This document shows positions 1 to 64,000 of a stretch of DNA of 64,000 bases, piece by piece. The stretch spans positions 434,001 through 498,000 of the forward strand of contig CANLUS010000001.1 of NCBI GenBank assembly GCA_947494325.1, written 5' to 3'. Within the stretch, counting starts at the first letter, position 1. The number at the start of each line of letters is the position of its first letter. The notes under the pieces were generated by a model. That model did not search any database and was not told where the DNA came from. It worked only from the letters and a program-made list of their open reading frames with translations. Position numbers and translations under genes: made by a program. The stretch comes from an uncultured Flavobacteriaceae bacterium. Its GTDB lineage: Bacteria; Bacteroidota; Bacteroidia; Flavobacteriales; Flavobacteriaceae.

Positions 1-354
1 TATCGCAAATTGGCAAGCCGCAAAGGCTGCTTTTCGATGTGGTGAAGAAACTGCAATAATCACTGGAATATCTCCTATTTGTAGTTCACCTTCGGCATGA
101 TGAATAGCAATTCTTAGAATATCAAAATCTAGCAACGCCTTATCGGCGATTTTCTGCATTTCTTTCGTCGCCATTGGTTTATAAGTAGAAAAATCTAGCA
201 AGGTCACTTCTTTTGCATCAGTAGCATTTCTAACCGTGCCAACGAAGAGCGCAATACCCCCGCAAGAAGGATCTTGAACAAAATCATAACAGACTTGTAA
301 GTTAAGTTTTTCTTTAGCGATGAGTATTGATGAATTCACAGTTATTTTAATCAA
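1..354 (-). CDS. moaE: Molybdopterin synthase catalytic subunit MoaE (3' end cut by window)
   Basis: The minus strand reads an uninterrupted frame that runs off position 1. It encodes a MoaE-like protein with the segments CGGIALFVGTVR and HHAEGELQIGD, followed by the VSSPHRKAAF stretch typical of the active-site region. MoaE works with MoaD to insert dithiolene sulfur into precursor Z in cytoplasmic molybdenum cofactor synthesis. There is no ATG at the start; a TTG at 354-352 gives MIKIT-, as expected for the family, while a GTG at 339 is the alternative. The C-terminal third lies outside the window. moaD lies upstream on the same strand, separated by an oppositely oriented gene. Family call is firm; the start is uncertain. 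Confidence 0.85.
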   Translation of the reverse strand, partial: MIKITVNSSILIAKEKLNLQVCYDFVQDPSCGGIALFVGTVRNATDAKEVTLLDFSTYKPMATKEMQKIADKALLDFDILRIAIHHAEGELQIGDIPVIIAVSSPHRKAAFAACQFAI

Positions 355-383
355 AATCTATACCAAAGTTAAGGAATCAGGTT

Positions 384-391
384 GTACTTTT
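384..391 (+). promoter_or_regulatory. Bacteroidetes -7 box TACTTTTG
   Basis: The sequence TACTTTTG matches the Bacteroidetes -7 consensus TAnnTTTG. It covers a possible TTG start at 390, so that TTG cannot be the translational start if this promoter is used; the ATG at 411 is preferred. Confidence 0.55.
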
Positions 392-410
392 GCTCACAAA
401 TTTTCTATTT

Positions 411-686
411 ATGAAGAATACATTTAGAGTAGTTAGTATCTTAGAAGGAGTCTCTTATATTTTATTGCTTTTTATAGCCACTCCTATCAAATATCTAGCC
501 CAAGATGAGACCTATGTTAAATTATTAGGTATGCCTCACGGACTTTTATTTGTTGCCTATCTAGTGTTGGCTTTTTTGATAAAAGATAGCTTAAATTGGG
601 ATAGAAAAACTTTTTTGATTGTATTGGCTGCCTCAATTATTCCTTTTGGCACTTTTTATATTGACAAAAAGTATTTGCGAAACTAA
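411..686 (+). CDS. DUF3817 family small integral membrane protein
   Basis: Encodes a 91-residue membrane protein with three likely transmembrane segments and the pattern RVVSILEGVSYILLLF followed by KYL and MPHGLLFVAYL, which I recognise as the DUF3817 (YdzA-like) family. The function of that family is unknown. The ATG at 411 is chosen because the upstream TTG at 390 overlaps the -7 promoter box. The gene is inserted in opposite orientation between moaD and moaE, and its stop codon overlaps the moaD stop codon by three bases. Confidence 0.8.
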   Translation: MKNTFRVVSILEGVSYILLLFIATPIKYLAQDETYVKLLGMPHGLLFVAYLVLAFLIKDSLNWDRKTFLIVLAASIIPFGTFYIDKKYLRN

Positions 687-925
687 CCTCCGCTCACAGG
701 CGGAATCAACGCCACTACATCATTATCTTGAATGGTGTAGTCATTTTTAGTATAGGCTTCGTTAACAGCTATCGTATAATTTTGATATTGATGGAGGTTT
801 GGGTACTTCACTAATAAATCTTCTCTTAATGTTTCCAAAGTAATACCCGAAACAACTTGTTTAACCAGTTTATTTTCACCCACAACATCTCTTAAAATTC
901 CAAAAAGAAGGATCTCTATCTGCAT
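683..925 (-). CDS. moaD: Molybdopterin synthase sulfur carrier subunit MoaD
   Basis: An 80-residue ThiS/MoaD ubiquitin-like protein ending in Gly-Gly (PPVSGG), the C-terminus that is thiocarboxylated and donates sulfur to the pterin through MoaE. Length is normal for the family. A -7 box TAACTTTG lies on the minus strand at 937-930, only four bases before the ATG at 925, so the transcript is probably leaderless or nearly so. The promoter is divergent from that of the downstream SulP gene. moaE lies further along the same strand beyond the DUF3817 gene. Confidence 0.85.
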   Translation of the reverse strand: MQIEILLFGILRDVVGENKLVKQVVSGITLETLREDLLVKYPNLHQYQNYTIAVNEAYTKNDYTIQDNDVVALIPPVSGG

Positions 926-929
926 AATT

Positions 930-956
930 CAAAGTTATTAAATTCTCTTACATTTG
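930..956. promoter_or_regulatory. Divergent -7 boxes for moaD and the SulP gene
   Basis: Minus-strand TAACTTTG (937-930) points to moaD and plus-strand TACATTTG (949-956) points to the SulP gene. Both match TAnnTTTG exactly. They are separated by 11 bases. Confidence 0.6.
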
Positions 957-977
957 TGTTATCAAATAACGAATTCT

Positions 978-2705
978 TTGAAAAAAATATTTCCAATATT
1001 AGATTGGTTACCCAACTACAAAGCTTCTTATTTAAAAGGTGATTTATTCGCCGGATTAACCGTAGGCGTTATTCTAATTCCACAAGGTATCGCTTATGCG
1101 ATTATCGCTGGACTGCCACCAATTTATGGTTTATACACAGCATTAGTACCTCAAATAATGTATACCGTTTTTGGTACTTCTAGACAACTAGCAACTGGCC
1201 CAGTGGCTATAGATTCATTAATTGTAGCAGCGGGGGTTTCTACATTGGCCTTAGCAGAATCCGAAAATTATATTGCAATTGTACTCGCCTTAACACTTAT
1301 GGTAGGCTGCATCCAGATAATTGTTGGAGCGTTTAGACTTGGTTTTATCGTTAATTTTTTATCAAAACCTGTACTGACCGGATTTGTTGCGGCTGCAGGG
1401 CTAATTATTGGATTTAATCAATTTAAAGGCCTCTTAAGAATAGACATAGAACGGAGTAATCGAATTCAATTCATTGTTCAAAATGTATTTCAAGAAATCA
1501 CTACCATTCATTGGAAAAGTTTCTTGTTAGGTGGCGCATCCATTGCTATTATTTATGGTCTTCGGAAAATTAATAAAAAAATTCCTGGTCCTTTATTAGT
1601 GGTTATTCTCGGTATACTACTCATGAGATGGTTTACAAATTATTTTGAAGGTGTAGAAATTGTAAAGAATATTCCGAAAGGATTGCCTTCGTTTGAAATT
1701 CCTACAATTGATTACGAATTATTTTTAAAACTCATACCAATTGCACTAACGCTTGCGTTCATTGGTTTTCTACAAGGCATTTCAATTGCAAAAGTATTAG
1801 ATGAAGATAATCCAGAGTCTACTTTAAATGCAAATAAAGAACTCATTGCTCTTGGAATGGGTAATATCGCAGGTTCTTTTTTTAGTTCTTATTCTTCGAC
1901 TGGAAGCTTCTCAAGATCGGCCATTAACAAAGAAGTTGGTGCAAAGAGTACTATGTCAAACTTAATTGCTGCATTTTTTATTCTGTTGACCTTATTGTTT
2001 TTCACTCCAATTTTTTATTATTTACCAAAAACAGTCTTAGCTGCAATCATTGTTGTAGCTGTTTTTAGTCTTATCAAAATAAAAGATATTCAGTTTTTAT
2101 GGAAAAGTAACCGTAAAGATTTTATCATGATGTTGGTTACTTTTATCATCACTTTAACAGTAGGCATCAAAGAAGGCATTATTATTGGTGTACTCTTATC
2201 GATTTTCGTTGTTATTTTTGAAACTTCAAGACCGCATATGGCCGTATTAGGAAAGGTACCAGATACAACACATTTTTATAGAAATTTAAATCGATTTGAT
2301 GATGTAATCATTTATGAAGAAGTTCTAATTGTTCGTTTTGACGCACAGCTATATTTTGCCAATGCCAATTATTTTAAAGACAAGTTAGAGGAGTTTGTAA
2401 AATTAAAAGGTGATAAATTGAAGCTAATTATTATTGATGCCGAGGTAATTAGCAATATTGATAGTAGCGGAATTGCTACCTTGGAAACCATTTTGGATAG
2501 GTATTCTAAAAGAGGCTTGAAAATATATTTTACTAGTATTAAAGGCCCTGTAAGGGATGCCCTAGCTAAAAGCAAACTCATACATAAAATTGGACTAGAG
2601 AACTGTTTCATGAGTATACAAAGTGCAGTTGATCATTTTGAAAAAGGAGATGAAGAGTTTAAAAGAGCCTATTCACGTTATGTGCATCAAGCGAATGCCG
2701 ATTAA
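978..2705 (+). CDS. SulP family anion transporter with STAS domain
   Basis: A polytopic inner-membrane protein of about 575 residues. The N-terminal part has the SulP signature (LPNYKASYLKGDLFAGLTVG, then IPQGIAYAIIAGLPPIYGLY) and about a dozen membrane segments; the C-terminal ~120 residues form a STAS domain (IDAEVISNIDSSGIATLE). SulP proteins move sulfate, bicarbonate or other anions; the substrate cannot be read from sequence. No ATG precedes the conserved N-terminus. TTG at 978 gives MKKIFPIL- and is preferred over TTG at 954, which lies inside the -7 box. Its position beside persulfide and rhodanese genes favours a sulfur oxyanion, but this is inference. Confidence 0.85.
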   Translation: MKKIFPILDWLPNYKASYLKGDLFAGLTVGVILIPQGIAYAIIAGLPPIYGLYTALVPQIMYTVFGTSRQLATGPVAIDSLIVAAGVSTLALAESENYIAIVLALTLMVGCIQIIVGAFRLGFIVNFLSKPVLTGFVAAAGLIIGFNQFKGLLRIDIERSNRIQFIVQNVFQEITTIHWKSFLLGGASIAIIYGLRKINKKIPGPLLVVILGILLMRWFTNYFEGVEIVKNIPKGLPSFEIPTIDYELFLKLIPIALTLAFIGFLQGISIAKVLDEDNPESTLNANKELIALGMGNIAGSFFSSYSSTGSFSRSAINKEVGAKSTMSNLIAAFFILLTLLFFTPIFYYLPKTVLAAIIVVAVFSLIKIKDIQFLWKSNRKDFIMMLVTFIITLTVGIKEGIIIGVLLSIFVVIFETSRPHMAVLGKVPDTTHFYRNLNRFDDVIIYEEVLIVRFDAQLYFANANYFKDKLEEFVKLKGDKLKLIIIDAEVISNIDSSGIATLETILDRYSKRGLKIYFTSIKGPVRDALAKSKLIHKIGLENCFMSIQSAVDHFEKGDEEFKRAYSRYVHQANAD

Positions 2706-2713
2706 CATTATTA

Positions 2714-2729
2714 TGTGATAAATATCACA
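2714..2729. promoter_or_regulatory. CRP/FNR-type palindrome in front of the persulfide dioxygenase gene
   Basis: TGTGATAAATATCACA is a perfect 16-bp inverted repeat of the CRP form TGTGA-N6-TCACA. Its centre is 29.5 bp before the first base of the -7 box TAGTTTTG (2751-2758), placing it near -42, a class II activator position. A second site with the same spacing occurs at 5176-5191. Confidence 0.65.
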
Positions 2730-2750
2730 CAGCGAAATTTCAATTATATG

Positions 2751-2758
2751 TAGTTTTG
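2751..2758 (+). promoter_or_regulatory. -7 box TAGTTTTG
   Basis: Exact match to TAnnTTTG, 18 bases before the ATG at 2777. Confidence 0.55.
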
Positions 2759-2776
2759 CAGTAAAATAGACAGATT

Positions 2777-4186
2777 ATGAACATAGAACAGATATATACC
2801 GGTTGTTTAGCTCAGGGAGCTTATTATATAGAAAGTAATGGAGAGGTAGCTATAGTTGATCCCTTACGGGAAGTGAATCCATATTTATCACGTGCTCAAA
2901 AAGATGGTGCCAACATAAAATATATTTTCGAAACACATTTTCATGCTGATTTTGTAAGTGGTCATGTCACTTTAGCCGAAAAGACAGGTGCTACTATCGT
3001 TTTTGGACCTAACGCTGAGACATCATTTGAATCGTATATTGCCCAGGATGGAGAAGTTTTTAAAATTGGTGATATTACAATTACCGCACTACACACACCT
3101 GGTCACACTATGGAAAGTACTACGTATTTGTTGAAAGATAGCAACAATAATGAACACGCCATATTTAGTGGAGACACCTTGTTTCTAGGTGACGTCGGAA
3201 GACCAGATTTAGCTCAAAAAGCGGCTCATATGACCCAAGAAGAACTTGCCGGTATTTTGTATGATAGTTTGAGAACCAAAATAATGACTTTGCCCGATAA
3301 AGTAGTTGTATACCCAGCGCATGGAGCTGGATCCGCATGCGGAAAAAATATGAGTAAAGAAACAGTAGGAACAATTGGTGATCAAAAAAAGACGAATTAT
3401 GCCTTACGTACTGATATGAACAAGGAAGAATTTATAAAAGAAGTTACAGACGGCTTACTACCTCCACCATCTTATTTTCCATTAAATGTTAAACTTAATA
3501 AGGAAGGGTATGAAAGTATTGATACAATAATTGATAAAGGAACGCGCGCTTTATCTCCGAATGAATTTGAACAACTTGCGAATGAAACTGATGCCTTAGT
3601 TTTAGATGTTCGTCATCAATCAGAATTTATCAAAGGATTTATTCCACGTTCAATTTTTATCGGAATTGACGGTGGTTTTGCCCCTTGGGTAGGTGCTTTG
3701 ATTAAAGATATCGAACAGCCCATTTTACTTGTAACACCTGAAGGAAGAGAAGAAGAAACAGTAACTCGATTGTCTCGAGTAGGGTTTGATAATACCTTGG
3801 GTTATTTGAATGGAAGTTATAATGCTTGGAAAAGCGCAGGTAAAGAAATAGATCTATTAGAATCTATAAGCGCTACAAATTTAGAAACGAAAATAACTCA
3901 AGAAAATGCCGCCGTATTTGATGTTCGGAAACCGGGAGAATATGAAAGCGAACATATTGTTGATGTTCCGAGCACACCGTTGGATTTTTTAAATGATCAT
4001 ATTAATGAATTTCCGAAAAACGAACCATTTTATGTTCATTGTGCCGGGGGGTATCGTTCTGTAATCGCGGCTTCTATTTTAAAAGCTCGAGGATTTCATA
4101 ATGTCATTGATATTGCCGGTGGTTATGGAGCCATCAAAAAAACGGACATCAAAAAAACAACTTATGTTTGTCCAACAACGCTGTAA
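2777..4186 (+). CDS. CstB-like persulfide dioxygenase: metallo-beta-lactamase domain plus two rhodanese domains
   Basis: 469 residues. The N-terminal metallo-beta-lactamase domain has the THFHADF motif with H54, H56, D58 and H63, then H110, D133 and H182, the mononuclear iron pattern of ETHE1-type persulfide dioxygenases. A first rhodanese domain (about 265-355) has no cysteine in its active loop (TPEGREEE) and should be inactive. The second (about 370-460) has the active loop HCAGGYRS with C422. This order matches CstB, which turns low-molecular-weight persulfide into thiosulfate in the cytoplasm. It heads a cluster with a DUF6265 protein and a rhodanese lipoprotein, and a CRP/FNR-type site lies upstream. 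Sulfide or persulfide detoxification is the likely role. Confidence 0.88.
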   Translation: MNIEQIYTGCLAQGAYYIESNGEVAIVDPLREVNPYLSRAQKDGANIKYIFETHFHADFVSGHVTLAEKTGATIVFGPNAETSFESYIAQDGEVFKIGDITITALHTPGHTMESTTYLLKDSNNNEHAIFSGDTLFLGDVGRPDLAQKAAHMTQEELAGILYDSLRTKIMTLPDKVVVYPAHGAGSACGKNMSKETVGTIGDQKKTNYALRTDMNKEEFIKEVTDGLLPPPSYFPLNVKLNKEGYESIDTIIDKGTRALSPNEFEQLANETDALVLDVRHQSEFIKGFIPRSIFIGIDGGFAPWVGALIKDIEQPILLVTPEGREEETVTRLSRVGFDNTLGYLNGSYNAWKSAGKEIDLLESISATNLETKITQENAAVFDVRKPGEYESEHIVDVPSTPLDFLNDHINEFPKNEPFYVHCAGGYRSVIAASILKARGFHNVIDIAGGYGAIKKTDIKKTTYVCPTTL

Positions 4187-4213
4187 TACTTTGTTAGTAG
4201 TATAAAACAAATC

Positions 4214-4726
4214 ATGAAAAAATACATTTTGCTTTTCAGTTTAGTCTTTTCTGTGTCTTCTATAATGAAGGCTCAAACAAAAGTCTCTGAAAATATCTTA
4301 ACGTTGGATAGTCTCTCAACAAGCCCGAAGGCAACCCTTGCTGACGTTGCGTGGATTTCTGGAAACTGGAAAGGAGAAGCGTTTGGTGGTATCACGGAGG
4401 AAAATTGGAGCAGACCTTCAGGAGATTCTATGATGGCGGCCTTTAAATTAATTGTAAATAATAGGGTTGAATTTTACGAAATTGAAATAATCCGTCAAGT
4501 TAAAGAATCTTTGATGTTGCAATTAAAACATTTTAAGGGTGATTTAAAAGGTTGGGAAACTAAAGATGAAACAGTCGATTTTCCATTGGTTAAAATTGAT
4601 GAACGCACTGTTTATTTTGATGGCATGACCTTCGAAAAAATTAATATTAACGAAATGAATGTGTATGTTTTAATGCGCAGCAAAGATGGCAGTACCAGCG
4701 AATTAAAATTCAATTATAAAAAATGA
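4214..4726 (+). CDS. Exported DUF6265 domain protein
   Basis: 170 residues with a signal peptide (MKKYILLFSLVFSVSSIMKAQ) and a DUF6265-like domain starting LADVAWISGNWKGEA, with ENWSRPSGDSMMAAFK, a pattern seen in small secreted flavobacterial proteins. No catalytic function is known for the family. It lies 27 bases after the persulfide dioxygenase gene and its stop overlaps the next start (ATGA), so it is probably co-transcribed with the sulfur genes. Whether it takes part in sulfur metabolism is unknown. Confidence 0.72.
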   Translation: MKKYILLFSLVFSVSSIMKAQTKVSENILTLDSLSTSPKATLADVAWISGNWKGEAFGGITEENWSRPSGDSMMAAFKLIVNNRVEFYEIEIIRQVKESLMLQLKHFKGDLKGWETKDETVDFPLVKIDERTVYFDGMTFEKININEMNVYVLMRSKDGSTSELKFNYKK

Positions 4727-5142
4727 AATCGATCAAATTAGTAGTTATAGTGTGCTTTTTCACCCTGTTTTCTTGCAAGGAACAAAAGCTTAAAGCGCAA
4801 AAAACAATCGATGCTCAACAAAAAGAAATTGCTAAAATTGAAGTGGTTGATTTTAAAGCCAAAATTGAAGGAAAGCCTTTCCAACTAATTGATGTGCGTA
4901 CACCTGAAGAATATAATGAAGGGCATATTGCCTCCGCCAAGAATATAAATTTTTATGATACTAATTTTTTAAAGCTATTAGAAAAACTTGACAAAAGCAA
5001 GCCAGTGTTTTTATATTGTAAAAGTGGGGGTCGCAGTGGTAAAGCTTCAGCACGATTGCGCGATGCTGGTTTTAAATCAATATACGATCTTAAAGGAGGA
5101 TTTGTTGCTTGGCAGAACGCGGGGTTTTCTGTTGAACATTGA
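4723..5142 (+). CDS. Rhodanese-domain lipoprotein
   Basis: 139 residues. The N-terminus is a lipoprotein signal (FFTLFSCKEQ), so the protein is probably membrane-anchored facing the periplasm. A single rhodanese domain follows with LIDVRTPEEYNEGHI and an intact active loop CKSGGRS. Rhodaneses carry sulfane sulfur on the loop cysteine. Its ATG overlaps the preceding stop codon. A periplasmic sulfurtransferase would complement the cytoplasmic persulfide dioxygenase upstream; the acceptor is unknown. Confidence 0.85.
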   Translation: MKSIKLVVIVCFFTLFSCKEQKLKAQKTIDAQQKEIAKIEVVDFKAKIEGKPFQLIDVRTPEEYNEGHIASAKNINFYDTNFLKLLEKLDKSKPVFLYCKSGGRSGKASARLRDAGFKSIYDLKGGFVAWQNAGFSVEH

Positions 5143-5175
5143 ATAAACACCCTTTTTCAAGTCTCCAATTGTATC

Positions 5176-5191
5176 TGTAACCTTTGTTACA
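5176..5191. promoter_or_regulatory. Second CRP/FNR-type palindrome, in front of the DUF2892 gene
   Basis: TGTAACCTTTGTTACA is a perfect inverted repeat with 6-bp arms and a 4-bp centre, the same geometry as 2714-2729. The centre is again 29.5 bp before a near-consensus -7 box (TAGGTTCG, 5213-5220, one mismatch). Confidence 0.6.
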
Positions 5192-5212
5192 ATGCATCTC
5201 TCACATTAGTTG

Positions 5213-5220
5213 TAGGTTCG
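5213..5220 (+). promoter_or_regulatory. Imperfect -7 box TAGGTTCG
   Basis: Seven of eight positions agree with TAnnTTTG. A weak core promoter next to an activator-type site is expected for an activator-dependent gene. Confidence 0.4.
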
Positions 5221-5243
5221 CTTTGAACTTTAAAACAAGAATC

Positions 5244-5456
5244 ATGAAAAAAAATGTTGGAACTATTGATAAAATTATTCGTTTTGTTGTAGCTTTAATT
5301 GCCATTTGGGTTGGCTACTCTTTGGTAGGAAATCCTTGGAATTATGTACTCTATTCGGTCGCTGCAATCATGGTGGTTACAGCTTTTACAAGTACATGTC
5401 CGATATGGCTTATCACAGGAATAAATACCATTAAATCAATAAAGAAAGGTGACTAA
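5244..5456 (+). CDS. DUF2892 (YgaP-type inner-membrane) protein
   Basis: 70 residues with two membrane segments and the family pattern KNVGTIDKIIRF, then TSTCPIWLITGIN. DUF2892 occurs alone or fused to rhodanese domains, as in YgaP. Here it follows a separate rhodanese lipoprotein gene, which fits a split version of that arrangement. An in-frame start further upstream (5184) would cross the promoter and the signal, so the ATG at 5244 is used. Own promoter with a CRP/FNR-type site. Confidence 0.82.
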   Translation: MKKNVGTIDKIIRFVVALIAIWVGYSLVGNPWNYVLYSVAAIMVVTAFTSTCPIWLITGINTIKSIKKGD

Positions 5457-5458
5457 TA

Positions 5459-5479
5459 AGACACTTTCTTTTAGTGTCT
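5459..5479. terminator. Hairpin between DUF2892 and EamA genes
   Basis: AGACACT (5459-5465) and AGTGTCT (5473-5479) form a 7-bp stem with a 7-base loop. The right arm ends one base before the ATG of the next gene and there is no T tract after it, so it may limit translation of the next gene as much as end transcription. Confidence 0.4.
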
Positions 5480-6382
5480 ATGCAACAGAAAACCAACGCT
5501 TATATAGCGGCATTTTTAGTCGCTCTAATTTACGGACTTAATTATACCATTGCCAAAGAGGTAATGCCTACATATATTAAGCCTTTCGGACTCATCCTAC
5601 TTCGAGTAGGAGGAGCTACGATACTTTTTTGGGGACTGAGTTTTTTTCTTAAGAAACAAAAAGTTGAAAAATTCGATTTTTTTAGAATTTTTCTTGCTGC
5701 CATTTTTGGTGTTTGTATTAATATGTTGGCCTTTTTTAAAGGCTTAAGCATGACAAGCCCTATAAACGCATCAGTAATTATGGTGAACACTCCCATTATT
5801 GTCTTAGTGCTCTCCACTATTATTTTAAAAGAGAGAATTACTTTGATCAAAGTGGCCGGTATCTTAATTGGTTTATCTGGAGCCATCCTTTTAATCGCTT
5901 ATGGAAAAAGTAGTATCCCTGGCGACAATCCACTATATGGAAACATTCTTGTATTTATAAACGCCCTATGTTATGGACTATATCTTATTATCGTCAAAAA
6001 ATTGACTCAGAAATATGACGTTATTACTCTGGTAAAATGGCTCTATCTTTTCGGATTAGTATTAGTCATTCCCTTCGGGTTTAATGAAGTGCAAGAAATA
6101 CAATGGCAATATATTCCATCTAATATCTATTTTAATATTGCATTTGTGTTAGTTTTTACAACATTTTTTGCCTATTTATTGAACATTGTTGCCTTGAAAA
6201 AACTAAAGCCAACAACCTTGAGTGCCTTTATCTATCTACAACCCTTAATTGCATCTGGGTACGCGCTCCTAATGAATAAAGATAGCTTAAACACAATTAA
6301 AGTAGTTGCTGCAATTTTGATATTCTCTGGAGTCTATCTTGTCACTAAAAGTAACGCAAAGCCAAGAGCAAACACTCATTAA
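5480..6382 (+). CDS. EamA/DMT family transporter
   Basis: About 300 residues with ten predicted membrane helices and the two EamA repeats; recognisable stretches are LIYGLNYTIAKEVMPTYIKP near the start and TTLSAFIYLQPLIA in the second half. DMT transporters export or import amino acids or other metabolites across the inner membrane; substrate not predictable. The ATG at 5480 is preferred to a GTG two codons upstream that lies within the hairpin. Confidence 0.85.
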   Translation: MQQKTNAYIAAFLVALIYGLNYTIAKEVMPTYIKPFGLILLRVGGATILFWGLSFFLKKQKVEKFDFFRIFLAAIFGVCINMLAFFKGLSMTSPINASVIMVNTPIIVLVLSTIILKERITLIKVAGILIGLSGAILLIAYGKSSIPGDNPLYGNILVFINALCYGLYLIIVKKLTQKYDVITLVKWLYLFGLVLVIPFGFNEVQEIQWQYIPSNIYFNIAFVLVFTTFFAYLLNIVALKKLKPTTLSAFIYLQPLIASGYALLMNKDSLNTIKVVAAILIFSGVYLVTKSNAKPRANTH

Positions 6383-6422
6383 TGTATATAGCACAAGTAT
6401 CATAAACTCTTTTATAATTTGT

Positions 6423-6434
6423 GTAACTTTGCAT
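6423..6434 (+). promoter_or_regulatory. -7 box of the yicC operon
   Basis: The sequence GTAACTTTGCAT contains TAACTTTG, an exact TAnnTTTG match about 20 bases before the yicC ATG at 6453. Confidence 0.5.
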
Positions 6435-6452
6435 ATATCTTACTGAACATAC

Positions 6453-7310
6453 ATGACACAATCAATGACTGGCTATGGTAAAACTATAGTTCAATTACCA
6501 CAAAAAAAAGTAACAATTGAAATCAAATCTCTAAATAGTAAAAATTTAGATTTGAATGTTAGAATTCCAGCCGCATATAAGGAAAAAGAGTTAGTCATTC
6601 GTAAAAATTTATCGACGCATTTAGTCCGTGGAAAGGTTGAGTTTTCTATTTATATAGAAGTGACTGGAGAAGAGACCACTACAATTATCAATAAAGCCGT
6701 AGTGAACAACTATATTGATCAACTACGAGAAATTGCAGTCACCTCAGCAGAAAACACCTTAGAAATAGCGATGCGCTTACCAGATGCCTTGAAAGTGGAA
6801 AAAGCAGAACTCAATGAAGAAGAATGGAAATTAATTGAAGCTGGAATTGAAGAAGCCATTACAAAAATTGTGACCTATCGAAAAGACGAAGGACATGTAT
6901 TAGAAAATGACTTTCTAGACAGGATTAACAATATACAAAGATTAGCAGATGAAGTGATTACTATCGATGCGGATAGAATGGTATATGTACGTGAAAAATT
7001 GCATAAAGCCGTAACGGACTTAAAAGTTGACGTTGATCAAAATAGGTTCGAGCAAGAACTAATGTATTATCTAGAGAAGTTAGATATTACCGAAGAAAAA
7101 GTTCGATTAAATAATCATTTAGATTATTTTTTAAAAGAACTCAAAGGTGATAGCTCAAACGGTAAGAAATTAGGGTTTATTTCGCAAGAAATTGGACGTG
7201 AAATCAACACCTTGGGTTCTAAATCTAATTTTGCACCCATGCAAAAAGTAGTAGTTCAGATGAAAGATGAACTCGAAAAAATAAAAGAGCAGTTATTGAA
7301 TGTTTTATAG
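6453..7310 (+). CDS. yicC: YicC family endoribonuclease-like protein
   Basis: 285 residues beginning MTQSMTGYGK, the hallmark of YicC/YloC, with the C-terminal GFISQEIGREINTLGSKS signature. E. coli YicC has been described as an RNase acting on the small RNA RyhB; whether that applies here is unknown. It precedes gmk and nadD, the usual order in Bacteroidota. A hairpin at 7348-7373 separates it from gmk. Confidence 0.9.
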   Translation: MTQSMTGYGKTIVQLPQKKVTIEIKSLNSKNLDLNVRIPAAYKEKELVIRKNLSTHLVRGKVEFSIYIEVTGEETTTIINKAVVNNYIDQLREIAVTSAENTLEIAMRLPDALKVEKAELNEEEWKLIEAGIEEAITKIVTYRKDEGHVLENDFLDRINNIQRLADEVITIDADRMVYVREKLHKAVTDLKVDVDQNRFEQELMYYLEKLDITEEKVRLNNHLDYFLKELKGDSSNGKKLGFISQEIGREINTLGSKSNFAPMQKVVVQMKDELEKIKEQLLNVL

Positions 7311-7347
7311 ACAAAATCACTTTCTATACACTTCAATTCTGCGCATT

Positions 7348-7373
7348 AAAAACATACTAACTCGTATGTTTTT
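7348..7373 (+). terminator. Rho-independent terminator after yicC
   Basis: AAAAACATAC (7348-7357) and GTATGTTTTT (7364-7373) form a 10-bp stem with a 6-base loop, followed by further T residues. Confidence 0.6.
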
Positions 7374-7452
7374 TAAATTAACTAACTGACAATCAGAAAT
7401 TAAAAGCATTGGTTGAAATAAAAAAGAGACCAACTAGTATTTTTACAGTAAA

Positions 7453-8064
7453 ATGACATTAGACACCAAATCAAGCAATACTAAAGGTAAATTAATCGTA
7501 TTTTCGGCACCTTCAGGCTCTGGTAAAACCACAATTGTGCGCCATTTATTAGGCATTGATTACTTGAATTTAGAATTTTCTATTTCGGCCACCTCACGAG
7601 AAAAAAGAGGCGAAGAAATTCATGGAAAAGATTATTATTACCTCTCAACGAAGGAGTTTAAAAGTCATATCAAAAATGATGATTTTTTAGAATGGGAAGA
7701 AGTCTATCGTGACAATTTTTATGGCACCCTCAAAACAGAAGTCGAGCGTATTTGGGCTTTGGGAAAACATGTTATTTTCGATATCGATGTAGCTGGTGGT
7801 TTACGTATCAAAAAGAAATTCCCAGAAGAGACCTTAGCTGTTTTTGTAAAACCTCCGAGTGTTGATGAGTTAAAAATTCGCCTCAAAAAGCGAAAAACAG
7901 AAAGTGAAGACAAAATCAATATGCGCATTGCCAAAGCGTCCATAGAATTAGCCACGGCCCCTCAGTTTGATAAAATCATTAAAAACTATGATTTAGCAGT
8001 CGCATTAGAAGAAGCAGAAACCTTGGTGGCGGACTTTGTTGGTGTGAAAAAAAAAGAAAAATGA
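7453..8064 (+). CDS. gmk: Guanylate kinase
   Basis: 203 residues with the Walker A loop SAPSGSGKTT (residues 18-27), the GMP-binding stretch FSISATSREKRGEEIHGKDY and the lid region with RLKKRKTES. It phosphorylates GMP to GDP in the cytoplasm. Length is normal. The stop overlaps the nadD start (ATGA), showing translational coupling. Confidence 0.96.
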   Translation: MTLDTKSSNTKGKLIVFSAPSGSGKTTIVRHLLGIDYLNLEFSISATSREKRGEEIHGKDYYYLSTKEFKSHIKNDDFLEWEEVYRDNFYGTLKTEVERIWALGKHVIFDIDVAGGLRIKKKFPEETLAVFVKPPSVDELKIRLKKRKTESEDKINMRIAKASIELATAPQFDKIIKNYDLAVALEEAETLVADFVGVKKKEK

Positions 8065-8645
8065 ATATAGGCCTGTATTTTGGTACCTTCAACCCTATTC
8101 ATGTAGGGCATTTGGTGATTGCCAATCATATGGTTGAGTTTTCTGACCTTGATGAAATCTGGATGGTTGTAACGCCGCATAATCCATTTAAAAAGAAATC
8201 TTCGTTATTGGCCGATAATCATCGGTTACAACTAGTACAGATAGCAACAGATGATTACCCAAAGCTCAAAGCCTCAAATATTGAATTCAAACTACCACAG
8301 CCTAATTATACCGTACATACCTTAGCACATATTTCAGAAAAGTATCCTGAACATCAGTTCAACTTGATTATGGGGCAGGATAATTTGAGCTCGTTTCACA
8401 AGTGGAAGAATTATGAAGTCATTCTAGAGAATCACAATATCTACGTGTATCCCCGAAAGCATGAAGACAGTGTTCAAAAAACGCAATTCGATGACCATCA
8501 AAAGATTCACAAGGTAGACGCACCCATTATGGAAATTTCGTCAACGTTTATCCGTAAAGGGATTGGCAATAAGAAAAACATGCAAGCCCTTTTGCCCTGC
8601 AAAGTTTGGCAATATATTGATGAAATGAATTTTTATAAGAGCTAA
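8061..8645 (+). CDS. nadD: Nicotinate-nucleotide adenylyltransferase
   Basis: 194 residues of the nucleotidyltransferase superfamily with GTFNPIHVGH at residues 8-17 (HxGH) and the C-terminal ISSTFIRKGI motif. It forms deamido-NAD from nicotinate mononucleotide and ATP. Overlaps gmk by four bases. Confidence 0.95.
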   Translation: MNIGLYFGTFNPIHVGHLVIANHMVEFSDLDEIWMVVTPHNPFKKKSSLLADNHRLQLVQIATDDYPKLKASNIEFKLPQPNYTVHTLAHISEKYPEHQFNLIMGQDNLSSFHKWKNYEVILENHNIYVYPRKHEDSVQKTQFDDHQKIHKVDAPIMEISSTFIRKGIGNKKNMQALLPCKVWQYIDEMNFYKS

Positions 8646-8803
8646 CGGATTAACAAACTTTTCCAGAAAGGAATTGGCGATTCTTTGTTTATTTTTTTGT
8701 TTTTTTTACTCTATAACTACAGGATGCACTTTCCTAAAAAAATAGGTATCAGAGTTATTTATTTGCTCTAAAAAATAAATAGTATCCTTTGATTGCATTC
8801 TTG

Positions 8804-9307
8804 CTAATTATTTTTAACGAATCGAATATTGGTATTATTATTCGCTTTTTCTATCGATACTTCAATTCTATATGTATCTTTAGTCCATATAATTAAATCA
8901 GGCGCATCCTTGAAGGAACAATTTATCATTGTAGATGTGTAAGAAGATATTTCAGTACCATTTAAACCTTCAACATGTTCAGATTTTATCAATTTGCCTC
9001 TTTTTAAAATATCACTAGGGGCTCCATATTTTTTTATGATTTTTTCATAAAAAACTGTATCTAATAATTTTCTATAATTTACTGAAATAGCTTTGACAAT
9101 ATCGTTCTCATCAGTTGTAGCTCCCAAGGTTTTAAATTTATATTCTAAAAAGTTAAAGTCAGATTCAATTTCATAAATTCTAGTATTATCTTTATCAATA
9201 CTTAGCCAAGGGTTAGAGAAAAAATTGATATGTTCGCTAAGAATTTTTTCGGGGTTACTTTGAATCATCTGTAAAACTAGTATAAATTTAATGTATAGTA
9301 AAATCAT
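8804..9307 (-). CDS. Hypothetical protein downstream of a large lipoprotein
   Basis: About 168 residues, not recognised. It begins with a short hydrophobic stretch (MILLYIKFILVLQ) or, with a later Met, at MIQSNPEKIL. The rest is a mixed alpha/beta, charged protein ending in VKNN. The start at 9307 is chosen because the frame further upstream would overlap the neighbour; this start is 11 bases after the stop of the preceding lipoprotein gene on the same strand, suggesting co-transcription. It could be a partner of the lipoprotein, but no family supports this. Confidence 0.55.
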   Translation of the reverse strand: MILLYIKFILVLQMIQSNPEKILSEHINFFSNPWLSIDKDNTRIYEIESDFNFLEYKFKTLGATTDENDIVKAISVNYRKLLDTVFYEKIIKKYGAPSDILKRGKLIKSEHVEGLNGTEISSYTSTMINCSFKDAPDLIIWTKDTYRIEVSIEKANNNTNIRFVKNN

Positions 9308-9318
9308 TCCATCTAATT

Positions 9319-10623
9319 TTAAATATCGCAGTTTCCAGTACTTATTACATTGGTTCGATAAAGTGATGGTGTTCCAACAAAGTCCCATAGGTCATTAGTC
9401 GAAACATTACCATTTATAAGTAACATCCGTTTCTTAATATTTTCATAAACTAGTTGATGTATTACAAGTTCATTTTTAGTAGGATTTGCAGCCCAATATT
9501 CTCTTGTGTCATCAAAGGCTCTATTAATTGCCTTTGCCGTTTCCGTAGCAGATCTTCCATTTGTCCAGTATGATGGCATATTAAAATACATGGTAGGAAA
9601 TTGAATTTCAAGCCTATGTTCAACCCTTCCTCTACTGCGATTTTCCCATGTATAAAAAGTATGATGCATTCCAAAAACTGCTGCTATTTTTTGACCATGT
9701 CGATTCGCATATTCAAAACTTGAGCAATGAGGATAAGGCCAAGCTACATTTGATTCATCAACACACTCACCATCTTCATTAACAACTTTCCCTTCACCAA
9801 CACAAACTTCAGCACATTCTCCATTTTCGTCTAAAACGGTACCTTCACCACAGGTTGTTTCTTCTTGATCCTCAGATGTATTGCTTGCATTACTACTTCC
9901 GCCTCCGCCAGTATAATTCCAATCTGTGTTTTCTTCTTCGTTATGATGATCATAAGAGTAAATGTATTGTACTGAAACAAGCCCCCCCTCCGTAGGTTGT
10001 TGTGTCGCCTGAATAGTAACCTCACCTATTTCTTGAACTGAACAAATTATGCACTCGTTTGGGGCACTTGCGCAAATACCATGAGTAACACAACTTGTTT
10101 CTGTCTTATAATTCGCATAAGTAGATTTAGAACTTGAATTCTCCTTAACGAATTGTGTTATAAAAACATTATCTTCTACTCGATAGCCATTTTTAAAATT
10201 ACCTTCTAGGTCTGTAATCATTATTTCGCCAGAAAAATTAGATTGGGTACTTTCTGGATTTGGATATAAGGCAAAAAGAACACTTTCTATTGTTCCATTT
10301 ATATTCAACAATAAAACTCTACTATAATGATTATTATAATTTGTGGTCGCAGGTATTACCATCAACTTTTCAGAACTGTTCGATAATTCTTCATAATCTA
10401 TCAAATTAGTATCAAATTCTAGACCAATATTATTTGACTTGGCAAAAAGTTCATCATTTTGTTTTGTAAGTAAAAAATCTTTCGCCTCAGAGATACTCAC
10501 AGTTTTAAAAATTTCTTGTTTGATGTCTTCTAAGAATACCGCATTTCCTTTTTCACAATTCGTCAATAAAAAAAAGGGCAGTAGGCATACTGCAAGCACT
10601 AAAAGTCTTGGATATAATTTCAT
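9319..10623 (-). CDS. Large lipoprotein with cysteine-containing repeats
   Basis: 434 residues with a lipoprotein signal ending LLTNC. The first ~190 residues are a secreted domain of unknown type. A middle segment has a Gly-rich linker and two short repeats of the form C-x-GEG-x-V-x(2)-x-GEC (about 255-292). The C-terminal ~140 residues (from PYPHCSSFEYANRHG) form a separate globular domain rich in aromatic residues. I do not recognise the family. The short downstream gene lies only 11 bases away. Surface location is likely; function unknown. Confidence 0.7.
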   Translation of the reverse strand: MKLYPRLLVLAVCLLPFFLLTNCEKGNAVFLEDIKQEIFKTVSISEAKDFLLTKQNDELFAKSNNIGLEFDTNLIDYEELSNSSEKLMVIPATTNYNNHYSRVLLLNINGTIESVLFALYPNPESTQSNFSGEIMITDLEGNFKNGYRVEDNVFITQFVKENSSSKSTYANYKTETSCVTHGICASAPNECIICSVQEIGEVTIQATQQPTEGGLVSVQYIYSYDHHNEEENTDWNYTGGGGSSNASNTSEDQEETTCGEGTVLDENGECAEVCVGEGKVVNEDGECVDESNVAWPYPHCSSFEYANRHGQKIAAVFGMHHTFYTWENRSRGRVEHRLEIQFPTMYFNMPSYWTNGRSATETAKAINRAFDDTREYWAANPTKNELVIHQLVYENIKKRMLLINGNVSTNDLWDFVGTPSLYRTNVISTGNCDI

Positions 10624-10755
10624 AGCAAATTGTTGATTTATTAAGTTTTTATAAAACTAGCTAAAAAAATCCGTTAAAAAAATAGTGGTTTTTGGGTATA
10701 TTTTATTCGACTCATTTTTACCCGTTTGACAGTACACAAACTAAAATTTACATTG

Positions 10756-10763
10756 TATATTTG
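10756..10763 (+). promoter_or_regulatory. -7 box TATATTTG
   Basis: Exact TAnnTTTG match 12 bases before the ATG of the M23 peptidase gene at 10776. Confidence 0.55.
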
Positions 10764-10775
10764 TTCTAATAGGAA

Positions 10776-11639
10776 ATGGCAAAAAACAGCAAACAACAAA
10801 ATAAACTTAAAGAGAAACTCACCTTTAAATATCGATTGGTAGTCTTAAATGAGGACACCTTCGAAGAGCGTTTTTCTTTTAAACTCAACCGACTCAATGT
10901 ATTTGTTTTTGGCAGTGTTTCGGCTATTTTACTAGTAAGCCTAACCGCTTTTTTAATTGCGTTTACGCCGCTCCGGGAATACATACCAGGCTATTCTTCG
11001 TCTAAATTAAAAAAGCAAGCAACAGACTTAGTATATCAAGTAGATTCTTTAGAGCAACAGTTGGCCGTTAATGATGTATATATTCAAAATATTCGTAAAG
11101 TTCTGACCGGAAAAATTAAAGACGTTACCGTAAACAAAGATTCTATTGCAGAGCAACTTCGTATCGAAGATGCAGATTTAGAACCAACGCCGATTGATTC
11201 AGCCTTTAGACAACAAGTTGAACGTGAAGATCGGTTTTCAGTTTTTGAAAAAGCGACAAAGAAGACTGATTTGGTTTTTTCTTCTCCAGTGAAAGGTCAG
11301 ATTTCAGATTTATACAATCCGAAAGAAAAGCATTACGCTATTGATATCGCTGTTAAAAAAGGCACGCCTATCAAAGCCGCTGCCGATGGTACTGTCATTT
11401 TTACAGGTTTTACAGCCGATACTGGATTTGTGATTATTTTAGAGCATCCTAAGAATTTCATTACCGTTTATAAACACAATGAGACCATTCACAAAGAACA
11501 AGGAGATTTGGTAAAGTCTGGTGAGGTTATTGGCATTGCTGGCTCTACAGGCACCTTATCTACAGGGCCTCATTTACATTTTGAGTTATGGAACGACGGG
11601 TTTCCTATCAATCCGATTAATTATATAGATTTCGAATAA
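10776..11639 (+). CDS. M23 (LytM-type) peptidoglycan endopeptidase, membrane-anchored
   Basis: 287 residues: a cytoplasmic N-terminus, one transmembrane segment (about 46-66, VFVFGSVSAILLVSLTAF), a coiled-coil-like region, and a C-terminal M23 domain. Metal ligands are present: H186 and D190 in HYAID and H268 in HLHFE (266-270), so it should be an active zinc endopeptidase acting on peptidoglycan cross-links. It is followed after three bases by the GH3 gene, a frequent arrangement in Flavobacteriia. Confidence 0.9.
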   Translation: MAKNSKQQNKLKEKLTFKYRLVVLNEDTFEERFSFKLNRLNVFVFGSVSAILLVSLTAFLIAFTPLREYIPGYSSSKLKKQATDLVYQVDSLEQQLAVNDVYIQNIRKVLTGKIKDVTVNKDSIAEQLRIEDADLEPTPIDSAFRQQVEREDRFSVFEKATKKTDLVFSSPVKGQISDLYNPKEKHYAIDIAVKKGTPIKAAADGTVIFTGFTADTGFVIILEHPKNFITVYKHNETIHKEQGDLVKSGEVIGIAGSTGTLSTGPHLHFELWNDGFPINPINYIDFE

Positions 11640-11642
11640 GTA

Positions 11643-13139
11643 ATGAACACAAAATCTATTCTTGCCAAACCTTTTGCGAAAGCCATTCAGAAACGTGTTT
11701 ATAAATGGGCCTCGAATCCAGTGAAAACGCAAGAAAAAGTATTTAAAAAGTTAATCAAGCAAGCCGCTAAGACTAAATTTGGTCGAGATCATAGATACAA
11801 TCAAATTACATCTCACAGCGATTTTATAAAAAACGTTCCCGTAAGAGATTATGAAGGTTTAAAGAGTTATATCGAACTCATTTTAAAAGGGCAACGTGAT
11901 GTTTTATGGAAAGGAATGCCCTTGTATTTCGCCAAAACCTCCGGCACTACCTCTGGCGCCAAATATATTCCTTTAACCAAAGCTTCTATGCCTTGCCATA
12001 CCAAAGCGGCCAGAAACGCTTTATTGCTTTATATTGCAGAAACAGGCAATGCCGATTTTGTAAATGGGAAACTGATTTTTTTACAAGGAAGTCCAATTAT
12101 CGATGAGAAAGATGGGATAAAAACGGGGCGACTTTCTGGTATCGTCGCTCATTATGTCCCCAATTATCTGCAAAGTAATCGCATGCCAAGTTGGGAAACC
12201 AATTGTATTGAAGACTGGGAAACCAAAGTAAATGCTATCGTTGAAGAAACGGTCAATGAAGATATGACACTCATAAGTGGCATTCCTTCATGGGTGCAAA
12301 TGTATTTCGAAAAATTACAGGCAAAAACAGGTAAAAACATCAGCGATATTTTTCCGAATTTTAATTTGTTTGTTTATGGAGGTGTGAATTATGAACCTTA
12401 TCGGAAAAAGTTTGAAAATATGATTGGCAAGCGCGTAGATTCTATTGAGTTATTTCCAGCCTCTGAGGGTTTCTTTGCTTATCAAGACAAACAAGCTGAA
12501 AAAGGGATGCTATTGCTCTTAAATAATGGTATCTTTTATGAATTTATCAAGGCCGATGACTTTTATAATGAGAATCCAACTAGGATAACAATAGGAGAGG
12601 TTGAATTGGGTGTCAATTACGTACTCATTATTTCGACCAATGCAGGTTTATGGGCCTATAATATTGGCGATACCGTGGCGTTTACCTCTTTAAAACCATA
12701 TCGTATTATTGTTACAGGACGTATCAAACATTTTATCTCGGCTTTTGGCGAACACGTGATTGCCAAAGAAGTAGAATATGCATTGCAAGCAGCAACCACA
12801 GGCACTTCGATTTCTGTGAGTGAATTTACTGTGGCCCCGCAAACAAATCCGGCCAGCGGATTGCCTTATCATGAGTGGTTTATCGACTTCGAAAAAGAAC
12901 CGCCCAATATGAAAGGTTTTATCAATAAAATTGATGATGCCATGCAAGAACAGAATTCTTATTATTTTGACTTAATCGAAGGGAAAGTATTAAGACCACT
13001 TGTTGTCGCAAAGGTTCAAAAAGATGGGTTTAGAAGATATATGAAATCCATAGGCAAATTGGGCGGCCAAAACAAAGTTCCTAGATTATCGAATGATAGA
13101 AAAATAGCAGATGGGTTGCAGCAATTTTTAATAAAATAA
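11643..13139 (+). CDS. GH3 auxin-responsive-promoter family acyl-adenylating enzyme
   Basis: 498 residues with the GH3 signatures FAKTSGTTSGAKYIPLT (nucleotide-binding loop), NLFVYGGVNYEPY and ELFPASEGFFAYQ. In plants GH3 enzymes adenylate small acids and join them to amino acids; the role of the conserved bacterial group is not established. Located directly after the M23 gene and five bases before the MOSC gene, so one transcript is likely. Confidence 0.88.
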   Translation: MNTKSILAKPFAKAIQKRVYKWASNPVKTQEKVFKKLIKQAAKTKFGRDHRYNQITSHSDFIKNVPVRDYEGLKSYIELILKGQRDVLWKGMPLYFAKTSGTTSGAKYIPLTKASMPCHTKAARNALLLYIAETGNADFVNGKLIFLQGSPIIDEKDGIKTGRLSGIVAHYVPNYLQSNRMPSWETNCIEDWETKVNAIVEETVNEDMTLISGIPSWVQMYFEKLQAKTGKNISDIFPNFNLFVYGGVNYEPYRKKFENMIGKRVDSIELFPASEGFFAYQDKQAEKGMLLLLNNGIFYEFIKADDFYNENPTRITIGEVELGVNYVLIISTNAGLWAYNIGDTVAFTSLKPYRIIVTGRIKHFISAFGEHVIAKEVEYALQAATTGTSISVSEFTVAPQTNPASGLPYHEWFIDFEKEPPNMKGFINKIDDAMQEQNSYYFDLIEGKVLRPLVVAKVQKDGFRRYMKSIGKLGGQNKVPRLSNDRKIADGLQQFLIK

Positions 13140-13143
13140 TTTC

Positions 13144-13701
13144 ATGAAAGTAGTTTCAGTTAATATAGGTGAACGCAAAAAAGTACAATGGAAAAATAAG
13201 GAATATACCACTGGTATTTTCAAATATCCTGTTGAAACGCCTATATTTCTAGATACAGAGGATGTGAGAGGAGATAATGTTGTGAATAGAATTTATCATG
13301 GTGGAGTATTACAAGCGGCATATGCCTATGGAGAGCAGCACTATGGCTATTGGAAAAAATTATATCCAGATCACGATTGGCACTACGGTATGTTTGGAGA
13401 AAACTTGACCATCACCAATTTAAACGAAGAAGAAATTCATGTAGGTAGTGTTTATCAATTGGGCGAGGCTAAAGTGGAGGTTACAAAACCCCGACAGCCA
13501 TGTTTAAAGTTAGGTATCCGATTTAATGATATGAAAATTATCAAGGAGTTTTGGAATTCTACTAAATGTGGACTTTATTTTAAAATTTTGGAAACAGGTA
13601 ATGTCAATAAAAATGCCACCTTGGAGTTGATTGAAAATAAACCTCAGAACATAACCATTGCCGAATTATACACTTCTAAGCGAGTGGAAAAAGGCATGTA
13701 A
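13144..13701 (+). CDS. MOSC domain protein
   Basis: 185 residues of the YiiM-like MOSC family with the conserved RIYHGGVLQAAYAY and FGENL segments and the cofactor-ligating cysteine in KPRQPCLKLG. MOSC proteins bind molybdenum cofactor and act as sulfurases or N-hydroxylamine reductases. It is four bases after the GH3 gene; no link to the moaDE genes at the window start is seen. Confidence 0.88.
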   Translation: MKVVSVNIGERKKVQWKNKEYTTGIFKYPVETPIFLDTEDVRGDNVVNRIYHGGVLQAAYAYGEQHYGYWKKLYPDHDWHYGMFGENLTITNLNEEEIHVGSVYQLGEAKVEVTKPRQPCLKLGIRFNDMKIIKEFWNSTKCGLYFKILETGNVNKNATLELIENKPQNITIAELYTSKRVEKGM

Positions 13702-13703
13702 CC

Positions 13704-14393
13704 TTAATTAGCTTCTGGAATCGGATATAATTTTGGTTCCTTAATTCCTTCTTTTTCTAGGTATTCTTTATTCATTCTAAAGTGATTTTCGGTCATACTA
13801 TTTAAATATTCTTGTAAGGTCTCCATCCCAAGTAGTTGCCTTCTTTTGTTGACATTTATGCTGTCTTCTAAGGCTTCTATATAGGCTTGTCCATAAGAAT
13901 TATAACTCACTTGGGTGCCATACAATTGTGGTTGATTGGTATTCTTTCGAACTCTATCTGTTAACAATCCAATATGATTTGCATCAGCATTCTTTTGTTC
14001 GACTTGTTCTTTTAATAATTTAAGTACTTCCGCTTGAAAACCAGGATCAAAATCGGCATGCTGTACCATTACCCAAAAATCAGATTCTCCACTTTCGCCA
14101 ACTAAATCATAGCCCGGGTATCCATGTATTTTAATCACACTATCCAATACACTTTTATGAACTCTACTCATACTATCTCTTACGACATACCATCCTTCCC
14201 AATTACCTTCATATTTCCCTTGTGGAATGCCTGCGTAATATTGGTCAATCTCGGTCATTTTTGCCAATTTATCTGCGAGTTTTTGATCGAATGTTATTTT
14301 TTTAACTTTCGTGTTGGTCGTTCTTTTTTCACATCCTACGAGCAAAAAGCATATGCATAGAAATAAGGAGGTCATTTTAATTGTACTTTTCAT
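13704..14393 (-). CDS. DUF6624-type lipoprotein
   Basis: About 229 residues with a lipoprotein signal (CFLLVGCEKR). The body (residues 35-225) has DQYYAG, VLDSVIKIHGYPGYDLVGE, AFxVMVQHAD-like and a C-terminal LEKEGI segment, resembling the DUF6624 family of unknown function. The start at 14393 is chosen over a longer frame because it places the signal peptide near the N-terminus. Converges with the MOSC gene, two bases apart. Confidence 0.72.
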   Translation of the reverse strand: MKSTIKMTSLFLCICFLLVGCEKRTTNTKVKKITFDQKLADKLAKMTEIDQYYAGIPQGKYEGNWEGWYVVRDSMSRVHKSVLDSVIKIHGYPGYDLVGESGESDFWVMVQHADFDPGFQAEVLKLLKEQVEQKNADANHIGLLTDRVRKNTNQPQLYGTQVSYNSYGQAYIEALEDSINVNKRRQLLGMETLQEYLNSMTENHFRMNKEYLEKEGIKEPKLYPIPEAN

Positions 14394-14476
14394 TTTAGTC
14401 GATCTGAGATGGATTACTAAATTAAACCTTTTTAAATTCTTAAAGTCATAGAACAAAACGCTAAAAAGTTAAAAAA

Positions 14477-14695
14477 ATGAAAAAGTTTGTATTCATAGTA
14501 TTTGGAATCACCATGTTATTCTTAGGAAATTCGTGCGTAGTACATTCGAGACCAGCGGCGAATTCTCGGGTAGTTGTAGTTAAAAAGGCGCCTAGAAATC
14601 ACAAAGTGGTGGTTGTAAAAGGACAACGTTATTATACTTGGAATGGTAAGTATTATAAGAAAACTAGAAAAGGGTATGTGATTACTCGAATATAA
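14477..14695 (+). CDS. Small basic lipoprotein-like protein
   Basis: 72 residues: a signal with FLGNSCVV as possible lipobox, then a Lys/Arg/Tyr-rich tail with KVVVVKGQRYYTWNGKYYKK, similar to short surface proteins of the DUF6515/RcnB-like sort. Function unknown. Followed immediately by a strong terminator. Confidence 0.65.
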   Translation: MKKFVFIVFGITMLFLGNSCVVHSRPAANSRVVVVKKAPRNHKVVVVKGQRYYTWNGKYYKKTRKGYVITRI

Positions 14696-14730
14696 AAAAA
14701 GCAGCCTCGAATAATCGAGGCTGCTTTTCT
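14694..14730. terminator. Bidirectional terminator
   Basis: GCAGCCTCGA (14701-14710) and TCGAGGCTGC (14715-14724) form a perfect 10-bp GC-rich stem with a 4-base loop, with A tract before and T tract after. It serves the small gene on plus and the DUF4412 gene on minus. Confidence 0.9.
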
Positions 14731-14750
14731 TTTACTTTTCTTATGCAAGA

Positions 14751-15422
14751 TTAGTCAATATCTGCTGGTTTTGGTTGAACCATTTTCTCGTATCCCTCAG
14801 GAATTGTCATTTCAAATTTACCATCGGCAACCTTTTCATCTTTTAATTCGGTTACTTCCATAGTAATTTTCATCGGCATTCCCCCTTGAGTCATATTCAT
14901 AATCATATACATTGGATATCCCTTTAACTTATCTCCCAACATTGCGCTATTTTGGGTTGGAGCTTTAATTTTCTCGGTCATATACATGGTCATTTTTACT
15001 TCAACACCCATATTTGATCCTTCAATATCATATCCTTTACAAACATATCCAACGATCGTTTTAGTTTTACCATTAGGTGTTACTTTTAATTTTTTACCAT
15101 CTTCTTCTGATGGTGTAACGTCTGTTTTGGTATACTTCTTACCTAACATTGGATTGTTAATCAATGCTAAGATTTTCTTAGTGTCATTATCTACAATGGT
15201 TGTTGTTTCTCCGGCCATTGGATTCTTCATCTCCGATCTCGATTTATTACCTTTGAAGTACGTTGTCATAGCCATATCTCCGATCATAGCTAATTGAGCA
15301 TTAACTTGTTCATTATCACTAGACATATTCATTTTCATTGTCATCACACCTTCTTTCATTTCTTTTTGAGCAAATACGTTTAAGCTCATAGAAATTAAAA
15401 ATAATAAGATAATTTTTTTCAT
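14751..15422 (-). CDS. Exported DUF4412 domain protein
   Basis: 223 residues with signal peptide (MKKIILLFLISMSLNVFAQ). The body is Met-rich, with MAMTTYFKGNKSRSEM, VCKGYDIEG and KLKGYPMYMIMNM, as in DUF4412 proteins of Bacteroidota, which are predicted beta-rich periplasmic proteins of unknown role. Single gene with the bidirectional terminator downstream. Confidence 0.8.
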   Translation of the reverse strand: MKKIILLFLISMSLNVFAQKEMKEGVMTMKMNMSSDNEQVNAQLAMIGDMAMTTYFKGNKSRSEMKNPMAGETTTIVDNDTKKILALINNPMLGKKYTKTDVTPSEEDGKKLKVTPNGKTKTIVGYVCKGYDIEGSNMGVEVKMTMYMTEKIKAPTQNSAMLGDKLKGYPMYMIMNMTQGGMPMKITMEVTELKDEKVADGKFEMTIPEGYEKMVQPKPADID

Positions 15423-15451
15423 TTTATTCGTTTTTTGATATTAATAAAAAA

Positions 15452-15483
15452 CCTCTATCACCAAATTTTATAGGCAATAGAGG
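15452..15483 (-). terminator. Terminator after mdh
   Basis: CCTCTAT (15452-15458) pairs with ATAGAGG (15477-15483) and an inner CC/GG pair extends it. On the minus strand it is followed by a T-rich run upstream of the DUF4412 gene. Confidence 0.5.
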
Positions 15484-15510
15484 CGTATTTTGGTTCTGTA
15501 AATATATACA

Positions 15511-16437
15511 TTATAATTCTAACAGACCGTTCGTTTTTTGTACTCCAGCAGCGCTTTCTTCTAAATGAGCTTTTTCAGCATCACTCAATGTTATATCTAC
15601 TATTTTTTCAATTCCGTTACGACCTAAAACTACAGGAACACCAATACAAAGGTCGGATAACCCATATTCTCCATCTAAATAGGTAGAACAAGGAAATATC
15701 TTTTTCTGATCGCAGGCAATAGCTTGTACTAAACCAGATACTGCTGCGCCAGGAGCATACCATGCTGAGGTACCTAACAATTTGGTAAGGGTAGCGCCAC
15801 CTACTTTTGTATCTTCTTTCACTTGCGTTAAGCGTTCTTCAGAAATAAATTCAGATACTGGTACAGAATTTCTAGTAGCTAAACGTGTTAAGGGTACCAT
15901 TCCTTTATCTGAATGACCTCCGATTACCATTCCGTCAACATCAGAGATTGGAGCTCCTAATGCTTCCGCCAAACGGTATTTAAAACGAGCTGAATCGAGA
16001 GCTCCACCCATACCTATAATTCTATTCTTCGGTAAATCTGTTGTTTTATGCACTAAATACGTCATGGTATCCATAGGATTCGAAACGACGATAATAATTG
16101 TATTTGGAGAATGTTCAATTAAACTTGAAGAAACAGACTTTACAATTCCTGCATTAATTCCTATTAGTTCTTCACGTGTCATTCCTGGTTTACGCGGAAT
16201 TCCAGATGTAATAACACAAATATCGCTATTTGCTGTTTTTGAATAATCACTTGTTGTGCCCGTTATTTTGGTGTCAAACCCATTTAAAGAAGCGGTCTGC
16301 ATCAAATCCATTGCTTTTCCTTCAGCGTATCCTTCTTTGATGTCTAATAGAACTACTTCTGATGCAAAATCTTTAATCGCAATATACTCGGCACAACTCG
16401 CACCTACAGCTCCTGCTCCTACAACTGTTACTTTCAT
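15511..16437 (-). CDS. mdh: Malate dehydrogenase
   Basis: 308 residues of the LDH-like MDH group: N-terminal GAGAVGASCAE NAD-binding loop, GIPRKPGMTREELI, VSNPMDTMTY, GMGGALDSARF and catalytic His in GGHSDKGM. It interconverts malate and oxaloacetate with NAD in the TCA cycle. Start and length are typical. It lies 18 bases after gyrB on the same strand. Confidence 0.96.
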   Translation of the reverse strand: MKVTVVGAGAVGASCAEYIAIKDFASEVVLLDIKEGYAEGKAMDLMQTASLNGFDTKITGTTSDYSKTANSDICVITSGIPRKPGMTREELIGINAGIVKSVSSSLIEHSPNTIIIVVSNPMDTMTYLVHKTTDLPKNRIIGMGGALDSARFKYRLAEALGAPISDVDGMVIGGHSDKGMVPLTRLATRNSVPVSEFISEERLTQVKEDTKVGGATLTKLLGTSAWYAPGAAVSGLVQAIACDQKKIFPCSTYLDGEYGLSDLCIGVPVVLGRNGIEKIVDITLSDAEKAHLEESAAGVQKTNGLLEL

Positions 16438-16455
16438 GTATTCTTTAATTTTTTA

Positions 16456-18396
16456 TTAAATATCAATATTTGCGTAAACCGCATTATTCTCAATAAATTC
16501 TCTTCTTGGCGGAACTTCATCACCCATTAACATAGAAAAGGTTCTATCGGCTTCTGCACTATTATCAATTGTTACCAAGCGCATTGTTCTGAACTCAGGA
16601 TTCATAGTCGTGTCCCACAATTGTTCTGCGTTCATCTCACCAAGACCTTTGTATCGCTGTATTGGAGCACTACCACCAAACTTCTCAACAATAGCATCAC
16701 GTTCTTCATCATTCCAAGCATATTCTTTCTTCGCTCCCTTCTTAACTAAATACAAAGGTGGAGCCGCTATATAAACATAGCCTTCTTCGATTAACTCTTT
16801 CATATATCTAAAGAAGAATGTCAAAATTAGCGTAGCAATGTGACTACCATCTACATCGGCATCACACATAATCACAATTTTATGATAGCGTAATTTTTCA
16901 AGGTTTAATGCTTTACTATCTTCTTCAGTTCCAATAGTTACACCTAAGGCTGTAAACATGTTTTTGATTTCCTCGTTTTCAAAAACTTTATGTTGCATGG
17001 CTTTTTCTACATTCAAGATCTTTCCACGTAAAGGTAATATGGCCTGAAAGTTACGATCGCGACCTTGTTTTGCCGTACCACCGGCTGAATCTCCCTCTAC
17101 CAGAAATATTTCACATTTTTCAGGTTCTGACCAAGCACAATCCGATAGTTTTCCTGGTAAACCACCACCGCTCATTACGGTTTTACGTTGTACCATTTCA
17201 CGCGCCTTTTTCGCGGCGTTACGGGCTTGAGCAGCTAAAATTACTTTTTGAACAATTGTCTTAGCATCCGCCGGATTTTCTTCTAAATAATTCGTGAGCA
17301 TTTCAGAAACGGCTTGACTCACAGCAGAGGTAACCTCACGATTACCTAATTTTGTCTTTGTTTGTCCTTCAAACTGAGGTTCCGCTACTTTCACAGAGAT
17401 AATGGCAGTTAAACCTTCACGAAAATCATCTCCAGCGATTTCAAACTTCAATTTATCCAGCATTCCGGTACTTTCAGCGTATTTCTTCAATGTTCCGGTT
17501 AAACCTCTTCTAAAGCCAGATAAATGAGTACCTCCTTCGTGTGTATTGATATTATTTACATAAGAATGTAAATTTTCGGTATAAGAAGTATTATACACCA
17601 TAGCCACCTCAACTGGAATACCATTTTTTTCACCTTCCATTGAAATTACATCCGATGTCAATTGTTCACGCGTAGCATCTAGATATCGAACAAATTCTTT
17701 TAATCCTTCTGTACTGTGAAAATCTTCTCTGATAAAGTTTCCTTCATCATCCTTACTTCGTTTATCAGTAATAGAAATTTTTATTCCTTTATTTAAGAAA
17801 GAAAGTTCGCGCATTCGCGCAGATAATGTTTCGTAATTAAAGTCAATTTCTGCTTGAAAGATGGTGTCGTCAGGAATAAACGTAACCATAGTTCCTTTTT
17901 CATCAGTTTCACCGACTGTTTTTACAGGATACGAAGGTTTTCCTTTTTCATATTCTTGTTCCCATATTTTTCCATCGCGATAAACAGTCGCCTTTAAATG
18001 ATTAGATAGGGCATTCACTACAGAAACACCTACTCCGTGTAACCCTCCAGATACCTTGTATGAATCTTTATCAAACTTACCTCCAGCACCAATCTTAGTC
18101 ATCACAACCTCCAATGCTGAAACACCTTCTTTTTTGTGCATTCCTACGGGAATACCACGCCCATTATCTTTTACCGAAATCGAATTATCTTCATTTATCC
18201 AAACATCTACGGCGTCACAATGCCCAGCCATGGCTTCATCTATAGAATTATCTACCACTTCATACACTAAATGGTGTAAACCTCTTACCCCAACATCTCC
18301 AATATACATTGATGGACGCATCCTTACATGTTCCATCCCTTCTAAGGCCTGAATACTATCGGCCGAATAATTAGGTTTTTTTGCTTCTTCGCTCAT
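16456..18396 (-). CDS. gyrB: DNA gyrase subunit B
   Basis: 646 residues with the GHKL ATPase (EGMEHVRMRPSMYIGDVGVRG, DNGRGIPV, GGLHGVGVSVVNAL), the transducer region and the TOPRIM domain (EGDSAGGTAKQGRDR, PLRGKILNVEKA, DADVDGSHI). It supplies the ATPase of the gyrase that introduces negative supercoils. A minus-strand -7 box TATATTTG lies at 18442-18435, about 40 bases upstream. Confidence 0.98.
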   Translation of the reverse strand: MSEEAKKPNYSADSIQALEGMEHVRMRPSMYIGDVGVRGLHHLVYEVVDNSIDEAMAGHCDAVDVWINEDNSISVKDNGRGIPVGMHKKEGVSALEVVMTKIGAGGKFDKDSYKVSGGLHGVGVSVVNALSNHLKATVYRDGKIWEQEYEKGKPSYPVKTVGETDEKGTMVTFIPDDTIFQAEIDFNYETLSARMRELSFLNKGIKISITDKRSKDDEGNFIREDFHSTEGLKEFVRYLDATREQLTSDVISMEGEKNGIPVEVAMVYNTSYTENLHSYVNNINTHEGGTHLSGFRRGLTGTLKKYAESTGMLDKLKFEIAGDDFREGLTAIISVKVAEPQFEGQTKTKLGNREVTSAVSQAVSEMLTNYLEENPADAKTIVQKVILAAQARNAAKKAREMVQRKTVMSGGGLPGKLSDCAWSEPEKCEIFLVEGDSAGGTAKQGRDRNFQAILPLRGKILNVEKAMQHKVFENEEIKNMFTALGVTIGTEEDSKALNLEKLRYHKIVIMCDADVDGSHIATLILTFFFRYMKELIEEGYVYIAAPPLYLVKKGAKKEYAWNDEERDAIVEKFGGSAPIQRYKGLGEMNAEQLWDTTMNPEFRTMRLVTIDNSAEADRTFSMLMGDEVPPRREFIENNAVYANIDI

Positions 18397-18444
18397 ATTT
18401 TTTAATACGCTTTTTTATAGATTTTCAAAACATACAAATATAAG

Positions 18445-18470
18445 AAAACACGCTCGTTTGAGCGTGTTTT
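18445..18470 (-). terminator. Terminator upstream of gyrB
   Basis: AAAACACGCTC (18445-18455) and GAGCGTGTTTT (18460-18470) form a perfect 11-bp stem with loop GTTT. It would stop transcripts coming from the orphan promoter at 18673-18707 before gyrB, and it overlaps the upstream edge of the gyrB promoter. Confidence 0.7.
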
Positions 18471-18543
18471 TCAAATGCATAATAACGGAAGTTATTAACA
18501 AAATTTAGAGTATATGGTGATCGATTCTTGCTTCTAAAAGTTT

Positions 18544-18618
18544 AAAAGAAATAGTCTAAAATTTGTGTCAGTGATTTTAGACTATTTCACCCTACAAGCC
18601 ATTAACCGAATTAGCTTT
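18544..18618 (-). repeat. Hairpin repeat copy 1 (75 bp identical to copy 3)
   Basis: Contains a perfect 15-bp stem (18548-18562 with 18574-18588, arms GAAATAGTCTAAAAT and its complement) around an 11-base loop, then CACCCTACAAGCCATTAACC. The same 75 bases recur at 19831-19905, where they overlap the stop codon of a PepSY-like gene. Here no gene precedes it. Weaker similarity continues to about 18501. Confidence 0.85.
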
Positions 18619-18619
18619 A

Positions 18620-18672
18620 CTTTAAGTAAAATAAATGTTACTAGATAACACCTATTTATTTGTTTGTTATAC
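18620..18672 (-). other. Gene-less interval between the orphan promoter and hairpin copy 1 (possible deleted paralogue or small RNA)
   Basis: On the minus strand a complete promoter at 18707-18673 is followed by only about 53 bases and then hairpin copy 1 and a terminator. No ORF of useful length is present; the only GTG-led frame is nine codons. The short remnant before copy 1 ends in AGC-TAA as in the paralogue at 19898, so a lost ORF with retained flanks is one reading; a small RNA of roughly 200 nt is another. Confidence 0.5.
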
Positions 18673-18707
18673 CAAATATATACTATGATTCTAAAGAAAA
18701 TCTAAAG
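18673..18707 (-). promoter_or_regulatory. Orphan promoter with response-regulator direct repeat
   Basis: Reading the minus strand: CTTTAG at 18707-18702 and again at 18696-18691 (11-bp period), then six bases after the second 10-bp half-site (ending 18687) the -7 box TATATTTG (18680-18673). Repeat unit, period and spacing equal those at 19185-19219 and 20290-20324. Confidence 0.65.
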
Positions 18708-18716
18708 ATTAAAAAA

Positions 18717-18759
18717 GAAATAGTCTAAGCACATATAAATACATGCTTTAGACTATTTC
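18717..18759 (-). repeat. Hairpin repeat copy 2
   Basis: Arms GAAATAGTCTAAGCA (18717-18731) and TGCTTTAGACTATTTC (18744-18759) pair with one bulged base and are followed by AACCCTACAAGCCATT as in copies 1 and 3. It lies about 40 bases after the stop of the PepSY-like gene at 18799. Confidence 0.75.
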
Positions 18760-18798
18760 AACCCTACAAGCCATTTTCTTTAAAGCCTTTTCCCTATT

Positions 18799-19128
18799 TT
18801 ATTTTTTACTCTTATTTTCAGGAACTATGACATTACCTTTTTCATCGATCATAATAGTTTCATATTCTTCGCTTTGTTGCAGCTTTATATAATAGATGAT
18901 CAATCCATCTTTTTTTGCCTTTAATGCTTTTACAAGTGTATGCTTTGCATATTTTTCTGCCAAAGTATTTTTAACTACCTCAGGTAAATCTGCTAACTTT
19001 ATCTCTTCTACATCTTGTTGCTCCTTTTGGTTCACAACCTGAACATTTGCTCTCACTTCTTGGGCACTTACATTTATACTAACCGAACTCAATAATGCTA
19101 CTAACATTAGACCAATACATTTTCTCAT
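18799..19128 (-). CDS. Small exported PepSY-like protein (paralogue A)
   Basis: 109 residues: signal peptide (LMLVALLSSVSINVSAQ), then one PepSY-like (DUF2874-type) domain with IKLADLPEVVKNTLAEKYAKHTLVKALKAKK and IYYIKLQQSEEYETIMIDEKGNV. Two further copies lie within 1.5 kb. Such proteins are periplasmic and often lie next to sensor kinases; no catalytic role is known. The promoter carries the CTTTAG direct repeat, so control by the adjacent OmpR-type regulator is likely. Lys-rich C-terminus. Confidence 0.8.
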   Translation of the reverse strand: MRKCIGLMLVALLSSVSINVSAQEVRANVQVVNQKEQQDVEEIKLADLPEVVKNTLAEKYAKHTLVKALKAKKDGLIIYYIKLQQSEEYETIMIDEKGNVIVPENKSKK

Positions 19129-19184
19129 GATTCTTATTATTTTAATAGATTTTTATGACAAGGAGTTTGGTTTGTTTGATGATT

Positions 19185-19219
19185 CAAATGTAGGGCTTGA
19201 ATCTAAAGATTCTCTAAAG
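19185..19219 (-). promoter_or_regulatory. Promoter of paralogue A with response-regulator direct repeat
   Basis: Minus strand: CTTTAG at 19219-19214 and 19208-19203 (11-bp period), half-site CTTTAGATTC ending at 19199, six bases, then -7 box TACATTTG (19192-19185). Confidence 0.7.
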
Positions 19220-19300
19220 GTTTTATCCTATATTTCGTTAAAGAATGTTAATTAAATTGTTAAAATGAATTTATTCGAAAAAGAAACAAAATTGCATAAA

Positions 19301-19326
19301 AAAACACGCTCAATAAAGCGTGTTTT
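19301..19326 (-). terminator. Terminator after paralogue B
   Basis: AAAACACGCT (19301-19310) and AGCGTGTTTT (19317-19326), 10-bp stem and 6-base loop, flanked by A and T runs on both sides. The arms are nearly the same as those at 18445-18470. Confidence 0.75.
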
Positions 19327-19376
19327 TATGTATATTTTGAATGTAAGGAGTTACTACATTTAATACAAAACTGATA

Positions 19377-19697
19377 TTATTGCTTTCTCATGTTTTTCTC
19401 AGATTCTAATATCTTTCCATTAGCGTCTAAAATAACTATTTGAAATGCATCTTTATTTTCTAACTTCACTTTGTAAACAGGCTTCCCCTTAAGTTTTCCT
19501 TTTACAGCTTTTGCAACGGTGTATGACGCAAATTTCGATTTTAATACTTTCGCTACCTTGTCAGGTATGTTAGCTATTTCGATTTTTTGCTGTTGGATAT
19601 TTTGTGATACACCCGATATTTCTTTCTCTAACTCTTGTGAAAAAGTGGCGTGAGACATAAAGCCAAACAACACTAATAACAATCCAATTTTTTTCAT
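19377..19697 (-). CDS. Small exported PepSY-like protein (paralogue B)
   Basis: 106 residues from the ATG at 19697, which puts the signal peptide (MKKIGLLLVLFGFMSHATFSQ) at the N-terminus; a longer frame to 19772 is possible but lacks a reason. The domain has IANIPDKVAKVLKSKFASYTVAKAVK and KPVYKVKLENKDAFQIVILDANGK, matching paralogues A and C. Unlike them it has no CTTTAG repeat in its upstream region, so it may be regulated differently. Confidence 0.78.
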   Translation of the reverse strand: MKKIGLLLVLFGFMSHATFSQELEKEISGVSQNIQQQKIEIANIPDKVAKVLKSKFASYTVAKAVKGKLKGKPVYKVKLENKDAFQIVILDANGKILESEKNMRKQ

Positions 19698-19759
19698 ATT
19701 TCCGATTTTTTTAATACTATCTACTTCTACAAATTTCGTAAATTTATTTACATAAAAGG

Positions 19760-19787
19760 GCAAAACACACATTAATGTGTGTTTTGC
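19760..19787 (-). terminator. Terminator after paralogue C
   Basis: A perfect 28-bp palindrome: 14-bp arms 19760-19773 and 19774-19787 (GCAAAACACACATT and complement). It sits after hairpin copy 3 in the direction of transcription. Confidence 0.7.
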
Positions 19788-19830
19788 AAATAATTTAGAG
19801 TATACTATTTTGGATTGCTTATAGAAGATT

Positions 19831-19905
19831 AAAAGAAATAGTCTAAAATTTGTGTCAGTGATTTTAGACTATTTCACCCTACAAGCCATTAACCGAATTA
19901 GCTTT
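19831..19905 (-). repeat. Hairpin repeat copy 3 overlapping the end of paralogue C
   Basis: 75 bases identical to 18544-18618. The 15-bp stem is at 19835-19849 and 19861-19875. The repeat begins inside the last codons of the PepSY-like gene and runs into its 3' untranslated region. Confidence 0.85.
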
Positions 19906-20230
19906 TTCCTTCTATTTCTTCTTGACCTAATAATTTTCCTTCTGCATCAAAATGTGCCATAGTATAAGCACCATCTTTCTCAAGCTTCACCATATAAATA
20001 TCTGCACCATCTTTTTGTGCTTTATATGCCTTTTCTGCTGTGTGCTCTGCAAACTGCTCCCCTAGAGCTTTTGTGACTGCCTCTGGCAATTCGCTCAATT
20101 TAATTTCAACTTTTTCTTGCGCTACTTGTTCAACTACCGCTTTAACTTCTTCTTTCATCTCTTGCGCAAAAGTAGTTATACTTACCAAACTGAATGCCGC
20201 AACTAAAAATAGAAAACCTAATTTTTTCAT
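19898..20230 (-). CDS. Small exported PepSY-like protein (paralogue C)
   Basis: 110 residues: signal peptide (FLFLVAAFSLVSITTFAQ), an acidic stretch (EMKEEVKAVVEQVAQEKVE) and a PepSY-like domain with KLSELPEAVTKALGEQFAEHTAEKAYKAQ and IYMVKLEKDGAYTMAHFDAEGKLL. Closest in layout to paralogue A. It lies 112 bases downstream of the sensor kinase gene on the same strand with its own promoter carrying the CTTTAG repeat. Confidence 0.82.
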   Translation of the reverse strand: MKKLGFLFLVAAFSLVSITTFAQEMKEEVKAVVEQVAQEKVEIKLSELPEAVTKALGEQFAEHTAEKAYKAQKDGADIYMVKLEKDGAYTMAHFDAEGKLLGQEEIEGKS

Positions 20231-20289
20231 AATGTTAATGTTTTAATTATTAATACTTAATTTCTACTAGCATGGCTTGCTTGATGATT

Positions 20290-20324
20290 CAAAAGTAGTA
20301 TATGAATCTAAAGAGAATCTGAAG
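20290..20324 (-). promoter_or_regulatory. Promoter of paralogue C with response-regulator direct repeat
   Basis: Minus strand: CTTCAGATTC (20324-20315) and CTTTAGATTC (20313-20304) with 11-bp period, six bases, then -7 box TACTTTTG (20297-20290). Confidence 0.7.
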
Positions 20325-20342
20325 GTCGAAAATAAAAAGCTT

Positions 20343-21623
20343 TTAAAAACGAACGATGATCTGATGTTGCTCATCTAAAAAAGTATAATCAATTTTCCAT
20401 TCATTGATTTCACATATTTTTTTTACAATGGCTAAACCTAATCCTGAAGAATCGGCTGAACTGCTCGCCTTTTTAAATCTATTAAACAAGTTTTCTGGAG
20501 AGACACTCAGTTCATTTCCTGAATTAGAAATATGAAAGTGAGTTGCTGATAGTTTCATAAATATAGTACCTTTTTCTATGTTATGTCGAATCGCATTAGA
20601 CAATAAATTAGTAATTAACATATCAACCATAGTACTATTTGTCTCTAGAATGATTTCGGGCTCTATCTCGGTCTCAATAACAAGTTTTTTAGCCTCAATA
20701 AAATCCTCATATATTTCAATTTTCGTAGTAATCAGTTCGCTAAGATTTACTTTTTCAATTTCACTAAACTGTCTATTCTCTACTTTGGCTAATGTAAGTA
20801 GTGTTTTATTTAATTTAGACAAACGTTGGCCAGCCTGATAAATCGATTGTAGTTGGTTAACTTCTGATTCGTTTAAATTTGTTGATTGTAAGAGTAGTTC
20901 AATCTTCGATTGCATAATCGCCAGAGGTGTTTGCATTTCATGAGAAGCGTTTTCCGTAAACTCTTTTAAATTATTATAATCTGAACTTAGTTTTTCAGTT
21001 AAACTTTTAATTGATCCATTTAATTCTGTGAATTCATCAATATTCGAAGATTTTAACTCTATTGGCTTTTGATTTTGGATAGAAAAATTCTTGAGGCTAT
21101 TTAAGTTATGATAAAATGGTTTCCAAATTTTATTTGCAGTCCTCGTGTTAAAAAACCAAAGACCAGCTACTAATAATAAAGTAATGAAGATCGTAAGCAA
21201 GGTAATAATCGTGACGAAATCTTGATTACGAACTAGGGAGTTTCTAGTGATTATTTTATATCGTTCTCCAGTAGGGAAAGTTTCATAAGCAGTTAGCTGT
21301 CTGTATTTTTCAAACTCTTCTGTATTTTCAACGCCTTCAAGGCCTTCAATGGCATGAAAGATCAAGGTGTCTTTATATATGACAGTATCTTTTGGATACA
21401 AGACATTCTCTGCCTCCGTTAATATTTCGGGCTCTTCAAATATTGTCAATGGATAATCGTACTTGATTCGTTTGGAAATAACCTCTTTATTGTATCTGAG
21501 TTTTTCATCCAAACGATTACTCATAACAGCAGTCAAAATGAAGTAAAGCACAATTCCGAACAACAGAAAAATAACCAATGATAAAATTAGATATGATCTT
21601 CCTGTTCTTTCTATAAGTTTCAT
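20343..21623 (-). CDS. Sensor histidine kinase (HisKA/HATPase, OmpR-system type)
   Basis: 426 residues. Two membrane segments (about 11-33 and 137-158) enclose a periplasmic sensor region of about 100 residues. The HisKA domain has the phosphorylated His in ENASHEMQTPLAIM; the ATPase domain has LLSNAIRHN and the G box SSGLGLAIVKKIC. It lies nine bases after the response regulator gene and is surely its partner. The signal is unknown; the neighbouring PepSY-like exported proteins are plausible modulators or targets. Confidence 0.92.
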   Translation of the reverse strand: MKLIERTGRSYLILSLVIFLLFGIVLYFILTAVMSNRLDEKLRYNKEVISKRIKYDYPLTIFEEPEILTEAENVLYPKDTVIYKDTLIFHAIEGLEGVENTEEFEKYRQLTAYETFPTGERYKIITRNSLVRNQDFVTIITLLTIFITLLLVAGLWFFNTRTANKIWKPFYHNLNSLKNFSIQNQKPIELKSSNIDEFTELNGSIKSLTEKLSSDYNNLKEFTENASHEMQTPLAIMQSKIELLLQSTNLNESEVNQLQSIYQAGQRLSKLNKTLLTLAKVENRQFSEIEKVNLSELITTKIEIYEDFIEAKKLVIETEIEPEIILETNSTMVDMLITNLLSNAIRHNIEKGTIFMKLSATHFHISNSGNELSVSPENLFNRFKKASSSADSSGLGLAIVKKICEINEWKIDYTFLDEQHQIIVRF

Positions 21624-21632
21624 GTACTCCCT

Positions 21633-22307
21633 TTATTCAGAAAATTTATACCCCAAACCATACATGGTTTTCACATAATCGTTGGCACCATATTTCTTTA
21701 TTTTCTTACGTAAATTTCCTAAATGAGTATATATAAAATCAAAACTATCGGCCATTTCAATTTCATCTCCCCATAAATGTTCTGCAATAGATTCTTTGGT
21801 AACTACTTTATTTTTGTTTGCAATAAAGTATAATAACAAATTATATTCTTTTTTGGTAAGCTCAATGAGTTTATTATCAATTGTAACCTCTTTAGAGGTC
21901 GGATCAATTTCAATTTCATTAAACACGATCATATCACTACCATCAAACTTTTGACGCCTAAGTAATGAATTAATCCTAGAATTTAGCTCTGCTAAATGAA
22001 ACGGTTTCGTAATATAATCGTCCGCTCCCAAATCAAGTCCTTTTAATTTATCATCCAACGAATCTTTAGCCGAAACAATTAAAACACCCACTTTCGCATC
22101 TTTGTCTTTAATCATCTTCAACAAATCAATACCGCTGCCATCGGGTAAGGTGATATCCAAGATCACTACATCGTAATTAAAACTGATGAGTTTATCTTCA
22201 GCATCAAAAAAGTTCGTTGCTTTTTCGCAAATAAAATCTTCATTTTCTAGATAGGTAGCCATGCTCTCTATCAATTCAATTTCGTCTTCTACAATAAGTA
22301 TTTTCAT
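21633..22307 (-). CDS. OmpR-family response regulator
   Basis: 224 residues: receiver domain with acidic pocket (VEDE) and phospho-acceptor D51 in ILDITLPDGSG, K in SAKD, then a winged-helix DNA-binding domain (LTKKEYNLLLYFIANKNKVVTKESI, DFIYTHLGNLRKKI, TMYGLGYKF). OmpR-type regulators bind tandem direct repeats with a period of about 10-11 bp, as found before paralogues A and C and at the orphan promoter. Transcribed together with the kinase. Confidence 0.94.
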   Translation of the reverse strand: MKILIVEDEIELIESMATYLENEDFICEKATNFFDAEDKLISFNYDVVILDITLPDGSGIDLLKMIKDKDAKVGVLIVSAKDSLDDKLKGLDLGADDYITKPFHLAELNSRINSLLRRQKFDGSDMIVFNEIEIDPTSKEVTIDNKLIELTKKEYNLLLYFIANKNKVVTKESIAEHLWGDEIEMADSFDFIYTHLGNLRKKIKKYGANDYVKTMYGLGYKFSE

Positions 22308-22347
22308 CTATCTATTTAATTTAATGAAAACGGTTATTTGCTTTTTA

Positions 22348-22388
22348 AGGGTGGATAAAGTTAATGATAAACTATGTAACAAAATAAA
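22348..22388 (+). repeat. Left copy of a diverged direct repeat bounding the lipase/NHL island
   Basis: Aligns with 29270-29311 at 35 of 41 positions with one 1-base gap; both begin AGGGTGG and share ATGTAACAAAAT. Five of the six substitutions are transitions. This copy lies in the intergenic region upstream of the first island gene. It also contains TAAACTATGT, the reverse complement of part of the shared promoter block. Confidence 0.6.
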
Positions 22389-22433
22389 TACTCAACTAAA
22401 TAAATTTCTGAAAGTTACTTTGATCGTGAACTA

Positions 22434-22507
22434 AGGGAAAACCCTAAGTTTTAAAATCACATAGTTTACCTGATGTACAAAAGTAGCATTATATTCATCT
22501 TGCACTT
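22434..22507 (+). promoter_or_regulatory. Shared operator/promoter block, copy 1
   Basis: A 74-bp block with an ungapped counterpart at 26123-26196. It starts with the inverted repeat AGGGAAAACCCT (22434-22445), holds a stretch identical over 29 bases (22449-22477) that includes ACATAGTTTACCTGATGT with ACAT/ATGT arms, and ends in TTGCACTT near the expected -7 position. Likely the binding region of a dedicated regulator, with the adjacent NarL-type regulator as first candidate. Confidence 0.65.
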
Positions 22508-22552
22508 CAGTTTACAGTAAAAGACAATCATCTTAACATCTAATAAAATTAA

Positions 22553-23467
22553 ATGAAAAATATCATTTCCTTATTATTTTACATTTTTATTTCATTCATG
22601 TTCTTCAAAACACAGCTTTTGAATGCTCAAAAAACAGGTAAAATAAACAATACCGAATTAGGCTTCTCGTTTATTATCCCTGAAGATTGGACGGGCTATA
22701 AAGCATCTTCGGGTTTTGCCATAACCTCTTCGAAAATAGGGGGTGTTATTTTAGTCATTTCTCATAACGTAAGTAGTATTTCAGAGATAGAAAAAGAAGC
22801 CAATAATGGATTTAAAATAGGAGAAAATACACTTTTAAACCCTATTAGAAATGTTCAAAAAGTCTCTGATAGTGTTGTCGTTGGCATGTATACTGGAGTT
22901 ATCGATTCAAAATCGGCAAAAGCTTTAATCATTGGTATGGTCAATCCTCATGGTAATGGAATAACCATTTTATGCACAGCGAATACTAACTTATTTTCTG
23001 AAGATCTTATGAGAGCAGGACTTTCGACAATGGAATCTGTAGCGTTTCACAACCCCAAAAAGCAAACTTCCACTATTAAAATATCGGATGCGCCTTCTGA
23101 ACAAAGTCGAATATTTAAAGATTGTAGATTAACATATATGGAATCTTATAGTACTTCGGGCGGGGGTTACAGCAATCGCACAACAATCGATCTTTGCGCT
23201 AAAGGTTATTTTATACATTCATCTGTAAATCATATTTCCATGGACACTGGCGGAAGTTCAGGTTATGGCGGAAATAATAAGAAGGGATCGGGAACTTGGC
23301 TATTGTTAAAAAAACAACAACAATTAATCTTGGAATTAACTTTTCATAATGGCGAAATTTATGAATATTACGTTACTATCGATGAAAATGAGAAAACCTT
23401 TTTAAACGGCCAACGTTACTTCAGAACTTATAAAGGTTCTGGAAAATACAGTCCGCAATGCGATTAA
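22553..23467 (+). CDS. Exported protein of unknown function, first gene of the island operon
   Basis: 304 residues with a signal peptide (to about residue 26, LLNAQ). The first domain (about 30-165) begins NTELGFSFIIPEDWTGYKASSGF, like fold proteins that start with a PEDW-type motif; the second (about 180-304) has Gly/Ser-rich YSTSGGGYSNRTTIDLC and ends in FRTYKGSGKYSPQCD. Two cysteines in the second domain might form a disulfide. I do not recognise a family. It precedes the TPR kinase gene by 45 bases and is probably co-transcribed. Confidence 0.7.
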   Translation: MKNIISLLFYIFISFMFFKTQLLNAQKTGKINNTELGFSFIIPEDWTGYKASSGFAITSSKIGGVILVISHNVSSISEIEKEANNGFKIGENTLLNPIRNVQKVSDSVVVGMYTGVIDSKSAKALIIGMVNPHGNGITILCTANTNLFSEDLMRAGLSTMESVAFHNPKKQTSTIKISDAPSEQSRIFKDCRLTYMESYSTSGGGYSNRTTIDLCAKGYFIHSSVNHISMDTGGSSGYGGNNKKGSGTWLLLKKQQQLILELTFHNGEIYEYYVTIDENEKTFLNGQRYFRTYKGSGKYSPQCD

Positions 23468-23512
23468 TAAAGATATCTATTCCTATATTTATAATATGAT
23501 AATCAAGTCAAT

Positions 23513-25432
23513 ATGAAACTTCACATCTTATCTTTTTTTTGTCTTCTGAATTTATTTTCGAAAAATATTCAGGCTCAAAAAGACACACTCTCTATCAATA
23601 AAACCCTCAAAATAGCCAAACAATTAAGAATTACCCATCCAAAAAAGGCAGATTCGTTGAATAAAAAAATTATTGAATATTCAAAACAAATTGACTATCA
23701 GGCAGGTGAATATGAGGCAAATGTTGAATTAATGACCATCGAATCAACAGCAAGCGAATATGATATGGCAATAGAATACTGTCGTAATGCATTTACCATT
23801 GCGAAAAAAATGAATTCCGAAAAGAGGATAATTCATAGTCAAATAAATTTAGGTAAACTGCTAATTGACAAAGGTGATTTTAAAAAAGCTACTAAAATTT
23901 ACCTAGAAACTCTACCCCTTTCAATTAAAGCTCAAGATACTTTAGGCGTTATCACTATTAACCAAAATTTAGCTTTGATTTTTAGCAACTTAGAACAATA
24001 TTCAAAGGCTATTGAATATACAATCGAAGCGTTGAAATTTTCTATGCAAAGTAAAAACACAGAAAAGAGTGTTGAAAATGGATTAAACCTAGGGCTATTA
24101 TATACTGTAGTTAAAGAACCAAAAAAGGCATACGATCGATTTATAGAAATTGAACCATTGGTTAAAGAAATGGGAGATACAAGATATAGTTATCATCTAA
24201 ATAAGAATCTTGCAGGTTATTTTAATGAACATACTAATGATCTTGCTCAAGCTTTGAAATATGCTCAAAATTCGTATGATTTAATTAACAAAACAAGTTC
24301 TAAATACGAAATTTCATTTTGTTCAAATTTATTGGGAGACATATATCTCAAAAAAAGTGATGTGAAAAATGCTGAAAAATATAATTTAAATGCCTATTCA
24401 ATTTCTAAAGAAATAGATGCAAAATTCTTGGAAAGAAAAATAGTCTATAGTTTATCGAAAATTTACGCTTTTAAGAAGAGTTTTAAAGATGCTTATTTTT
24501 ACGCTAACAGTTTTAACTTGATGAATGACAGTCTCGTAAAAGAAGATAATAATAAAGTCATAAATACGCTAACTACAAAATTTGAAACTGAGAAAAAAGA
24601 CAAGGAAATAGCTTCCCAAAAATTACAACTACAAGAACAGAATAATGATATTCTGAAAAAGAAAAATCAATTTAACTTAGCTATTAGTGGAGGCGCGTTT
24701 TTATTTTTTTTGGGAATCGGAATATGGTTCTTTTTTAAACAACGTCATAAACTAAAAAATAATGAAATTTTAGCACTGAAAGGCCAACAGGAAGTAATAA
24801 AATTAGAATCCTTAATTGATGGTGAGGAAAAGGAGCGAAATAGGTTAGCTCAAGATCTTCATGATGGTATAAATGGAGATTTGGCAGTTATCAAGTATAA
24901 AATAAGTTCTATAGAATCCTCAAAATTTACATCTAAAGAAAAATCCTTTTACAATGACGCAATTGATATGCTCGATAATGCCGTCGATCAAGTACGTAGA
25001 ATTTCACATAATCTCGCACCACCATCTTTACAAAATTTTGATTTGATAGAAGCAATACAACAATTTTGTTCAAAACAAAATGCTTCCAATTCAGTTAATA
25101 TAAGTTATCAATATTTTGGAAACAGATTAAATTTAAAAAAAGAAAATGAAACTGCGATTTATCGAATTATTCAAGAACTACTAAATAATATAATAAAACA
25201 TGCCAATGCAACCGAAGCTCTGGTACAATTAAACAATCATGGCGATAAACTCAATATAACTGTAGAGGATAATGGCCTAGGGTTTGACCATAATAGTTCG
25301 ACAAACGGAATAGGTTTGCAAAATATAAAATCAAGGGTTAATTTTTTAAAGGCCAAATTAGATATTAATTCAAGTCAAAAAGGAACAACCTTTAGTATTG
25401 AAATTGATGTAACTAAAAATGATTTGATATGA
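23513..25432 (+). CDS. TPR-containing sensor histidine kinase (HisKA_3 type)
   Basis: 639 residues: signal peptide, about 350 residues of tetratricopeptide repeats (IYLETLPLSIKAQDTLGVITINQNLALI and similar), a coiled coil, one transmembrane segment (about 386-404), and a cytoplasmic kinase. The HisKA_3 motif LAQDLHDGINGDL has H450; the ATPase has QELLNNIIKHAN, DNGLGF and GIGLQNI. This is the usual partner of NarL-type regulators in Bacteroidota, with a periplasmic TPR sensor. Stop overlaps the regulator start (ATGA). Confidence 0.9.
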   Translation: MKLHILSFFCLLNLFSKNIQAQKDTLSINKTLKIAKQLRITHPKKADSLNKKIIEYSKQIDYQAGEYEANVELMTIESTASEYDMAIEYCRNAFTIAKKMNSEKRIIHSQINLGKLLIDKGDFKKATKIYLETLPLSIKAQDTLGVITINQNLALIFSNLEQYSKAIEYTIEALKFSMQSKNTEKSVENGLNLGLLYTVVKEPKKAYDRFIEIEPLVKEMGDTRYSYHLNKNLAGYFNEHTNDLAQALKYAQNSYDLINKTSSKYEISFCSNLLGDIYLKKSDVKNAEKYNLNAYSISKEIDAKFLERKIVYSLSKIYAFKKSFKDAYFYANSFNLMNDSLVKEDNNKVINTLTTKFETEKKDKEIASQKLQLQEQNNDILKKKNQFNLAISGGAFLFFLGIGIWFFFKQRHKLKNNEILALKGQQEVIKLESLIDGEEKERNRLAQDLHDGINGDLAVIKYKISSIESSKFTSKEKSFYNDAIDMLDNAVDQVRRISHNLAPPSLQNFDLIEAIQQFCSKQNASNSVNISYQYFGNRLNLKKENETAIYRIIQELLNNIIKHANATEALVQLNNHGDKLNITVEDNGLGFDHNSSTNGIGLQNIKSRVNFLKAKLDINSSQKGTTFSIEIDVTKNDLI

Positions 25433-26064
25433 TAAGAGTAATTATTTTAGATGATCATAATATGGTATTAAGAGGAATCGAAACAATGCTCGAAGATTCA
25501 AAAGGTATCGATATAGTTGCAACTTACAGTCAAGGTCTGGAACTATTAGAAAATATTGCTCGTGATGTGCCCAATGTATTACTATTAGATATCAATTTAC
25601 CAGATAGTAATGGCATAGATATATGTAAAAAACTTACAAAAGCACATCCAGAAATGGCGATTATTGCCCTATCAAATTATAGCGAGATAGGGTTTATAAA
25701 AAATATGCTAAGAAATGGTGCTAAAAGTTATTTATTGAAAAACACAGATAAACAGGAGTTAGTTAATGCGATTAGTGTTGTACATAAAGGCGGTACTTAT
25801 ATACCCAAAAACATCCAAGAAATATTACTTAATGATAGCATTGGTAATACATCTCAGATTACTTTTATTCCTAAATTAACAAGACGAGAAAAAGAAATTC
25901 TTGATCTCATTGCCAAAGAACATATCAATCATGAAATTGCAGAAATACTTTTCATAAGCACCAAAACTGTAGAGAGTCATCGTAACAACCTCATTCAAAA
26001 ATTAGGCGTGCGCAATACTGCTGGACTCATTAGAGTCGCTATTGAAAAGGGATTGTTATCTTAA
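25429..26064 (+). CDS. NarL/LuxR-type response regulator
   Basis: 211 residues: receiver with DD at 8-9 and phospho-acceptor D54 (LLLDINLPDSNG), then a LuxR-type helix-turn-helix (KLTRREKEILDLIAKE, TKTVESHRNNLIQKLGV). Overlaps the kinase gene by four bases, so the two form a pair. The matched blocks at 22434-22507 and 26123-26196, one before its own operon and one before the next, are the obvious candidate targets (inference). Confidence 0.93.
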   Translation: MIRVIILDDHNMVLRGIETMLEDSKGIDIVATYSQGLELLENIARDVPNVLLLDINLPDSNGIDICKKLTKAHPEMAIIALSNYSEIGFIKNMLRNGAKSYLLKNTDKQELVNAISVVHKGGTYIPKNIQEILLNDSIGNTSQITFIPKLTRREKEILDLIAKEHINHEIAEILFISTKTVESHRNNLIQKLGVRNTAGLIRVAIEKGLLS

Positions 26065-26122
26065 TTCAACTAGTCATAAAACGACTAATTAATACATTTT
26101 ATTCATGATATTATAAAAAGGT

Positions 26123-26196
26123 AGGGTTTACCCTGATTTTTAAAATCACATAGTTTACCTGATGTATAAATGATACTATTGCAGCAACTTGCACTT
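26123..26196 (+). promoter_or_regulatory. Shared operator/promoter block, copy 2
   Basis: Counterpart of 22434-22507 without gaps. It begins with the perfect inverted repeat AGGGTTTACCCT (26123-26134), followed by the common ACATAGTTTACCTGATGT and TTGCACTT. The NHL lipoprotein gene starts 22 bases after its end. Confidence 0.65.
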
Positions 26197-26217
26197 GTAA
26201 AATTTAAACTAAAAACT

Positions 26218-27477
26218 ATGAAAACTTTTTTTAAAGTAATTACATTCCTCATTATTCTTTTCCCAATATTGAGTTGCAGTGAAGATGAATCAACAGACCA
26301 AAACTTAACTCCAATCACCTCATTGTCGAATGTAAGCCCATTAAATGGTCCCAAAGGAACTGAAGTCACCATTAACGGCTCAAATTTCGGGACTAATCTA
26401 AACGCTATAAGTGTATTTTTCAATAACATTAGAGCTTCAATACAATCTTTCAGTGATACTGAAATCAAGGCAATTGTGCCTGACGGAGCCTTAACCGGTT
26501 TTATCACTATTATCGTGGATGGTGAAGAATTAACTGGACCAGAATTCACCTATGAATTTACAATTAACGTAAGTACATTTGCTGGAGATCGTCTTGGTTT
26601 TGAAGAAGGAAATGGGACAACGGCAAAATTCGCCGCTCCTAAAGGTATAGTAGCAGATTCTTTCGGAAATATATATGTAGCAGATCGGGGAAACTTTAGA
26701 GTACGAAAAATAACACCAGATGGGGATGTTTCTACCCTAGTAGGAAATGGAAGTTCAGGTATTCAGGACGGAGAAGGAGCAAGTGCAAGATTTGTTGGAG
26801 CAGAACAACTTACAATTGACACCTCTGATAATTTATATCTTACTGACGAATCATTTGGGTCCATTCGAAAAATAACCCCAACAGGAATAGTGACCACGTT
26901 AATTGACGGTCTTTCTTCTCCTACAGGAATAGTTGTTGACCAATCTGGAAATATTTTTTTCGCAGATGACCATAAAGTATTTAAAATCGACCTTAACGGA
27001 ACAACAAGTGTGTTAGCCGGCAGTGATCCTGGTTTTGCCGACGGTGTTGGAGTAAACGCTCAATTCGAAACCTTGAATCAATTGACCATTGACGCTTCTG
27101 GGAACATTTACGGTGTTGATAGAGAAAATCATAGAATACGAAAAATCACACCCGAGGGTGTGGTCACTACAATTGCGGGAAGTACGGCTGGTTTTGCCGA
27201 TGGCGCAGGAATTAGTGCACAATTTAATAATCCAACCGGCATTACAATCGATGCACAAAACAATCTTTACATTTCGGATTCTAGAAATCATAAAATAAGA
27301 AAGATTACCCCTAATGGAAATGTAAGTACTCTAGTGGGAAATGAAGCGGGTGATGTTGATGGCAATAAAGAAATTGCACAATTCAATGAACCCGAAGCAA
27401 TAGCTATTGATGATCAGGGTAATTTATTCCTCACGGATCTTGATAATTCTAAAATTCGCAAGATATCGTTTGAATAA
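26218..27477 (+). CDS. TIG/IPT plus NHL-repeat lipoprotein
   Basis: About 419 residues. Lipoprotein signal (LFPILSCSED), a TIG/IPT immunoglobulin-like domain (about 40-115: VSPLNGPKGTEVTINGSNFG), then five NHL repeats of about 50-55 residues with the pattern GIxxDxxGNIYVADxxNxRxRKITPxG, forming a beta-propeller. Such proteins sit on the outer membrane of Bacteroidota and are thought to bind ligands or partners. The ATG at 26218 places the signal at the N-terminus. It is followed by the lipase gene after 33 bases. Confidence 0.88.
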   Translation: MKTFFKVITFLIILFPILSCSEDESTDQNLTPITSLSNVSPLNGPKGTEVTINGSNFGTNLNAISVFFNNIRASIQSFSDTEIKAIVPDGALTGFITIIVDGEELTGPEFTYEFTINVSTFAGDRLGFEEGNGTTAKFAAPKGIVADSFGNIYVADRGNFRVRKITPDGDVSTLVGNGSSGIQDGEGASARFVGAEQLTIDTSDNLYLTDESFGSIRKITPTGIVTTLIDGLSSPTGIVVDQSGNIFFADDHKVFKIDLNGTTSVLAGSDPGFADGVGVNAQFETLNQLTIDASGNIYGVDRENHRIRKITPEGVVTTIAGSTAGFADGAGISAQFNNPTGITIDAQNNLYISDSRNHKIRKITPNGNVSTLVGNEAGDVDGNKEIAQFNEPEAIAIDDQGNLFLTDLDNSKIRKISFE

Positions 27478-27510
27478 ATACTGCAAAAAAAATAGACAAA
27501 AATAAATATT

Positions 27511-29232
27511 ATGAGAATGAAAATAATAACATCAAGTATCTTGTTGTTGCTGATAAATTTTCAGCTACAATCCCAAAAAATGTCTTCAAACGAAATTAAT
27601 TGTTTTGATAATTTCGAATATAATGATTCAGGAAATAATTTAATAAATACGTATTTACTGGCTATGCTTAATTATAAAATGACACCTCAAAATTTATTGG
27701 GACTAGAAAGTGGGAATGCAGCAGAAGCAGTTGCTCTTTCTCGAAGCAATAGTGATTTTGAAATTGAGTTTAAAAGTCGTTTAGAGAAATGGTTCAATCT
27801 TAATAAACATAACCAAGTAATTAAAGGTCTACAAAAGAAAAAAGTCGGTATAAATAAAAGAAGAATTCAACCAGATAAAAACAGAAAAAATCAAAGTTCT
27901 ATTCAAAAAGGTAAAATGATCAACATTACTTCGAATCAAAAAGAAAAGTTAGTAATTGAATTTTTTCATGAATCCAATGGAAGGGGAATTGACCCTGAGG
28001 CGATGTTGATTTCAACTCAAAATTATATAATAATCGCATGGAGAGGCACCGACAGAGTTTCAAATACAACACCAATCGCTGGAAATGCTTTTTACGAGCT
28101 AGGTGAATGGATAGAAACCGACGCGAACATACGTTTTGTGAGGCCTCCAAATAATATTTCTGGAAGAGTTCATGCAGGTTTTGACAAAAGTGTTAGATAT
28201 GGTAATATTCTTAATAAAATGTCCAAAAGAATGCGCGAACTTGGAGTTGAAAATAAAAAATTATGGATTACTGGCCATAGTTTGGGAGGAGCACATGCTC
28301 AATTATCGGCATTATATTTTAAACGCTTATATAATATACAACCATTCGCGGTATATGCATATGCTTCACCTGCTATTGGAGATCAAACTTTAGCCAATTC
28401 TTTAGAGAAAATTCTTCCCTCCACAAAATTACAGCGTTTTACATATGGTTATGATCCTATTCCAAAATTTCCTACAGGAATGACCTTGCCTTACAGAAGA
28501 GCAGGAATTTTAAACTATTACAGTAGCGAACAAGGGAACAATAACTATCATTTTAACAAAAGTGAACATCTTGAATTTCCATCACCATTTATGTGTCATC
28601 ATCATGCGCATTGGTACGCTAGAGCTGCCTTTTTCGAATTGATCGATGTTCGACCGGATTTAGCAAACAACATCCCAAATGCGCCTCCAACCCCAACCGA
28701 AGCATGTAGCCCTATCGACATATTGTTAGGAGAAAATGATAGTAACATTGTACAAACCTTTTTTGGAATTGATCAAGATATGGAACCTGGCACATACTAT
28801 ATCATGAATGCAAAAACTAGAAAATATTTAAACATAAGAGTTAATGAAACCAACAAAAACGGGAAATCATTTAGTATGAATAACTTAAGCATTAATAACC
28901 GCTTTAAGTGGAACGTTGAGAACATTCCTGCCGGTCTATTAGGTGGATATATAATTAAATGTAAAAGTGGCAGCAAAGTAATTGACGCCGACAGAGGTAA
29001 TGTTGGAAGCAAAAATAGTGGAGTACAAACTTGGAATCGGTTGCCAGCTGCCCTTGGAATTCTTAGAAATCATCAAGAATGGGAAATTGAACGTTTAGAT
29101 AATGGAAGATTTCACATAAAAAATATGGCAAATAATCAATATATTCTCAAAGCTCTTGATAATGGGAGAGTTGTTTTAGATGTAAACAATGGGTTAAGAA
29201 GTGAATGGTTTTTTGTACTCATTGCAAATTAG
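27511..29232 (+). CDS. Secreted class 3 lipase with C-terminal ricin-type beta-trefoil domain
   Basis: 573 residues: signal peptide, a lipase_3 domain (about 140-320) with nucleophile S257 in GHSLGG and a likely acid in YGYDPIPKFP, then a C-terminal region (about 430-573) with GGYIIKCKSGSKVIDADRG and RFHIKNMANNQYILKA, the pattern of ricin-like lectin repeats. The domain pairing suggests an extracellular lipase or phospholipase targeted to a surface. A basic linker (100-135) precedes the catalytic part. Last gene of the island, co-directional with the NHL gene. Confidence 0.85.
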   Translation: MRMKIITSSILLLLINFQLQSQKMSSNEINCFDNFEYNDSGNNLINTYLLAMLNYKMTPQNLLGLESGNAAEAVALSRSNSDFEIEFKSRLEKWFNLNKHNQVIKGLQKKKVGINKRRIQPDKNRKNQSSIQKGKMINITSNQKEKLVIEFFHESNGRGIDPEAMLISTQNYIIIAWRGTDRVSNTTPIAGNAFYELGEWIETDANIRFVRPPNNISGRVHAGFDKSVRYGNILNKMSKRMRELGVENKKLWITGHSLGGAHAQLSALYFKRLYNIQPFAVYAYASPAIGDQTLANSLEKILPSTKLQRFTYGYDPIPKFPTGMTLPYRRAGILNYYSSEQGNNNYHFNKSEHLEFPSPFMCHHHAHWYARAAFFELIDVRPDLANNIPNAPPTPTEACSPIDILLGENDSNIVQTFFGIDQDMEPGTYYIMNAKTRKYLNIRVNETNKNGKSFSMNNLSINNRFKWNVENIPAGLLGGYIIKCKSGSKVIDADRGNVGSKNSGVQTWNRLPAALGILRNHQEWEIERLDNGRFHIKNMANNQYILKALDNGRVVLDVNNGLRSEWFFVLIAN

Positions 29233-29269
29233 AAATTCATTATTATCAAACCCTGAAAAGTCATTTGCT

Positions 29270-29311
29270 AGGGTGGGTCAAGGCTAATAATAAATTATGT
29301 AACAAAATGAA
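29270..29311 (+). repeat. Right copy of the diverged direct repeat bounding the island
   Basis: Matches 22348-22388 (35 of 41 positions, one gap). It lies between the convergent lipase and CPBP genes, where a promoter is not expected. Its first five bases also pair with ACCCT at 29250-29254, which could act as a weak terminator. Confidence 0.6.
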
Positions 29312-29375
29312 AACGTTCTAAAACAAGCTAAAGGCACCCAAAACTAAAGATTCGATCAACCTTTCATAGGCATCA

Positions 29376-30221
29376 TTATTTATTATTGTAAAAATCTCTT
29401 TTCATAATCCTAACAGCTGTTAATTGAAAGTCATTCCATCTCCAAATTAAAAGTGTTAGCAACAGAAAGATTCCATTAAAAATAAGAATAGAACTAATAA
29501 AAGGCACCCAAGAGTCAAATGTCTTGGTATTTGTAACATAGAAAAAACTATTACCTGTATCAGTCGCTGCTATCAAATATCGAGTTGCCCAATTATTTCC
29601 CAAATGAAGACCTATTGGAAACAACAACGTCTTCGATTTTAATAATGCAGTAGCAAATAGCATGTGACCGACTGGAATAGTAATAATTAAGAGAACAACC
29701 ATTCCTTTATTTTTTAAAATATTTACGTCTAGAACATGTATCAGCATAAATAAAATAGAAAAAATTATGTTAGCCTGTATAGTATTAGAAACTTCAATAG
29801 TCTTTTTATATAAATAACCTCTAAACAACAATTCCTCCACCGCAACTGTTGGTGAAATCGTGTACAATGCATATAACATAGTTGAATAATTTATAGATTC
29901 TGTTATCACAAATGATTCTCCTGTATATAAGGCTCTCGCATATTTTGCCCCGAAAAATGCTACCGCACCAATACACAAGCCGAGCGGTAAAAAAGCTGTA
30001 TTCCTTAAGCTTACGTTCAATCCAATTGCACCCAATGATTTTTTATCAATTTTAAACAATATTGATGTTGCAATTAATAAGAAAAAAGTAGATAGATATG
30101 GAAAATACTGCTTTAAAAAAGGGCTATCAATTATTCCGTTGAGCATAAGTGCTCCTCCAAATAGAATAATTGCGAAAGTGTATCGTGAAAGGAGCGGGTA
30201 TGCAGTAAATAGCTTCTTCAT
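29376..30221 (-). CDS. CPBP family intramembrane glutamic endopeptidase (second of two)
   Basis: 281 residues with about eight membrane segments and the CPBP/Abi motifs VEELLFRG, LIHVLD and GLHLGNNW, which supply the catalytic Glu-Glu, Arg and His residues of the Rce1-like family. Family members process prenylated proteins or peptides or confer bacteriocin self-immunity; the substrate is unknown here. Start overlaps the stop of the preceding CPBP gene by four bases. Confidence 0.87.
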   Translation of the reverse strand: MKKLFTAYPLLSRYTFAIILFGGALMLNGIIDSPFLKQYFPYLSTFFLLIATSILFKIDKKSLGAIGLNVSLRNTAFLPLGLCIGAVAFFGAKYARALYTGESFVITESINYSTMLYALYTISPTVAVEELLFRGYLYKKTIEVSNTIQANIIFSILFMLIHVLDVNILKNKGMVVLLIITIPVGHMLFATALLKSKTLLFPIGLHLGNNWATRYLIAATDTGNSFFYVTNTKTFDSWVPFISSILIFNGIFLLLTLLIWRWNDFQLTAVRIMKRDFYNNK

Positions 30222-30937
30222 GTTATTTCTTTCACTGGTTTTTCTGCAATGTTCAATTTACGTTTAACATATTGCTTTACAAATACGAGCGTAATAATAG
30301 ATGGGAGTAAGCCTTTTATTAAATTATAAAAAAGCCAGTTCCAATCGTTTAAGTTAATTTTAGATAATTCAATAAAAATTAACTCCCCATAAGGTGCTGA
30401 CTCATAAAATAGCGTCATCAAAAAGTTGTATCCCAAGTGAAACCCTAAAGCCATCATAATAGATTTCGTTTTACAAAAAGTATAGGCCCAAACATAACCA
30501 GTAAAACCAGTTATTAGAACGATATACAGCATAACAATGATTCTCTCTCCGGTTATACCATAAGAGAACACATGGTAAATCCCAAAGGCAAGAGCTGAAA
30601 GAATCATTGCTTTTTGCGAGCCAATTTTCTTAATAAGTAAATATAGAATTGCGCCTCTGAAGATCAAATCTTCAGTCATTGCCGACCTAATATGATATAT
30701 AAATGAGTTAAGGATGGTGTTGTAGTTAATAACATTATTTAGTTCCCAATCTACTTTCAATACAATACTTTCAGCATAAATGATAAGCACATTTGTGAGC
30801 ATTATGAAAAGGCATCCAATTATAAACTGCAACACTTGCTTTTGATTGGTCGCAATTCCTAAAACTTTTAAATTTTCTTTCCCAATAAAGCGTAAAAGCA
30901 CCCAAGAGATTACTATTATTACTAATAATCCTAACAT
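30218..30937 (-). CDS. CPBP family intramembrane protease (first of two)
   Basis: 239 residues, polytopic, with TEDLIFRGA, FGIYHVFS and GFHLGYNF. The first motif has Glu-Asp in place of the usual Glu-Glu, so activity may differ. The gene is in the same frame as the XRE gene before it, separated by one stop codon and 21 bases. Together with the next CPBP gene and the XRE regulator it forms a three-gene operon. Confidence 0.82.
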   Translation of the reverse strand: MLGLLVIIVISWVLLRFIGKENLKVLGIATNQKQVLQFIIGCLFIMLTNVLIIYAESIVLKVDWELNNVINYNTILNSFIYHIRSAMTEDLIFRGAILYLLIKKIGSQKAMILSALAFGIYHVFSYGITGERIIVMLYIVLITGFTGYVWAYTFCKTKSIMMALGFHLGYNFLMTLFYESAPYGELIFIELSKINLNDWNWLFYNLIKGLLPSIITLVFVKQYVKRKLNIAEKPVKEIT

Positions 30938-30958
30938 AAAATAATACGTTGTAAAAAA

Positions 30959-31528
30959 TTAAACTGACTTCGGTTTCAAAAAGGGAATAGATAACGGGTA
31001 ATAATATTGATGTGCGCTCAAGGCAGTCATCAAGCTCTTTATGCTAAAAAAAAAGCCGTAAAGAAAAACCGCTCCAGTACCAAAGAAATTATATCCCGGA
31101 ATTACGAAAAATAATATCAATGAAAATATGATGAGTAGGTCCACAGTGCAATGAAAATTAATTACGGCTCGTCCATGTTCATCGTAGATTCTATTATCCT
31201 CTGCTTTGTGGATCCAAAGAAATAGTGGAAACAATATATTGCCAAATGGAATGATGAAACCGAAAAAAGGTAATCCATGTAATAATAACATCCATTTTCT
31301 CGCAATAACCTCTTCATTTGGATCTTCTAAAACGATCAAGGTATCAACTTCTATATTTAATCCGGCTGCCAATAACTTTACTGTTTGCAGATGCGGTTGC
31401 ACCTCACCTTTTTCAATTCGTTGAATTGTCCGAACACCAACCGTAGTTCTTTCTGAAAGTTCTTCCTGCGTAAACCCTTTCAACTTTCGCTGATAACGTA
31501 AATTGTCTCTCAATGTTTGTTGTTTCAT
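30959..31528 (-). CDS. XRE-family regulator fused to a DUF4870-like membrane domain
   Basis: 189 residues. Residues about 5-62 are an XRE helix-turn-helix (LKGFTQEELSERTTVGVRTIQRIEKG). The rest has four hydrophobic segments and the DUF4870 signature DEHGRAVINFHCTVDL. It is thus a membrane-tethered DNA-binding protein. It heads an operon with two CPBP membrane proteases, which could act on it or on a shared client; this is inference. A minus-strand -7 box TAGCTTTG lies at 31555-31548. Confidence 0.85.
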   Translation of the reverse strand: MKQQTLRDNLRYQRKLKGFTQEELSERTTVGVRTIQRIEKGEVQPHLQTVKLLAAGLNIEVDTLIVLEDPNEEVIARKWMLLLHGLPFFGFIIPFGNILFPLFLWIHKAEDNRIYDEHGRAVINFHCTVDLLIIFSLILFFVIPGYNFFGTGAVFLYGFFFSIKSLMTALSAHQYYYPLSIPFLKPKSV

Positions 31529-31547
31529 AAGAATCTTTTTGTTGGTA

Positions 31548-31555
31548 CAAAGCTA
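31548..31555 (-). promoter_or_regulatory. -7 box TAGCTTTG of the XRE-CPBP operon
   Basis: Exact TAnnTTTG on the minus strand, 19 bases before the ATG at 31528. Confidence 0.5.
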
Positions 31556-31649
31556 TAGCGTTCTGTTGGTTTTTAGCACGTCATTTAAATGTCACCTATC
31601 TGTCAGTTAAAGTCTTTATAAGGGTTTAGAGCGCTAAAAATATAATTTT

Positions 31650-31707
31650 AAAACCAATTCATAAAAAAGACCAATCAAATGATCGGTCTTTTTTATGAAT
31701 TGGTTTT
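31650..31707 (-). terminator. Long perfect hairpin after asnB
   Basis: 23-base arms at 31650-31672 and 31685-31707 pair without a mismatch around a 12-base loop; the core is AAAAAAGACC with GGTCTTTTTT. It lies 13 bases after the asnB stop and works in either direction. Confidence 0.85.
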
Positions 31708-31719
31708 AACTATCTTTTA

Positions 31720-33384
31720 TCAATAAGCATCCTCATGAACTTTTGCCACCGCTCTTCCACTAGGATCATTCATATTTTTGAATGCTTCATCCCACTCTAA
31801 GGCTATCTTTGTACTACAAGCAACACTCGCTTCTTGCGGAACACTTAAGGCAGCTGCATCACTTGGAAAATGTTGCTCAAAAATAGAACGGTAATAAAAC
31901 TCCTCTTTATTTTGAGGTGTTTGTAATGGGAATCTATATGCCGCGTTTTGCAGCTGCTCATCTGTTACAGCTTCCTCCACAACTTCTTTAAGCGTATCTA
32001 TCCAACTATAGCCTACGCCGTCACTAAATTGTTCTTTTTGCCTCCATGCAACACTCTCTGGTAACATATCTTCAAAGGCTTTTCTCAATACCCATTTTTC
32101 CATACGTTCACCGTTGATCATTTTGTCTTGTGGATTGATGCTCATGGCAACATCCATAAATTCTTTATCCAAAAAAGGAACACGTCCTTCGATACCCCAA
32201 GCAGCTAAACTTTTATTTGCTCTTAGGCAATCATACATGTGTAATTTACTTAATTTTCTTACAGTTTCCTCATGGAACTCTTGAGCATTTGGCGCCTTAT
32301 GAAAATATAAATAACCACCAAAAAGTTCATCTGCACCCTCTCCTGACAATACCATTTTTATTCCCATTGACTTGATCACTCTTGCCATCAAATACATAGG
32401 TGTAGAAGCTCTTATCGTCGTAATATCATAGGTCTCCAGATTATATATTACATCTCGTATCGCATCTAATCCTTCTTGAATCGTAAATTTAATTTCGTGA
32501 TGTACAGTTCCGATATGATCGGCTACTTTTCGTGCCGCAGCCAAGTCTGGTGACCCTTCCAAGCCCACAGAAAAAGAATGTAATTGTGGCCACCACGCTT
32601 CAGAAATATCATCAGACTCAATTCTTTTTTGAGCGTATTTTTTCGCTATCGCGGAAGTAATTGAAGAATCTAACCCTCCAGAGAGTAATACTCCATAAGG
32701 TACGTCACTCATTAATTGTCTATGAACAGATGCCTCTAACGCTTCCTTAATGGCTGCAATGCTCGTTTCGTTCTCTTTCACAGCGTCGTATTCCATCCAA
32801 TCTCTTGAATACCATTTTTTTAATTCCCCATCAACACTTGATAAATAATGTCCTGGAGGAAACAATTCGATTTTGGTACAAGTTCCCTCTAGAGCCTTTA
32901 ATTCCGAGGCTACATAAAAGGTACCATCTTGATCCCAACCCATATATAATGGAATAATTCCCATATGATCTCTTGCAACTAAATAGCTGTCTTTTTCAAC
33001 ATCATAAATGGCAAATCCGAAAATTCCATTAAGATCATCCAAGAAATCAACTCCTTTTTCTTTATATAAAGCCAAGATCACCTCACAATCAGATTGTGTT
33101 TGAAAATCATAAGTGTCTACAAACTTTTTGCGTAATTCTCTGTGATTATAAATCTCACCATTTGCTGCCAAGATTAATTTTTTATCTTTACTTAGCAACG
33201 GTTGTTTTCCTGAAGCGGGATCTACAATAGCCAATCTTTCATGCGCCAAAATTGCATTCGAATCACTATAAATTCCATTCCAATCCGGACCTCTGTGGCG
33301 AATTTTTTTAGACATCTCTAATAATTGAGGTCTTAAATCCTCTGCTTTTTGTTTTAGGTCAAACGCACATACAATTCCACACAT
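31720..33384 (-). CDS. asnB: Asparagine synthase B (glutamine-hydrolysing)
   Basis: 554 residues. N-terminal glutaminase class II domain with nucleophile C2 (MCGIVCAFD), RHRGPDWNG, and NGEIYNHRELR; C-terminal synthetase with the PP-loop LLSGGLDSS and LSGEGADELFGGY. It makes asparagine from aspartate, ATP and glutamine. Length and order are those of E. coli AsnB. Single gene between a divergent DUF2911 gene and a strong terminator. Confidence 0.96.
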   Translation of the reverse strand: MCGIVCAFDLKQKAEDLRPQLLEMSKKIRHRGPDWNGIYSDSNAILAHERLAIVDPASGKQPLLSKDKKLILAANGEIYNHRELRKKFVDTYDFQTQSDCEVILALYKEKGVDFLDDLNGIFGFAIYDVEKDSYLVARDHMGIIPLYMGWDQDGTFYVASELKALEGTCTKIELFPPGHYLSSVDGELKKWYSRDWMEYDAVKENETSIAAIKEALEASVHRQLMSDVPYGVLLSGGLDSSITSAIAKKYAQKRIESDDISEAWWPQLHSFSVGLEGSPDLAAARKVADHIGTVHHEIKFTIQEGLDAIRDVIYNLETYDITTIRASTPMYLMARVIKSMGIKMVLSGEGADELFGGYLYFHKAPNAQEFHEETVRKLSKLHMYDCLRANKSLAAWGIEGRVPFLDKEFMDVAMSINPQDKMINGERMEKWVLRKAFEDMLPESVAWRQKEQFSDGVGYSWIDTLKEVVEEAVTDEQLQNAAYRFPLQTPQNKEEFYYRSIFEQHFPSDAAALSVPQEASVACSTKIALEWDEAFKNMNDPSGRAVAKVHEDAY

Positions 33385-33597
33385 ATCATTTATTTATAAT
33401 TATGATGCAAATATTCGCTTTATATATTAATGTTAAAACAAAATGCCATTTATCGTTACATATTAAAGGTTAAACTATCTTTTTTATGCAAAATCAAAAG
33501 AATATCATCTAAATCATTGTTAATAACTTATTATTTTCAATGCATACTAAAATGGTAATCATCATCGTTATACTGTCTGTTAAAAGGGGAGAAACAT

Positions 33598-34185
33598 ATG
33601 AATAAATCTTACATTACTACTGTAATAGTTCTTGTATTGATTGCAATTTCATTTACCAACGAAGGCCATGCTCAAGGGTTTACTGCGTTAGATGAAGCAC
33701 CGCATGACATATCTTATTTTAGAGAAACAAGAGCTACGCCGCCATTAGTCAAAGTACTTTATGGAAGGCCATCAAAAAACAATCAAAAAATCTTTGGAAA
33801 CGTAGTTCCTTATGGAGAAGTTTGGCGAACGGGGCATAATGAAGCCACCGAAATCAAATTTTATAAGGATGTAAAATTCGGAGGCAAAACAGTTTCCGCT
33901 GGTACGTATGTACTGCTATCAATTCCGGGTAAAAAAGAATGGGAACTAATCTTGAGTTCGAACTTAGACGTTTGGGGTTCTTTTCAATACAATCCTGCTT
34001 TCGATGTAGCACGTGTAACCGTACCTGTTAGTAAGGCAGAATCATTAGAAACTTTTTCTATTTCATTTAAAAAGAAAAATAACAATGATATAGAAATGTT
34101 ATTAGGATGGGAATCAACACGTGTTAAAGTTCCATTGGCATTTGAAAAAAAGCAAGGGTATTTAGCATTAAATGAAGAGGATTAA
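33598..34185 (+). CDS. Exported DUF2911 protein
   Basis: 195 residues: signal peptide (LVLIAISFTNEGHAQ) and a DUF2911 domain with KVLYGRPSKNNQKIFGNVVPYGEVWRTGHNEATEIKFYKDVKFG. The same family recurs at 36002, on the other side of the amidohydrolase. Function unknown. An AGGGGAG stretch lies upstream of the ATG, unusual here because most genes in the window show no Shine-Dalgarno sequence. Confidence 0.85.
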   Translation: MNKSYITTVIVLVLIAISFTNEGHAQGFTALDEAPHDISYFRETRATPPLVKVLYGRPSKNNQKIFGNVVPYGEVWRTGHNEATEIKFYKDVKFGGKTVSAGTYVLLSIPGKKEWELILSSNLDVWGSFQYNPAFDVARVTVPVSKAESLETFSISFKKKNNNDIEMLLGWESTRVKVPLAFEKKQGYLALNEED

Positions 34186-34211
34186 GAACGTTTCATTATA
34201 CCGTAAAAACG

Positions 34212-34238
34212 AAAACCGAAACTAAACGTTTCGGTTTT
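34212..34238. terminator. Terminator between DUF2911 and amidohydrolase genes
   Basis: AAAACCGAAAC (34212-34222) with GTTTCGGTTTT (34228-34238), 11-bp stem, 5-base loop, T tract after on plus. The minus-strand gene ends at 34240, so it serves both convergent genes. Confidence 0.85.
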
Positions 34239-34239
34239 T

Positions 34240-35853
34240 TTATTTCACTTTTTCACCATTTACATACGTCGCTCGTACTTCTGTATTTGGCACTTTATCA
34301 ATATCAATTTGCATAATATCCTGATTTAAAATAATAAAATCAGCAAACTTTCCGATTTCTATGCTTCCTTTCTCATGCTCTTCAAAATTTGAATGTGCTG
34401 CCCAAATGGTCATTCCTCTTAAGGTTTCCTTACGAGATAAAGCGTTCTCCATTTGATATCCATTTTCTGGATACTTATTGAGATCTTTTCTGGCTACGGC
34501 TGCGTAAAAAGTCAAAAACGGACTTACTTTTTCCACTGGAAAATCAGTACCTAAAGCGACCTTTCCATATATGTTTAATAAATCTTTAAAAGCATACCCT
34601 CCTTTTATGCGCTCTGCTCCAACACGATCTTCTGCCCAATACATATCACTTGTAGCGTGCGTAGGTTGAATCGAGGGAACAATATCATCAAACAAGTCAA
34701 AATCTTCTAACGAAACTATTTGAGCATGTTCGATTTTCCAGCGTCTATCTTTCGTGCCTTTTAGCACATCTTTGTACGTTTGCAACATTATATGATTCGC
34801 AGAATCTCCAATAGCATGCGTATTCATCTGAAATTCAGACTCTGCAATTCGTTTTGCTGAATTTTTCAAAAAATCGACTGTATTTACTAAGGCTCCAAAA
34901 TGATCCGCTTTATCACTATAAGGTTCGCGCAAGGCCGCTCCTCTAGAACCTAATGCACCATCACCATACATTTTAAATGAACGAACATTCAATCGGTCTG
35001 TTTTACTAATCCCTTTTTTTAAATAATAGTCCAGATTTTGCTCGTTGGCAGAAATCATCGCATATATTCTCATTTTTAGCTCTCCCGATTTTTGAAGCGT
35101 ATCAATTAATTCTATCGATTCTCTAGATAATCCTGCATCATTTACAGTTGTTAAGCCATAATCAAAACATATTCTTTCGGCATCTTTCAACGCACTTGTC
35201 GTCTCTTTAATAGTTGGCGCTGGAATTGTTGCTCGTATTAGATCCATTGGTCGATCTATAAAAATGCCCGTAAGTACTCCATTATTCTTAAGAATATCTC
35301 CTCCCGAAAATTTTGTATCAACTGTAACATTAGCCAAATCAATCGCTGCCTGATTGGCTAATATGGCATGTCCATCTACCCTTGTTAATGCCACAGGCGT
35401 TTCTGGAAATAGTACATCTAACCTTTCTTTAGTAGGAAATTCTTTGATCTCCCAGTCATTTTGATCCCAACCTCTTCCTGTTATGTAATTAAGATTTTTC
35501 TCCTTTTGAAACACTTTTAATCGTTCTAATACTTCTTCATAGCTTTTGGTGCCTCTCAAATTCACTTTCTGTTCAGACAAACCCAAACCTAAAAAATGAC
35601 AATGTGCATCTATGAATCCTGGAAATACGGCTTTCCCTTCAGCATCAACAGTTTCAAGTGCAGTAAAATTCTTCTGAATGTCATTAGAACTTCCTACTCC
35701 CACTATTTTTCCATCTTTTACGGCAAAAGCTTCCGCCATAGCGAAATTTTCATCGACTGTATACACCGAGGCATTCAGAATAACCAAATCCGCCTGCTCC
35801 TGTTTTTGACATGCTGTGCAAATGATGAGTAGAACAATTAATATTTTTTTCAT
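34240..35853 (-). CDS. YtcJ-like amidohydrolase lipoprotein
   Basis: 537 residues with a lipoprotein signal (IICTACQKQ), then the amidohydrolase 3 fold: VFPGFIDAHCHFLGLG (metal-binding HxH), NTHAIGD, KIEHAQIV and LGTDFPVEKVSPF. YtcJ-type enzymes hydrolyse amide bonds with metal ions; substrate unknown. Outer-membrane or periplasmic location is implied by the lipobox. Bracketed by two DUF2911 genes transcribed in the opposite direction. Confidence 0.9.
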   Translation of the reverse strand: MKKILIVLLIICTACQKQEQADLVILNASVYTVDENFAMAEAFAVKDGKIVGVGSSNDIQKNFTALETVDAEGKAVFPGFIDAHCHFLGLGLSEQKVNLRGTKSYEEVLERLKVFQKEKNLNYITGRGWDQNDWEIKEFPTKERLDVLFPETPVALTRVDGHAILANQAAIDLANVTVDTKFSGGDILKNNGVLTGIFIDRPMDLIRATIPAPTIKETTSALKDAERICFDYGLTTVNDAGLSRESIELIDTLQKSGELKMRIYAMISANEQNLDYYLKKGISKTDRLNVRSFKMYGDGALGSRGAALREPYSDKADHFGALVNTVDFLKNSAKRIAESEFQMNTHAIGDSANHIMLQTYKDVLKGTKDRRWKIEHAQIVSLEDFDLFDDIVPSIQPTHATSDMYWAEDRVGAERIKGGYAFKDLLNIYGKVALGTDFPVEKVSPFLTFYAAVARKDLNKYPENGYQMENALSRKETLRGMTIWAAHSNFEEHEKGSIEIGKFADFIILNQDIMQIDIDKVPNTEVRATYVNGEKVK

Positions 35854-36001
35854 GTAGTTTGAATTTTAAGAATTTTAAAAGTACGAGAAAAGCTAACAAA
35901 ATAAAAATTGTAATTAAATTAGAAAAAACGGCATACCATTTGTAAGGTTTTTTGTTAATTGTGACCTAATAACAATATATTAAATCATTTATAAAATAAT
36001 C

Positions 36002-36544
36002 ATGAAGAAAAGAATTTTAACCTTAGCAATTTTAGCAATTGCCTTCGCATTCACAAACAATACTTATGCGCAAAAATTTAAGGGGCTTGATAAGAGTCCA
36101 ATGGATGCTGCTTCGTATCCTGGTGACTATAAAATATCGGATAAACTCGTAAAAATTATTTACAGTCGTCCTCAATTAAAAGAAAGACCAATTGAAAAAT
36201 TAGCACCGGCAGGTAAAGTTTGGAGAACAGGTGCAAATGAAGCTGCAGAAATAACATTTTATAAAGATGTTACCTTTGGCGGTAAAAAAGTGAAAGCAGG
36301 AACCTATACTTTTTTTACGATTCCTGGTGAAAAAGAATGGACAGTAATTTTAAGTACCGCTAAAAACGTTTGGGGTTCTTATTTCTATAAAGAAACGGAA
36401 GATGTTGTGCGGGTAAAAGGTACTGTTTCTAAAAGCGATGCACCAATTGAAGAGTTTTCCATCATTTTTGATGGGGAAGGATCTTCGGCAACTATGTATT
36501 TAGGATGGGCCGATATCTTAGTTAGTGTTCCTGTTAAAGGATAA
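36002..36544 (+). CDS. Exported DUF2911 protein (second paralogue)
   Basis: 180 residues with signal peptide (ILAIAFAFTNNTYAQ) and DUF2911 domain (KIIYSRPQLKERPIEKLAPAGKVWRTGANEAAEITFYKDVTFGGKKVKAGTY, shown in family form by YSRP, WRTGANEA and FGGKKVKAGTY). About half identical by eye to the product at 33598. Divergent from the amidohydrolase gene. Function unknown. Confidence 0.85.
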   Translation: MKKRILTLAILAIAFAFTNNTYAQKFKGLDKSPMDAASYPGDYKISDKLVKIIYSRPQLKERPIEKLAPAGKVWRTGANEAAEITFYKDVTFGGKKVKAGTYTFFTIPGEKEWTVILSTAKNVWGSYFYKETEDVVRVKGTVSKSDAPIEEFSIIFDGEGSSATMYLGWADILVSVPVKG

Positions 36545-36566
36545 ATCTTGTCGACATAAAAAAATG

Positions 36567-36589
36567 ACCGTCTAGAATTTCTAGGCGGT
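36567..36589 (+). terminator. Terminator after second DUF2911 gene
   Basis: ACCGTCTAGAA (36567-36577) pairs with TTCTAGGCGGT (36579-36589), with one G-T pair, followed by a T run. Confidence 0.8.
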
Positions 36590-36672
36590 TTTTTATGCCC
36601 TAAACTTAACATCTCCTTTAGTTCTTTCAAGCCTTTTTTTTCCCTTTTAACGGTTTTTCAGTACGTTTCAGC

Positions 36673-36680
36673 TAACTTTG
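36673..36680 (+). promoter_or_regulatory. -7 box TAACTTTG
   Basis: Exact TAnnTTTG match 69 bases before the lipoprotein gene at 36750, implying a leader of about 60 bases. Confidence 0.45.
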
Positions 36681-36749
36681 TAACTCATAATCATTTGAAT
36701 TGCAATTACTTTGTGGTAAACAAAATAACAATTTAAAAAATCAACCAAG

Positions 36750-37163
36750 ATGAAAAAAATCATTTTTATTTGCCTCGCAGTTTTAAGTTTGAATACTTTA
36801 ATAAGTTGCGACGATTCAAAAGACACCATTGACACCGAATTAACAATACAGGAGAAAGTAGCGCTACTTGAAAATGGTCAATGGCTTTTAAAAGATTTCG
36901 AAGATCGCGTCATGTACGAATTTAAAGCGGGTGAACGTCTTACTTTTTACGGAGAGAATACGGTTTTTACAGAGCCTATCCCAGGAACAAATGACTACAG
37001 TGTAAAGGATAATTCACTTTTTATCGATTTTAATTTCGGTAACAATGGAACATACGACTTAAAATTCTCATGTAACAATAGTATTGTAGAATTTTATGAA
37101 GATGGTGAATTGAACAGTACATTATATCAATTAGGATCTAATTATGAAGAGTGTTTGAATTAA
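36750..37163 (+). CDS. Small lipoprotein, lipocalin-like
   Basis: 137 residues with lipobox (LNTLISCDDS). The body has QWLLKDFEDRVMYEFKAGERLTFYG and DNSLFIDFNFGN, with alternating strands as in lipocalin-like domains of Bacteroidota. No family can be fixed. Followed by a clear terminator. Confidence 0.65.
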   Translation: MKKIIFICLAVLSLNTLISCDDSKDTIDTELTIQEKVALLENGQWLLKDFEDRVMYEFKAGERLTFYGENTVFTEPIPGTNDYSVKDNSLFIDFNFGNNGTYDLKFSCNNSIVEFYEDGELNSTLYQLGSNYEECLN

Positions 37164-37191
37164 GTTTATAAAGAAAAAGTCAAAATCAATG

Positions 37192-37217
37192 ATGCCCTCC
37201 TTGTTTAATGAGGGCAT
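37192..37217 (+). terminator. Terminator
   Basis: ATGCCCTC (37192-37199) and GAGGGCAT (37210-37217), then TTTT. Confidence 0.8.
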
Positions 37218-37234
37218 TTTCTAATCACAAAAAA

Positions 37235-37633
37235 ATGAAAAAATTAGTTTTATTTATATTCCTTATCTCATTCTGTGTTAGTTGCGATCCTGTATCTTCC
37301 ATGGATGCTAATATCAAGAATTCAACATCAAATAATTTTTCAATTGTATTTGCTTCATCAATCTCAGAATTAAATAAAATACTTGAGCTCGAACCAAGTA
37401 CAACTGGATTGTTTCAAGATGGTTTTTCAACAACTGGAAGTGTACTTGAACCTTCTTTAATAGATTATGATTCTGTTTATATTATGAACGATGCCAATGA
37501 GATATTAAAACTTTACAAACCAGGTACGGAAGGCAAAAACATTTTCAATATAGAAACCTATTGGTCATTTCGAGAACCTTCAAAACGGTTTTATAAATAT
37601 CAATTCGATATTCGAAATGAAGATATTGAATAA
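37235..37633 (+). CDS. Small lipoprotein of unknown function
   Basis: About 132 residues. The ATG at 37235 begins a lipoprotein signal (FLISFCVSCDP); a start at 37208 would cross the terminator loop. The body has SNNFSIVFASS and FNIETYWSFREPSKRFYKYQFDI. Not recognised. Located just after a terminator, so probably transcribed separately. Confidence 0.65.
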   Translation: MKKLVLFIFLISFCVSCDPVSSMDANIKNSTSNNFSIVFASSISELNKILELEPSTTGLFQDGFSTTGSVLEPSLIDYDSVYIMNDANEILKLYKPGTEGKNIFNIETYWSFREPSKRFYKYQFDIRNEDIE

Positions 37634-37801
37634 ATACCTTTTTTAAACAACACCAGAGCTAAGAATAAAACATCCCATATTAGTTTTAATTTCCTAAAAT
37701 TCAGTACCATAAAATTTAGAAAACTAAATCACGCATGTAAAGAGTTTGATTGGCATAGTAATTGTCATTTACCCTCCATATGAAACATTAAAACTACTAT
37801 T

Positions 37802-38356
37802 ATGAAAAAATTACTACTTGCCGTGATTGCGGTTTTTTTTATTGGAAATCTAAATGCTCAAGATGTTAAATTTGGCGCAAAAGCTGGATTGAACATCGCC
37901 TCTATCAATGGAGGCTCAAATAATGCCGATGCGAGAACTGGCTTCCATATTGGTCTAATCTCAGAATTGGAAATTAGCGATCACTTTTCTGTACAACCAG
38001 AATTGCTATATTCAATGCAGGGTTCTGTTGTAGAAGATTTCTCCAAGATAAAACTTGACTATCTTTCGCTACCGGTGTTAGCAAAATATTACATTACAGA
38101 GGGGTTTAGTATAGAAGCTGGGCCACAGTTTTCTTTCTTAGTAAACGATGTCATAGATTTTGACCAAAACGTTCCTTTTGACGATACCGATACCAATGCT
38201 GAGAATTTTGATCTGAGTGCAGCTGTAGGACTCGGATACAAGATAACATCAAAAATATTTGCTCAAGCCAGATATACAGTTGGTGTTACGACCATTGAGG
38301 AAAATCCAGATTTAAAAAACGGGGTTTTTCAATTTTCTTTAGGGTATCAATTCTAA
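37802..38356 (+). CDS. Outer-membrane beta-barrel protein (PorT-like)
   Basis: 184 residues with signal peptide (AVIAVFFIGNLNAQ) and an eight-strand barrel pattern: FGAKAGLNIASI, GFHIGLISELEISDHFSVQPELLYS, LSLPVLAKYYITEGFSIEAGPQFSFL and a C-terminal FQFSLGYQF ending in Phe. Typical OMP_b-brl_2 member. Role unknown, possibly structural. Confidence 0.85.
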   Translation: MKKLLLAVIAVFFIGNLNAQDVKFGAKAGLNIASINGGSNNADARTGFHIGLISELEISDHFSVQPELLYSMQGSVVEDFSKIKLDYLSLPVLAKYYITEGFSIEAGPQFSFLVNDVIDFDQNVPFDDTDTNAENFDLSAAVGLGYKITSKIFAQARYTVGVTTIEENPDLKNGVFQFSLGYQF

Positions 38357-38376
38357 ACAGCTATTTTCTATCGAAG

Positions 38377-38396
38377 AGCGAGGCAAATGCCTCGCT
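38377..38396 (+). terminator. Terminator after beta-barrel gene
   Basis: AGCGAGGCA and TGCCTCGCT around a short loop, followed by a run of T. Confidence 0.88.
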
Positions 38397-38439
38397 TTTT
38401 TTATGTAAAATAACTAGCTTCGATTAAACAGATTAATTA

Positions 38440-38447
38440 TAACTTTG
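38440..38447 (+). promoter_or_regulatory. -7 box TAACTTTG of leuS
   Basis: Exact TAnnTTTG, 23 bases before the ATG at 38471. Confidence 0.55.
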
Positions 38448-38470
38448 CAGCTTGAAAAATTATTGTACGA

Positions 38471-41284
38471 ATGAGCTATCATTTTAACGAAATAGAGGCC
38501 AAATGGCAAAAATATTGGGCAGACAACCAAACGTTTAATGTTGAAAACGAATCAAACAAACCTAAGTACTATGTCTTAGATATGTTTCCATATCCATCTG
38601 GTGCTGGTTTACATGTTGGACATCCTCTGGGATATATTGCTAGTGATATTTATGCTCGTTACAAACGCCATAAAGGATTTAACGTAATGCATCCTCAAGG
38701 TTATGATAGTTTTGGACTGCCAGCAGAACAATATGCGATTCAAACCGGGCAGCACCCGGCTGTGACTACAGCCGCAAATATTAAAACTTATCGACGTCAA
38801 TTAGATCAATTAGGGTTCTCTTTCGATTGGTCTCGTGAAGTTCGTACCTCGGACCCAAGTTATTATAAGTGGACACAATGGGTTTTTATACAACTCTTTA
38901 ACTCATGGTATAATAAAAACACAGACAAAGCTGAAGCTATTTCTGACCTTATCGCCATTTTCGAACGTGACGGAAATGCAAATGTGAACGCTTCTGCGGA
39001 TGACAATATAGAAGCCTTTACTGGAAGCGAATGGAAGAGCTTCGAATCAACCAAACAACAAGAGGTTCTATTACAATATCGATTGACTTTTTTGTCAGAA
39101 ACAGAAGTGAACTGGGTACCTGCTTTGGGTACGGTATTGGCAAATGATGAAATTGTAAATGGTGTTTCAGAACGAGGTGGTCACCCTGTGGTTCGTAAAA
39201 AAATGAAGCAATGGAGTATGCGTATTTCTGCATACGCGCAACGTTTGCTAGATGGCTTACATACCATTGATTGGCCACAACCTTTAAAAGATATACAAAC
39301 CAATTGGATCGGAAGGTCAGAAGGAGCAATGGTGTCTTTTGACGTTGACGGACACGATGCCAAAATTGAGGTCTTTACCACACGTCCCGATACTATTTTT
39401 GGGGTTAGTTTTATGACCATCGCACCAGAACATGAATTGGTATCAAAAATAACAACAGCTGATCAAAAAGAAGTAATTGAAGCCTATGTCGATGCTACTG
39501 CAAAACGTAGTGAGCGAGATAGAATGGCCGATGTAAAAACCATCTCTGGAGCTTTCACTGGGGCTTATGCTATACACCCATTTTCTGGAAAAAAAGTGCC
39601 GATTTGGATTGGTGATTATGTTTTGGCAAGCTATGGTACTGGTGCCGTCATGGCCGTACCTTGTGGGGATCAACGTGATTATGATTTTGCTAAGCATTTT
39701 GATATTGACATCCCCAATATTTTTAAAGATGTAGATATAAGTCAGGAAGCTTTTGCCGATAAAGGAAGTACCGTCATTACCAATTCTGACTTTCTCAATG
39801 ATTTACCCTACAAAAAAGCAATGAAAACCATTATCTATGAAATTGATAAGCGCGGTGTAGGTTACGGAAAAGTAAACTATCGATTGCGTGATGCTGTCTT
39901 TAGTCGTCAACGGTATTGGGGTGAACCCTTTCCGATTTATTACGTTGATGGAATGCCTCAAACCATTGCCAAAGAACATTTGCCTATTGTACTGCCCGAA
40001 GTAGAAAAATATTTACCTACCGAAGATGGCCAGCCGCCACTTGGAAATGCCGAAGTATGGGCTTGGTGTACCGAATCAAATACCATCGTTGAAAATTCTA
40101 AAATAGACCATTCCAAGGTCTTTCCATTAGAGCTCAACACAATGCCTGGTTGGGCCGGGAGTTCTCAATATTTTAACCGCTATATGGATCCTCATAATGA
40201 CGAAGAAATTTTCTCAAAATCAGCGATTAACTATTGGCAAGATGTTGATTTGTATATTGGAGGTGTAGAACATGCCACGAGTCATTTATTATATGCTCGT
40301 TTTTGGCAGCAATTCATGTTTGATATGGGATTAGTACCGAAACCTGAGTTCGCCAAAAAATTGATCAACCAAGGTATGATTACAGGTACGAGCGCATTTG
40401 TTTATAGAGAAAAAAATACAAATAACATCCTTTCTAAAAATCTTATCCGAAATAAGAATGTTCAACCTATTCATGCAGATGTTTCTTTAGTAAATTCTTC
40501 GGATGAATTAGATATTGAAGGTTTTAAAAAGTGGCGCCCCGAATTTAAGAATGCTGAGTTCATTTTGGAAAATGGGCGTTATATAGTTGGACGAGAAGTC
40601 GAAAAAATGTCGAAATCAAAATACAATGTGGTTAATCCAGATGCTATATGTGAACAATATGGTACTGATAGCTTACGCTTGTATGAAATGTTTTTAGGAC
40701 CCTTAGAACAATCAAAGCCTTGGAACACATCAGGTATAAGTGGTGTACATAGTTTCTTAAAAAAATTATGGAAGCTATATCACGACGGTGAAACATTCCG
40801 CGTAAGCGAATCCAAACCAACAACTGATAACTTAAAGACACTACATAAAACCATTAAAAAAGTAGAAGAGGATATAGAGAACTTTTCGTTCAATACTTCA
40901 GTTTCAACTTTTATGATTGCAGTCAATGAATTGACAACTCAAAAATGTACAAGTAAAGAGATTTTAGAACCTTTGTTGGTGTTAATTTCGCCATATGCGC
41001 CACATATTGCTGAAGAACTGTGGAATAAATTAGGACATCAAGAATCGATAGCTTTTGCATCTTTTCCGGTATTCGATGCTTCTCATTTAGTAGAAAGTTC
41101 GAAGAACTATCCTATATCATTTAACGGAAAAATGCGCTTTACCATGGAGCTTCCGTTAGATTTTAGCAGAGATCAAATTGAAGAAGCAGTGATGGCACAT
41201 GAAAAAACAATAGCTCAATTACAAGGTAGAACGCCTAAAAAAGTGATTGTTGTTCCCGGAAAAATTGTCAATATTGTTGGATAA
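38471..41284 (+). CDS. leuS: Leucyl-tRNA synthetase
   Basis: 937 residues. Class I signatures: HVGHPLGY near residue 48 (HIGH) and KMSKS at 712-716. The CP1 editing domain is recognisable (TRPDTIFGVSFM, YGTGAVMAVPCGDQRD). It charges tRNA-Leu with leucine and edits mischarged products. An insertion between the editing domain and KMSKS (about 640-690, with NTNNILSKNLIRN) is common in Bacteroidota. Flanked by terminators, so monocistronic. Confidence 0.97.
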   Translation: MSYHFNEIEAKWQKYWADNQTFNVENESNKPKYYVLDMFPYPSGAGLHVGHPLGYIASDIYARYKRHKGFNVMHPQGYDSFGLPAEQYAIQTGQHPAVTTAANIKTYRRQLDQLGFSFDWSREVRTSDPSYYKWTQWVFIQLFNSWYNKNTDKAEAISDLIAIFERDGNANVNASADDNIEAFTGSEWKSFESTKQQEVLLQYRLTFLSETEVNWVPALGTVLANDEIVNGVSERGGHPVVRKKMKQWSMRISAYAQRLLDGLHTIDWPQPLKDIQTNWIGRSEGAMVSFDVDGHDAKIEVFTTRPDTIFGVSFMTIAPEHELVSKITTADQKEVIEAYVDATAKRSERDRMADVKTISGAFTGAYAIHPFSGKKVPIWIGDYVLASYGTGAVMAVPCGDQRDYDFAKHFDIDIPNIFKDVDISQEAFADKGSTVITNSDFLNDLPYKKAMKTIIYEIDKRGVGYGKVNYRLRDAVFSRQRYWGEPFPIYYVDGMPQTIAKEHLPIVLPEVEKYLPTEDGQPPLGNAEVWAWCTESNTIVENSKIDHSKVFPLELNTMPGWAGSSQYFNRYMDPHNDEEIFSKSAINYWQDVDLYIGGVEHATSHLLYARFWQQFMFDMGLVPKPEFAKKLINQGMITGTSAFVYREKNTNNILSKNLIRNKNVQPIHADVSLVNSSDELDIEGFKKWRPEFKNAEFILENGRYIVGREVEKMSKSKYNVVNPDAICEQYGTDSLRLYEMFLGPLEQSKPWNTSGISGVHSFLKKLWKLYHDGETFRVSESKPTTDNLKTLHKTIKKVEEDIENFSFNTSVSTFMIAVNELTTQKCTSKEILEPLLVLISPYAPHIAEELWNKLGHQESIAFASFPVFDASHLVESSKNYPISFNGKMRFTMELPLDFSRDQIEEAVMAHEKTIAQLQGRTPKKVIVVPGKIVNIVG

Positions 41285-41299
41285 CATCTAGAGTAAAAT

Positions 41300-41335
41300 A
41301 AAAGATACCCCCTATTTTAGTAGGGGGTATCTTTT
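41300..41335 (+). terminator. Terminator after leuS
   Basis: 15-base arms 41300-41314 and 41321-41335 (AAAAGATACCCCCTA and complement) with a 6-base loop, then a T-rich run. Confidence 0.92.
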
Positions 41336-41425
41336 ATTTTTATGTTAATTTTTAACTTGCACCCCTATATTTTTGCATAAATTCTTGTTTATTTAATAAG
41401 ATTTTCGATTTTTGCAAAAAAAGTT

Positions 41426-42511
41426 ATGATTTTAGGATTGCCAAAAGAAATTAAAAACAACGAAAATCGGGTAGCTATCACTCCCGCAGGAGTATATGAG
41501 CTTATAAAAAACGGCCATACAGTTTACGTACAGCAAAATGCAGGCTATAATAGTGGCTTTAAAGACGAAGAATATTTTGATGTTGGCGCGATAATACTTC
41601 CAACAATAGAAGAGGTCTATGCTATTGCTGAAATGATCGTGAAAGTGAAGGAACCAATAGCAAAAGAATATAACTTAGTAAAAGCCGGACAAATTGTTTT
41701 CACTTATTTTCATTTTGCATCAAGTCAAAATTTAACTGAAGCTATGATAAAAAGCGGCGCAGTTTGCATTGCTTATGAAACCGTTGAAGACAAAGATGGT
41801 AGTTTACCGTTACTCACTCCAATGTCGGAGGTAGCAGGTAGAATGGCAGTTCAACAAGGTGCTAAATATTTGGAAAAACCTATCAAAGGTAAAGGAATTT
41901 TATTAGGTGGCGTTCCTGGCGTGCGCCCAGGGAAAGTATTAATTTTAGGAGCCGGAGTAGTTGGGGTACAAGCGGCAAAAATGGCTTCAGGACTTGGTGC
42001 TCATGTGACAATTTTAGATGTAAACATGGATCGCCTTAGATATGTAAACGACGTTCTTCCGAGCAATGTAATAACCGAGTTTTCTAGTGAATATAATATC
42101 AAAAAACATATTAAAACGCACGACTTAATTATTGGTGGAATTCTAATTAAAGGAGCAAAAGCGCCAAAATTAATTACAAAAGAAATGCTCAAAGAAATGG
42201 AGCCAGGTACCGTTTTAGTAGATGTAGCCGTCGATCAAGGTGGTTGCATGGAGACCACCAAACCTACTACACATGAAAACCCAACATATATTATTGAAGA
42301 TGTAGTACATTATTGCGTTGCAAATATGCCAGGCGCCGTCCCCTATACATCAACGGTAGCCCTCACTAACGTTACCCTACCCTACATAATGACCTTGGCG
42401 AATAAAGGTTGGCAAAAAGCCTGTAACGAACATGAAGGGTTGCAAAAAGGGCTTAATATCGCGCATGGAGAAGTCGTTTATATGGAGATTGCAGAAGCTT
42501 TTGAGGTTTAA
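41426..42511 (+). CDS. ald: Alanine dehydrogenase
   Basis: 361 residues of the AlaDH/PNT family: MILGLPKEIKNNENRVAITP, YFHFA, TPMSEVAGRMAVQQGA, the NAD-binding ILGAGVVGVQAAKMA (about 173-187) and VDVAVDQGGCMETT. It converts L-alanine to pyruvate and ammonium with NAD. Length and motifs are standard. Confidence 0.93.
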   Translation: MILGLPKEIKNNENRVAITPAGVYELIKNGHTVYVQQNAGYNSGFKDEEYFDVGAIILPTIEEVYAIAEMIVKVKEPIAKEYNLVKAGQIVFTYFHFASSQNLTEAMIKSGAVCIAYETVEDKDGSLPLLTPMSEVAGRMAVQQGAKYLEKPIKGKGILLGGVPGVRPGKVLILGAGVVGVQAAKMASGLGAHVTILDVNMDRLRYVNDVLPSNVITEFSSEYNIKKHIKTHDLIIGGILIKGAKAPKLITKEMLKEMEPGTVLVDVAVDQGGCMETTKPTTHENPTYIIEDVVHYCVANMPGAVPYTSTVALTNVTLPYIMTLANKGWQKACNEHEGLQKGLNIAHGEVVYMEIAEAFEV

Positions 42512-42526
42512 GTGTCATATAATAGC

Positions 42527-42534
42527 TACTTTTG
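42527..42534 (+). promoter_or_regulatory. -7 box TACTTTTG
   Basis: Exact TAnnTTTG before the SemiSWEET gene. Confidence 0.5.
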
Positions 42535-42560
42535 AATTCTTATTCAATCAATATCAATAA

Positions 42561-42818
42561 ATGACAAATATTTATGAAATAATAGGCTTAATCGCGGCTA
42601 TTTTAACCACTGCTGCATTTGTACCACAAGTCTATAAAACTTGGAAAACGAAATCGGTTGAGGATATTTCTTTAACCATGTATTCAGTTTTGTTTATTGG
42701 ATTGATGCTCTGGTTGACCTATGGAATTTCCTTGAATAGTTTACCAATTATCATCGCAAATTCAGTCACTGGCATCCTAGTTTTAATGGTGATCTTTTTC
42801 AAATTTAGATATAAATAG
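42561..42818 (+). CDS. SemiSWEET family sugar transporter
   Basis: 85 residues with three membrane helices and the PQ-loop motif AAFVPQVYKTWKTKSVEDIS, followed by MYSVLFIGLMLWLTYG. SemiSWEETs dimerise to carry sugars across the membrane. A single triple-helix bundle of this length is normal. Neighbours give no substrate hint. Confidence 0.85.
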   Translation: MTNIYEIIGLIAAILTTAAFVPQVYKTWKTKSVEDISLTMYSVLFIGLMLWLTYGISLNSLPIIIANSVTGILVLMVIFFKFRYK

Positions 42819-42826
42819 ATTTTAGC

Positions 42827-42834
42827 TATCTTTG
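42827..42834 (+). promoter_or_regulatory. -7 box TATCTTTG
   Basis: Exact TAnnTTTG; the next gene has ATG at 42845 and 42851, so the leader is very short. Confidence 0.55.
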
Positions 42835-42850
42835 AGTAAAACAAATGCTT

Positions 42851-43777
42851 ATGAAAAAAATTAACACACTTATTCCCATACTTGTTCTTTTTTTTAGTGT
42901 TCAATTTTTGAGTGCTCAGGAACTATATGTTGGTGATAATAGTGAGTTTTACTTAAAAAAAGATCTTCCTTTTACTACGAGCAACACCACAGTTTCAGTA
43001 ACTTCACTTGGAAAATTTTCGGTTGAGGCTGGAAATAATTGGGGATCGATTTTAGAATATGTAAACGGTGATGTCTTTGCCTATGATACTGGATTCACAA
43101 AATTACCTACAGGTAACAATGGGGTCTATGCACCAGTTATTGCCGATCATACTGGTGATATAGTTGCTTCTTATATAAATGGAGCACCAACCTCTGGCAC
43201 TAATGGCACCAATGTAAATGCCGTTTCTGATGTTGAATATTGGGAACTTGCAGGGAATGCAGTTATTACATTGCCTTGGAACTCTAGTAGTAATATAACG
43301 GATCTTGTAAATAATAATGGAGGTGTACTCAATGCTGTGACCATCGTTGGACTTGATAGTGGTGAATGGAATTTAGTAAGTGACACCCAAACTAGTACTG
43401 TATCAGGAAATCTTACAACTGGTACTGTGACAAGTGACGCAAGTACCGAAGTATTATTGAATGATTTTAGTCAGTTCACCTTTGGTATCGATAATCAAAT
43501 TGTATTAAGTACTGATGACCCATTTTCTATTACAGGAATACACATTTTATCCAATCCTATTAAACATGATGATAATATTCGTTTTTCGACTGACATTAGC
43601 CAGAATTTAAAGGTTACTCTTTACGATGTCATGGGTAAGAAATTGCGTTATTATGATACCATAAATACCCTTAACGGGATAGGTACAATGCCTAGAGCTG
43701 AATTGACCAGTGGTATATACTTGCTGAAGTTTCAGCATGACGGTAAACAAGTTGTTAAAAAAATAATTTTAGAATAA
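42851..43777 (+). CDS. Secreted protein with T9SS type A C-terminal sorting domain
   Basis: About 308 residues with signal peptide ([17 protein letters not shown]). The body is a beta-rich surface domain ([18 protein letters not shown]). The last ~75 residues form a type A sorting signal: [38 protein letters not shown] and KKIILE, which directs export through the type IX system. The ATG at 42845 is equally possible. Twelve bases before the next surface gene. Confidence 0.85.
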
Positions 43778-43788
43778 AAAAATACGTT

Positions 43789-44763
43789 ATGAAATCAAAA
43801 ATACATGTAACTATCCTCATGTGTGCAATTAGTATTTTAAGCTTTGCACAAATAGGAATTGGTACTACCTCACCAGACGGATCTGCAGTTTTAGATATGA
43901 CTTCAACCACTCAAGGTGTGTTAATTCCAAGAATGACCACAACTCAAAGAGTGGCTATTACAACACCGGCAATTGGATTGCAGGTTTACGACACAGATAC
44001 TTCTTCTATTTGGTCATACAATGGTGCTTCATGGGTGAATGGAACTGGTGGTCCTGGTAAATTTGTAGATGGAGCTACTTCTGATATTGCTTTTTACGAT
44101 GGAAAAGTAGGAATAGGAAGAAATAGTTTCTCTGATGCGCACAAATTATGGGTTGAGGGTGTGAAAAGCTCTGATGACACCAATACCGCGAGTCGAACTA
44201 TTGCAAATTATACGGGTTCCGGAACGAGTGTTGCGACATATGGAGCTACTCATAATGGTCAAAATAATAGTACCGGAACTATAGACTTCGCTGCAGGATC
44301 GTACAATACTATTGACAATACAGCGGGTGCCATTTCAACGGCATTTGCTACAAGATCAGAAATTAATAATAGTGCTGGGAATAACATAATATTTGGTTCA
44401 GGATCATCAATTAATATTACGAATAATGGCACGATGGATAATGCCGTTGGTTTATTTCTTAGTTATTTAGGAACTGGGGTAACAACAAATAGTTATGGTA
44501 TTTTTATTAATGCAAGTTTTGATGAAGGGACTGTTGAAAATTATGCGATCTATTCTCAACCAAATATTGATTCTTACTTAGAAGGAAATTTGGGTATTGG
44601 AACCGATGCTCCTCAACAAAAAGTGCATATAAGTGGAGCCATGCGTCTCGAACCACAAGCAACAGCACCCGCCGGAGATTTAGGAGATTTATACGCTGGT
44701 ACCGATGGAAATTTATATTTTCATAATGGTACCGATTGGCAACAAGTATCACTGGTTCCTTAA
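43789..44763 (+). CDS. Surface protein with tail-fibre-like repeats
   Basis: 324 residues: signal peptide ([12 protein letters not shown]), then [33 protein letters not shown]-type motif (shown by [13 protein letters not shown]), a middle rich in Thr/Asn/Gly, and a C-terminal [20 protein letters not shown] segment ending in [12 protein letters not shown]. This is a frequent flavobacterial extracellular architecture with unknown role. It follows the T9SS gene closely and may share its transcript. Confidence 0.75.
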
Positions 44764-44791
44764 ATGGGGTATGATATTTTTTAAAAAACAC

Positions 44792-44821
44792 TTTGATACT
44801 TGGAAAAAGTTTTTACATTTG
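44792..44821 (+). promoter_or_regulatory. trp operon promoter
   Basis: TTTG at 44792-44795 fits the -33 element and TACATTTG at 44814-44821 is an exact -7 box. The spacing is as expected for the Bacteroidetes housekeeping sigma factor. Confidence 0.7.
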
Positions 44822-44838
44822 TCTTAACAAAATAAAAC

Positions 44839-44901
44839 ATGAACAGTAAATTAAATAATACTTGGTGGTGGAACTCTCGAAACTCGAAATTCGTGAACTA
44901 G
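44839..44901 (+). CDS. trpL: trp leader peptide with three tandem Trp codons
   Basis: A 20-codon ORF beginning ATG 18 bases after the -7 box and ending in TAG. It reads MNSKLNNTWWWNSRNSKFVN, with TGGTGGTGG at 44863-44871. Three Trp in a row in a tiny ORF between the promoter and trpE is the classic layout of a ribosome-mediated attenuator: the ribosome stalls here when charged tRNA-Trp is scarce. Too short for standard gene calling. Confidence 0.85.
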   Translation: MNSKLNNTWWWNSRNSKFVN

Positions 44902-44958
44902 ACCTATCGTATATTTAACTATCAATATAAAGGCTTGTCATTCACGACAAGCCTTTTT
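44891..44958 (+). promoter_or_regulatory. trp attenuator: terminator and competing antiterminator
   Basis: The terminator is AAAGGCTTGTC (44929-44939), a 6-base loop and GACAAGCCTTTTT (44946-44958). TCGTGAA (44891-44897), inside the last codons of the leader ORF, is complementary to TTCACGA (44941-44947), the terminator loop and first two bases of its right arm. A ribosome at the stop codon would hide the first segment and allow termination; one stalled at the Trp codons would leave it free to disrupt the terminator. Pairing is by eye. Confidence 0.75.
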
Positions 44959-45011
44959 CTTTGTCCAAGAATTGGACGTTGAATAACGATAGTGATTAAA
45001 TTTAGCAATAA

Positions 45012-46412
45012 ATGAAGACTTATAAACTACAAACACATTCGAAAAAAATCATTGCGGACATTATCACTCCCGTAAGTATTTATTTGAAAATTCGGGATAA
45101 ATTTCCAAATAGCATTTTATTAGAGAGTAGTGACTACCATGCCAATGATAATAACTTTTCGTATATCTGTTTCAATCCTATTGCCTCTATAAAAGTGCAA
45201 CATAATTGTATTGTACAATCATTCCCTAACGGAAATACATCACATGAAATGATTAACGAGACAACTAGTGTTCCTGAAAAAATTCATCAATTTTCACAAC
45301 GTTTTGAATCAGAAAATAATGACTTTAAATTCATTAACAATGGAATCTTTGGTTATACGGCCTACGATGCAGTTCGATATTTTGAAGATATTGAAATTTC
45401 AAAAAAGGAAAATTCATTGGAAATTCCAGATATCTATTATGCAGTTTATCAAAATGTCATTGCGATCAATCATTTTAAAAATGTAGCTTATATTTTTTCA
45501 CATTGTTATGACTCTCAAAACAATGTTGATGAAATTCATCAATTGATAAAAGCGAAAAACTTCGCGGCTTATACTTTTTCAACAGACGGTGAAATTTCTT
45601 CCAATTTGACCGACGAAGAATACAAAGAACATGTAGATCTAGCAAAAAAACACTGTGCAAGGGGTGATGTGTTTCAATTAGTACTGTCAAAAAAATTCTC
45701 TCAAGGGTTTAAAGGAGATGAGTTTAATGTTTACAGAGCCCTTAGAACTATTAATCCTTCACCTTATCTTTTTTATTTTGATTATGGAAATTTTAAAATT
45801 TTCGGTAGTTCTCCAGAAGCACAATTAGTCGTGAATAACGGGCAGGCTGAAATTCATCCTATTGCCGGAACTTTTAAACGAACCGGAAATGATGAACAAG
45901 ATGCTGAATTGGCAAAGCAATTGGCGGTAGATGAAAAAGAAAATGCAGAACATGTTATGCTTGTTGATCTCGCTCGAAATGATCTAAGTCGAAATGGTAG
46001 TGAAGTGCAAGTAGAAACTTATAGAGAAGTTCAATTTTTCTCACACGTCATTCATTTGGTAAGTAAGGTTGTTGGTAAAAAACATCAAAATACCTCAACG
46101 ATGCAAGTAGTAGCTGATACCTTTCCTGCTGGGACCTTAAGTGGTGCCCCCAAACATAAAGCGATGCAACTTATTGAGAAATACGAAAAAACAAGTCGTG
46201 CTTTTTACGGAGGTGCGATTGGAGTTATGGGTTTTGATGGTAATTTTAATCATGCCATCATGATACGAACTTTTTTGAGTAAAGATCATCAATTACATTG
46301 GCAAGCGGGAGCCGGATTGGTTTCTAAATCAAACCCTGAACATGAATTACAGGAAGTTTATAACAAATTAGGTGCATTAACAAATGCCCTTACAACAGCA
46401 GAACGGATATGA
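45012..46412 (+). CDS. trpE: Anthranilate synthase component I
   Basis: 466 residues of the chorismate-binding family with FGSSPEAQLVV, HPIAGTFKRTGNDEQD, HVMLVDLARNDLSR and AGTLSGAPKHKAMQLIE. With TrpG it makes anthranilate from chorismate and glutamine. First gene of a complete tryptophan operon controlled by the leader at 44839-44958. Stop overlaps trpG. Confidence 0.95.
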   Translation: MKTYKLQTHSKKIIADIITPVSIYLKIRDKFPNSILLESSDYHANDNNFSYICFNPIASIKVQHNCIVQSFPNGNTSHEMINETTSVPEKIHQFSQRFESENNDFKFINNGIFGYTAYDAVRYFEDIEISKKENSLEIPDIYYAVYQNVIAINHFKNVAYIFSHCYDSQNNVDEIHQLIKAKNFAAYTFSTDGEISSNLTDEEYKEHVDLAKKHCARGDVFQLVLSKKFSQGFKGDEFNVYRALRTINPSPYLFYFDYGNFKIFGSSPEAQLVVNNGQAEIHPIAGTFKRTGNDEQDAELAKQLAVDEKENAEHVMLVDLARNDLSRNGSEVQVETYREVQFFSHVIHLVSKVVGKKHQNTSTMQVVADTFPAGTLSGAPKHKAMQLIEKYEKTSRAFYGGAIGVMGFDGNFNHAIMIRTFLSKDHQLHWQAGAGLVSKSNPEHELQEVYNKLGALTNALTTAERI

Positions 46413-46975
46413 AAAAAATATTAGTCATCGATAATTACGACAGTTTCACTTATAACCTTGTTCATTATTTAGAAGATCTTGGTTGTGATGTTACGGTAAA
46501 AAGAAATGATCAGTTAACCATAAATGAGGGTGCAAATTATTCCAAAATATTGCTATCTCCTGGCCCTGGAATTCCGGATGAAGCTGGCTTATTAAAAGAA
46601 ATTATTTCGACCTATGCCCCTACCAAGAGTATTTTAGGTGTTTGTTTAGGACAGCAAGCCATCGGAGAAGTTTTCGGAGGAAGTATTGTAAATTTAGATA
46701 CAGTATATCATGGCGTCGCAACAGATGTCACAATTTCTGTAACTGATGAATCTTTATTCAAAGGGCTAGAAAAAACAATAAAAGTAGGGCGCTATCATTC
46801 TTGGGTTGTCTCGAACGAGTTACCCGACGAATTGGAAGCTACTTCATTCGATGAAAACGGACAAATAATGTCGTTGCGTCATAGAAAATATGATGTTAAA
46901 GGTGTACAATATCATCCTGAATCGGTGTTAACTCCAAATGGCAAACAAATCTTAGAAAACTGGATAAATAATTAA
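46409..46975 (+). CDS. trpG: Anthranilate synthase component II (glutamine amidotransferase)
   Basis: 188 residues, class I amidotransferase: DNYDSFTYNLVHYLEDLG, LLSPGPGIPDEAG, nucleophile Cys in GVCLGQQA and GVQYHPESVLT. Supplies ammonia to TrpE. Overlaps trpE by four bases. Confidence 0.95.
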   Translation: MKKILVIDNYDSFTYNLVHYLEDLGCDVTVKRNDQLTINEGANYSKILLSPGPGIPDEAGLLKEIISTYAPTKSILGVCLGQQAIGEVFGGSIVNLDTVYHGVATDVTISVTDESLFKGLEKTIKVGRYHSWVVSNELPDELEATSFDENGQIMSLRHRKYDVKGVQYHPESVLTPNGKQILENWINN

Positions 46976-46976
46976 T

Positions 46977-47972
46977 ATGAAACAATTATTAAACAGATTA
47001 ATTAATCATGAGACCATCTCTAAAGTAGAAGCTAGGGATGCATTAGTAAACATCTCAAACGGCGCCTATAATCAAAGTCAAATTGCTTCTTTTTTGACGG
47101 TTTATATGATGAGAAGTATTACCGTAGATGAATTAGAGGGATTTAGAAATGCACTGTTAGAATTGTGCCTGGCCGTAGATTTTTCTGATTATAATTCGAT
47201 TGATTTATGTGGAACGGGTGGTGACGGGAAAAATACCTTTAACATTTCTACATTATCCTCTTTTGTGGCTGCGGGAGCAGGCATAAAAGTTACAAAACAT
47301 GGTAATTACGGTGTGTCTTCAGTTTCAGGATCAAGTAACGTTTTAGAACATTTAGGCGTAAAGTTTAGCAACGATAAAGGTTTTTTAGAAAAGTGCTTAA
47401 ATGATGCTGGAATCTGTATTTTACACGCACCATTGTTTCATCCGGCCATGAAAAATGTGGCGCCCATTCGAAGAGAACTCGGCGTGAAAACATTCTTTAA
47501 TATGTTAGGCCCTATGGTAAACCCAGCATTTCCTAAAAATCAATTGGTTGGGGTTTTTAATTTAGAACTGGCCAGAATTTATGGATATTTATATCAAAAC
47601 ACCGATAAAAATTTTAGCATTCTACACGCTCTAGATGGTTATGATGAAATTTCTTTAACTGGTGATACGAAAGTCATTTCTAATCAAAACGAAATGATGT
47701 TGTCACCGAGTGATTTTGGTGTTGATCGCATAAATCAAGATGCTATTTTTGGAGGAGATACTGTAGAAGATGCTGCAAAGATATTTATGAAGGTTATGAA
47801 TGGTAAAGGCTCAGAAGCTCAAAACAACGTTGTATCAGCTAATGCAGGAATGGCTATTGCTACCGTAAATAAATTGACTCCAAAAGCTGGTTTTGAAATT
47901 GCAAAGGAATCTTTATTGAGTGGTAAAGGTTTAAGCTCATTAAATAAACTCCAAGCATTAAGTCAATTATGA
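46977..47972 (+). CDS. trpD: Anthranilate phosphoribosyltransferase
   Basis: 331 residues with the PRPP-binding LCGTGGDGKNTFNIST, KHGNYGVSSVSGSSNVLEHLG and HPAMKNVAPIRRELGVKTFFN. Adds phosphoribose to anthranilate. Starts one base after trpG. Confidence 0.96.
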   Translation: MKQLLNRLINHETISKVEARDALVNISNGAYNQSQIASFLTVYMMRSITVDELEGFRNALLELCLAVDFSDYNSIDLCGTGGDGKNTFNISTLSSFVAAGAGIKVTKHGNYGVSSVSGSSNVLEHLGVKFSNDKGFLEKCLNDAGICILHAPLFHPAMKNVAPIRRELGVKTFFNMLGPMVNPAFPKNQLVGVFNLELARIYGYLYQNTDKNFSILHALDGYDEISLTGDTKVISNQNEMMLSPSDFGVDRINQDAIFGGDTVEDAAKIFMKVMNGKGSEAQNNVVSANAGMAIATVNKLTPKAGFEIAKESLLSGKGLSSLNKLQALSQL

Positions 47973-48754
47973 ATATTTTAGAACACATAGTAGCTGATAA
48001 ACGGAAGGAAGTAAACTTAAAAAAGGGATTGATTCCTATTTCTCAATTGGAGAACTCAATACTCTTTAATAAATCGACAGTTTCACTAGCCAATGTGTTG
48101 AGAAATAGCAACACAGGCATCATAGCCGAACACAAACGGCGTTCACCCTCGAAAGCCGTCATCAACCAAAGCTTAAATGTACAAGATGTAGCTAAAGGTT
48201 ATGAAAAAGCAGGTGTATGTGGTATATCAGTTTTGACCGATGGAAAATATTTTGGTGGCTCTTTAGATGATATTTTACTTGCCCGGGCAAGTTGTAATTT
48301 GCCCATTTTACGTAAGGAATTTATCATCGATGAATATCAGGTGCTAGAAGCAAAGTCGCACGGAGCGGATGTCATTTTACTCATTGCTGCTATTTTAACC
48401 AAAGAAGAAATTAAGCAATTTTCTCAGTTTGCGAAGAATATAGAATTAGATGTATTGTTGGAAGTTCATAATGAGGCTGAATTACAAAAGTCAATCATGC
48501 CAAGTTTAGACATGATTGGTGTTAATAATCGTAATCTAAAAACATTTGACGTGAATTTGACGACCAGTAAAGATCTTAGTGAACATATTCCGAATGATTT
48601 TGTTAAGGTCTCAGAAAGTGGCATCAGTTCAGTTAAAGCCATTCAAGAATTAAAGCCCTATGGCTACGAAGGTTTTCTTATTGGAGAGAACTTTATGAAA
48701 ACAGCAAATGCTGGAGAGAGTGCAGCCCAATTCATTAAAGATTTAGAAGCATGA
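47969..48754 (+). CDS. trpC: Indole-3-glycerol phosphate synthase
   Basis: 261 residues, TIM barrel: IAEHKRRSPSKAVIN, SVLTDGKYFGGSLDDI, LRKEFIIDEYQ and IGVNNRNLKTF. Forms indole-3-glycerol phosphate. Overlaps trpD and trpF by four bases each. Confidence 0.96.
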   Translation: MNILEHIVADKRKEVNLKKGLIPISQLENSILFNKSTVSLANVLRNSNTGIIAEHKRRSPSKAVINQSLNVQDVAKGYEKAGVCGISVLTDGKYFGGSLDDILLARASCNLPILRKEFIIDEYQVLEAKSHGADVILLIAAILTKEEIKQFSQFAKNIELDVLLEVHNEAELQKSIMPSLDMIGVNNRNLKTFDVNLTTSKDLSEHIPNDFVKVSESGISSVKAIQELKPYGYEGFLIGENFMKTANAGESAAQFIKDLEA

Positions 48755-49365
48755 AGCTCAAAGTTTGTGGAATGAAATATCAAGAAAATATTGAAGCCGT
48801 TGCAGCGCTACAACCCGATTATTTGGGCTTTATTTTCTATGAAAAATCAACTCGTTTTGTACAATTATCGACTCCTAATTTATCGAACAGTATAAAAAAA
48901 ACTGGTGTTTTTGTAAATGCGTCGCTCGAATATATTGCTGAACAAATTAGTGTACACAAGTTAGGCGCTGTTCAGTTGCATGGTCATGAAACCCCAGAGT
49001 TTTGCCGAAAGCTAAAAAAAAATGATGTAGAAATCATCAAAGTTTTTTCGATAAAAAACACTTTCGATTTCAATGTTTTGGAACCTTATGAATCTGTTTG
49101 TGATTATTATTTATTTGACACAAAAGGAGAACTTCCTGGCGGGAACGGAGTCGTATTTAATTGGAATGTTTTAAAAGAGTATCCATCGACAAAGCCTTTC
49201 TTTTTAAGTGGCGGAATTGGATTAGATGAACTAGAGAATATTGAAAAATTTAAAACTAGTGAAGTTTCGAAATATTGTTATGCAATTGACGTGAATAGCA
49301 AATTTGAACTCGAGGCTGGTTTAAAAAATATCGAGAAAATACAAGAATTTAAATCTCAACTATGA
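48751..49365 (+). CDS. trpF: Phosphoribosylanthranilate isomerase
   Basis: 204 residues with LKVCGMKYQENIEAV, YLGFIFYEKSTRFV, QLHGHETPEFC and FFLSGGIG. Amadori rearrangement step. Overlaps trpC and trpB. Confidence 0.95.
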   Translation: MKLKVCGMKYQENIEAVAALQPDYLGFIFYEKSTRFVQLSTPNLSNSIKKTGVFVNASLEYIAEQISVHKLGAVQLHGHETPEFCRKLKKNDVEIIKVFSIKNTFDFNVLEPYESVCDYYLFDTKGELPGGNGVVFNWNVLKEYPSTKPFFLSGGIGLDELENIEKFKTSEVSKYCYAIDVNSKFELEAGLKNIEKIQEFKSQL

Positions 49366-50543
49366 GTTACAATATCAACGAAAAAGGATATTACGGTGAA
49401 TTTGGTGGCGCATTTATTCCTGAAATGTTATACCCGAACGTAGAAGAATTACGTCAAAATTATTTAAAGATAATGGGCGAACCCTCATTTCAAGAAGAAT
49501 TCAACCAATTACTTAAGGATTACGTTGGCCGACCCTCTCCTCTTTATTTTGCCAAGAGATTAAGTGAAAAATACAAGACAAAAATTTACTTAAAACGAGA
49601 AGACCTCAACCATACTGGGGCTCATAAAGTGAACAATACCATTGGCCAGATTTTAATGGCGCAACGCTTGGGCAAAAAGCGTGTCATCGCCGAAACTGGT
49701 GCTGGCCAACATGGTGTAGCGACAGCCACTGTTTGTGCTTTAATGGGTATGGAATGTATTGTGTACATGGGCGAAATTGATATTGCGCGACAAGCACCAA
49801 ATGTAGCTCGAATGAAAATGTTGGGAGCCACAGTTGTTCCGGCATTATCAGGTAGTAGAACCTTAAAAGATGCTACAAATGAAGCCATTCGTGACTGGAT
49901 CAATAATCCTGTGGATACACATTATATAATTGGTTCGGCCATTGGGCCACATCCATATCCTGATATGGTGACGAAATTTCAATCCATTATTTCTGAAGAA
50001 ATAAAATGGCAATTAAAAGAAAAAGAAGGAACTGAAAATCCGGATTATGTAGTTGCCTGTATTGGAGGAGGAAGCAATGCGGCAGGGACTTATTATCACT
50101 TTTTAGAAAATGAAAATGTAGGGATTATTGCTGTAGAAGCTGCTGGGAAAGGCATCCATTCTGGCGAAAGTGCTGCAACATCAGTGTTAGGAAAAGAAGG
50201 CATTATTCATGGTTGCAAAACTTTATTAATGCAAACAGACGACGGACAAATTACCGAACCTTATTCTATTTCAGCGGGATTAGATTATCCTGGAGTTGGT
50301 CCATTACATTCCCATTTATACAAAACCGGAAGGGGTGAATTTTATTCAGCAACAGATGATGAAGCAATGCAGGCAGGGTTGGAATTAGCCAAGTTAGAAG
50401 GCATTATTCCAGCAATTGAAACAAGTCATGCGTTGGCAGTATTTAAATACAAAACTTTTAAACCAAATGACGTGATTGTCATAAGTCTTTCTGGAAGAGG
50501 CGATAAAGATTTAAATAATTATATCGAGTATTTTAATTTATAA
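49362..50543 (+). CDS. trpB: Tryptophan synthase beta chain
   Basis: 393 residues with the PLP lysine in LNHTGAHKVNN, GAGQHGVATATVCALMG, and CIGGGSNAAGTYYHF. Condenses indole with serine. TrpB1-type. Confidence 0.97.
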   Translation: MSYNINEKGYYGEFGGAFIPEMLYPNVEELRQNYLKIMGEPSFQEEFNQLLKDYVGRPSPLYFAKRLSEKYKTKIYLKREDLNHTGAHKVNNTIGQILMAQRLGKKRVIAETGAGQHGVATATVCALMGMECIVYMGEIDIARQAPNVARMKMLGATVVPALSGSRTLKDATNEAIRDWINNPVDTHYIIGSAIGPHPYPDMVTKFQSIISEEIKWQLKEKEGTENPDYVVACIGGGSNAAGTYYHFLENENVGIIAVEAAGKGIHSGESAATSVLGKEGIIHGCKTLLMQTDDGQITEPYSISAGLDYPGVGPLHSHLYKTGRGEFYSATDDEAMQAGLELAKLEGIIPAIETSHALAVFKYKTFKPNDVIVISLSGRGDKDLNNYIEYFNL

Positions 50544-50545
50544 TT

Positions 50546-51310
50546 ATGAACAGAATACAACAGAAGTTACAAGAAAATAAAAAACTATTATCGATCTATT
50601 TTACTGCAGGATATCCAAGTTTGCACGATACGGTTACCATCATTGAAAATTTAGAGAAAGCGGGTGTCGATATGATTGAGATTGGCTTGCCTTTTAGTGA
50701 TCCTTTGGCCGATGGACCTACAATCCAAGCCAGCTCAACGCAGGCATTAAAAAATGGTATGACGACAAGCTTACTTTTTGAACAATTAAAAGACATTCGT
50801 AAAACCGTTACCATTCCTTTAATTGCCATGGGCTATTTCAACCCAATGCTTCAATATGGAGTGGAGGCTTTTTGTGCTAAGTGTCAAGAAATTGGTATCG
50901 ACGGACTCATTATTCCAGATTTGCCAGTAGCTATATATCAGGAGCAATATCAGACCATTTTTGAAAAATATGGCTTGATCAACGTCTTTTTAATTACTCC
51001 TCAAACGAGCAATGAACGCATACGTTTTATTGATTCTGTTTCTAAAGGGTTTATTTATATGGTGAGTTCTGCGAGTACCACTGGAGCAAAATCAGGGTTT
51101 GGGAATGAACAAAGTAGCTATTTCGAAAGAATCGCTGCTATGAATTTAAAGAATCCTCAAATTGTGGGATTCGGAATATCAAACAAAGAAACATTTGAGC
51201 AAGCAACACAACAGGCGACAGGCGCTATTATAGGAAGTGCTTTTATAAGGCACGTTACTGAGAAGGGCATTGCTAACCTCGATGAATTTGTGAATCCCAT
51301 TTTAAGTTAA
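50546..51310 (+). CDS. trpA: Tryptophan synthase alpha chain
   Basis: 254 residues, TIM barrel: IEIGLPFSDPLADGPTIQAS (catalytic Glu and Asp region), AMGYFNPMLQYG and VGFGISNKETF. Releases indole for TrpB. Last gene of trpEGDCFBA. Confidence 0.97.
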   Translation: MNRIQQKLQENKKLLSIYFTAGYPSLHDTVTIIENLEKAGVDMIEIGLPFSDPLADGPTIQASSTQALKNGMTTSLLFEQLKDIRKTVTIPLIAMGYFNPMLQYGVEAFCAKCQEIGIDGLIIPDLPVAIYQEQYQTIFEKYGLINVFLITPQTSNERIRFIDSVSKGFIYMVSSASTTGAKSGFGNEQSSYFERIAAMNLKNPQIVGFGISNKETFEQATQQATGAIIGSAFIRHVTEKGIANLDEFVNPILS

Positions 51311-51344
51311 TTTAGAAATACTTTCACTTTCGTGGAAGAAGTAT

Positions 51345-51800
51345 ATGGCACTCAATATTGTTTTAATAGAACCCGAAATTCCAAATAATACTGGAAATAT
51401 TGGTCGTCTTAGTTTAGCGACAGGATCAAATTTGCATTTGGTAAAACCTTTTGGTTTTGAAATTACTGATACTCGGTTGAAACGCGCCGGACTTGACTAT
51501 TGGCAGCACCTCAATATTACCACCTACGAATCTATTGAAGAATTTTTGGAGATCAATAAAAAACACAAAATGGTATTTCTTTCCAGTCATGGAAAAAAAA
51601 CACATTGGTCCATTGAATTTACCGATAACTTATTTTTGGTTTTTGGAAAAGAATCTGTCGGTTTACCGAAAAAAATAACAGATCGTAATAAAGAGAATCT
51701 CTTTAAAATTCCTATGTTTAGCGAACATATCAGAAGTCTTAATTTAGCAAATGCCGTGAGTATTGTAGTATATGAAGGCCTCAAACAATTATCAATCTAA
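51345..51800 (+). CDS. trmL: tRNA (cytidine(34)-2'-O)-methyltransferase
   Basis: 151 residues, SPOUT fold: LIEPEIPNNTGNIGRL, FGKESVGLPKKI and the knot region FKIPMFSEHIRSLNLANAVSIV. Methylates the wobble ribose of certain leucine tRNAs. Thirty-four bases after trpA; probably its own weak promoter or read-through. Confidence 0.93.
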   Translation: MALNIVLIEPEIPNNTGNIGRLSLATGSNLHLVKPFGFEITDTRLKRAGLDYWQHLNITTYESIEEFLEINKKHKMVFLSSHGKKTHWSIEFTDNLFLVFGKESVGLPKKITDRNKENLFKIPMFSEHIRSLNLANAVSIVVYEGLKQLSI

Positions 51801-51801
51801 A

Positions 51802-52344
51802 ATGAGCACCATACAACTATCTGAAACACTCTCATTATGTTCCATTTCTATGAGTGATGTCACAGAATTACAACAATTGATGCATCGCATTTATCCACCG
51901 GCCTACAAGCACCTTTGGGAAGATGATGGACAGTGGTATGTCGAAGAAACCTTTAACGAAACTCAGCTAAGACAAGAATTAGCAGATAGTAACGGGTATT
52001 ATTATTTTGTGAAATTTAAGGAGGAGATTATTGGTATTTTACGCATAATTCATGAATATAAATTGGAAGATGTGCCCGATTTAAAAGCAACCAAATTACA
52101 TCGTATTTATCTAGATCCTAAAACACATGGAAATGCCATTGGAACTTTTTTGATGGATTGGGTAGGAGCGCAAGCACGACAAAATGGTTCTCAAGTATTA
52201 TGGCTGGAAGCTATGGACACACAAGAACAAGCGCTACATTTTTATAAAAAACGAGGCTATAAAATTAGTAGTGATTTTCGCTTAACTTTTGAATTAATGC
52301 ATCCTCATTTGAGAGGAATGCATACTATGTATAAACTACTCTAA
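51802..52344 (+). CDS. GNAT family acetyltransferase
   Basis: About 180 residues. The ATG at 51802 directly follows the trmL stop; an upstream in-frame ATG overlaps trmL and is less likely. The acetyl-CoA loop region is LHRIYLDPKTHGNAIGTFLMDWV, with a following WLEAMDTQEQALHFYKKRGY. Substrate unknown. Confidence 0.85.
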   Translation: MSTIQLSETLSLCSISMSDVTELQQLMHRIYPPAYKHLWEDDGQWYVEETFNETQLRQELADSNGYYYFVKFKEEIIGILRIIHEYKLEDVPDLKATKLHRIYLDPKTHGNAIGTFLMDWVGAQARQNGSQVLWLEAMDTQEQALHFYKKRGYKISSDFRLTFELMHPHLRGMHTMYKLL

Positions 52345-52355
52345 ACAATGATAAG

Positions 52356-52715
52356 ATGAAAATTTTCTTTAAAATTTTAAGCATCCTATTTACCATATTA
52401 TTTCTGATTTCTGCGGGTTTACAATACAATGATCCAGATCCGATGCTATGGGTCACAATTTGGAGCATCGCAGTCGTACTCTCTATCTTATTTTTCTTTG
52501 ATAAGATTTCTTCGTCGGTCTTATTTGTTGTTGGAGCCGTTTGCTTTATAGCTTTTTTAATTCTTTTCCCGTCAAATTTTCAAGGTTTTGGTTTAGATGA
52601 TGGTGACATAAAAGATGTAGAACTGGCTAGAGAAGCAGTGGGACTTTTAATCATTGCTCTCGTACTATTTATGTATGCTTTTAGAGTAAGATATCTAAAA
52701 ATAAAAAGTAGATAA
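52356..52715 (+). CDS. TMEM220-like membrane protein
   Basis: 119 residues with four membrane segments and the signature AGLQYNDPDPMLWV of the TMEM220 family. Function unknown. Converges with the Dabb gene. Confidence 0.8.
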   Translation: MKIFFKILSILFTILFLISAGLQYNDPDPMLWVTIWSIAVVLSILFFFDKISSSVLFVVGAVCFIAFLILFPSNFQGFGLDDGDIKDVELAREAVGLLIIALVLFMYAFRVRYLKIKSR

Positions 52716-52754
52716 TCCTGTTCTACAACTTATCCCATCATGCGTCTAGTTAGA

Positions 52755-53204
52755 CTAAGGATTCGTCCAATAATCTACGACGAACACTTTTTCTATATCA
52801 TCCTGTAGGCTTGCTACAAAGGCTTGATGTTTTGGATGAGGAGTATAAATAGAATCTCTATCTTCCTCTGATGCGAATGTGAGCATATAACAGTGCGTAA
52901 ATCCTTGATGAAAATTCTCTGGACTATCGTTAATACCCCATTCAAAATCTTTGATTACAGAAATCGCACTCGGTAACGCATTAAAAGCCTCATTTAATTC
53001 ATTTACCTTTTCTTCACTTGATTCATCTTTAAATTTAAACAAAACAACATGTCTGAGCATCTTTTCTTTTTTTTCTGTTTTTTCCATTTTCGTTTCTTTG
53101 TTTTCAACTACCTCATTTTCCTGATTGTTCTTTTCTGCACAGGAAAAGAAGGTGAAAATTACCATTAAAAGGGCGAGTGTAATTAGTTTTTTTTGATGCG
53201 TCAT
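52755..53204 (-). CDS. Dabb (stress-responsive alpha/beta barrel) lipoprotein
   Basis: About 149 residues from ATG at 53204: lipoprotein signal (VIFTFFSCAEK), Lys/Glu-rich linker, and a Dabb domain (LRHVVLFKFKDESSEEKVNELNEAF, SPENFHQGFTHCYMLTFASEEDRDSIY). The longer frame to 53345 overlaps the SDR gene and is rejected. Last gene of the PhyH-SLC5-SDR operon. Dabb proteins are small dimeric barrels, some enzymes; lipid-anchored versions are common in Bacteroidota. Confidence 0.83.
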   Translation of the reverse strand: MTHQKKLITLALLMVIFTFFSCAEKNNQENEVVENKETKMEKTEKKEKMLRHVVLFKFKDESSEEKVNELNEAFNALPSAISVIKDFEWGINDSPENFHQGFTHCYMLTFASEEDRDSIYTPHPKHQAFVASLQDDIEKVFVVDYWTNP

Positions 53205-53238
53205 TTTTCTTGTTTTTAAAATTAAATATGAATGTTTA

Positions 53239-54033
53239 TTAGAATATCCCTCCTGTACTTCCTCCATCAACTTTAATGGCAGCACCATTTGTTGCAGAAG
53301 CCAAAGGACTTGATAAATAGGTAATCGTAGTTGCAACCTCTTCAACGGAAGCGAAGCGTTGTAATAAAGAACTTGTTCTAACTGTTTTAAAAAAATTATC
53401 TTCTACTTCTTCTTTCGTTTTATTTTCTTTCTGAGCTACCTCGTTTAAAAAAGACTGCCCACCTTCTGATAATGTCGACCCTGGAACGATAGAATTCACC
53501 GTAACATTGGTTCCTTTGGTTAATTCTGCTACACTTCTTGCAATAGAAAGCATAGCCGTTTTGGTCATACTATACGCCATCAAATCGGGAGGGACCAATG
53601 TAGCACATTCACTAGAAATGAATAAAATGCGGCCCCAATTCTTTTGTAACATTAAGGGTAAAAGGTGTCGCGATAAACGCACGCCACTCATAACATTAAT
53701 TTCAAACTGCTCATACCATTCCTCATCCTTGGTCTCAAAAAAAGAATTCGGTTTATAAATTCCTACATTATTAATCAGTATGTCTACATCATTTATCTGG
53801 TCTAAGATTGAAGCTACATCCTTCTTATTTGCAAAGTCTCCTACAATACCGCTAACCTTATTTTTAGGAAATTCTTGATGTAATAAATGTAATGCTCCAT
53901 CTACACTTTCGGCTGTCCTCCCATTTATAATAACGGTTGCATTTTCTCGTAACAGAGATATCGCTGTTGCCAAGCCAATACCTTTTGTAGCGCCTGAAAT
54001 GAATGCCTTTTTATTGTGTAATTGTAAATTCAT
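53239..54033 (-). CDS. Short-chain dehydrogenase/reductase
   Basis: About 264 residues: Rossmann motif SGATKGIG, LINNVGIY, catalytic Ser in ISSECAT and YxxxK as YSMTK, and a C-terminal VDGGSTGGIF. Oxidoreductase with NAD(P); substrate unknown but likely the product or precursor of the PhyH-family enzyme in this operon. Start 54033 gives MNLQLHNKK-. Confidence 0.9.
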   Translation of the reverse strand: MNLQLHNKKAFISGATKGIGLATAISLLRENATVIINGRTAESVDGALHLLHQEFPKNKVSGIVGDFANKKDVASILDQINDVDILINNVGIYKPNSFFETKDEEWYEQFEINVMSGVRLSRHLLPLMLQKNWGRILFISSECATLVPPDLMAYSMTKTAMLSIARSVAELTKGTNVTVNSIVPGSTLSEGGQSFLNEVAQKENKTKEEVEDNFFKTVRTSSLLQRFASVEEVATTITYLSSPLASATNGAAIKVDGGSTGGIF

Positions 54034-54052
54034 AACTAATAATATCAATTAA

Positions 54053-55729
54053 TTAACCTAAACCCAATGGACTAAATACGGCCCATAATGTTAGTACGAG
54101 TACAATAAGTATAATGGTTAAAACTGTGTCTTTAGAAAATTTAAAAGATGGTTTTGTTGTTGATTTCTGAAAGGTTACCAATTCTAATTGCGCCGCTGGT
54201 TGCGTAGTTCCCATTTTACTAACTATCATTAGAATTGCAGCACACAAAATAAATAAGAATAATGCAAAATGTAAAAAGTTGATGCCTAAGAACATTCCTA
54301 AGAGAGACGAATCTTCAACAACAATACTTCCTTCATTATTGAGAAATTCGAAAACCAACCTAAAAATACCTAAAATAAATCCAATCCATAAAGCTACAAT
54401 GGCTCCCTTGGCATTAATCCACTTGTAAAAAAGTCCGAACAAGAACACCGCGGCAATTGGTGGTGAAATATAGGCCTGAACACTTTGCAGGTAATGAAAG
54501 ATACCTCCTTTCATCAAAGATTTCATAAACGGAATCCAACCTAAACTTGCGATTACTAAAATTACAGTGGCAATCTGACCAAATCGTACCAATTCTTTTT
54601 GGGTCGCTTTTGGTTTATATTCTTTGTAAAAATCTATGGTTAGTAATGTCGAACTCGAATTAAAGGCCGAAGAAAGTGAACTCATCAAGGCCGCCAATAA
54701 TCCGGCAATAGCCAATCCCTTTAAACCCATTGGCAAAAATTCGTTGATCATAGCTGGCAAGGCTTGATCTGCATTTTCCATAGAAAAACTAATCGCTCCT
54801 TTTTGCAACAGTGCATATGCAATGACACCGGGAATAAAAAAGATAAAAACAGGTAATAATTTCAAATAGCCTGCAAACAGGGCTCCTTTTCTAGCATTAT
54901 TAACATCTTTGGCCGATAGTGTACGTTGTACAATATATTGATCTGTACACCAATACCAGACGCCTAAGATGGGGGCACCGAACAACATCCCTGTCCAAGG
55001 ATATTCAGTATCTTCCATAGGTCGCCACAAGTTAAAAAATTGTTCTACTGGAGGGTTTTCGGGTTGCTTAGATGCTTCGGTCATTATAGTAATCATCTCT
55101 TCCCATCCGCCAAGCGCATACAATCCGAATACGGTCACCGCGATTGTTCCAACAAGTAAGACAAGAGCTTGCACCATATCTGTATAAATAACAGCTTTTA
55201 AACCTCCTAAAACTGTATAAAATCCGGTAGCAACAACAGTGACAATTGCTCCTGTCCAAAAAGGAACTCCAATAGTTTCGAAAACTAAAGCCCCAGCAAA
55301 AATAATAAGAGAGATTTTTGTGATTACATAGGCCAGAACCGAAATCACTGAAAGGTAGTTTCTACATGCTTTCGAATATCGTTTTTCTAAAAATTCAGGC
55401 ATTGTATAGACACCCGTTCTTAAATAAAAAGGCACAAACACCCACCCCAATAATATCAACACCAATGCCGCGATTATTTCAAAATTTGCCATTGGCATAT
55501 TCCCTCTAGCGCCTGCTCCCGAAACTCCTAATATAATTTCAGAACCTATATTTGAAGCAAACAACGAAGCGCCAACGACCAACCATCCTGAATTTTTACC
55601 TGCAAGAAAATAATCGACAGCTCCTTTCCCTTCAGTCTTGCTCTTAGACGCCCATTGTGCAATCCATAAGATAATTCCAAAATAAATAATAATAATTGCT
55701 ACATCCCAGAAGTGTAAGGTTGTCATCAT
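54053..55729 (-). CDS. SLC5 (SSS) family sodium/solute symporter
   Basis: 558 residues with about 13 membrane segments: YFLAGKNSGWLVVGASLFASNIGSE near the start, GVYTMPEFLEKRYSKACR, DQYIVQRTLSAKD and SSLSSAFNSSSTLLTIDFYK. SLC5 members take up sugars, sugar acids or other solutes with sodium. Its place between PhyH and SDR genes suggests that it imports the substrate of this pathway. Confidence 0.92.
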   Translation of the reverse strand: MMTTLHFWDVAIIIIYFGIILWIAQWASKSKTEGKGAVDYFLAGKNSGWLVVGASLFASNIGSEIILGVSGAGARGNMPMANFEIIAALVLILLGWVFVPFYLRTGVYTMPEFLEKRYSKACRNYLSVISVLAYVITKISLIIFAGALVFETIGVPFWTGAIVTVVATGFYTVLGGLKAVIYTDMVQALVLLVGTIAVTVFGLYALGGWEEMITIMTEASKQPENPPVEQFFNLWRPMEDTEYPWTGMLFGAPILGVWYWCTDQYIVQRTLSAKDVNNARKGALFAGYLKLLPVFIFFIPGVIAYALLQKGAISFSMENADQALPAMINEFLPMGLKGLAIAGLLAALMSSLSSAFNSSSTLLTIDFYKEYKPKATQKELVRFGQIATVILVIASLGWIPFMKSLMKGGIFHYLQSVQAYISPPIAAVFLFGLFYKWINAKGAIVALWIGFILGIFRLVFEFLNNEGSIVVEDSSLLGMFLGINFLHFALFLFILCAAILMIVSKMGTTQPAAQLELVTFQKSTTKPSFKFSKDTVLTIILIVLVLTLWAVFSPLGLG

Positions 55730-55763
55730 AGAGTGAATAGTTGATTAAAAGTCTGATCTAAAG

Positions 55764-56747
55764 TTACCAATTTTTTAGACCTAATAGTTTTTCTCCTAAG
55801 GTTGATAATTTGGCTTGTTTATATTTAGTTTGCTCCCAATTTCTTGGATCTCCTGGAAAAGCATATCCTTCTGGGGCAATTCTCTTCTTCCAAGAATTAA
55901 CACGCCAATCACGCATCGCTTTATTTTCCTCTTCGGCAGGCATCATCGATATGTATTGTGCAATACGCACTTTATCTTTAGATAGATTTTTTCGAATTCC
56001 ATGAGGTTCAGTACTGTTAAATATAAGAAGATCTCCAGCTTCCATGGTCACCTTGACAATTTTATCTTCTAAACCTGATATGTCTGGTTGAAATCGATCA
56101 CGATCTTCAGGCTGACCTAATTTCCACGTATCATAATTTCTATACAACCATGGAATACACTGAAAGCCTCCCATTTGCTCATCTAATTGATCGGCCAAGG
56201 CTAATACACCTTGTACGTTTTGTGGTTTTGTTTCAGGGTCATAATCCCAGTGTATAAAACCTTTTGTACTTTGTCCTTTCTGTATTGGAAAATTCAAATT
56301 CGCACGATCTATTGTCACCCATAACTTATCGGTGCCCCACACATCTACAAAAGCATCGTACACTCGTTGAACTTGCCTATTATTCCATAAATGTTGATTA
56401 TTATAAACTTCAACCATGCCAGTACCTGCTAATTCTTTCATTTGCATTTCAACTCTTGGGGGTGCATACCAGGTTTCGGGATTATTAGGGTCTTTTTCGT
56501 CGAATTCCCATATAAAATCAGCCGTAGCTTTTGCCTGCTCTTTAGGCACCGCATTTTTAATGACAATATATCCGTTATGTTTCCAAAATGCCCAATCTTC
56601 TTCGCTTAATACGCGTAAAGGTTTTCCATTCGATCGATCATTTAATTGTATACTACTTGACGTTGCCGTAGAAGGGTTCCCCGGAATGTCTTCATGAGCC
56701 GTATTCGCCATTTTGACTGGCGCCATTGTTCGTTTTTCATTTTTCAT
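55764..56747 (-). CDS. Phytanoyl-CoA dioxygenase (PhyH) family protein
   Basis: 327 residues. Iron ligands H166 and D168 in FIHWDYD and H249 in STEPHGIRKN, with R252 as the 2-oxoglutarate-binding residue. PhyH-type enzymes hydroxylate carbon compounds with 2-oxoglutarate and oxygen. First gene of the operon; a minus-strand -7 box TATATTTG lies at 56775-56768 and a 21-bp-spaced repeat is further upstream. The substrate is unknown. Confidence 0.88.
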   Translation of the reverse strand: MKNEKRTMAPVKMANTAHEDIPGNPSTATSSSIQLNDRSNGKPLRVLSEEDWAFWKHNGYIVIKNAVPKEQAKATADFIWEFDEKDPNNPETWYAPPRVEMQMKELAGTGMVEVYNNQHLWNNRQVQRVYDAFVDVWGTDKLWVTIDRANLNFPIQKGQSTKGFIHWDYDPETKPQNVQGVLALADQLDEQMGGFQCIPWLYRNYDTWKLGQPEDRDRFQPDISGLEDKIVKVTMEAGDLLIFNSTEPHGIRKNLSKDKVRIAQYISMMPAEEENKAMRDWRVNSWKKRIAPEGYAFPGDPRNWEQTKYKQAKLSTLGEKLLGLKNW

Positions 56748-56767
56748 GGTCGTACTATTTTATACCG

Positions 56768-56775
56768 CAAATATA
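56768..56775 (-). promoter_or_regulatory. -7 box TATATTTG of the PhyH operon
   Basis: Exact TAnnTTTG on the minus strand, 20 bases before the ATG at 56747. Confidence 0.55.
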
Positions 56776-56803
56776 AAAGTACAGAAAGGTAGTATTCAAC
56801 CTT

Positions 56804-56833
56804 AATATTGATCATAATTTGAACAATATTGAT
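56804..56833 (-). promoter_or_regulatory. Direct repeat AATATTGAT with 21-bp period, probable AraC operator
   Basis: AATATTGAT occurs at 56804-56812 and 56825-56833. The 21-bp period (two helical turns) is typical for an AraC-type protein whose two helix-turn-helix motifs bind one face of DNA. The repeats lie about 42-71 bases upstream of the deduced PhyH start site and between that operon and the divergent AraC gene. Confidence 0.55.
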
Positions 56834-56883
56834 ATTTTATATCTAAAAGGAGCAATAATATAATAATTTAGTTAAATTTAAAT

Positions 56884-57735
56884 ATGAAAGTTCAATTAGA
56901 ATCCATTGATCGTGATAGTAAAAGTCCGTTTCGATTGTTACATAACCCTAACTTAAGTGCGTTATTTTATTGGCACTTCCACCCCGAATATGAATTGGTT
57001 TATATTGAAGGTGCTAATGCTACGCGTCATGTAGGTAATCATATTTCGAACTTTGAACATAGCGACTTGGTTTTTATTGGTTCAAATATCCCACATCTCA
57101 ACTTTGACTACGGCGTAAAGACCGTTTATAAAAAAGATGTATTACATATTAAACCTTCTTTTAAGAATAACGTATTGCAAGAAACACCTGCCTTTTTAAA
57201 GATTGCCCAATTGTTTGAAAAGTCGCAATATGGATTGGCCTTTTATGGAGAAACAAAGAAGCTCATTGGTAAACGTTTAATGCGGCTATATACTTTAGAA
57301 TCTTTTGACCGCTATATCGAAATACTCGCTATTTTAAAGATATTGGCAGAAAGTGATCAATACGAATTACTACATGAGCAACCTTTTATCAATACGTACA
57401 ATACCAAAGAACAACAACGCATTCGGCAATTATATGCCTTTATTGATGAAAACTATACCCGAAAAATCAGTCTTGACGAAGTAGCAACTTTATGTAACCT
57501 GAGCAAGCCTGCATTTTGCCGATATTTCAAAAAAAATACAGGTAATACGTTTACAGGGTTTCTAAATGAATATAGGGTTAGCCAAGCAAAACGCTTGTTA
57601 TTAATAGGAATGAACGTAAGTGAAACTTGTTATGCCTGTGGCTTTGATAGTCTTTCATATTTCAATAGAACTTTTAAAAGTATTACCGACGAAAACCCTA
57701 GTGCATTTAAAAGGAAACATAAAAGAGCGTTTTAA
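56884..57735 (+). CDS. AraC family transcriptional regulator with cupin sensor domain
   Basis: 283 residues: N-terminal cupin (FYWHFHPEYELVYIEGA, HLNFDYG) and C-terminal AraC helix-turn-helix pair (ISLDEVATLCNLSKPAFCRYFKKNTG and VSETCYACGFDSLSYFNRTFK). Divergent from the PhyH operon, which it probably activates in response to a carbohydrate-like or acidic ligand bound by the cupin. Confidence 0.92.
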   Translation: MKVQLESIDRDSKSPFRLLHNPNLSALFYWHFHPEYELVYIEGANATRHVGNHISNFEHSDLVFIGSNIPHLNFDYGVKTVYKKDVLHIKPSFKNNVLQETPAFLKIAQLFEKSQYGLAFYGETKKLIGKRLMRLYTLESFDRYIEILAILKILAESDQYELLHEQPFINTYNTKEQQRIRQLYAFIDENYTRKISLDEVATLCNLSKPAFCRYFKKNTGNTFTGFLNEYRVSQAKRLLLIGMNVSETCYACGFDSLSYFNRTFKSITDENPSAFKRKHKRAF

Positions 57736-57771
57736 GACAGTATGATATTTATTATCTTTGAGGGAATAATG

Positions 57772-57794
57772 GATATAGTTAATATGACTATATC
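57772..57794 (+). terminator. Weak hairpin after the AraC gene
   Basis: GATATAG (57772-57778) with CTATATC (57788-57794), A/T-rich, no T tract. Confidence 0.3.
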
Positions 57795-57799
57795 TCTAC

Positions 57800-58408
57800 G
57801 TTGTGCACAATTTTTGAAAAATGAGAAATCCATTTAAAATATTGTTTTTGATTTTGACATTAGTTTCCTGTAAAAACCAATCCGAATCTAATTCTGAATC
57901 AAATATTGTGATTGCCGAATTGACTAACGAAATTACGCAAACCGGATTACAGCAAACAGATTCGATTGCCGAGCAATGGAATTTTATGGTGTTTGATAAA
58001 GGTGGTTGTTTAGGCGGAGAACAATATGTCTCCAACAAAGAATTTAAACGAGAACGAAAGCCTCTCGTTTTTAGCCAAAAGGAATGGAAAAAATTTGCGG
58101 AAAATGACAAAACGGAATTGACTGAATTTCTTATCGCTAAACTATCCGACACAACGAAAACCAAAGTCCATACTTGCCCATTTTTTGGAGCAACTAATGG
58201 AGAAATGGCAGTTTATTCACTTCAACATATCCACACTATAAATTGGCTCGAATTTTCGGAATTTAAAGAATATAAAGACAGAGCATATGGAAATGCAACC
58301 GACCAACCACAAATGTGGCTACAGCATATATTAAAAAACGAAACTGAACGGAATAAGTTAGCGGAATTGTATCGTAACCAATTAAAAAAATAAAAGCCAT
58401 TGCACAAC
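57800..58408 (+). repeat. Inverted 8-bp pair GTTGTGCA...TGCACAAC enclosing one lipoprotein gene (cassette-like)
   Basis: GTTGTGCA (57800-57807) lies just before and TGCACAAC (58401-58408) just after the gene at 57821, and a perfect 8-bp hairpin (58431-58438 with 58445-58452) with locally higher GC follows. This resembles an integron-type gene cassette with an attC-like site, but GTTGTGCA only partly fits the GTTRRRY core. Confidence 0.35.
57821..58393 (+). CDS. Hypothetical lipoprotein in a cassette-like unit
   Basis: 190 residues with a lipoprotein signal (ILTLVSCKNQ), a polar Ser/Asn/Glu linker, and a globular part with WNFMVFDKGGCLGGEQYVSNKEF and HTCPFFGATNGEMAVYSLQHI. Three cysteines in the globular part may be paired. 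Not recognised. It is alone between the AraC gene and a GC-richer stretch without genes, bounded by inverted 8-bp repeats. Confidence 0.65.
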   Translation: MRNPFKILFLILTLVSCKNQSESNSESNIVIAELTNEITQTGLQQTDSIAEQWNFMVFDKGGCLGGEQYVSNKEFKRERKPLVFSQKEWKKFAENDKTELTEFLIAKLSDTTKTKVHTCPFFGATNGEMAVYSLQHIHTINWLEFSEFKEYKDRAYGNATDQPQMWLQHILKNETERNKLAELYRNQLKK

Positions 58409-58530
58409 AACGGCTATAATTCATTGCGACGCAATTCCTTCGCAGGAATTGCTAGCGCCAGTTCGCGTTGCTCGTGTCATTGTGAAGGAGTGTCCCATTT
58501 GCAAAATCACTCGCATCGAACTAAGGCCAG
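58401..58530. other. Non-coding, GC-richer stretch with hairpins after the cassette-like gene
   Basis: Contains TGCACAAC, a perfect hairpin GCAATTCC/GGAATTGC with loop TTCGCA at 58431-58452, and GCG/CGC extensions. GC content here is clearly above that of the neighbouring DNA. No ORF. It may be an attC-like or other mobile-element remnant. Confidence 0.4.
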
Positions 58531-58608
58531 TTTTTATTTATTAAATTAGTTGCTAAACTTAGCACAAAGTTTCATATCTAAAGGTTGTGGCTAAATCGAA
58601 TCGACCCA

Positions 58609-59373
58609 ATGAAATTATTTAGAAAAATTAGACATAAGCTGATATTAGAAACGAAAACAACACAGTACATCAAATATGCCTTAGGAGAAATCGTGCTGGT
58701 TGTAATCGGAATTTTGATCGCACTACAGATAAATAATTTGAACCAATCGATTAAGGATAATGATTCTTTAAATGAATATTTGACTAAGATTAAAACGCAT
58801 ACAAGGGAAGATATAGAACAATTAGAAGAATTATCGAAAGGAAGAAAACAAATTGCAGACATTTGTAAAAAAGCAAGAAATAGCATTTTGCAAAAGACTG
58901 AAAATGAAAACCTCTTTTTATTCAAGATAAGTGGTGCTGCTTTTGTAGATTTCTATTTTAAACCAAATTCGGGTGGTTATGAATCATTAAAAAATTCTGA
59001 CTATTATGGTAAAATAAACAATACCAAAATCGATTCACTTTTGGCCAAATATTACGGTTTGGTGGATATCATTGCAGAAAATGAAAAGAGTTATAATCAA
59101 TATACGGTGCATCAAGAGAATTACCTCGATACTCAATTAGATAGATCACTTATTTTAGCTTCAGCCTTTATCTCAGTAGATTCATTAGCCACTAAAGCTA
59201 CACCTCAGTCTGAATATGACAGAGTATTCGTTGATTATACATCCAAACCAGCTTATCGAAATGTTATAAGTTTAGCTGCATGGCAATTTGATACAATGAT
59301 TGAACAATATGATCAATTGACTGAAATCGGTCATCAAATTATTAAAGAAATAGAAACTATTACCGAAGATTAG
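58609..59373 (+). CDS. DUF6090 family membrane-anchored protein
   Basis: About 254 residues. The N-terminus MKLFRKIRHKLILETKTTQY followed by KYALGEIVLVVIGILIALQINN is the hallmark of DUF6090 with one membrane helix; the rest is a charged helical domain. Function unknown. The ATG at 58609 is chosen because the motif begins there. Four bases before the serine hydrolase gene, so co-transcribed. Confidence 0.85.
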   Translation: MKLFRKIRHKLILETKTTQYIKYALGEIVLVVIGILIALQINNLNQSIKDNDSLNEYLTKIKTHTREDIEQLEELSKGRKQIADICKKARNSILQKTENENLFLFKISGAAFVDFYFKPNSGGYESLKNSDYYGKINNTKIDSLLAKYYGLVDIIAENEKSYNQYTVHQENYLDTQLDRSLILASAFISVDSLATKATPQSEYDRVFVDYTSKPAYRNVISLAAWQFDTMIEQYDQLTEIGHQIIKEIETITED

Positions 59374-59377
59374 TAAA

Positions 59378-60406
59378 ATGACACAAAACAAAAAGGCCAA
59401 ACGGATTGCGCGTATTTTATTACTCGTTGGAACACTAATATCCTTGTATTTTGTACCATGGATTTTAGTAAAGGCGTGGATTTTACCCCTACCTAATACA
59501 ATTCAAGAACAAGTAGATCAAGCAATTGGGCATGGATTTGATGGAATGATTGTTTATGTGGACCAAGGAAAGAAACCTCCAACATTTTACGCAGGTGGTT
59601 GGAAAGATAGAGATAACAAAATACCTGCCGACCCAAATTCTCTATTCAAAATAGCCAGTATTAGTAAGTTATACACTGCTGTAGCGGCTACTAAATTGGT
59701 CAAACAAAAACAGTTGTCTTTTGAAAAACCACTGACAGATTACCTGCCAGAACTTAAAGGAAGAATAGAAAATGCCGAAAAAATCACCTTAAAAATGATG
59801 ATTCAACATCGGTCTGGGATTCCTAATTTTACTGATAACCCAGCGTACTGGCTAGACGAGCAGGGAAATAGTCAAAATGCCCTCGACTTTGCCCTAGATC
59901 TGCCTGCAAGCTTTGACCCAGATGAAGGATATGAATATTCCAACACCAATTATTTATTGCTTCGTAGGATAATGGACAATGTCTTAGGTCACAGCCATAA
60001 TGATTATATCAAAGAAAAAATATTAAAACCTTTAAACCTAAATAATACCTTCTTTTCAATTACTGAAGTTAATTTAGATGATGTTATGAGCGGCTATTAT
60101 GTAGGTTATGATGAAGACTTCAAAGCGCGCGAGTATGGAATGTTGGCTACCGCCCAAGATGTTGGTACATTTTTAAGAGCTTTGAATGATGGTACTGTAT
60201 TTGAAAAAGGAGAACAAGAGATGTACCCCTATAAATTTAATCATGGAGGCTTAGTTGTTGGTTATCAAAGTCTTGCAGAATATCACGAAGATATTGATGC
60301 AGTTGTTGTACAATTAATTAATACGACCGATTTTGAAGGTTATGAATGGAATTTATCAGAAATTATAATTAATCGAATTGTAAAAATTATAAGAAAGAAA
60401 AACTAG
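59378..60406 (+). CDS. Serine hydrolase of the beta-lactamase/D-Ala-D-Ala carboxypeptidase class C family
   Basis: 342 residues: N-terminal membrane anchor (ARILLLVGTLISLYFVPWIL), then the class C fold with SxxK S94-I-S-K97 and YSN (GYEYSNTNY). The third motif is probably HGG (NHGGLVVGY). It may act on peptidoglycan peptides or an ester; it lacks evidence for resistance. Co-transcribed with DUF6090. Confidence 0.86.
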   Translation: MTQNKKAKRIARILLLVGTLISLYFVPWILVKAWILPLPNTIQEQVDQAIGHGFDGMIVYVDQGKKPPTFYAGGWKDRDNKIPADPNSLFKIASISKLYTAVAATKLVKQKQLSFEKPLTDYLPELKGRIENAEKITLKMMIQHRSGIPNFTDNPAYWLDEQGNSQNALDFALDLPASFDPDEGYEYSNTNYLLLRRIMDNVLGHSHNDYIKEKILKPLNLNNTFFSITEVNLDDVMSGYYVGYDEDFKAREYGMLATAQDVGTFLRALNDGTVFEKGEQEMYPYKFNHGGLVVGYQSLAEYHEDIDAVVVQLINTTDFEGYEWNLSEIIINRIVKIIRKKN

Positions 60407-60624
60407 CCTCAACACCGGTATATCTCATTATTAATAGCAAGTCAAGAGCCTATCGGAAATCCTCAAGAATTTCCTTAATCCTATGCTTTTTTAGTAACTT
60501 AGTTACTTATTTAACAAATTGTTGCAACAATTCTAAAATAAAATTGTTATCGTCAATTAATTCATGTTGGTTTCCCTAGTGAAAATTTAACTCGTATTGA
60601 TAAAATCAAATTAATACTGTTTTT

Positions 60625-61104
60625 ATGAGAACATTTATATATCTAATCATTTTCGTTTTTTTTGGCTTCAATACTACGAGTGCTCAAAAAGAATTATCTA
60701 AAAAAGAAATCAGAAAACAAAAAAAAATTGCACAACTCCAAACCTATATAAATAAACCGAAATTTAGGTTTGTTTCTACTAATATTTCGACATCGACAGG
60801 TAAAAGAATGGCATCCCGAGGAGGATTAATAGATATCAACGCAAATACTGGAATGTTTCTAGAAATGTTAATCCCAGATGTAAGTGATAATGTTGAAATT
60901 TTGACATTAGAATTTGATTTAGAAAGCTATACGACTATTGGTTCCTTAAAAGATGATAATCTCAAAATTTTCTTTTCGGGAGATATTAAAGATAAAAAAT
61001 GGAAATTCAAATTTACCATACAAAAATCTGGTCGTGCAAAAATGCAAATAACTGGAATTTATGGTCTTATTATTAATTATGAAGGGCGGATATCTTCTTT
61101 CTAA
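60625..61104 (+). CDS. Exported DUF4251 protein
   Basis: 159 residues: signal peptide (IIFVFFGFNTTSAQ) and basic stretch, then DUF4251 features (RFVSTNISTSTGKRM, GGLIDINANTG, LKIFFSGDIKDKKWKFKFTI, ITGIYGLIINYEGRI). Function unknown. Single gene. Confidence 0.78.
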   Translation: MRTFIYLIIFVFFGFNTTSAQKELSKKEIRKQKKIAQLQTYINKPKFRFVSTNISTSTGKRMASRGGLIDINANTGMFLEMLIPDVSDNVEILTLEFDLESYTTIGSLKDDNLKIFFSGDIKDKKWKFKFTIQKSGRAKMQITGIYGLIINYEGRISSF

Positions 61105-61213
61105 GTTTCCCTTAAAAAGCGGAATAAACAAAATCGAAAAAATAATCAACACATTTAAACCATAACTGACCCTTTGTCATTTATATCAATAAAAATCTTA
61201 AATTTAATTCTTA

Positions 61214-62089
61214 ATGACAAAGCAAGTTATATCATATATATTATTAGCAATAGGTTTCATTTTTCTATTATATCTCATATTTAATTTACAAAAAGAAACA
61301 AATGATGTTCCTAAAGAAAAGGAAGTTATTAATATAGATTCATCATACGATTCGTTGGTTTGGTCTGATGAATTCGAAGGCGAAGGAGCAATTAATCAAG
61401 AGAAATGGTTTCATCAAACGAAGCTTCCTCCAGGAGGCAGTTGGTGGGGAGGTTTAATTCAACATTATACTGACGAAATTTCTAATTCATATGTTAAAAA
61501 TGGTTATTTAAATTTAGTTGCAAAGAAAGAAACTTACAATGATCAAGGAAAAATTAAACAATATACTGCTGCAAGATTAAATTCGAAATTTGCTTTTACC
61601 TACGGTCGGATAGAAATTCGTGCCAAGCTACCTGCAGGCATAGGAACATGGCCTGCCATTTGGATGCTCAATAAAAATATTGATGAAGATGGTGCATACT
61701 GGGATAATCTTGGTTTTGGAACGACTAAATGGCCGTCATGCGGAGAAATCGATATTCTTGAACATTGGGGTAAAAATCAAAATTATGTTTCTAGTGCCTT
61801 ACACAATGCTTCAAGTTATGGTTATAAAGTTAAAAACGTTGGTGGTCAAAAAATAAAGGACGCATCCACGAAATTTCATGTATACTCGCTCGAATGGTCT
61901 GAAGAAAAAATGATCTTCATGATTGATGGTATAGAACATTTTAGGTACGACCCAGCTATTAAGAATTCCGAAACTTGGCCCTATGATTCTGACTATTATT
62001 TAATACTAAATATTGCCATAGAACCAGATATTGATCCTAATTTCATCGAAAGTCCTATGGTAGTTGATTATATCAGGATTTATCAATAA
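61214..62089 (+). CDS. Glycoside hydrolase family 16 (beta-glucanase/laminarinase type)
   Basis: 291 residues: N-terminal membrane anchor (about 5-25), then the GH16 jelly roll with EFEGEGAINQEKW, FTYGRIEIRAKLPAG, PAIWMLN and the active-site GEIDILEHWG with E178 and E183. It likely cleaves beta-1,3 or beta-1,3/1,4-glucans, consistent with a marine flavobacterium. The anchor suggests surface or periplasmic location. No PUL partners (SusC/D) are nearby. Confidence 0.92.
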   Translation: MTKQVISYILLAIGFIFLLYLIFNLQKETNDVPKEKEVINIDSSYDSLVWSDEFEGEGAINQEKWFHQTKLPPGGSWWGGLIQHYTDEISNSYVKNGYLNLVAKKETYNDQGKIKQYTAARLNSKFAFTYGRIEIRAKLPAGIGTWPAIWMLNKNIDEDGAYWDNLGFGTTKWPSCGEIDILEHWGKNQNYVSSALHNASSYGYKVKNVGGQKIKDASTKFHVYSLEWSEEKMIFMIDGIEHFRYDPAIKNSETWPYDSDYYLILNIAIEPDIDPNFIESPMVVDYIRIYQ

Positions 62090-62113
62090 TAAATATTAAA
62101 AACCTAATCGAAA

Positions 62114-62296
62114 ATGAATAAAAAAATCTTATTTCTAATTACCGCAATATTGGCGTCCATCGTATTTATTAGCTCCATTTTTGATGCTGACCCAGGAACT
62201 TTATTCGGAAGTGTTTGGGGGTTTAGAATTGGATGGTTCATAATGGCATTGGCTGCTTTTCTGAATTATAATAGATTAAAAAAATCTGAAAAATAA
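62114..62296 (+). CDS. Small membrane protein
   Basis: 60 residues with two membrane segments (LFLITAILASIVFIS and WFIMALAAFLNY) separated by DADPGTLFGSVWGFR. Unrecognised. Twenty-four bases after the GH16 gene and probably co-transcribed. Confidence 0.6.
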   Translation: MNKKILFLITAILASIVFISSIFDADPGTLFGSVWGFRIGWFIMALAAFLNYNRLKKSEK

Positions 62297-62426
62297 TCAA
62301 ACTAAGTTCAAGAGTTTTATTAGTAGCACGAATTAATTAACTTGCAAATACGTTGGACAATCTAACTGATTTTATACAACTAATTGAAAAATCCATTTGT
62401 TTTAATTAACTCCGAATCAAAAAACA

Positions 62427-62804
62427 ATGAAAGTTACAGCTGAAAAAAACGAAAGAGTCGCCAATATGACATTTGCATCTGTTTATCCTCATTATGTGAA
62501 TAGATTGGAGAAGAATGGTAGAACAAAAAAAGAATTGCACCAGGTGATTGAATGGTTGACTGGTTTTGATGAGGATACATTACAAGCTCAAATTGAGAAA
62601 AAAGTGACGTTTGAAACGTTTTTTCAAGAAGCAACAATTCATCCGAATGCGCATTTAATTAAAGGAGTTGTTTGTGGTTATCGAATTGAAGAAATAGAAG
62701 ATGAATTTGAATTGTATAGACAATGCAGATATTTAGATAAGTTAGTTGATGAATTGGCAAAAGGTCGAAAAATGGAGAAAATATTACGACAAGAAAAAAA
62801 ATAA
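62427..62804 (+). CDS. DUF2200 family protein
   Basis: 125 residues with [38 protein letters not shown] and [14 protein letters not shown], the DUF2200 pattern. Cytoplasmic, function unknown. Three bases before the DinB gene. Confidence 0.85.
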
Positions 62805-62807
62805 CCT

Positions 62808-63350
62808 ATGAAAAAGCTACAAATTCTAACATTCATTCTTTTATTCTTTTCGTTTACGTCGTCATCCTTTGCCCAACAAGACGATTTTATTAAGGAGTAT
62901 TTAGAACGATTGGAAAATTCGAAAAAATATTTAATTCTGGTTGCTGAAACAATGCCTGAAGAGAACTATATATACAAACCAACACCAGAATCGATGAGTT
63001 TTGCTGAACATTTAATGCACATTGGCTGGGCAATGGATTGGCATAGTCAATCTCTAATGGGCGGACGAAAAGCAAGAGATTGGAATACCGACACCGAATT
63101 GAAAATTGACTCCAAATCAAAGAAAGAAATGATTTCCACCATCGAAAGAACCTTCGATAAAACTTCTCAATTTATTTCTAAATTTGACATTAACCGGCTC
63201 CAAGAAAGATTAGACTATTTTGGGTCGAATCGGACCAAAAAGCAAGTATTATTATTACTTGCCGATCATATAACGCATCACCGTGCACAAATGCTTGTGT
63301 ATATGCGACTTAATGGCCTTAAACCTCCGAGATACGTGTTGTATCAATAA
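62808..63350 (+). CDS. Exported DinB-family protein
   Basis: 180 residues: signal peptide (FSFTSSSFAQ) and a DinB four-helix domain with EHLMHIGWAMDWH and LADHITHHRAQMLVYMRLNG, supplying the three metal-binding histidines. DinB/DfsB proteins are putative metal-dependent hydrolases or thiol transferases. A signal peptide is unusual for the family but frequent in Bacteroidota. Confidence 0.85.
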   Translation: MKKLQILTFILLFFSFTSSSFAQQDDFIKEYLERLENSKKYLILVAETMPEENYIYKPTPESMSFAEHLMHIGWAMDWHSQSLMGGRKARDWNTDTELKIDSKSKKEMISTIERTFDKTSQFISKFDINRLQERLDYFGSNRTKKQVLLLLADHITHHRAQMLVYMRLNGLKPPRYVLYQ

Positions 63351-63536
63351 TTTACATATGAACTTATTCCATTCGAAGCTTCCTAGTAAGCTTTGGGTCA
63401 ATAGTATTATAGCTTTAAACTCTTAAAAAATTGATTTGTTGATTGTAAAATTAAGGATTTACAACTAATTATAAGCTTCAACATGAATCAACATTGAACG
63501 AAAATAAATAGTAAATTAGAGGCTAACTTCTTTCTC

Positions 63537-64000
63537 ATGAAAAAACTAGCTATTCTTTGTTTGTTATTCACCAGCTCAATAACATTCTCTCAAAAATTTG
63601 ACTCAAAACTAAAACCAGCCTTACTGGAATTAAAAGAGTTTATCGCAATTCCGAATGATGCGTTAATCCCTTCTGATATCCTTAAAAATATTGACTGGCT
63701 TGATCGACAATTTAAAAAAAGGGGTTTTGTAACTCAAGTCTTAAAAACTGATGGACAACCATTGTTTTTTGCGGAACTTCCAAAGAGAAAAAAAGCGAAA
63801 ACAATACTCTTTTATATGCATTTCGATGGGCAGTCTGTAGATACTTCAAAATGGCAGCAAGAAAATCCATATAAGGCCGTTTTAAAAACCCAAAATGGCG
63901 AGAATTGGGAAACCATTGAGTGGTCAGAACTAAATGCCAATATCTCTGAATCTTGGCGTATTTTTGGTAGATCTACTTCGGACGATAAAGGACCTATTGT
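63537..64000 (+). CDS. M20 family peptidase, N-terminal part (cut by window end)
   Basis: The frame from ATG at 63537 encodes a signal peptide (LLFTSSITFSQ), then an M20-type N-terminus: LKEFIAIPNDA, FKKRGFVTQVLKTDG, ILFYMHFDGQSVDTSKW and WRIFGRSTSDDKGPIV, where GR-S-SDDKG supplies the first metal ligands. Exported dipeptidase or carboxypeptidase is likely. The 3' end is outside the window. Confidence 0.88.
   Translation, partial: MKKLAILCLLFTSSITFSQKFDSKLKPALLELKEFIAIPNDALIPSDILKNIDWLDRQFKKRGFVTQVLKTDGQPLFFAELPKRKKAKTILFYMHFDGQSVDTSKWQQENPYKAVLKTQNGENWETIEWSELNANISESWRIFGRSTSDDKGPI

Follow-up and report, generated by a model that had tools for sequence, protein, structure and literature searches.

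The window analysed here, a whole stretch of 64,000 nucleotides from an uncultured Flavobacteriaceae bacterium, carries a gene for a protein of the persulfide dioxygenase (PDO)/rhodanese type, followed by genes for a DUF6265 protein and a rhodanese, which together form a presumed operon judging from gene spacing, and by a gene for a DUF2892/YgaP-like transmembrane protein (Table 1). The product of the first gene combines the metallo-beta-lactamase and rhodanese domains that mark ETHE1-type persulfide dioxygenases, and is predicted to belong to them on this domain content; it was not assigned to the NCBIfam Blh equivalog because it scored 69 against a cut-off of 625. Two perfect 6-4-6 palindromes precede the PDO and DUF2892 genes, respectively. 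An earlier sequence-only reading of this DNA had given their sequences and coordinates exactly, and had correctly placed the centre of each 29.5 bp before the first base of a –7 box, a distance identical at both sites, which leaves a gap of 21 bp between palindrome end and box in either case. The window holds 41 six-four-six palindromes, and only these two start with TGT. According to the accessible part of a study on Flavobacterium psychrophilum, the sigma-A –7 box of this species spans –12 to –5 (PMC9723704); if this span is valid here, the palindrome centres would fall at –41.5 and the transcripts would start as listed in Table 1, with both sites lying 5′ of these inferred starts. Provided that the –7 box marks the transcript start, both sites would thus occupy the class II activator position.

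Table 1. Features of the locus, in window coordinates; entries beginning with C1 are contig coordinates of the same genome
Feature	Position	Strand	Remarks
SulP-type permease with STAS domain, upstream neighbour	954..2705	+	PF00916, PF01740
Site 1, putative operator palindrome TGTGATAAATATCACA	2714..2729	+	centre 2721.5, inferred position –41.5
–7 box of site 1, TAGTTTTG	2751..2758	+	fits TAnnTTTG; inferred transcript start 2763
PDO/rhodanese-type protein, 469 aa	2777..4186	+	PF00753 and two PF00581 stretches
DUF6265 protein, 170 aa, second gene of presumed operon	4214..4726	+	PF19780
Rhodanese, 139 aa, lipoprotein-like N-terminus (label by inspection), third gene	4723..5142	+	PF00581
Site 2, putative operator palindrome TGTAACCTTTGTTACA	5176..5191	+	centre 5183.5, inferred position –41.5
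–7 box of site 2, TAGGTTCG	5213..5220	+	one mismatch to TAnnTTTG; inferred transcript start 5225
DUF2892/YgaP-like transmembrane protein, 70 aa	5244..5456	+	PF11127
98-aa rhodanese-like gene (label by inspection)	C1:287913-288206	–	site core C1:288259-288272

The unusual feature of these sites is the motif plus the box, not the motif alone. With up to three mismatches, the two 16-mers were unremarkable by themselves (2 matches vs 1.50 expected, and 1 vs 1.06), and the core GTRAY-N4-RTYAC was not enriched across the whole own genome, where the reversed control had more matches (78) than the core itself (45); the 16-base form TGTRAY-N4-RTYACA gave 8 against 4. In 600 windows simulated by a first-order Markov model, perfect TGT palindromes of the 6-4-6 type reached a mean of 0.37, two or more being present in 32 runs. 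Combined with a box at gap 21 that deviated at no more than one position, such palindromes had a mean of 0.013 and never occurred twice in a run, and the looser core followed by a box after 20–21 bp was found two or more times in 1 of the 600. When two mismatches in total were allowed, the window yielded three extra motif-box matches, all within ORFs and discarded as sites on account of this coding location; under the same rule, between 0 and 4 matches were obtained with six control gap pairs. It could be supposed that the palindromes arose by chance, the genome being AT-rich and the single 16-mers no rarer than expected, or that they serve another role such as RNA structure. This is highly improbable, since the gap to the box is fixed, the sites are conserved and, as described below, they are absent from genomes without the regulator; chance origin was rejected on the simulation and the box-spacing statistics, and the position of both palindromes upstream of the inferred transcript starts speaks against an RNA structure.

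The own genome (3.64 Mb, 43 contigs) has four genes whose products carry a cNMP-binding domain over the cut-off. One of them (C1:423228-423869) is located outside the window, 13 kb before site 1, and does not figure in the sequence-only reading; it encodes a protein with both PF00027 and PF13545 over the cut-off, the domain content of the CRP/FNR superfamily; on the comparative data that follow, this protein is very probably the factor acting at sites 1 and 2. A YeeE-type gene begins 62 bp after the regulator gene and is followed by a DUF6691 gene, and this 62-bp gap contains a third site, TGTAACATTAGTTGCA, which deviates at one position and whose box, at gap 20, is poor. All 45 strict core matches of the genome were inspected for a box with at most one mismatch, and 3 had one at gap 20–21, preceding the PDO gene, the DUF2892 gene and the 98-aa rhodanese-like gene. 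The genome-wide search for the motif at the same box spacing, suggested in the sequence-only reading, thus led in each case to a sulfur-type gene, and the YeeE site may be regarded as a fourth, weaker candidate target. A box with one mismatch also follows one further strict match, at gap 22; this match lies inside an ORF (L293). Residues of the regulator were numbered relative to CRP from an alignment to 4bh9. Arginine occupies the places of CRP Arg180 and Arg185 in all 119 regulator copies, a set that is partly redundant, the same species being present in both collections, and the place of CRP Glu181 is taken by valine in 111 of them and by glutamate in 8.

The surroundings of the regulator in other organisms were explored with a profile of 26 orthologues, which led to 80 named loci, mostly labelled flavobacterial and one labelled Flexithrix. 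Within flanks of up to 10 kb, tblastn with the own genes found PDO in 39 and YeeE in 29 of the 80 loci, and clustering found TauE in 30, DUF6691 in 27, SulP in 12, an SQR-like flavoprotein in 11 (a label assigned by inspection, Pfam calling it Pyr_redox_2 only), DsrC in 6 and a DsrE-like protein in 6. At least one sulfur-type gene, of these families or rhodanese, was near the regulator in 68 loci; such neighbours were absent in the other 12, several of which exceed 11 kb and 5 of which have the full 20 kb. The strict core matched at 250 site-orientations over these loci (1.38 Mb), and TAnnTTTG boxes up to 50 bp from the strict cores accumulated at gap 21 (38 boxes) and gap 20 (19), with 6 at all other gaps. 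Allowing one mismatch gave 78 pairs at gap 20–21, distributed over 56 loci, and 50 across the remaining gaps. No peak at box gap 20–21 appeared in the 80 loci with scrambled half-sites or altered inner gaps, the largest control piles being 8 (inner gap 6, box gap 8) and 6 (inner gap 5, box gap 16). Moreover, 75 of the 78 pairs were followed by an ORF start within 150 bp, and a single one stood inside an ORF. The first gene after the pair belonged to a PDO/rhodanese cluster in 26 cases (22 full-length PDO, 2 cut at the locus end and 2 shorter rhodanese-type proteins), and was YeeE in 11, TauE in 11, SulP in 6, an FeS subunit in 4, a cytochrome in 4, the regulator itself in 2, a CydA-like protein in 2 (labelled by inspection of the N-terminus), a Mo-enzyme in 1, DUF2892 in 1 and others in 10. 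No GTRAY-type site was seen before the SulP gene of the window.

Co-occurrence of the regulator and the PDO site was then assessed in 149 genomes. PDO was found in 128 of these, and one PDO was examined in each of 122, the own genome included; the second PDO copy was used for G053, G082 was left out because the gene start was missing, and G002, G023, G038, G047 and G057, with a distant match only, were excluded from the PDO set. A site was accepted with at most one mismatch in total and a box at gap 20–21, up to 600 bp upstream. Under this rule, it was present in 54 of 74 genomes with a regulator of at least 42% identity, a line chosen after the data had been seen, in 4 of 22 with a weaker match and in none of 26 without a match; within the own family alone, the corresponding figures were 53 of 67, 1 of 4 and 0 of 10. 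Fisher's exact test of the 74 against the 26 gave 8e-12 at 600 bp, a value to be read with the non-independence of relatives in mind. Both the reversed motif and eight other gaps taken together gave 0 of 122 at this distance. Extending the search to 1400 bp, with some upstream stretches shorter than that, raised the counts to 60 of 74, 7 of 22 and 0 of 26, and the controls to 2 reversed and 1 off-gap match, all in the group of 74. Among the genomes with a regulator of at least 42% identity, 20 of the 74 had no PDO site within 600 bp, and 14 within 1400 bp. The weaker-match group likely mixes orthologues, such as those of G102 and G113 with perfect sites, and paralogues. Small size is common among the genomes that have no regulator, so that ancestry and genome reduction confound the co-occurrence.

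The individual sites were also followed in close relatives, where their loss would have spoken against a regulatory role according to the sequence-only reading. This test came out in favour of that reading, as both are kept in the nearest relative, G004. Site 1 is kept in G003 as well, and its counterparts, TGTGACAAATATCACA in G004 and TGTGACTAATATCACA in G003, both have the box TAGTTTTG at gap 21 and the half-site TGTGAC instead of TGTGAT. Site 2 is identical in G004 at 16 of 16 positions, with a diverged spacer and the box TAAGTTCG at the same gap; in G003, this site and the DUF2892 gene are both missing, and the rhodanese gene is directly followed by an EamA-type gene. Conservation extends less far for the DUF2892 site than for the PDO site: such a site precedes 3 of the 13 DUF2892 copies seen (own, G004 and L165). 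A looser rule (at most one mismatch in the site and two in total, gap 19–22) detected a site and box in 32 of 46 YeeE upstream regions, a partly redundant set in which the own region fails through its box.

The half-sites of sites 1 and 2 differ (TGTGAT and TGTAAC), and the sequence-only reading had left room for two related factors on this ground. That two factors are involved, or that another of the four cNMP-binding-domain proteins of the genome binds the sites, is improbable in the light of the relatives. At orthologous promoters, GTGAY can stand in the place of GTAAY and vice versa: upstream of YeeE, some Lutibacter carry GTGAT where others carry GTAAC, and the left half-site of the 54 PDO sites has A in 41 and G in 13 at position 4 and C in 44 and T in 10 at position 6, positions 2, 3 and 5 being invariant, partly as imposed by the search rule. 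This alternation of G with A and of T with C at given half-site positions of orthologous promoters, to which site 1 itself contributes with TGTGAC in G003 and G004, disfavours the two-factor alternative, and one factor would suffice for both spellings. The other three CRP/FNR genes were ruled out as the main factor on account of their scarcity among relatives, with matches in 34, 32 and 5 of the 149 genomes (cut-offs 1e-15, 1e-30 and 1e-30), against 107 of 149 for the main candidate (cut-off 1e-10). The first of them had matches of at least 64% in 5 of 149 genomes, own included, and no match at all in G004, which has both sites; it was also unmatched in the PDO-site genomes G001, G011, G012, G014 and G015, and one of 31% in G016. 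The second, which is present in G003 and G004, was unmatched in G001, G005, G011, G012, G014, G015 and G016, all with a PDO site, and the third in G001, G011, G012 and G014, also with a PDO site, having matches in G015 and G016.

The original proposal of one CRP/FNR-family activator working from the class II position on sulfur genes is thus backed by the comparative evidence, and we hold with good confidence that both palindromes would be operators of a single dedicated activator of this family, encoded by the candidate gene, and part of a sulfur regulon. The regulator dimer would bind GTRAY-N4-RTYAC with its centre at –41.5, or closer by one base, and contact RNA polymerase as a class II activator, switching on the PDO-DUF6265-rhodanese genes, DUF2892 and the 98-aa rhodanese and, more weakly, the YeeE/DUF6691 pair. 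The inducer would most likely be sulfane sulfur derived from sulfide, in the form of persulfide or polysulfide, with Cys80 as its point of action. This residue, located in a GDTC sequence at the place of the cAMP cassette of CRP, is present in 113 of the 119 copies; the six with serine, which have KQTSA or AQLSA for GDTCA, appear to form a paralogue type of their own. Further cysteines are found at position 86 in 66 and at position 87 in 73 of the 119 copies, that at 86 also in some relatives of the own genus; the own regulator has neither, its only cysteines being Cys80 and Cys90. The C80-C90 pair was dismissed as a conserved switch because Cys90 is missing in the two nearest relatives, L030 and L031.

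Sulfane sulfur is favoured as the signal because the sulfur-type targets fit it and Cys80 is nearly invariant, and its action through Cys80 is the most likely single reading, at a little short of even chances. As the main alternative, with the same regulator and sites, the signal could be a heme-bound gas or redox state (NO, CO, O2, H2S) with Cys80 as heme ligand, the sulfur genes then tracking the respiratory state and not sulfane sulfur. HcpR and PgRsp of Porphyromonas gingivalis are described as heme-binding CRP/FNR proteins, CooA is reported to use a cysteine as heme ligand, and 3dv8, the best solved match of the regulator family, also served as modelling template for PgRsp; however, the targets here are sulfur-type genes and not hcp, and no Hcp-family protein (Prismane match) was found in the own genome. 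A heme-borne or redox signal is held to be the less likely of the two readings. Returning to sulfane sulfur, it may tentatively be proposed, as somewhat less probable still than the Cys80 reading itself, that a CRP/FNR subfamily of the Flavobacteriales senses it through a cysteine situated at the cAMP-binding place of CRP and, from a fixed site at –41.5, activates the genes of persulfide oxidation, TauE-type export and YeeE-type transport, together with, in some species, cytochrome bd-like and molybdenum sulfur enzyme-like genes.

Flavobacteria play a major part in the breakdown of marine organic matter and encounter sulfide where oxic and anoxic zones border on each other. A candidate regulator with its operator, spacing and short target list makes their sulfur regulation testable in laboratory strains, and the fixed box gap would make these promoters a clear example of class II activation in Bacteroidota, whose promoter type is unusual. 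The predicted factor shares with E. coli CRP the fold, the recognition-helix Arg180 and Arg185 and, provided that the –7 box marks the start, the class II geometry, and differs from it in having mostly valine for Glu181 and GTRAY half-sites, whereas CRP recognizes TGTGA-N6-TCACA. In CRP, the cAMP-binding residues lie in the phosphate-binding cassette; identity with this cAMP receptor was rejected, a GDTC-type sequence replacing the GEL...RS cassette in the alignment to 4bh9. In FNR, N-terminal cysteines hold a 4Fe-4S cluster, a cysteine pattern that the own regulator does not have, and it was likewise set apart from FNR.

The operator motif is already known from HcpR2, the CRP/FNR regulators of hcp in Clostridium, Bacteroides and Thermotogales, whose predicted motif GTAACnnnnGTTAC is also the form seen most often among the 54 PDO sites (PMC1274295, accessible part). 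The same part of that work links CRP position 181 to a shift towards GTAAC and reports proline there in HcpR2, with hcp as target, in contrast to the valine or glutamate and the sulfur-type targets found here; without Pro181 and without a Prismane match in the own genome, membership of HcpR2 was rejected. PgRsp (PMC6955866) and CooA are CRP/FNR proteins too, 3dv8 being a near structural relative of both PgRsp and the regulator family; as far as the accessible sources describe them, they bind heme and respond to redox or CO, a comparison with the own regulator made by description and not by sequence.

Similar targets are known under other regulators. BigR and SqrR of the ArsR family and the sigma-54 activator FisR control PDO and yeeE-yedE-pdo2 operons (PMC7315123, PMC9774590), and thus act on the same kind of genes, persulfide dioxygenase, YeeE/YedE and TauE. 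According to the accessible parts of these sources, they belong to unrelated families, BigR and SqrR being repressors with a cysteine pair, whereas the present candidate is a CRP/FNR protein with sites at an activator position. Among the matches listed from the open-licence literature, there was neither a CRP/FNR regulator of persulfide dioxygenase nor a regulator of flavobacterial sulfide, persulfide or sulfur genes. The sensing of sulfide or sulfane sulfur has been reported for proteins of the ArsR (SqrR, BigR), sigma-54 (FisR), OxyR, LasR, MarR and other types. In the accessible part of a review on reactive-sulfur sensing, FNR is not mentioned and CRP appears in the reference list only (PMC9774590). 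The Crp-like A1S_1182 of Acinetobacter baumannii is reported to become persulfidated on a conserved cysteine in sulfide-exposed cells (PMC7315123); it is close to E. coli Crp (50%), and the accessible part of that report describes no sulfur regulon for it. If the sulfane-sulfur reading is true, the CRP/FNR fold would join the families reported to sense sulfane sulfur, and would do so as a dedicated activator.

In its own genome, the putative molybdopterin-synthesis gene group lies between the candidate CRP/FNR-family activator (the regulator) with its YeeE genes on one side and the SulP permease and persulfide dioxygenase (PDO) genes on the other. Among the 80 related regulator loci, a MoaA gene was found downstream of the regulator in 15 and a MoeA gene in 14. 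The predicted operator, followed by the flavobacterial –7 box TAnnTTTG, also preceded an FeS-subunit gene in four cases (loci L095, L100, L105 and L137) and a molybdopterin oxidoreductase gene in L131, and it may be the presence of these operator-bearing genes that explains the regulator's link to molybdopterin genes.

The spacing between operator and box differed by promoter, being mostly 20 bp at the YeeE promoters of this genome's lineage and of its close relatives, whereas it was 21 bp at 43 of the 54 PDO promoters. Behind the regulator of L121 and L150, the PDO genes formed a tandem pair.

The regulator-family copies included an apparent paralogue type in which serine replaces the nearly invariant Cys80. 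Lutibacter-like genomes carried a second CRP/FNR gene, 32-33% identical, placed between DUF6691 and MoaA, which may correspond to this serine type.

Positions of features in the window and at regulator loci
Feature	Position	Strand	Remarks
Putative molybdopterin-synthesis group	G000:C1:424953-434354 (own genome; = L028:6953-16354)		MoaA-, MoeA-, MoaC-, MobA-, MoeB-, MoaE-like (our labels)
ThiS/MoaD-type gene, member of this group	window 683-925	–	ThiS label not our own
DUF3817 membrane protein	window 414-686	+	PF12823
Second CRP/FNR gene	L099-L102, L104, L105 (example L099:11726-12334)		

Finally, operator and box were also observed before a gene labelled by eye as CydA-like (L156:19036 and L159:18032); a sulfide-tolerant oxidase would make sense as a member of the regulon.
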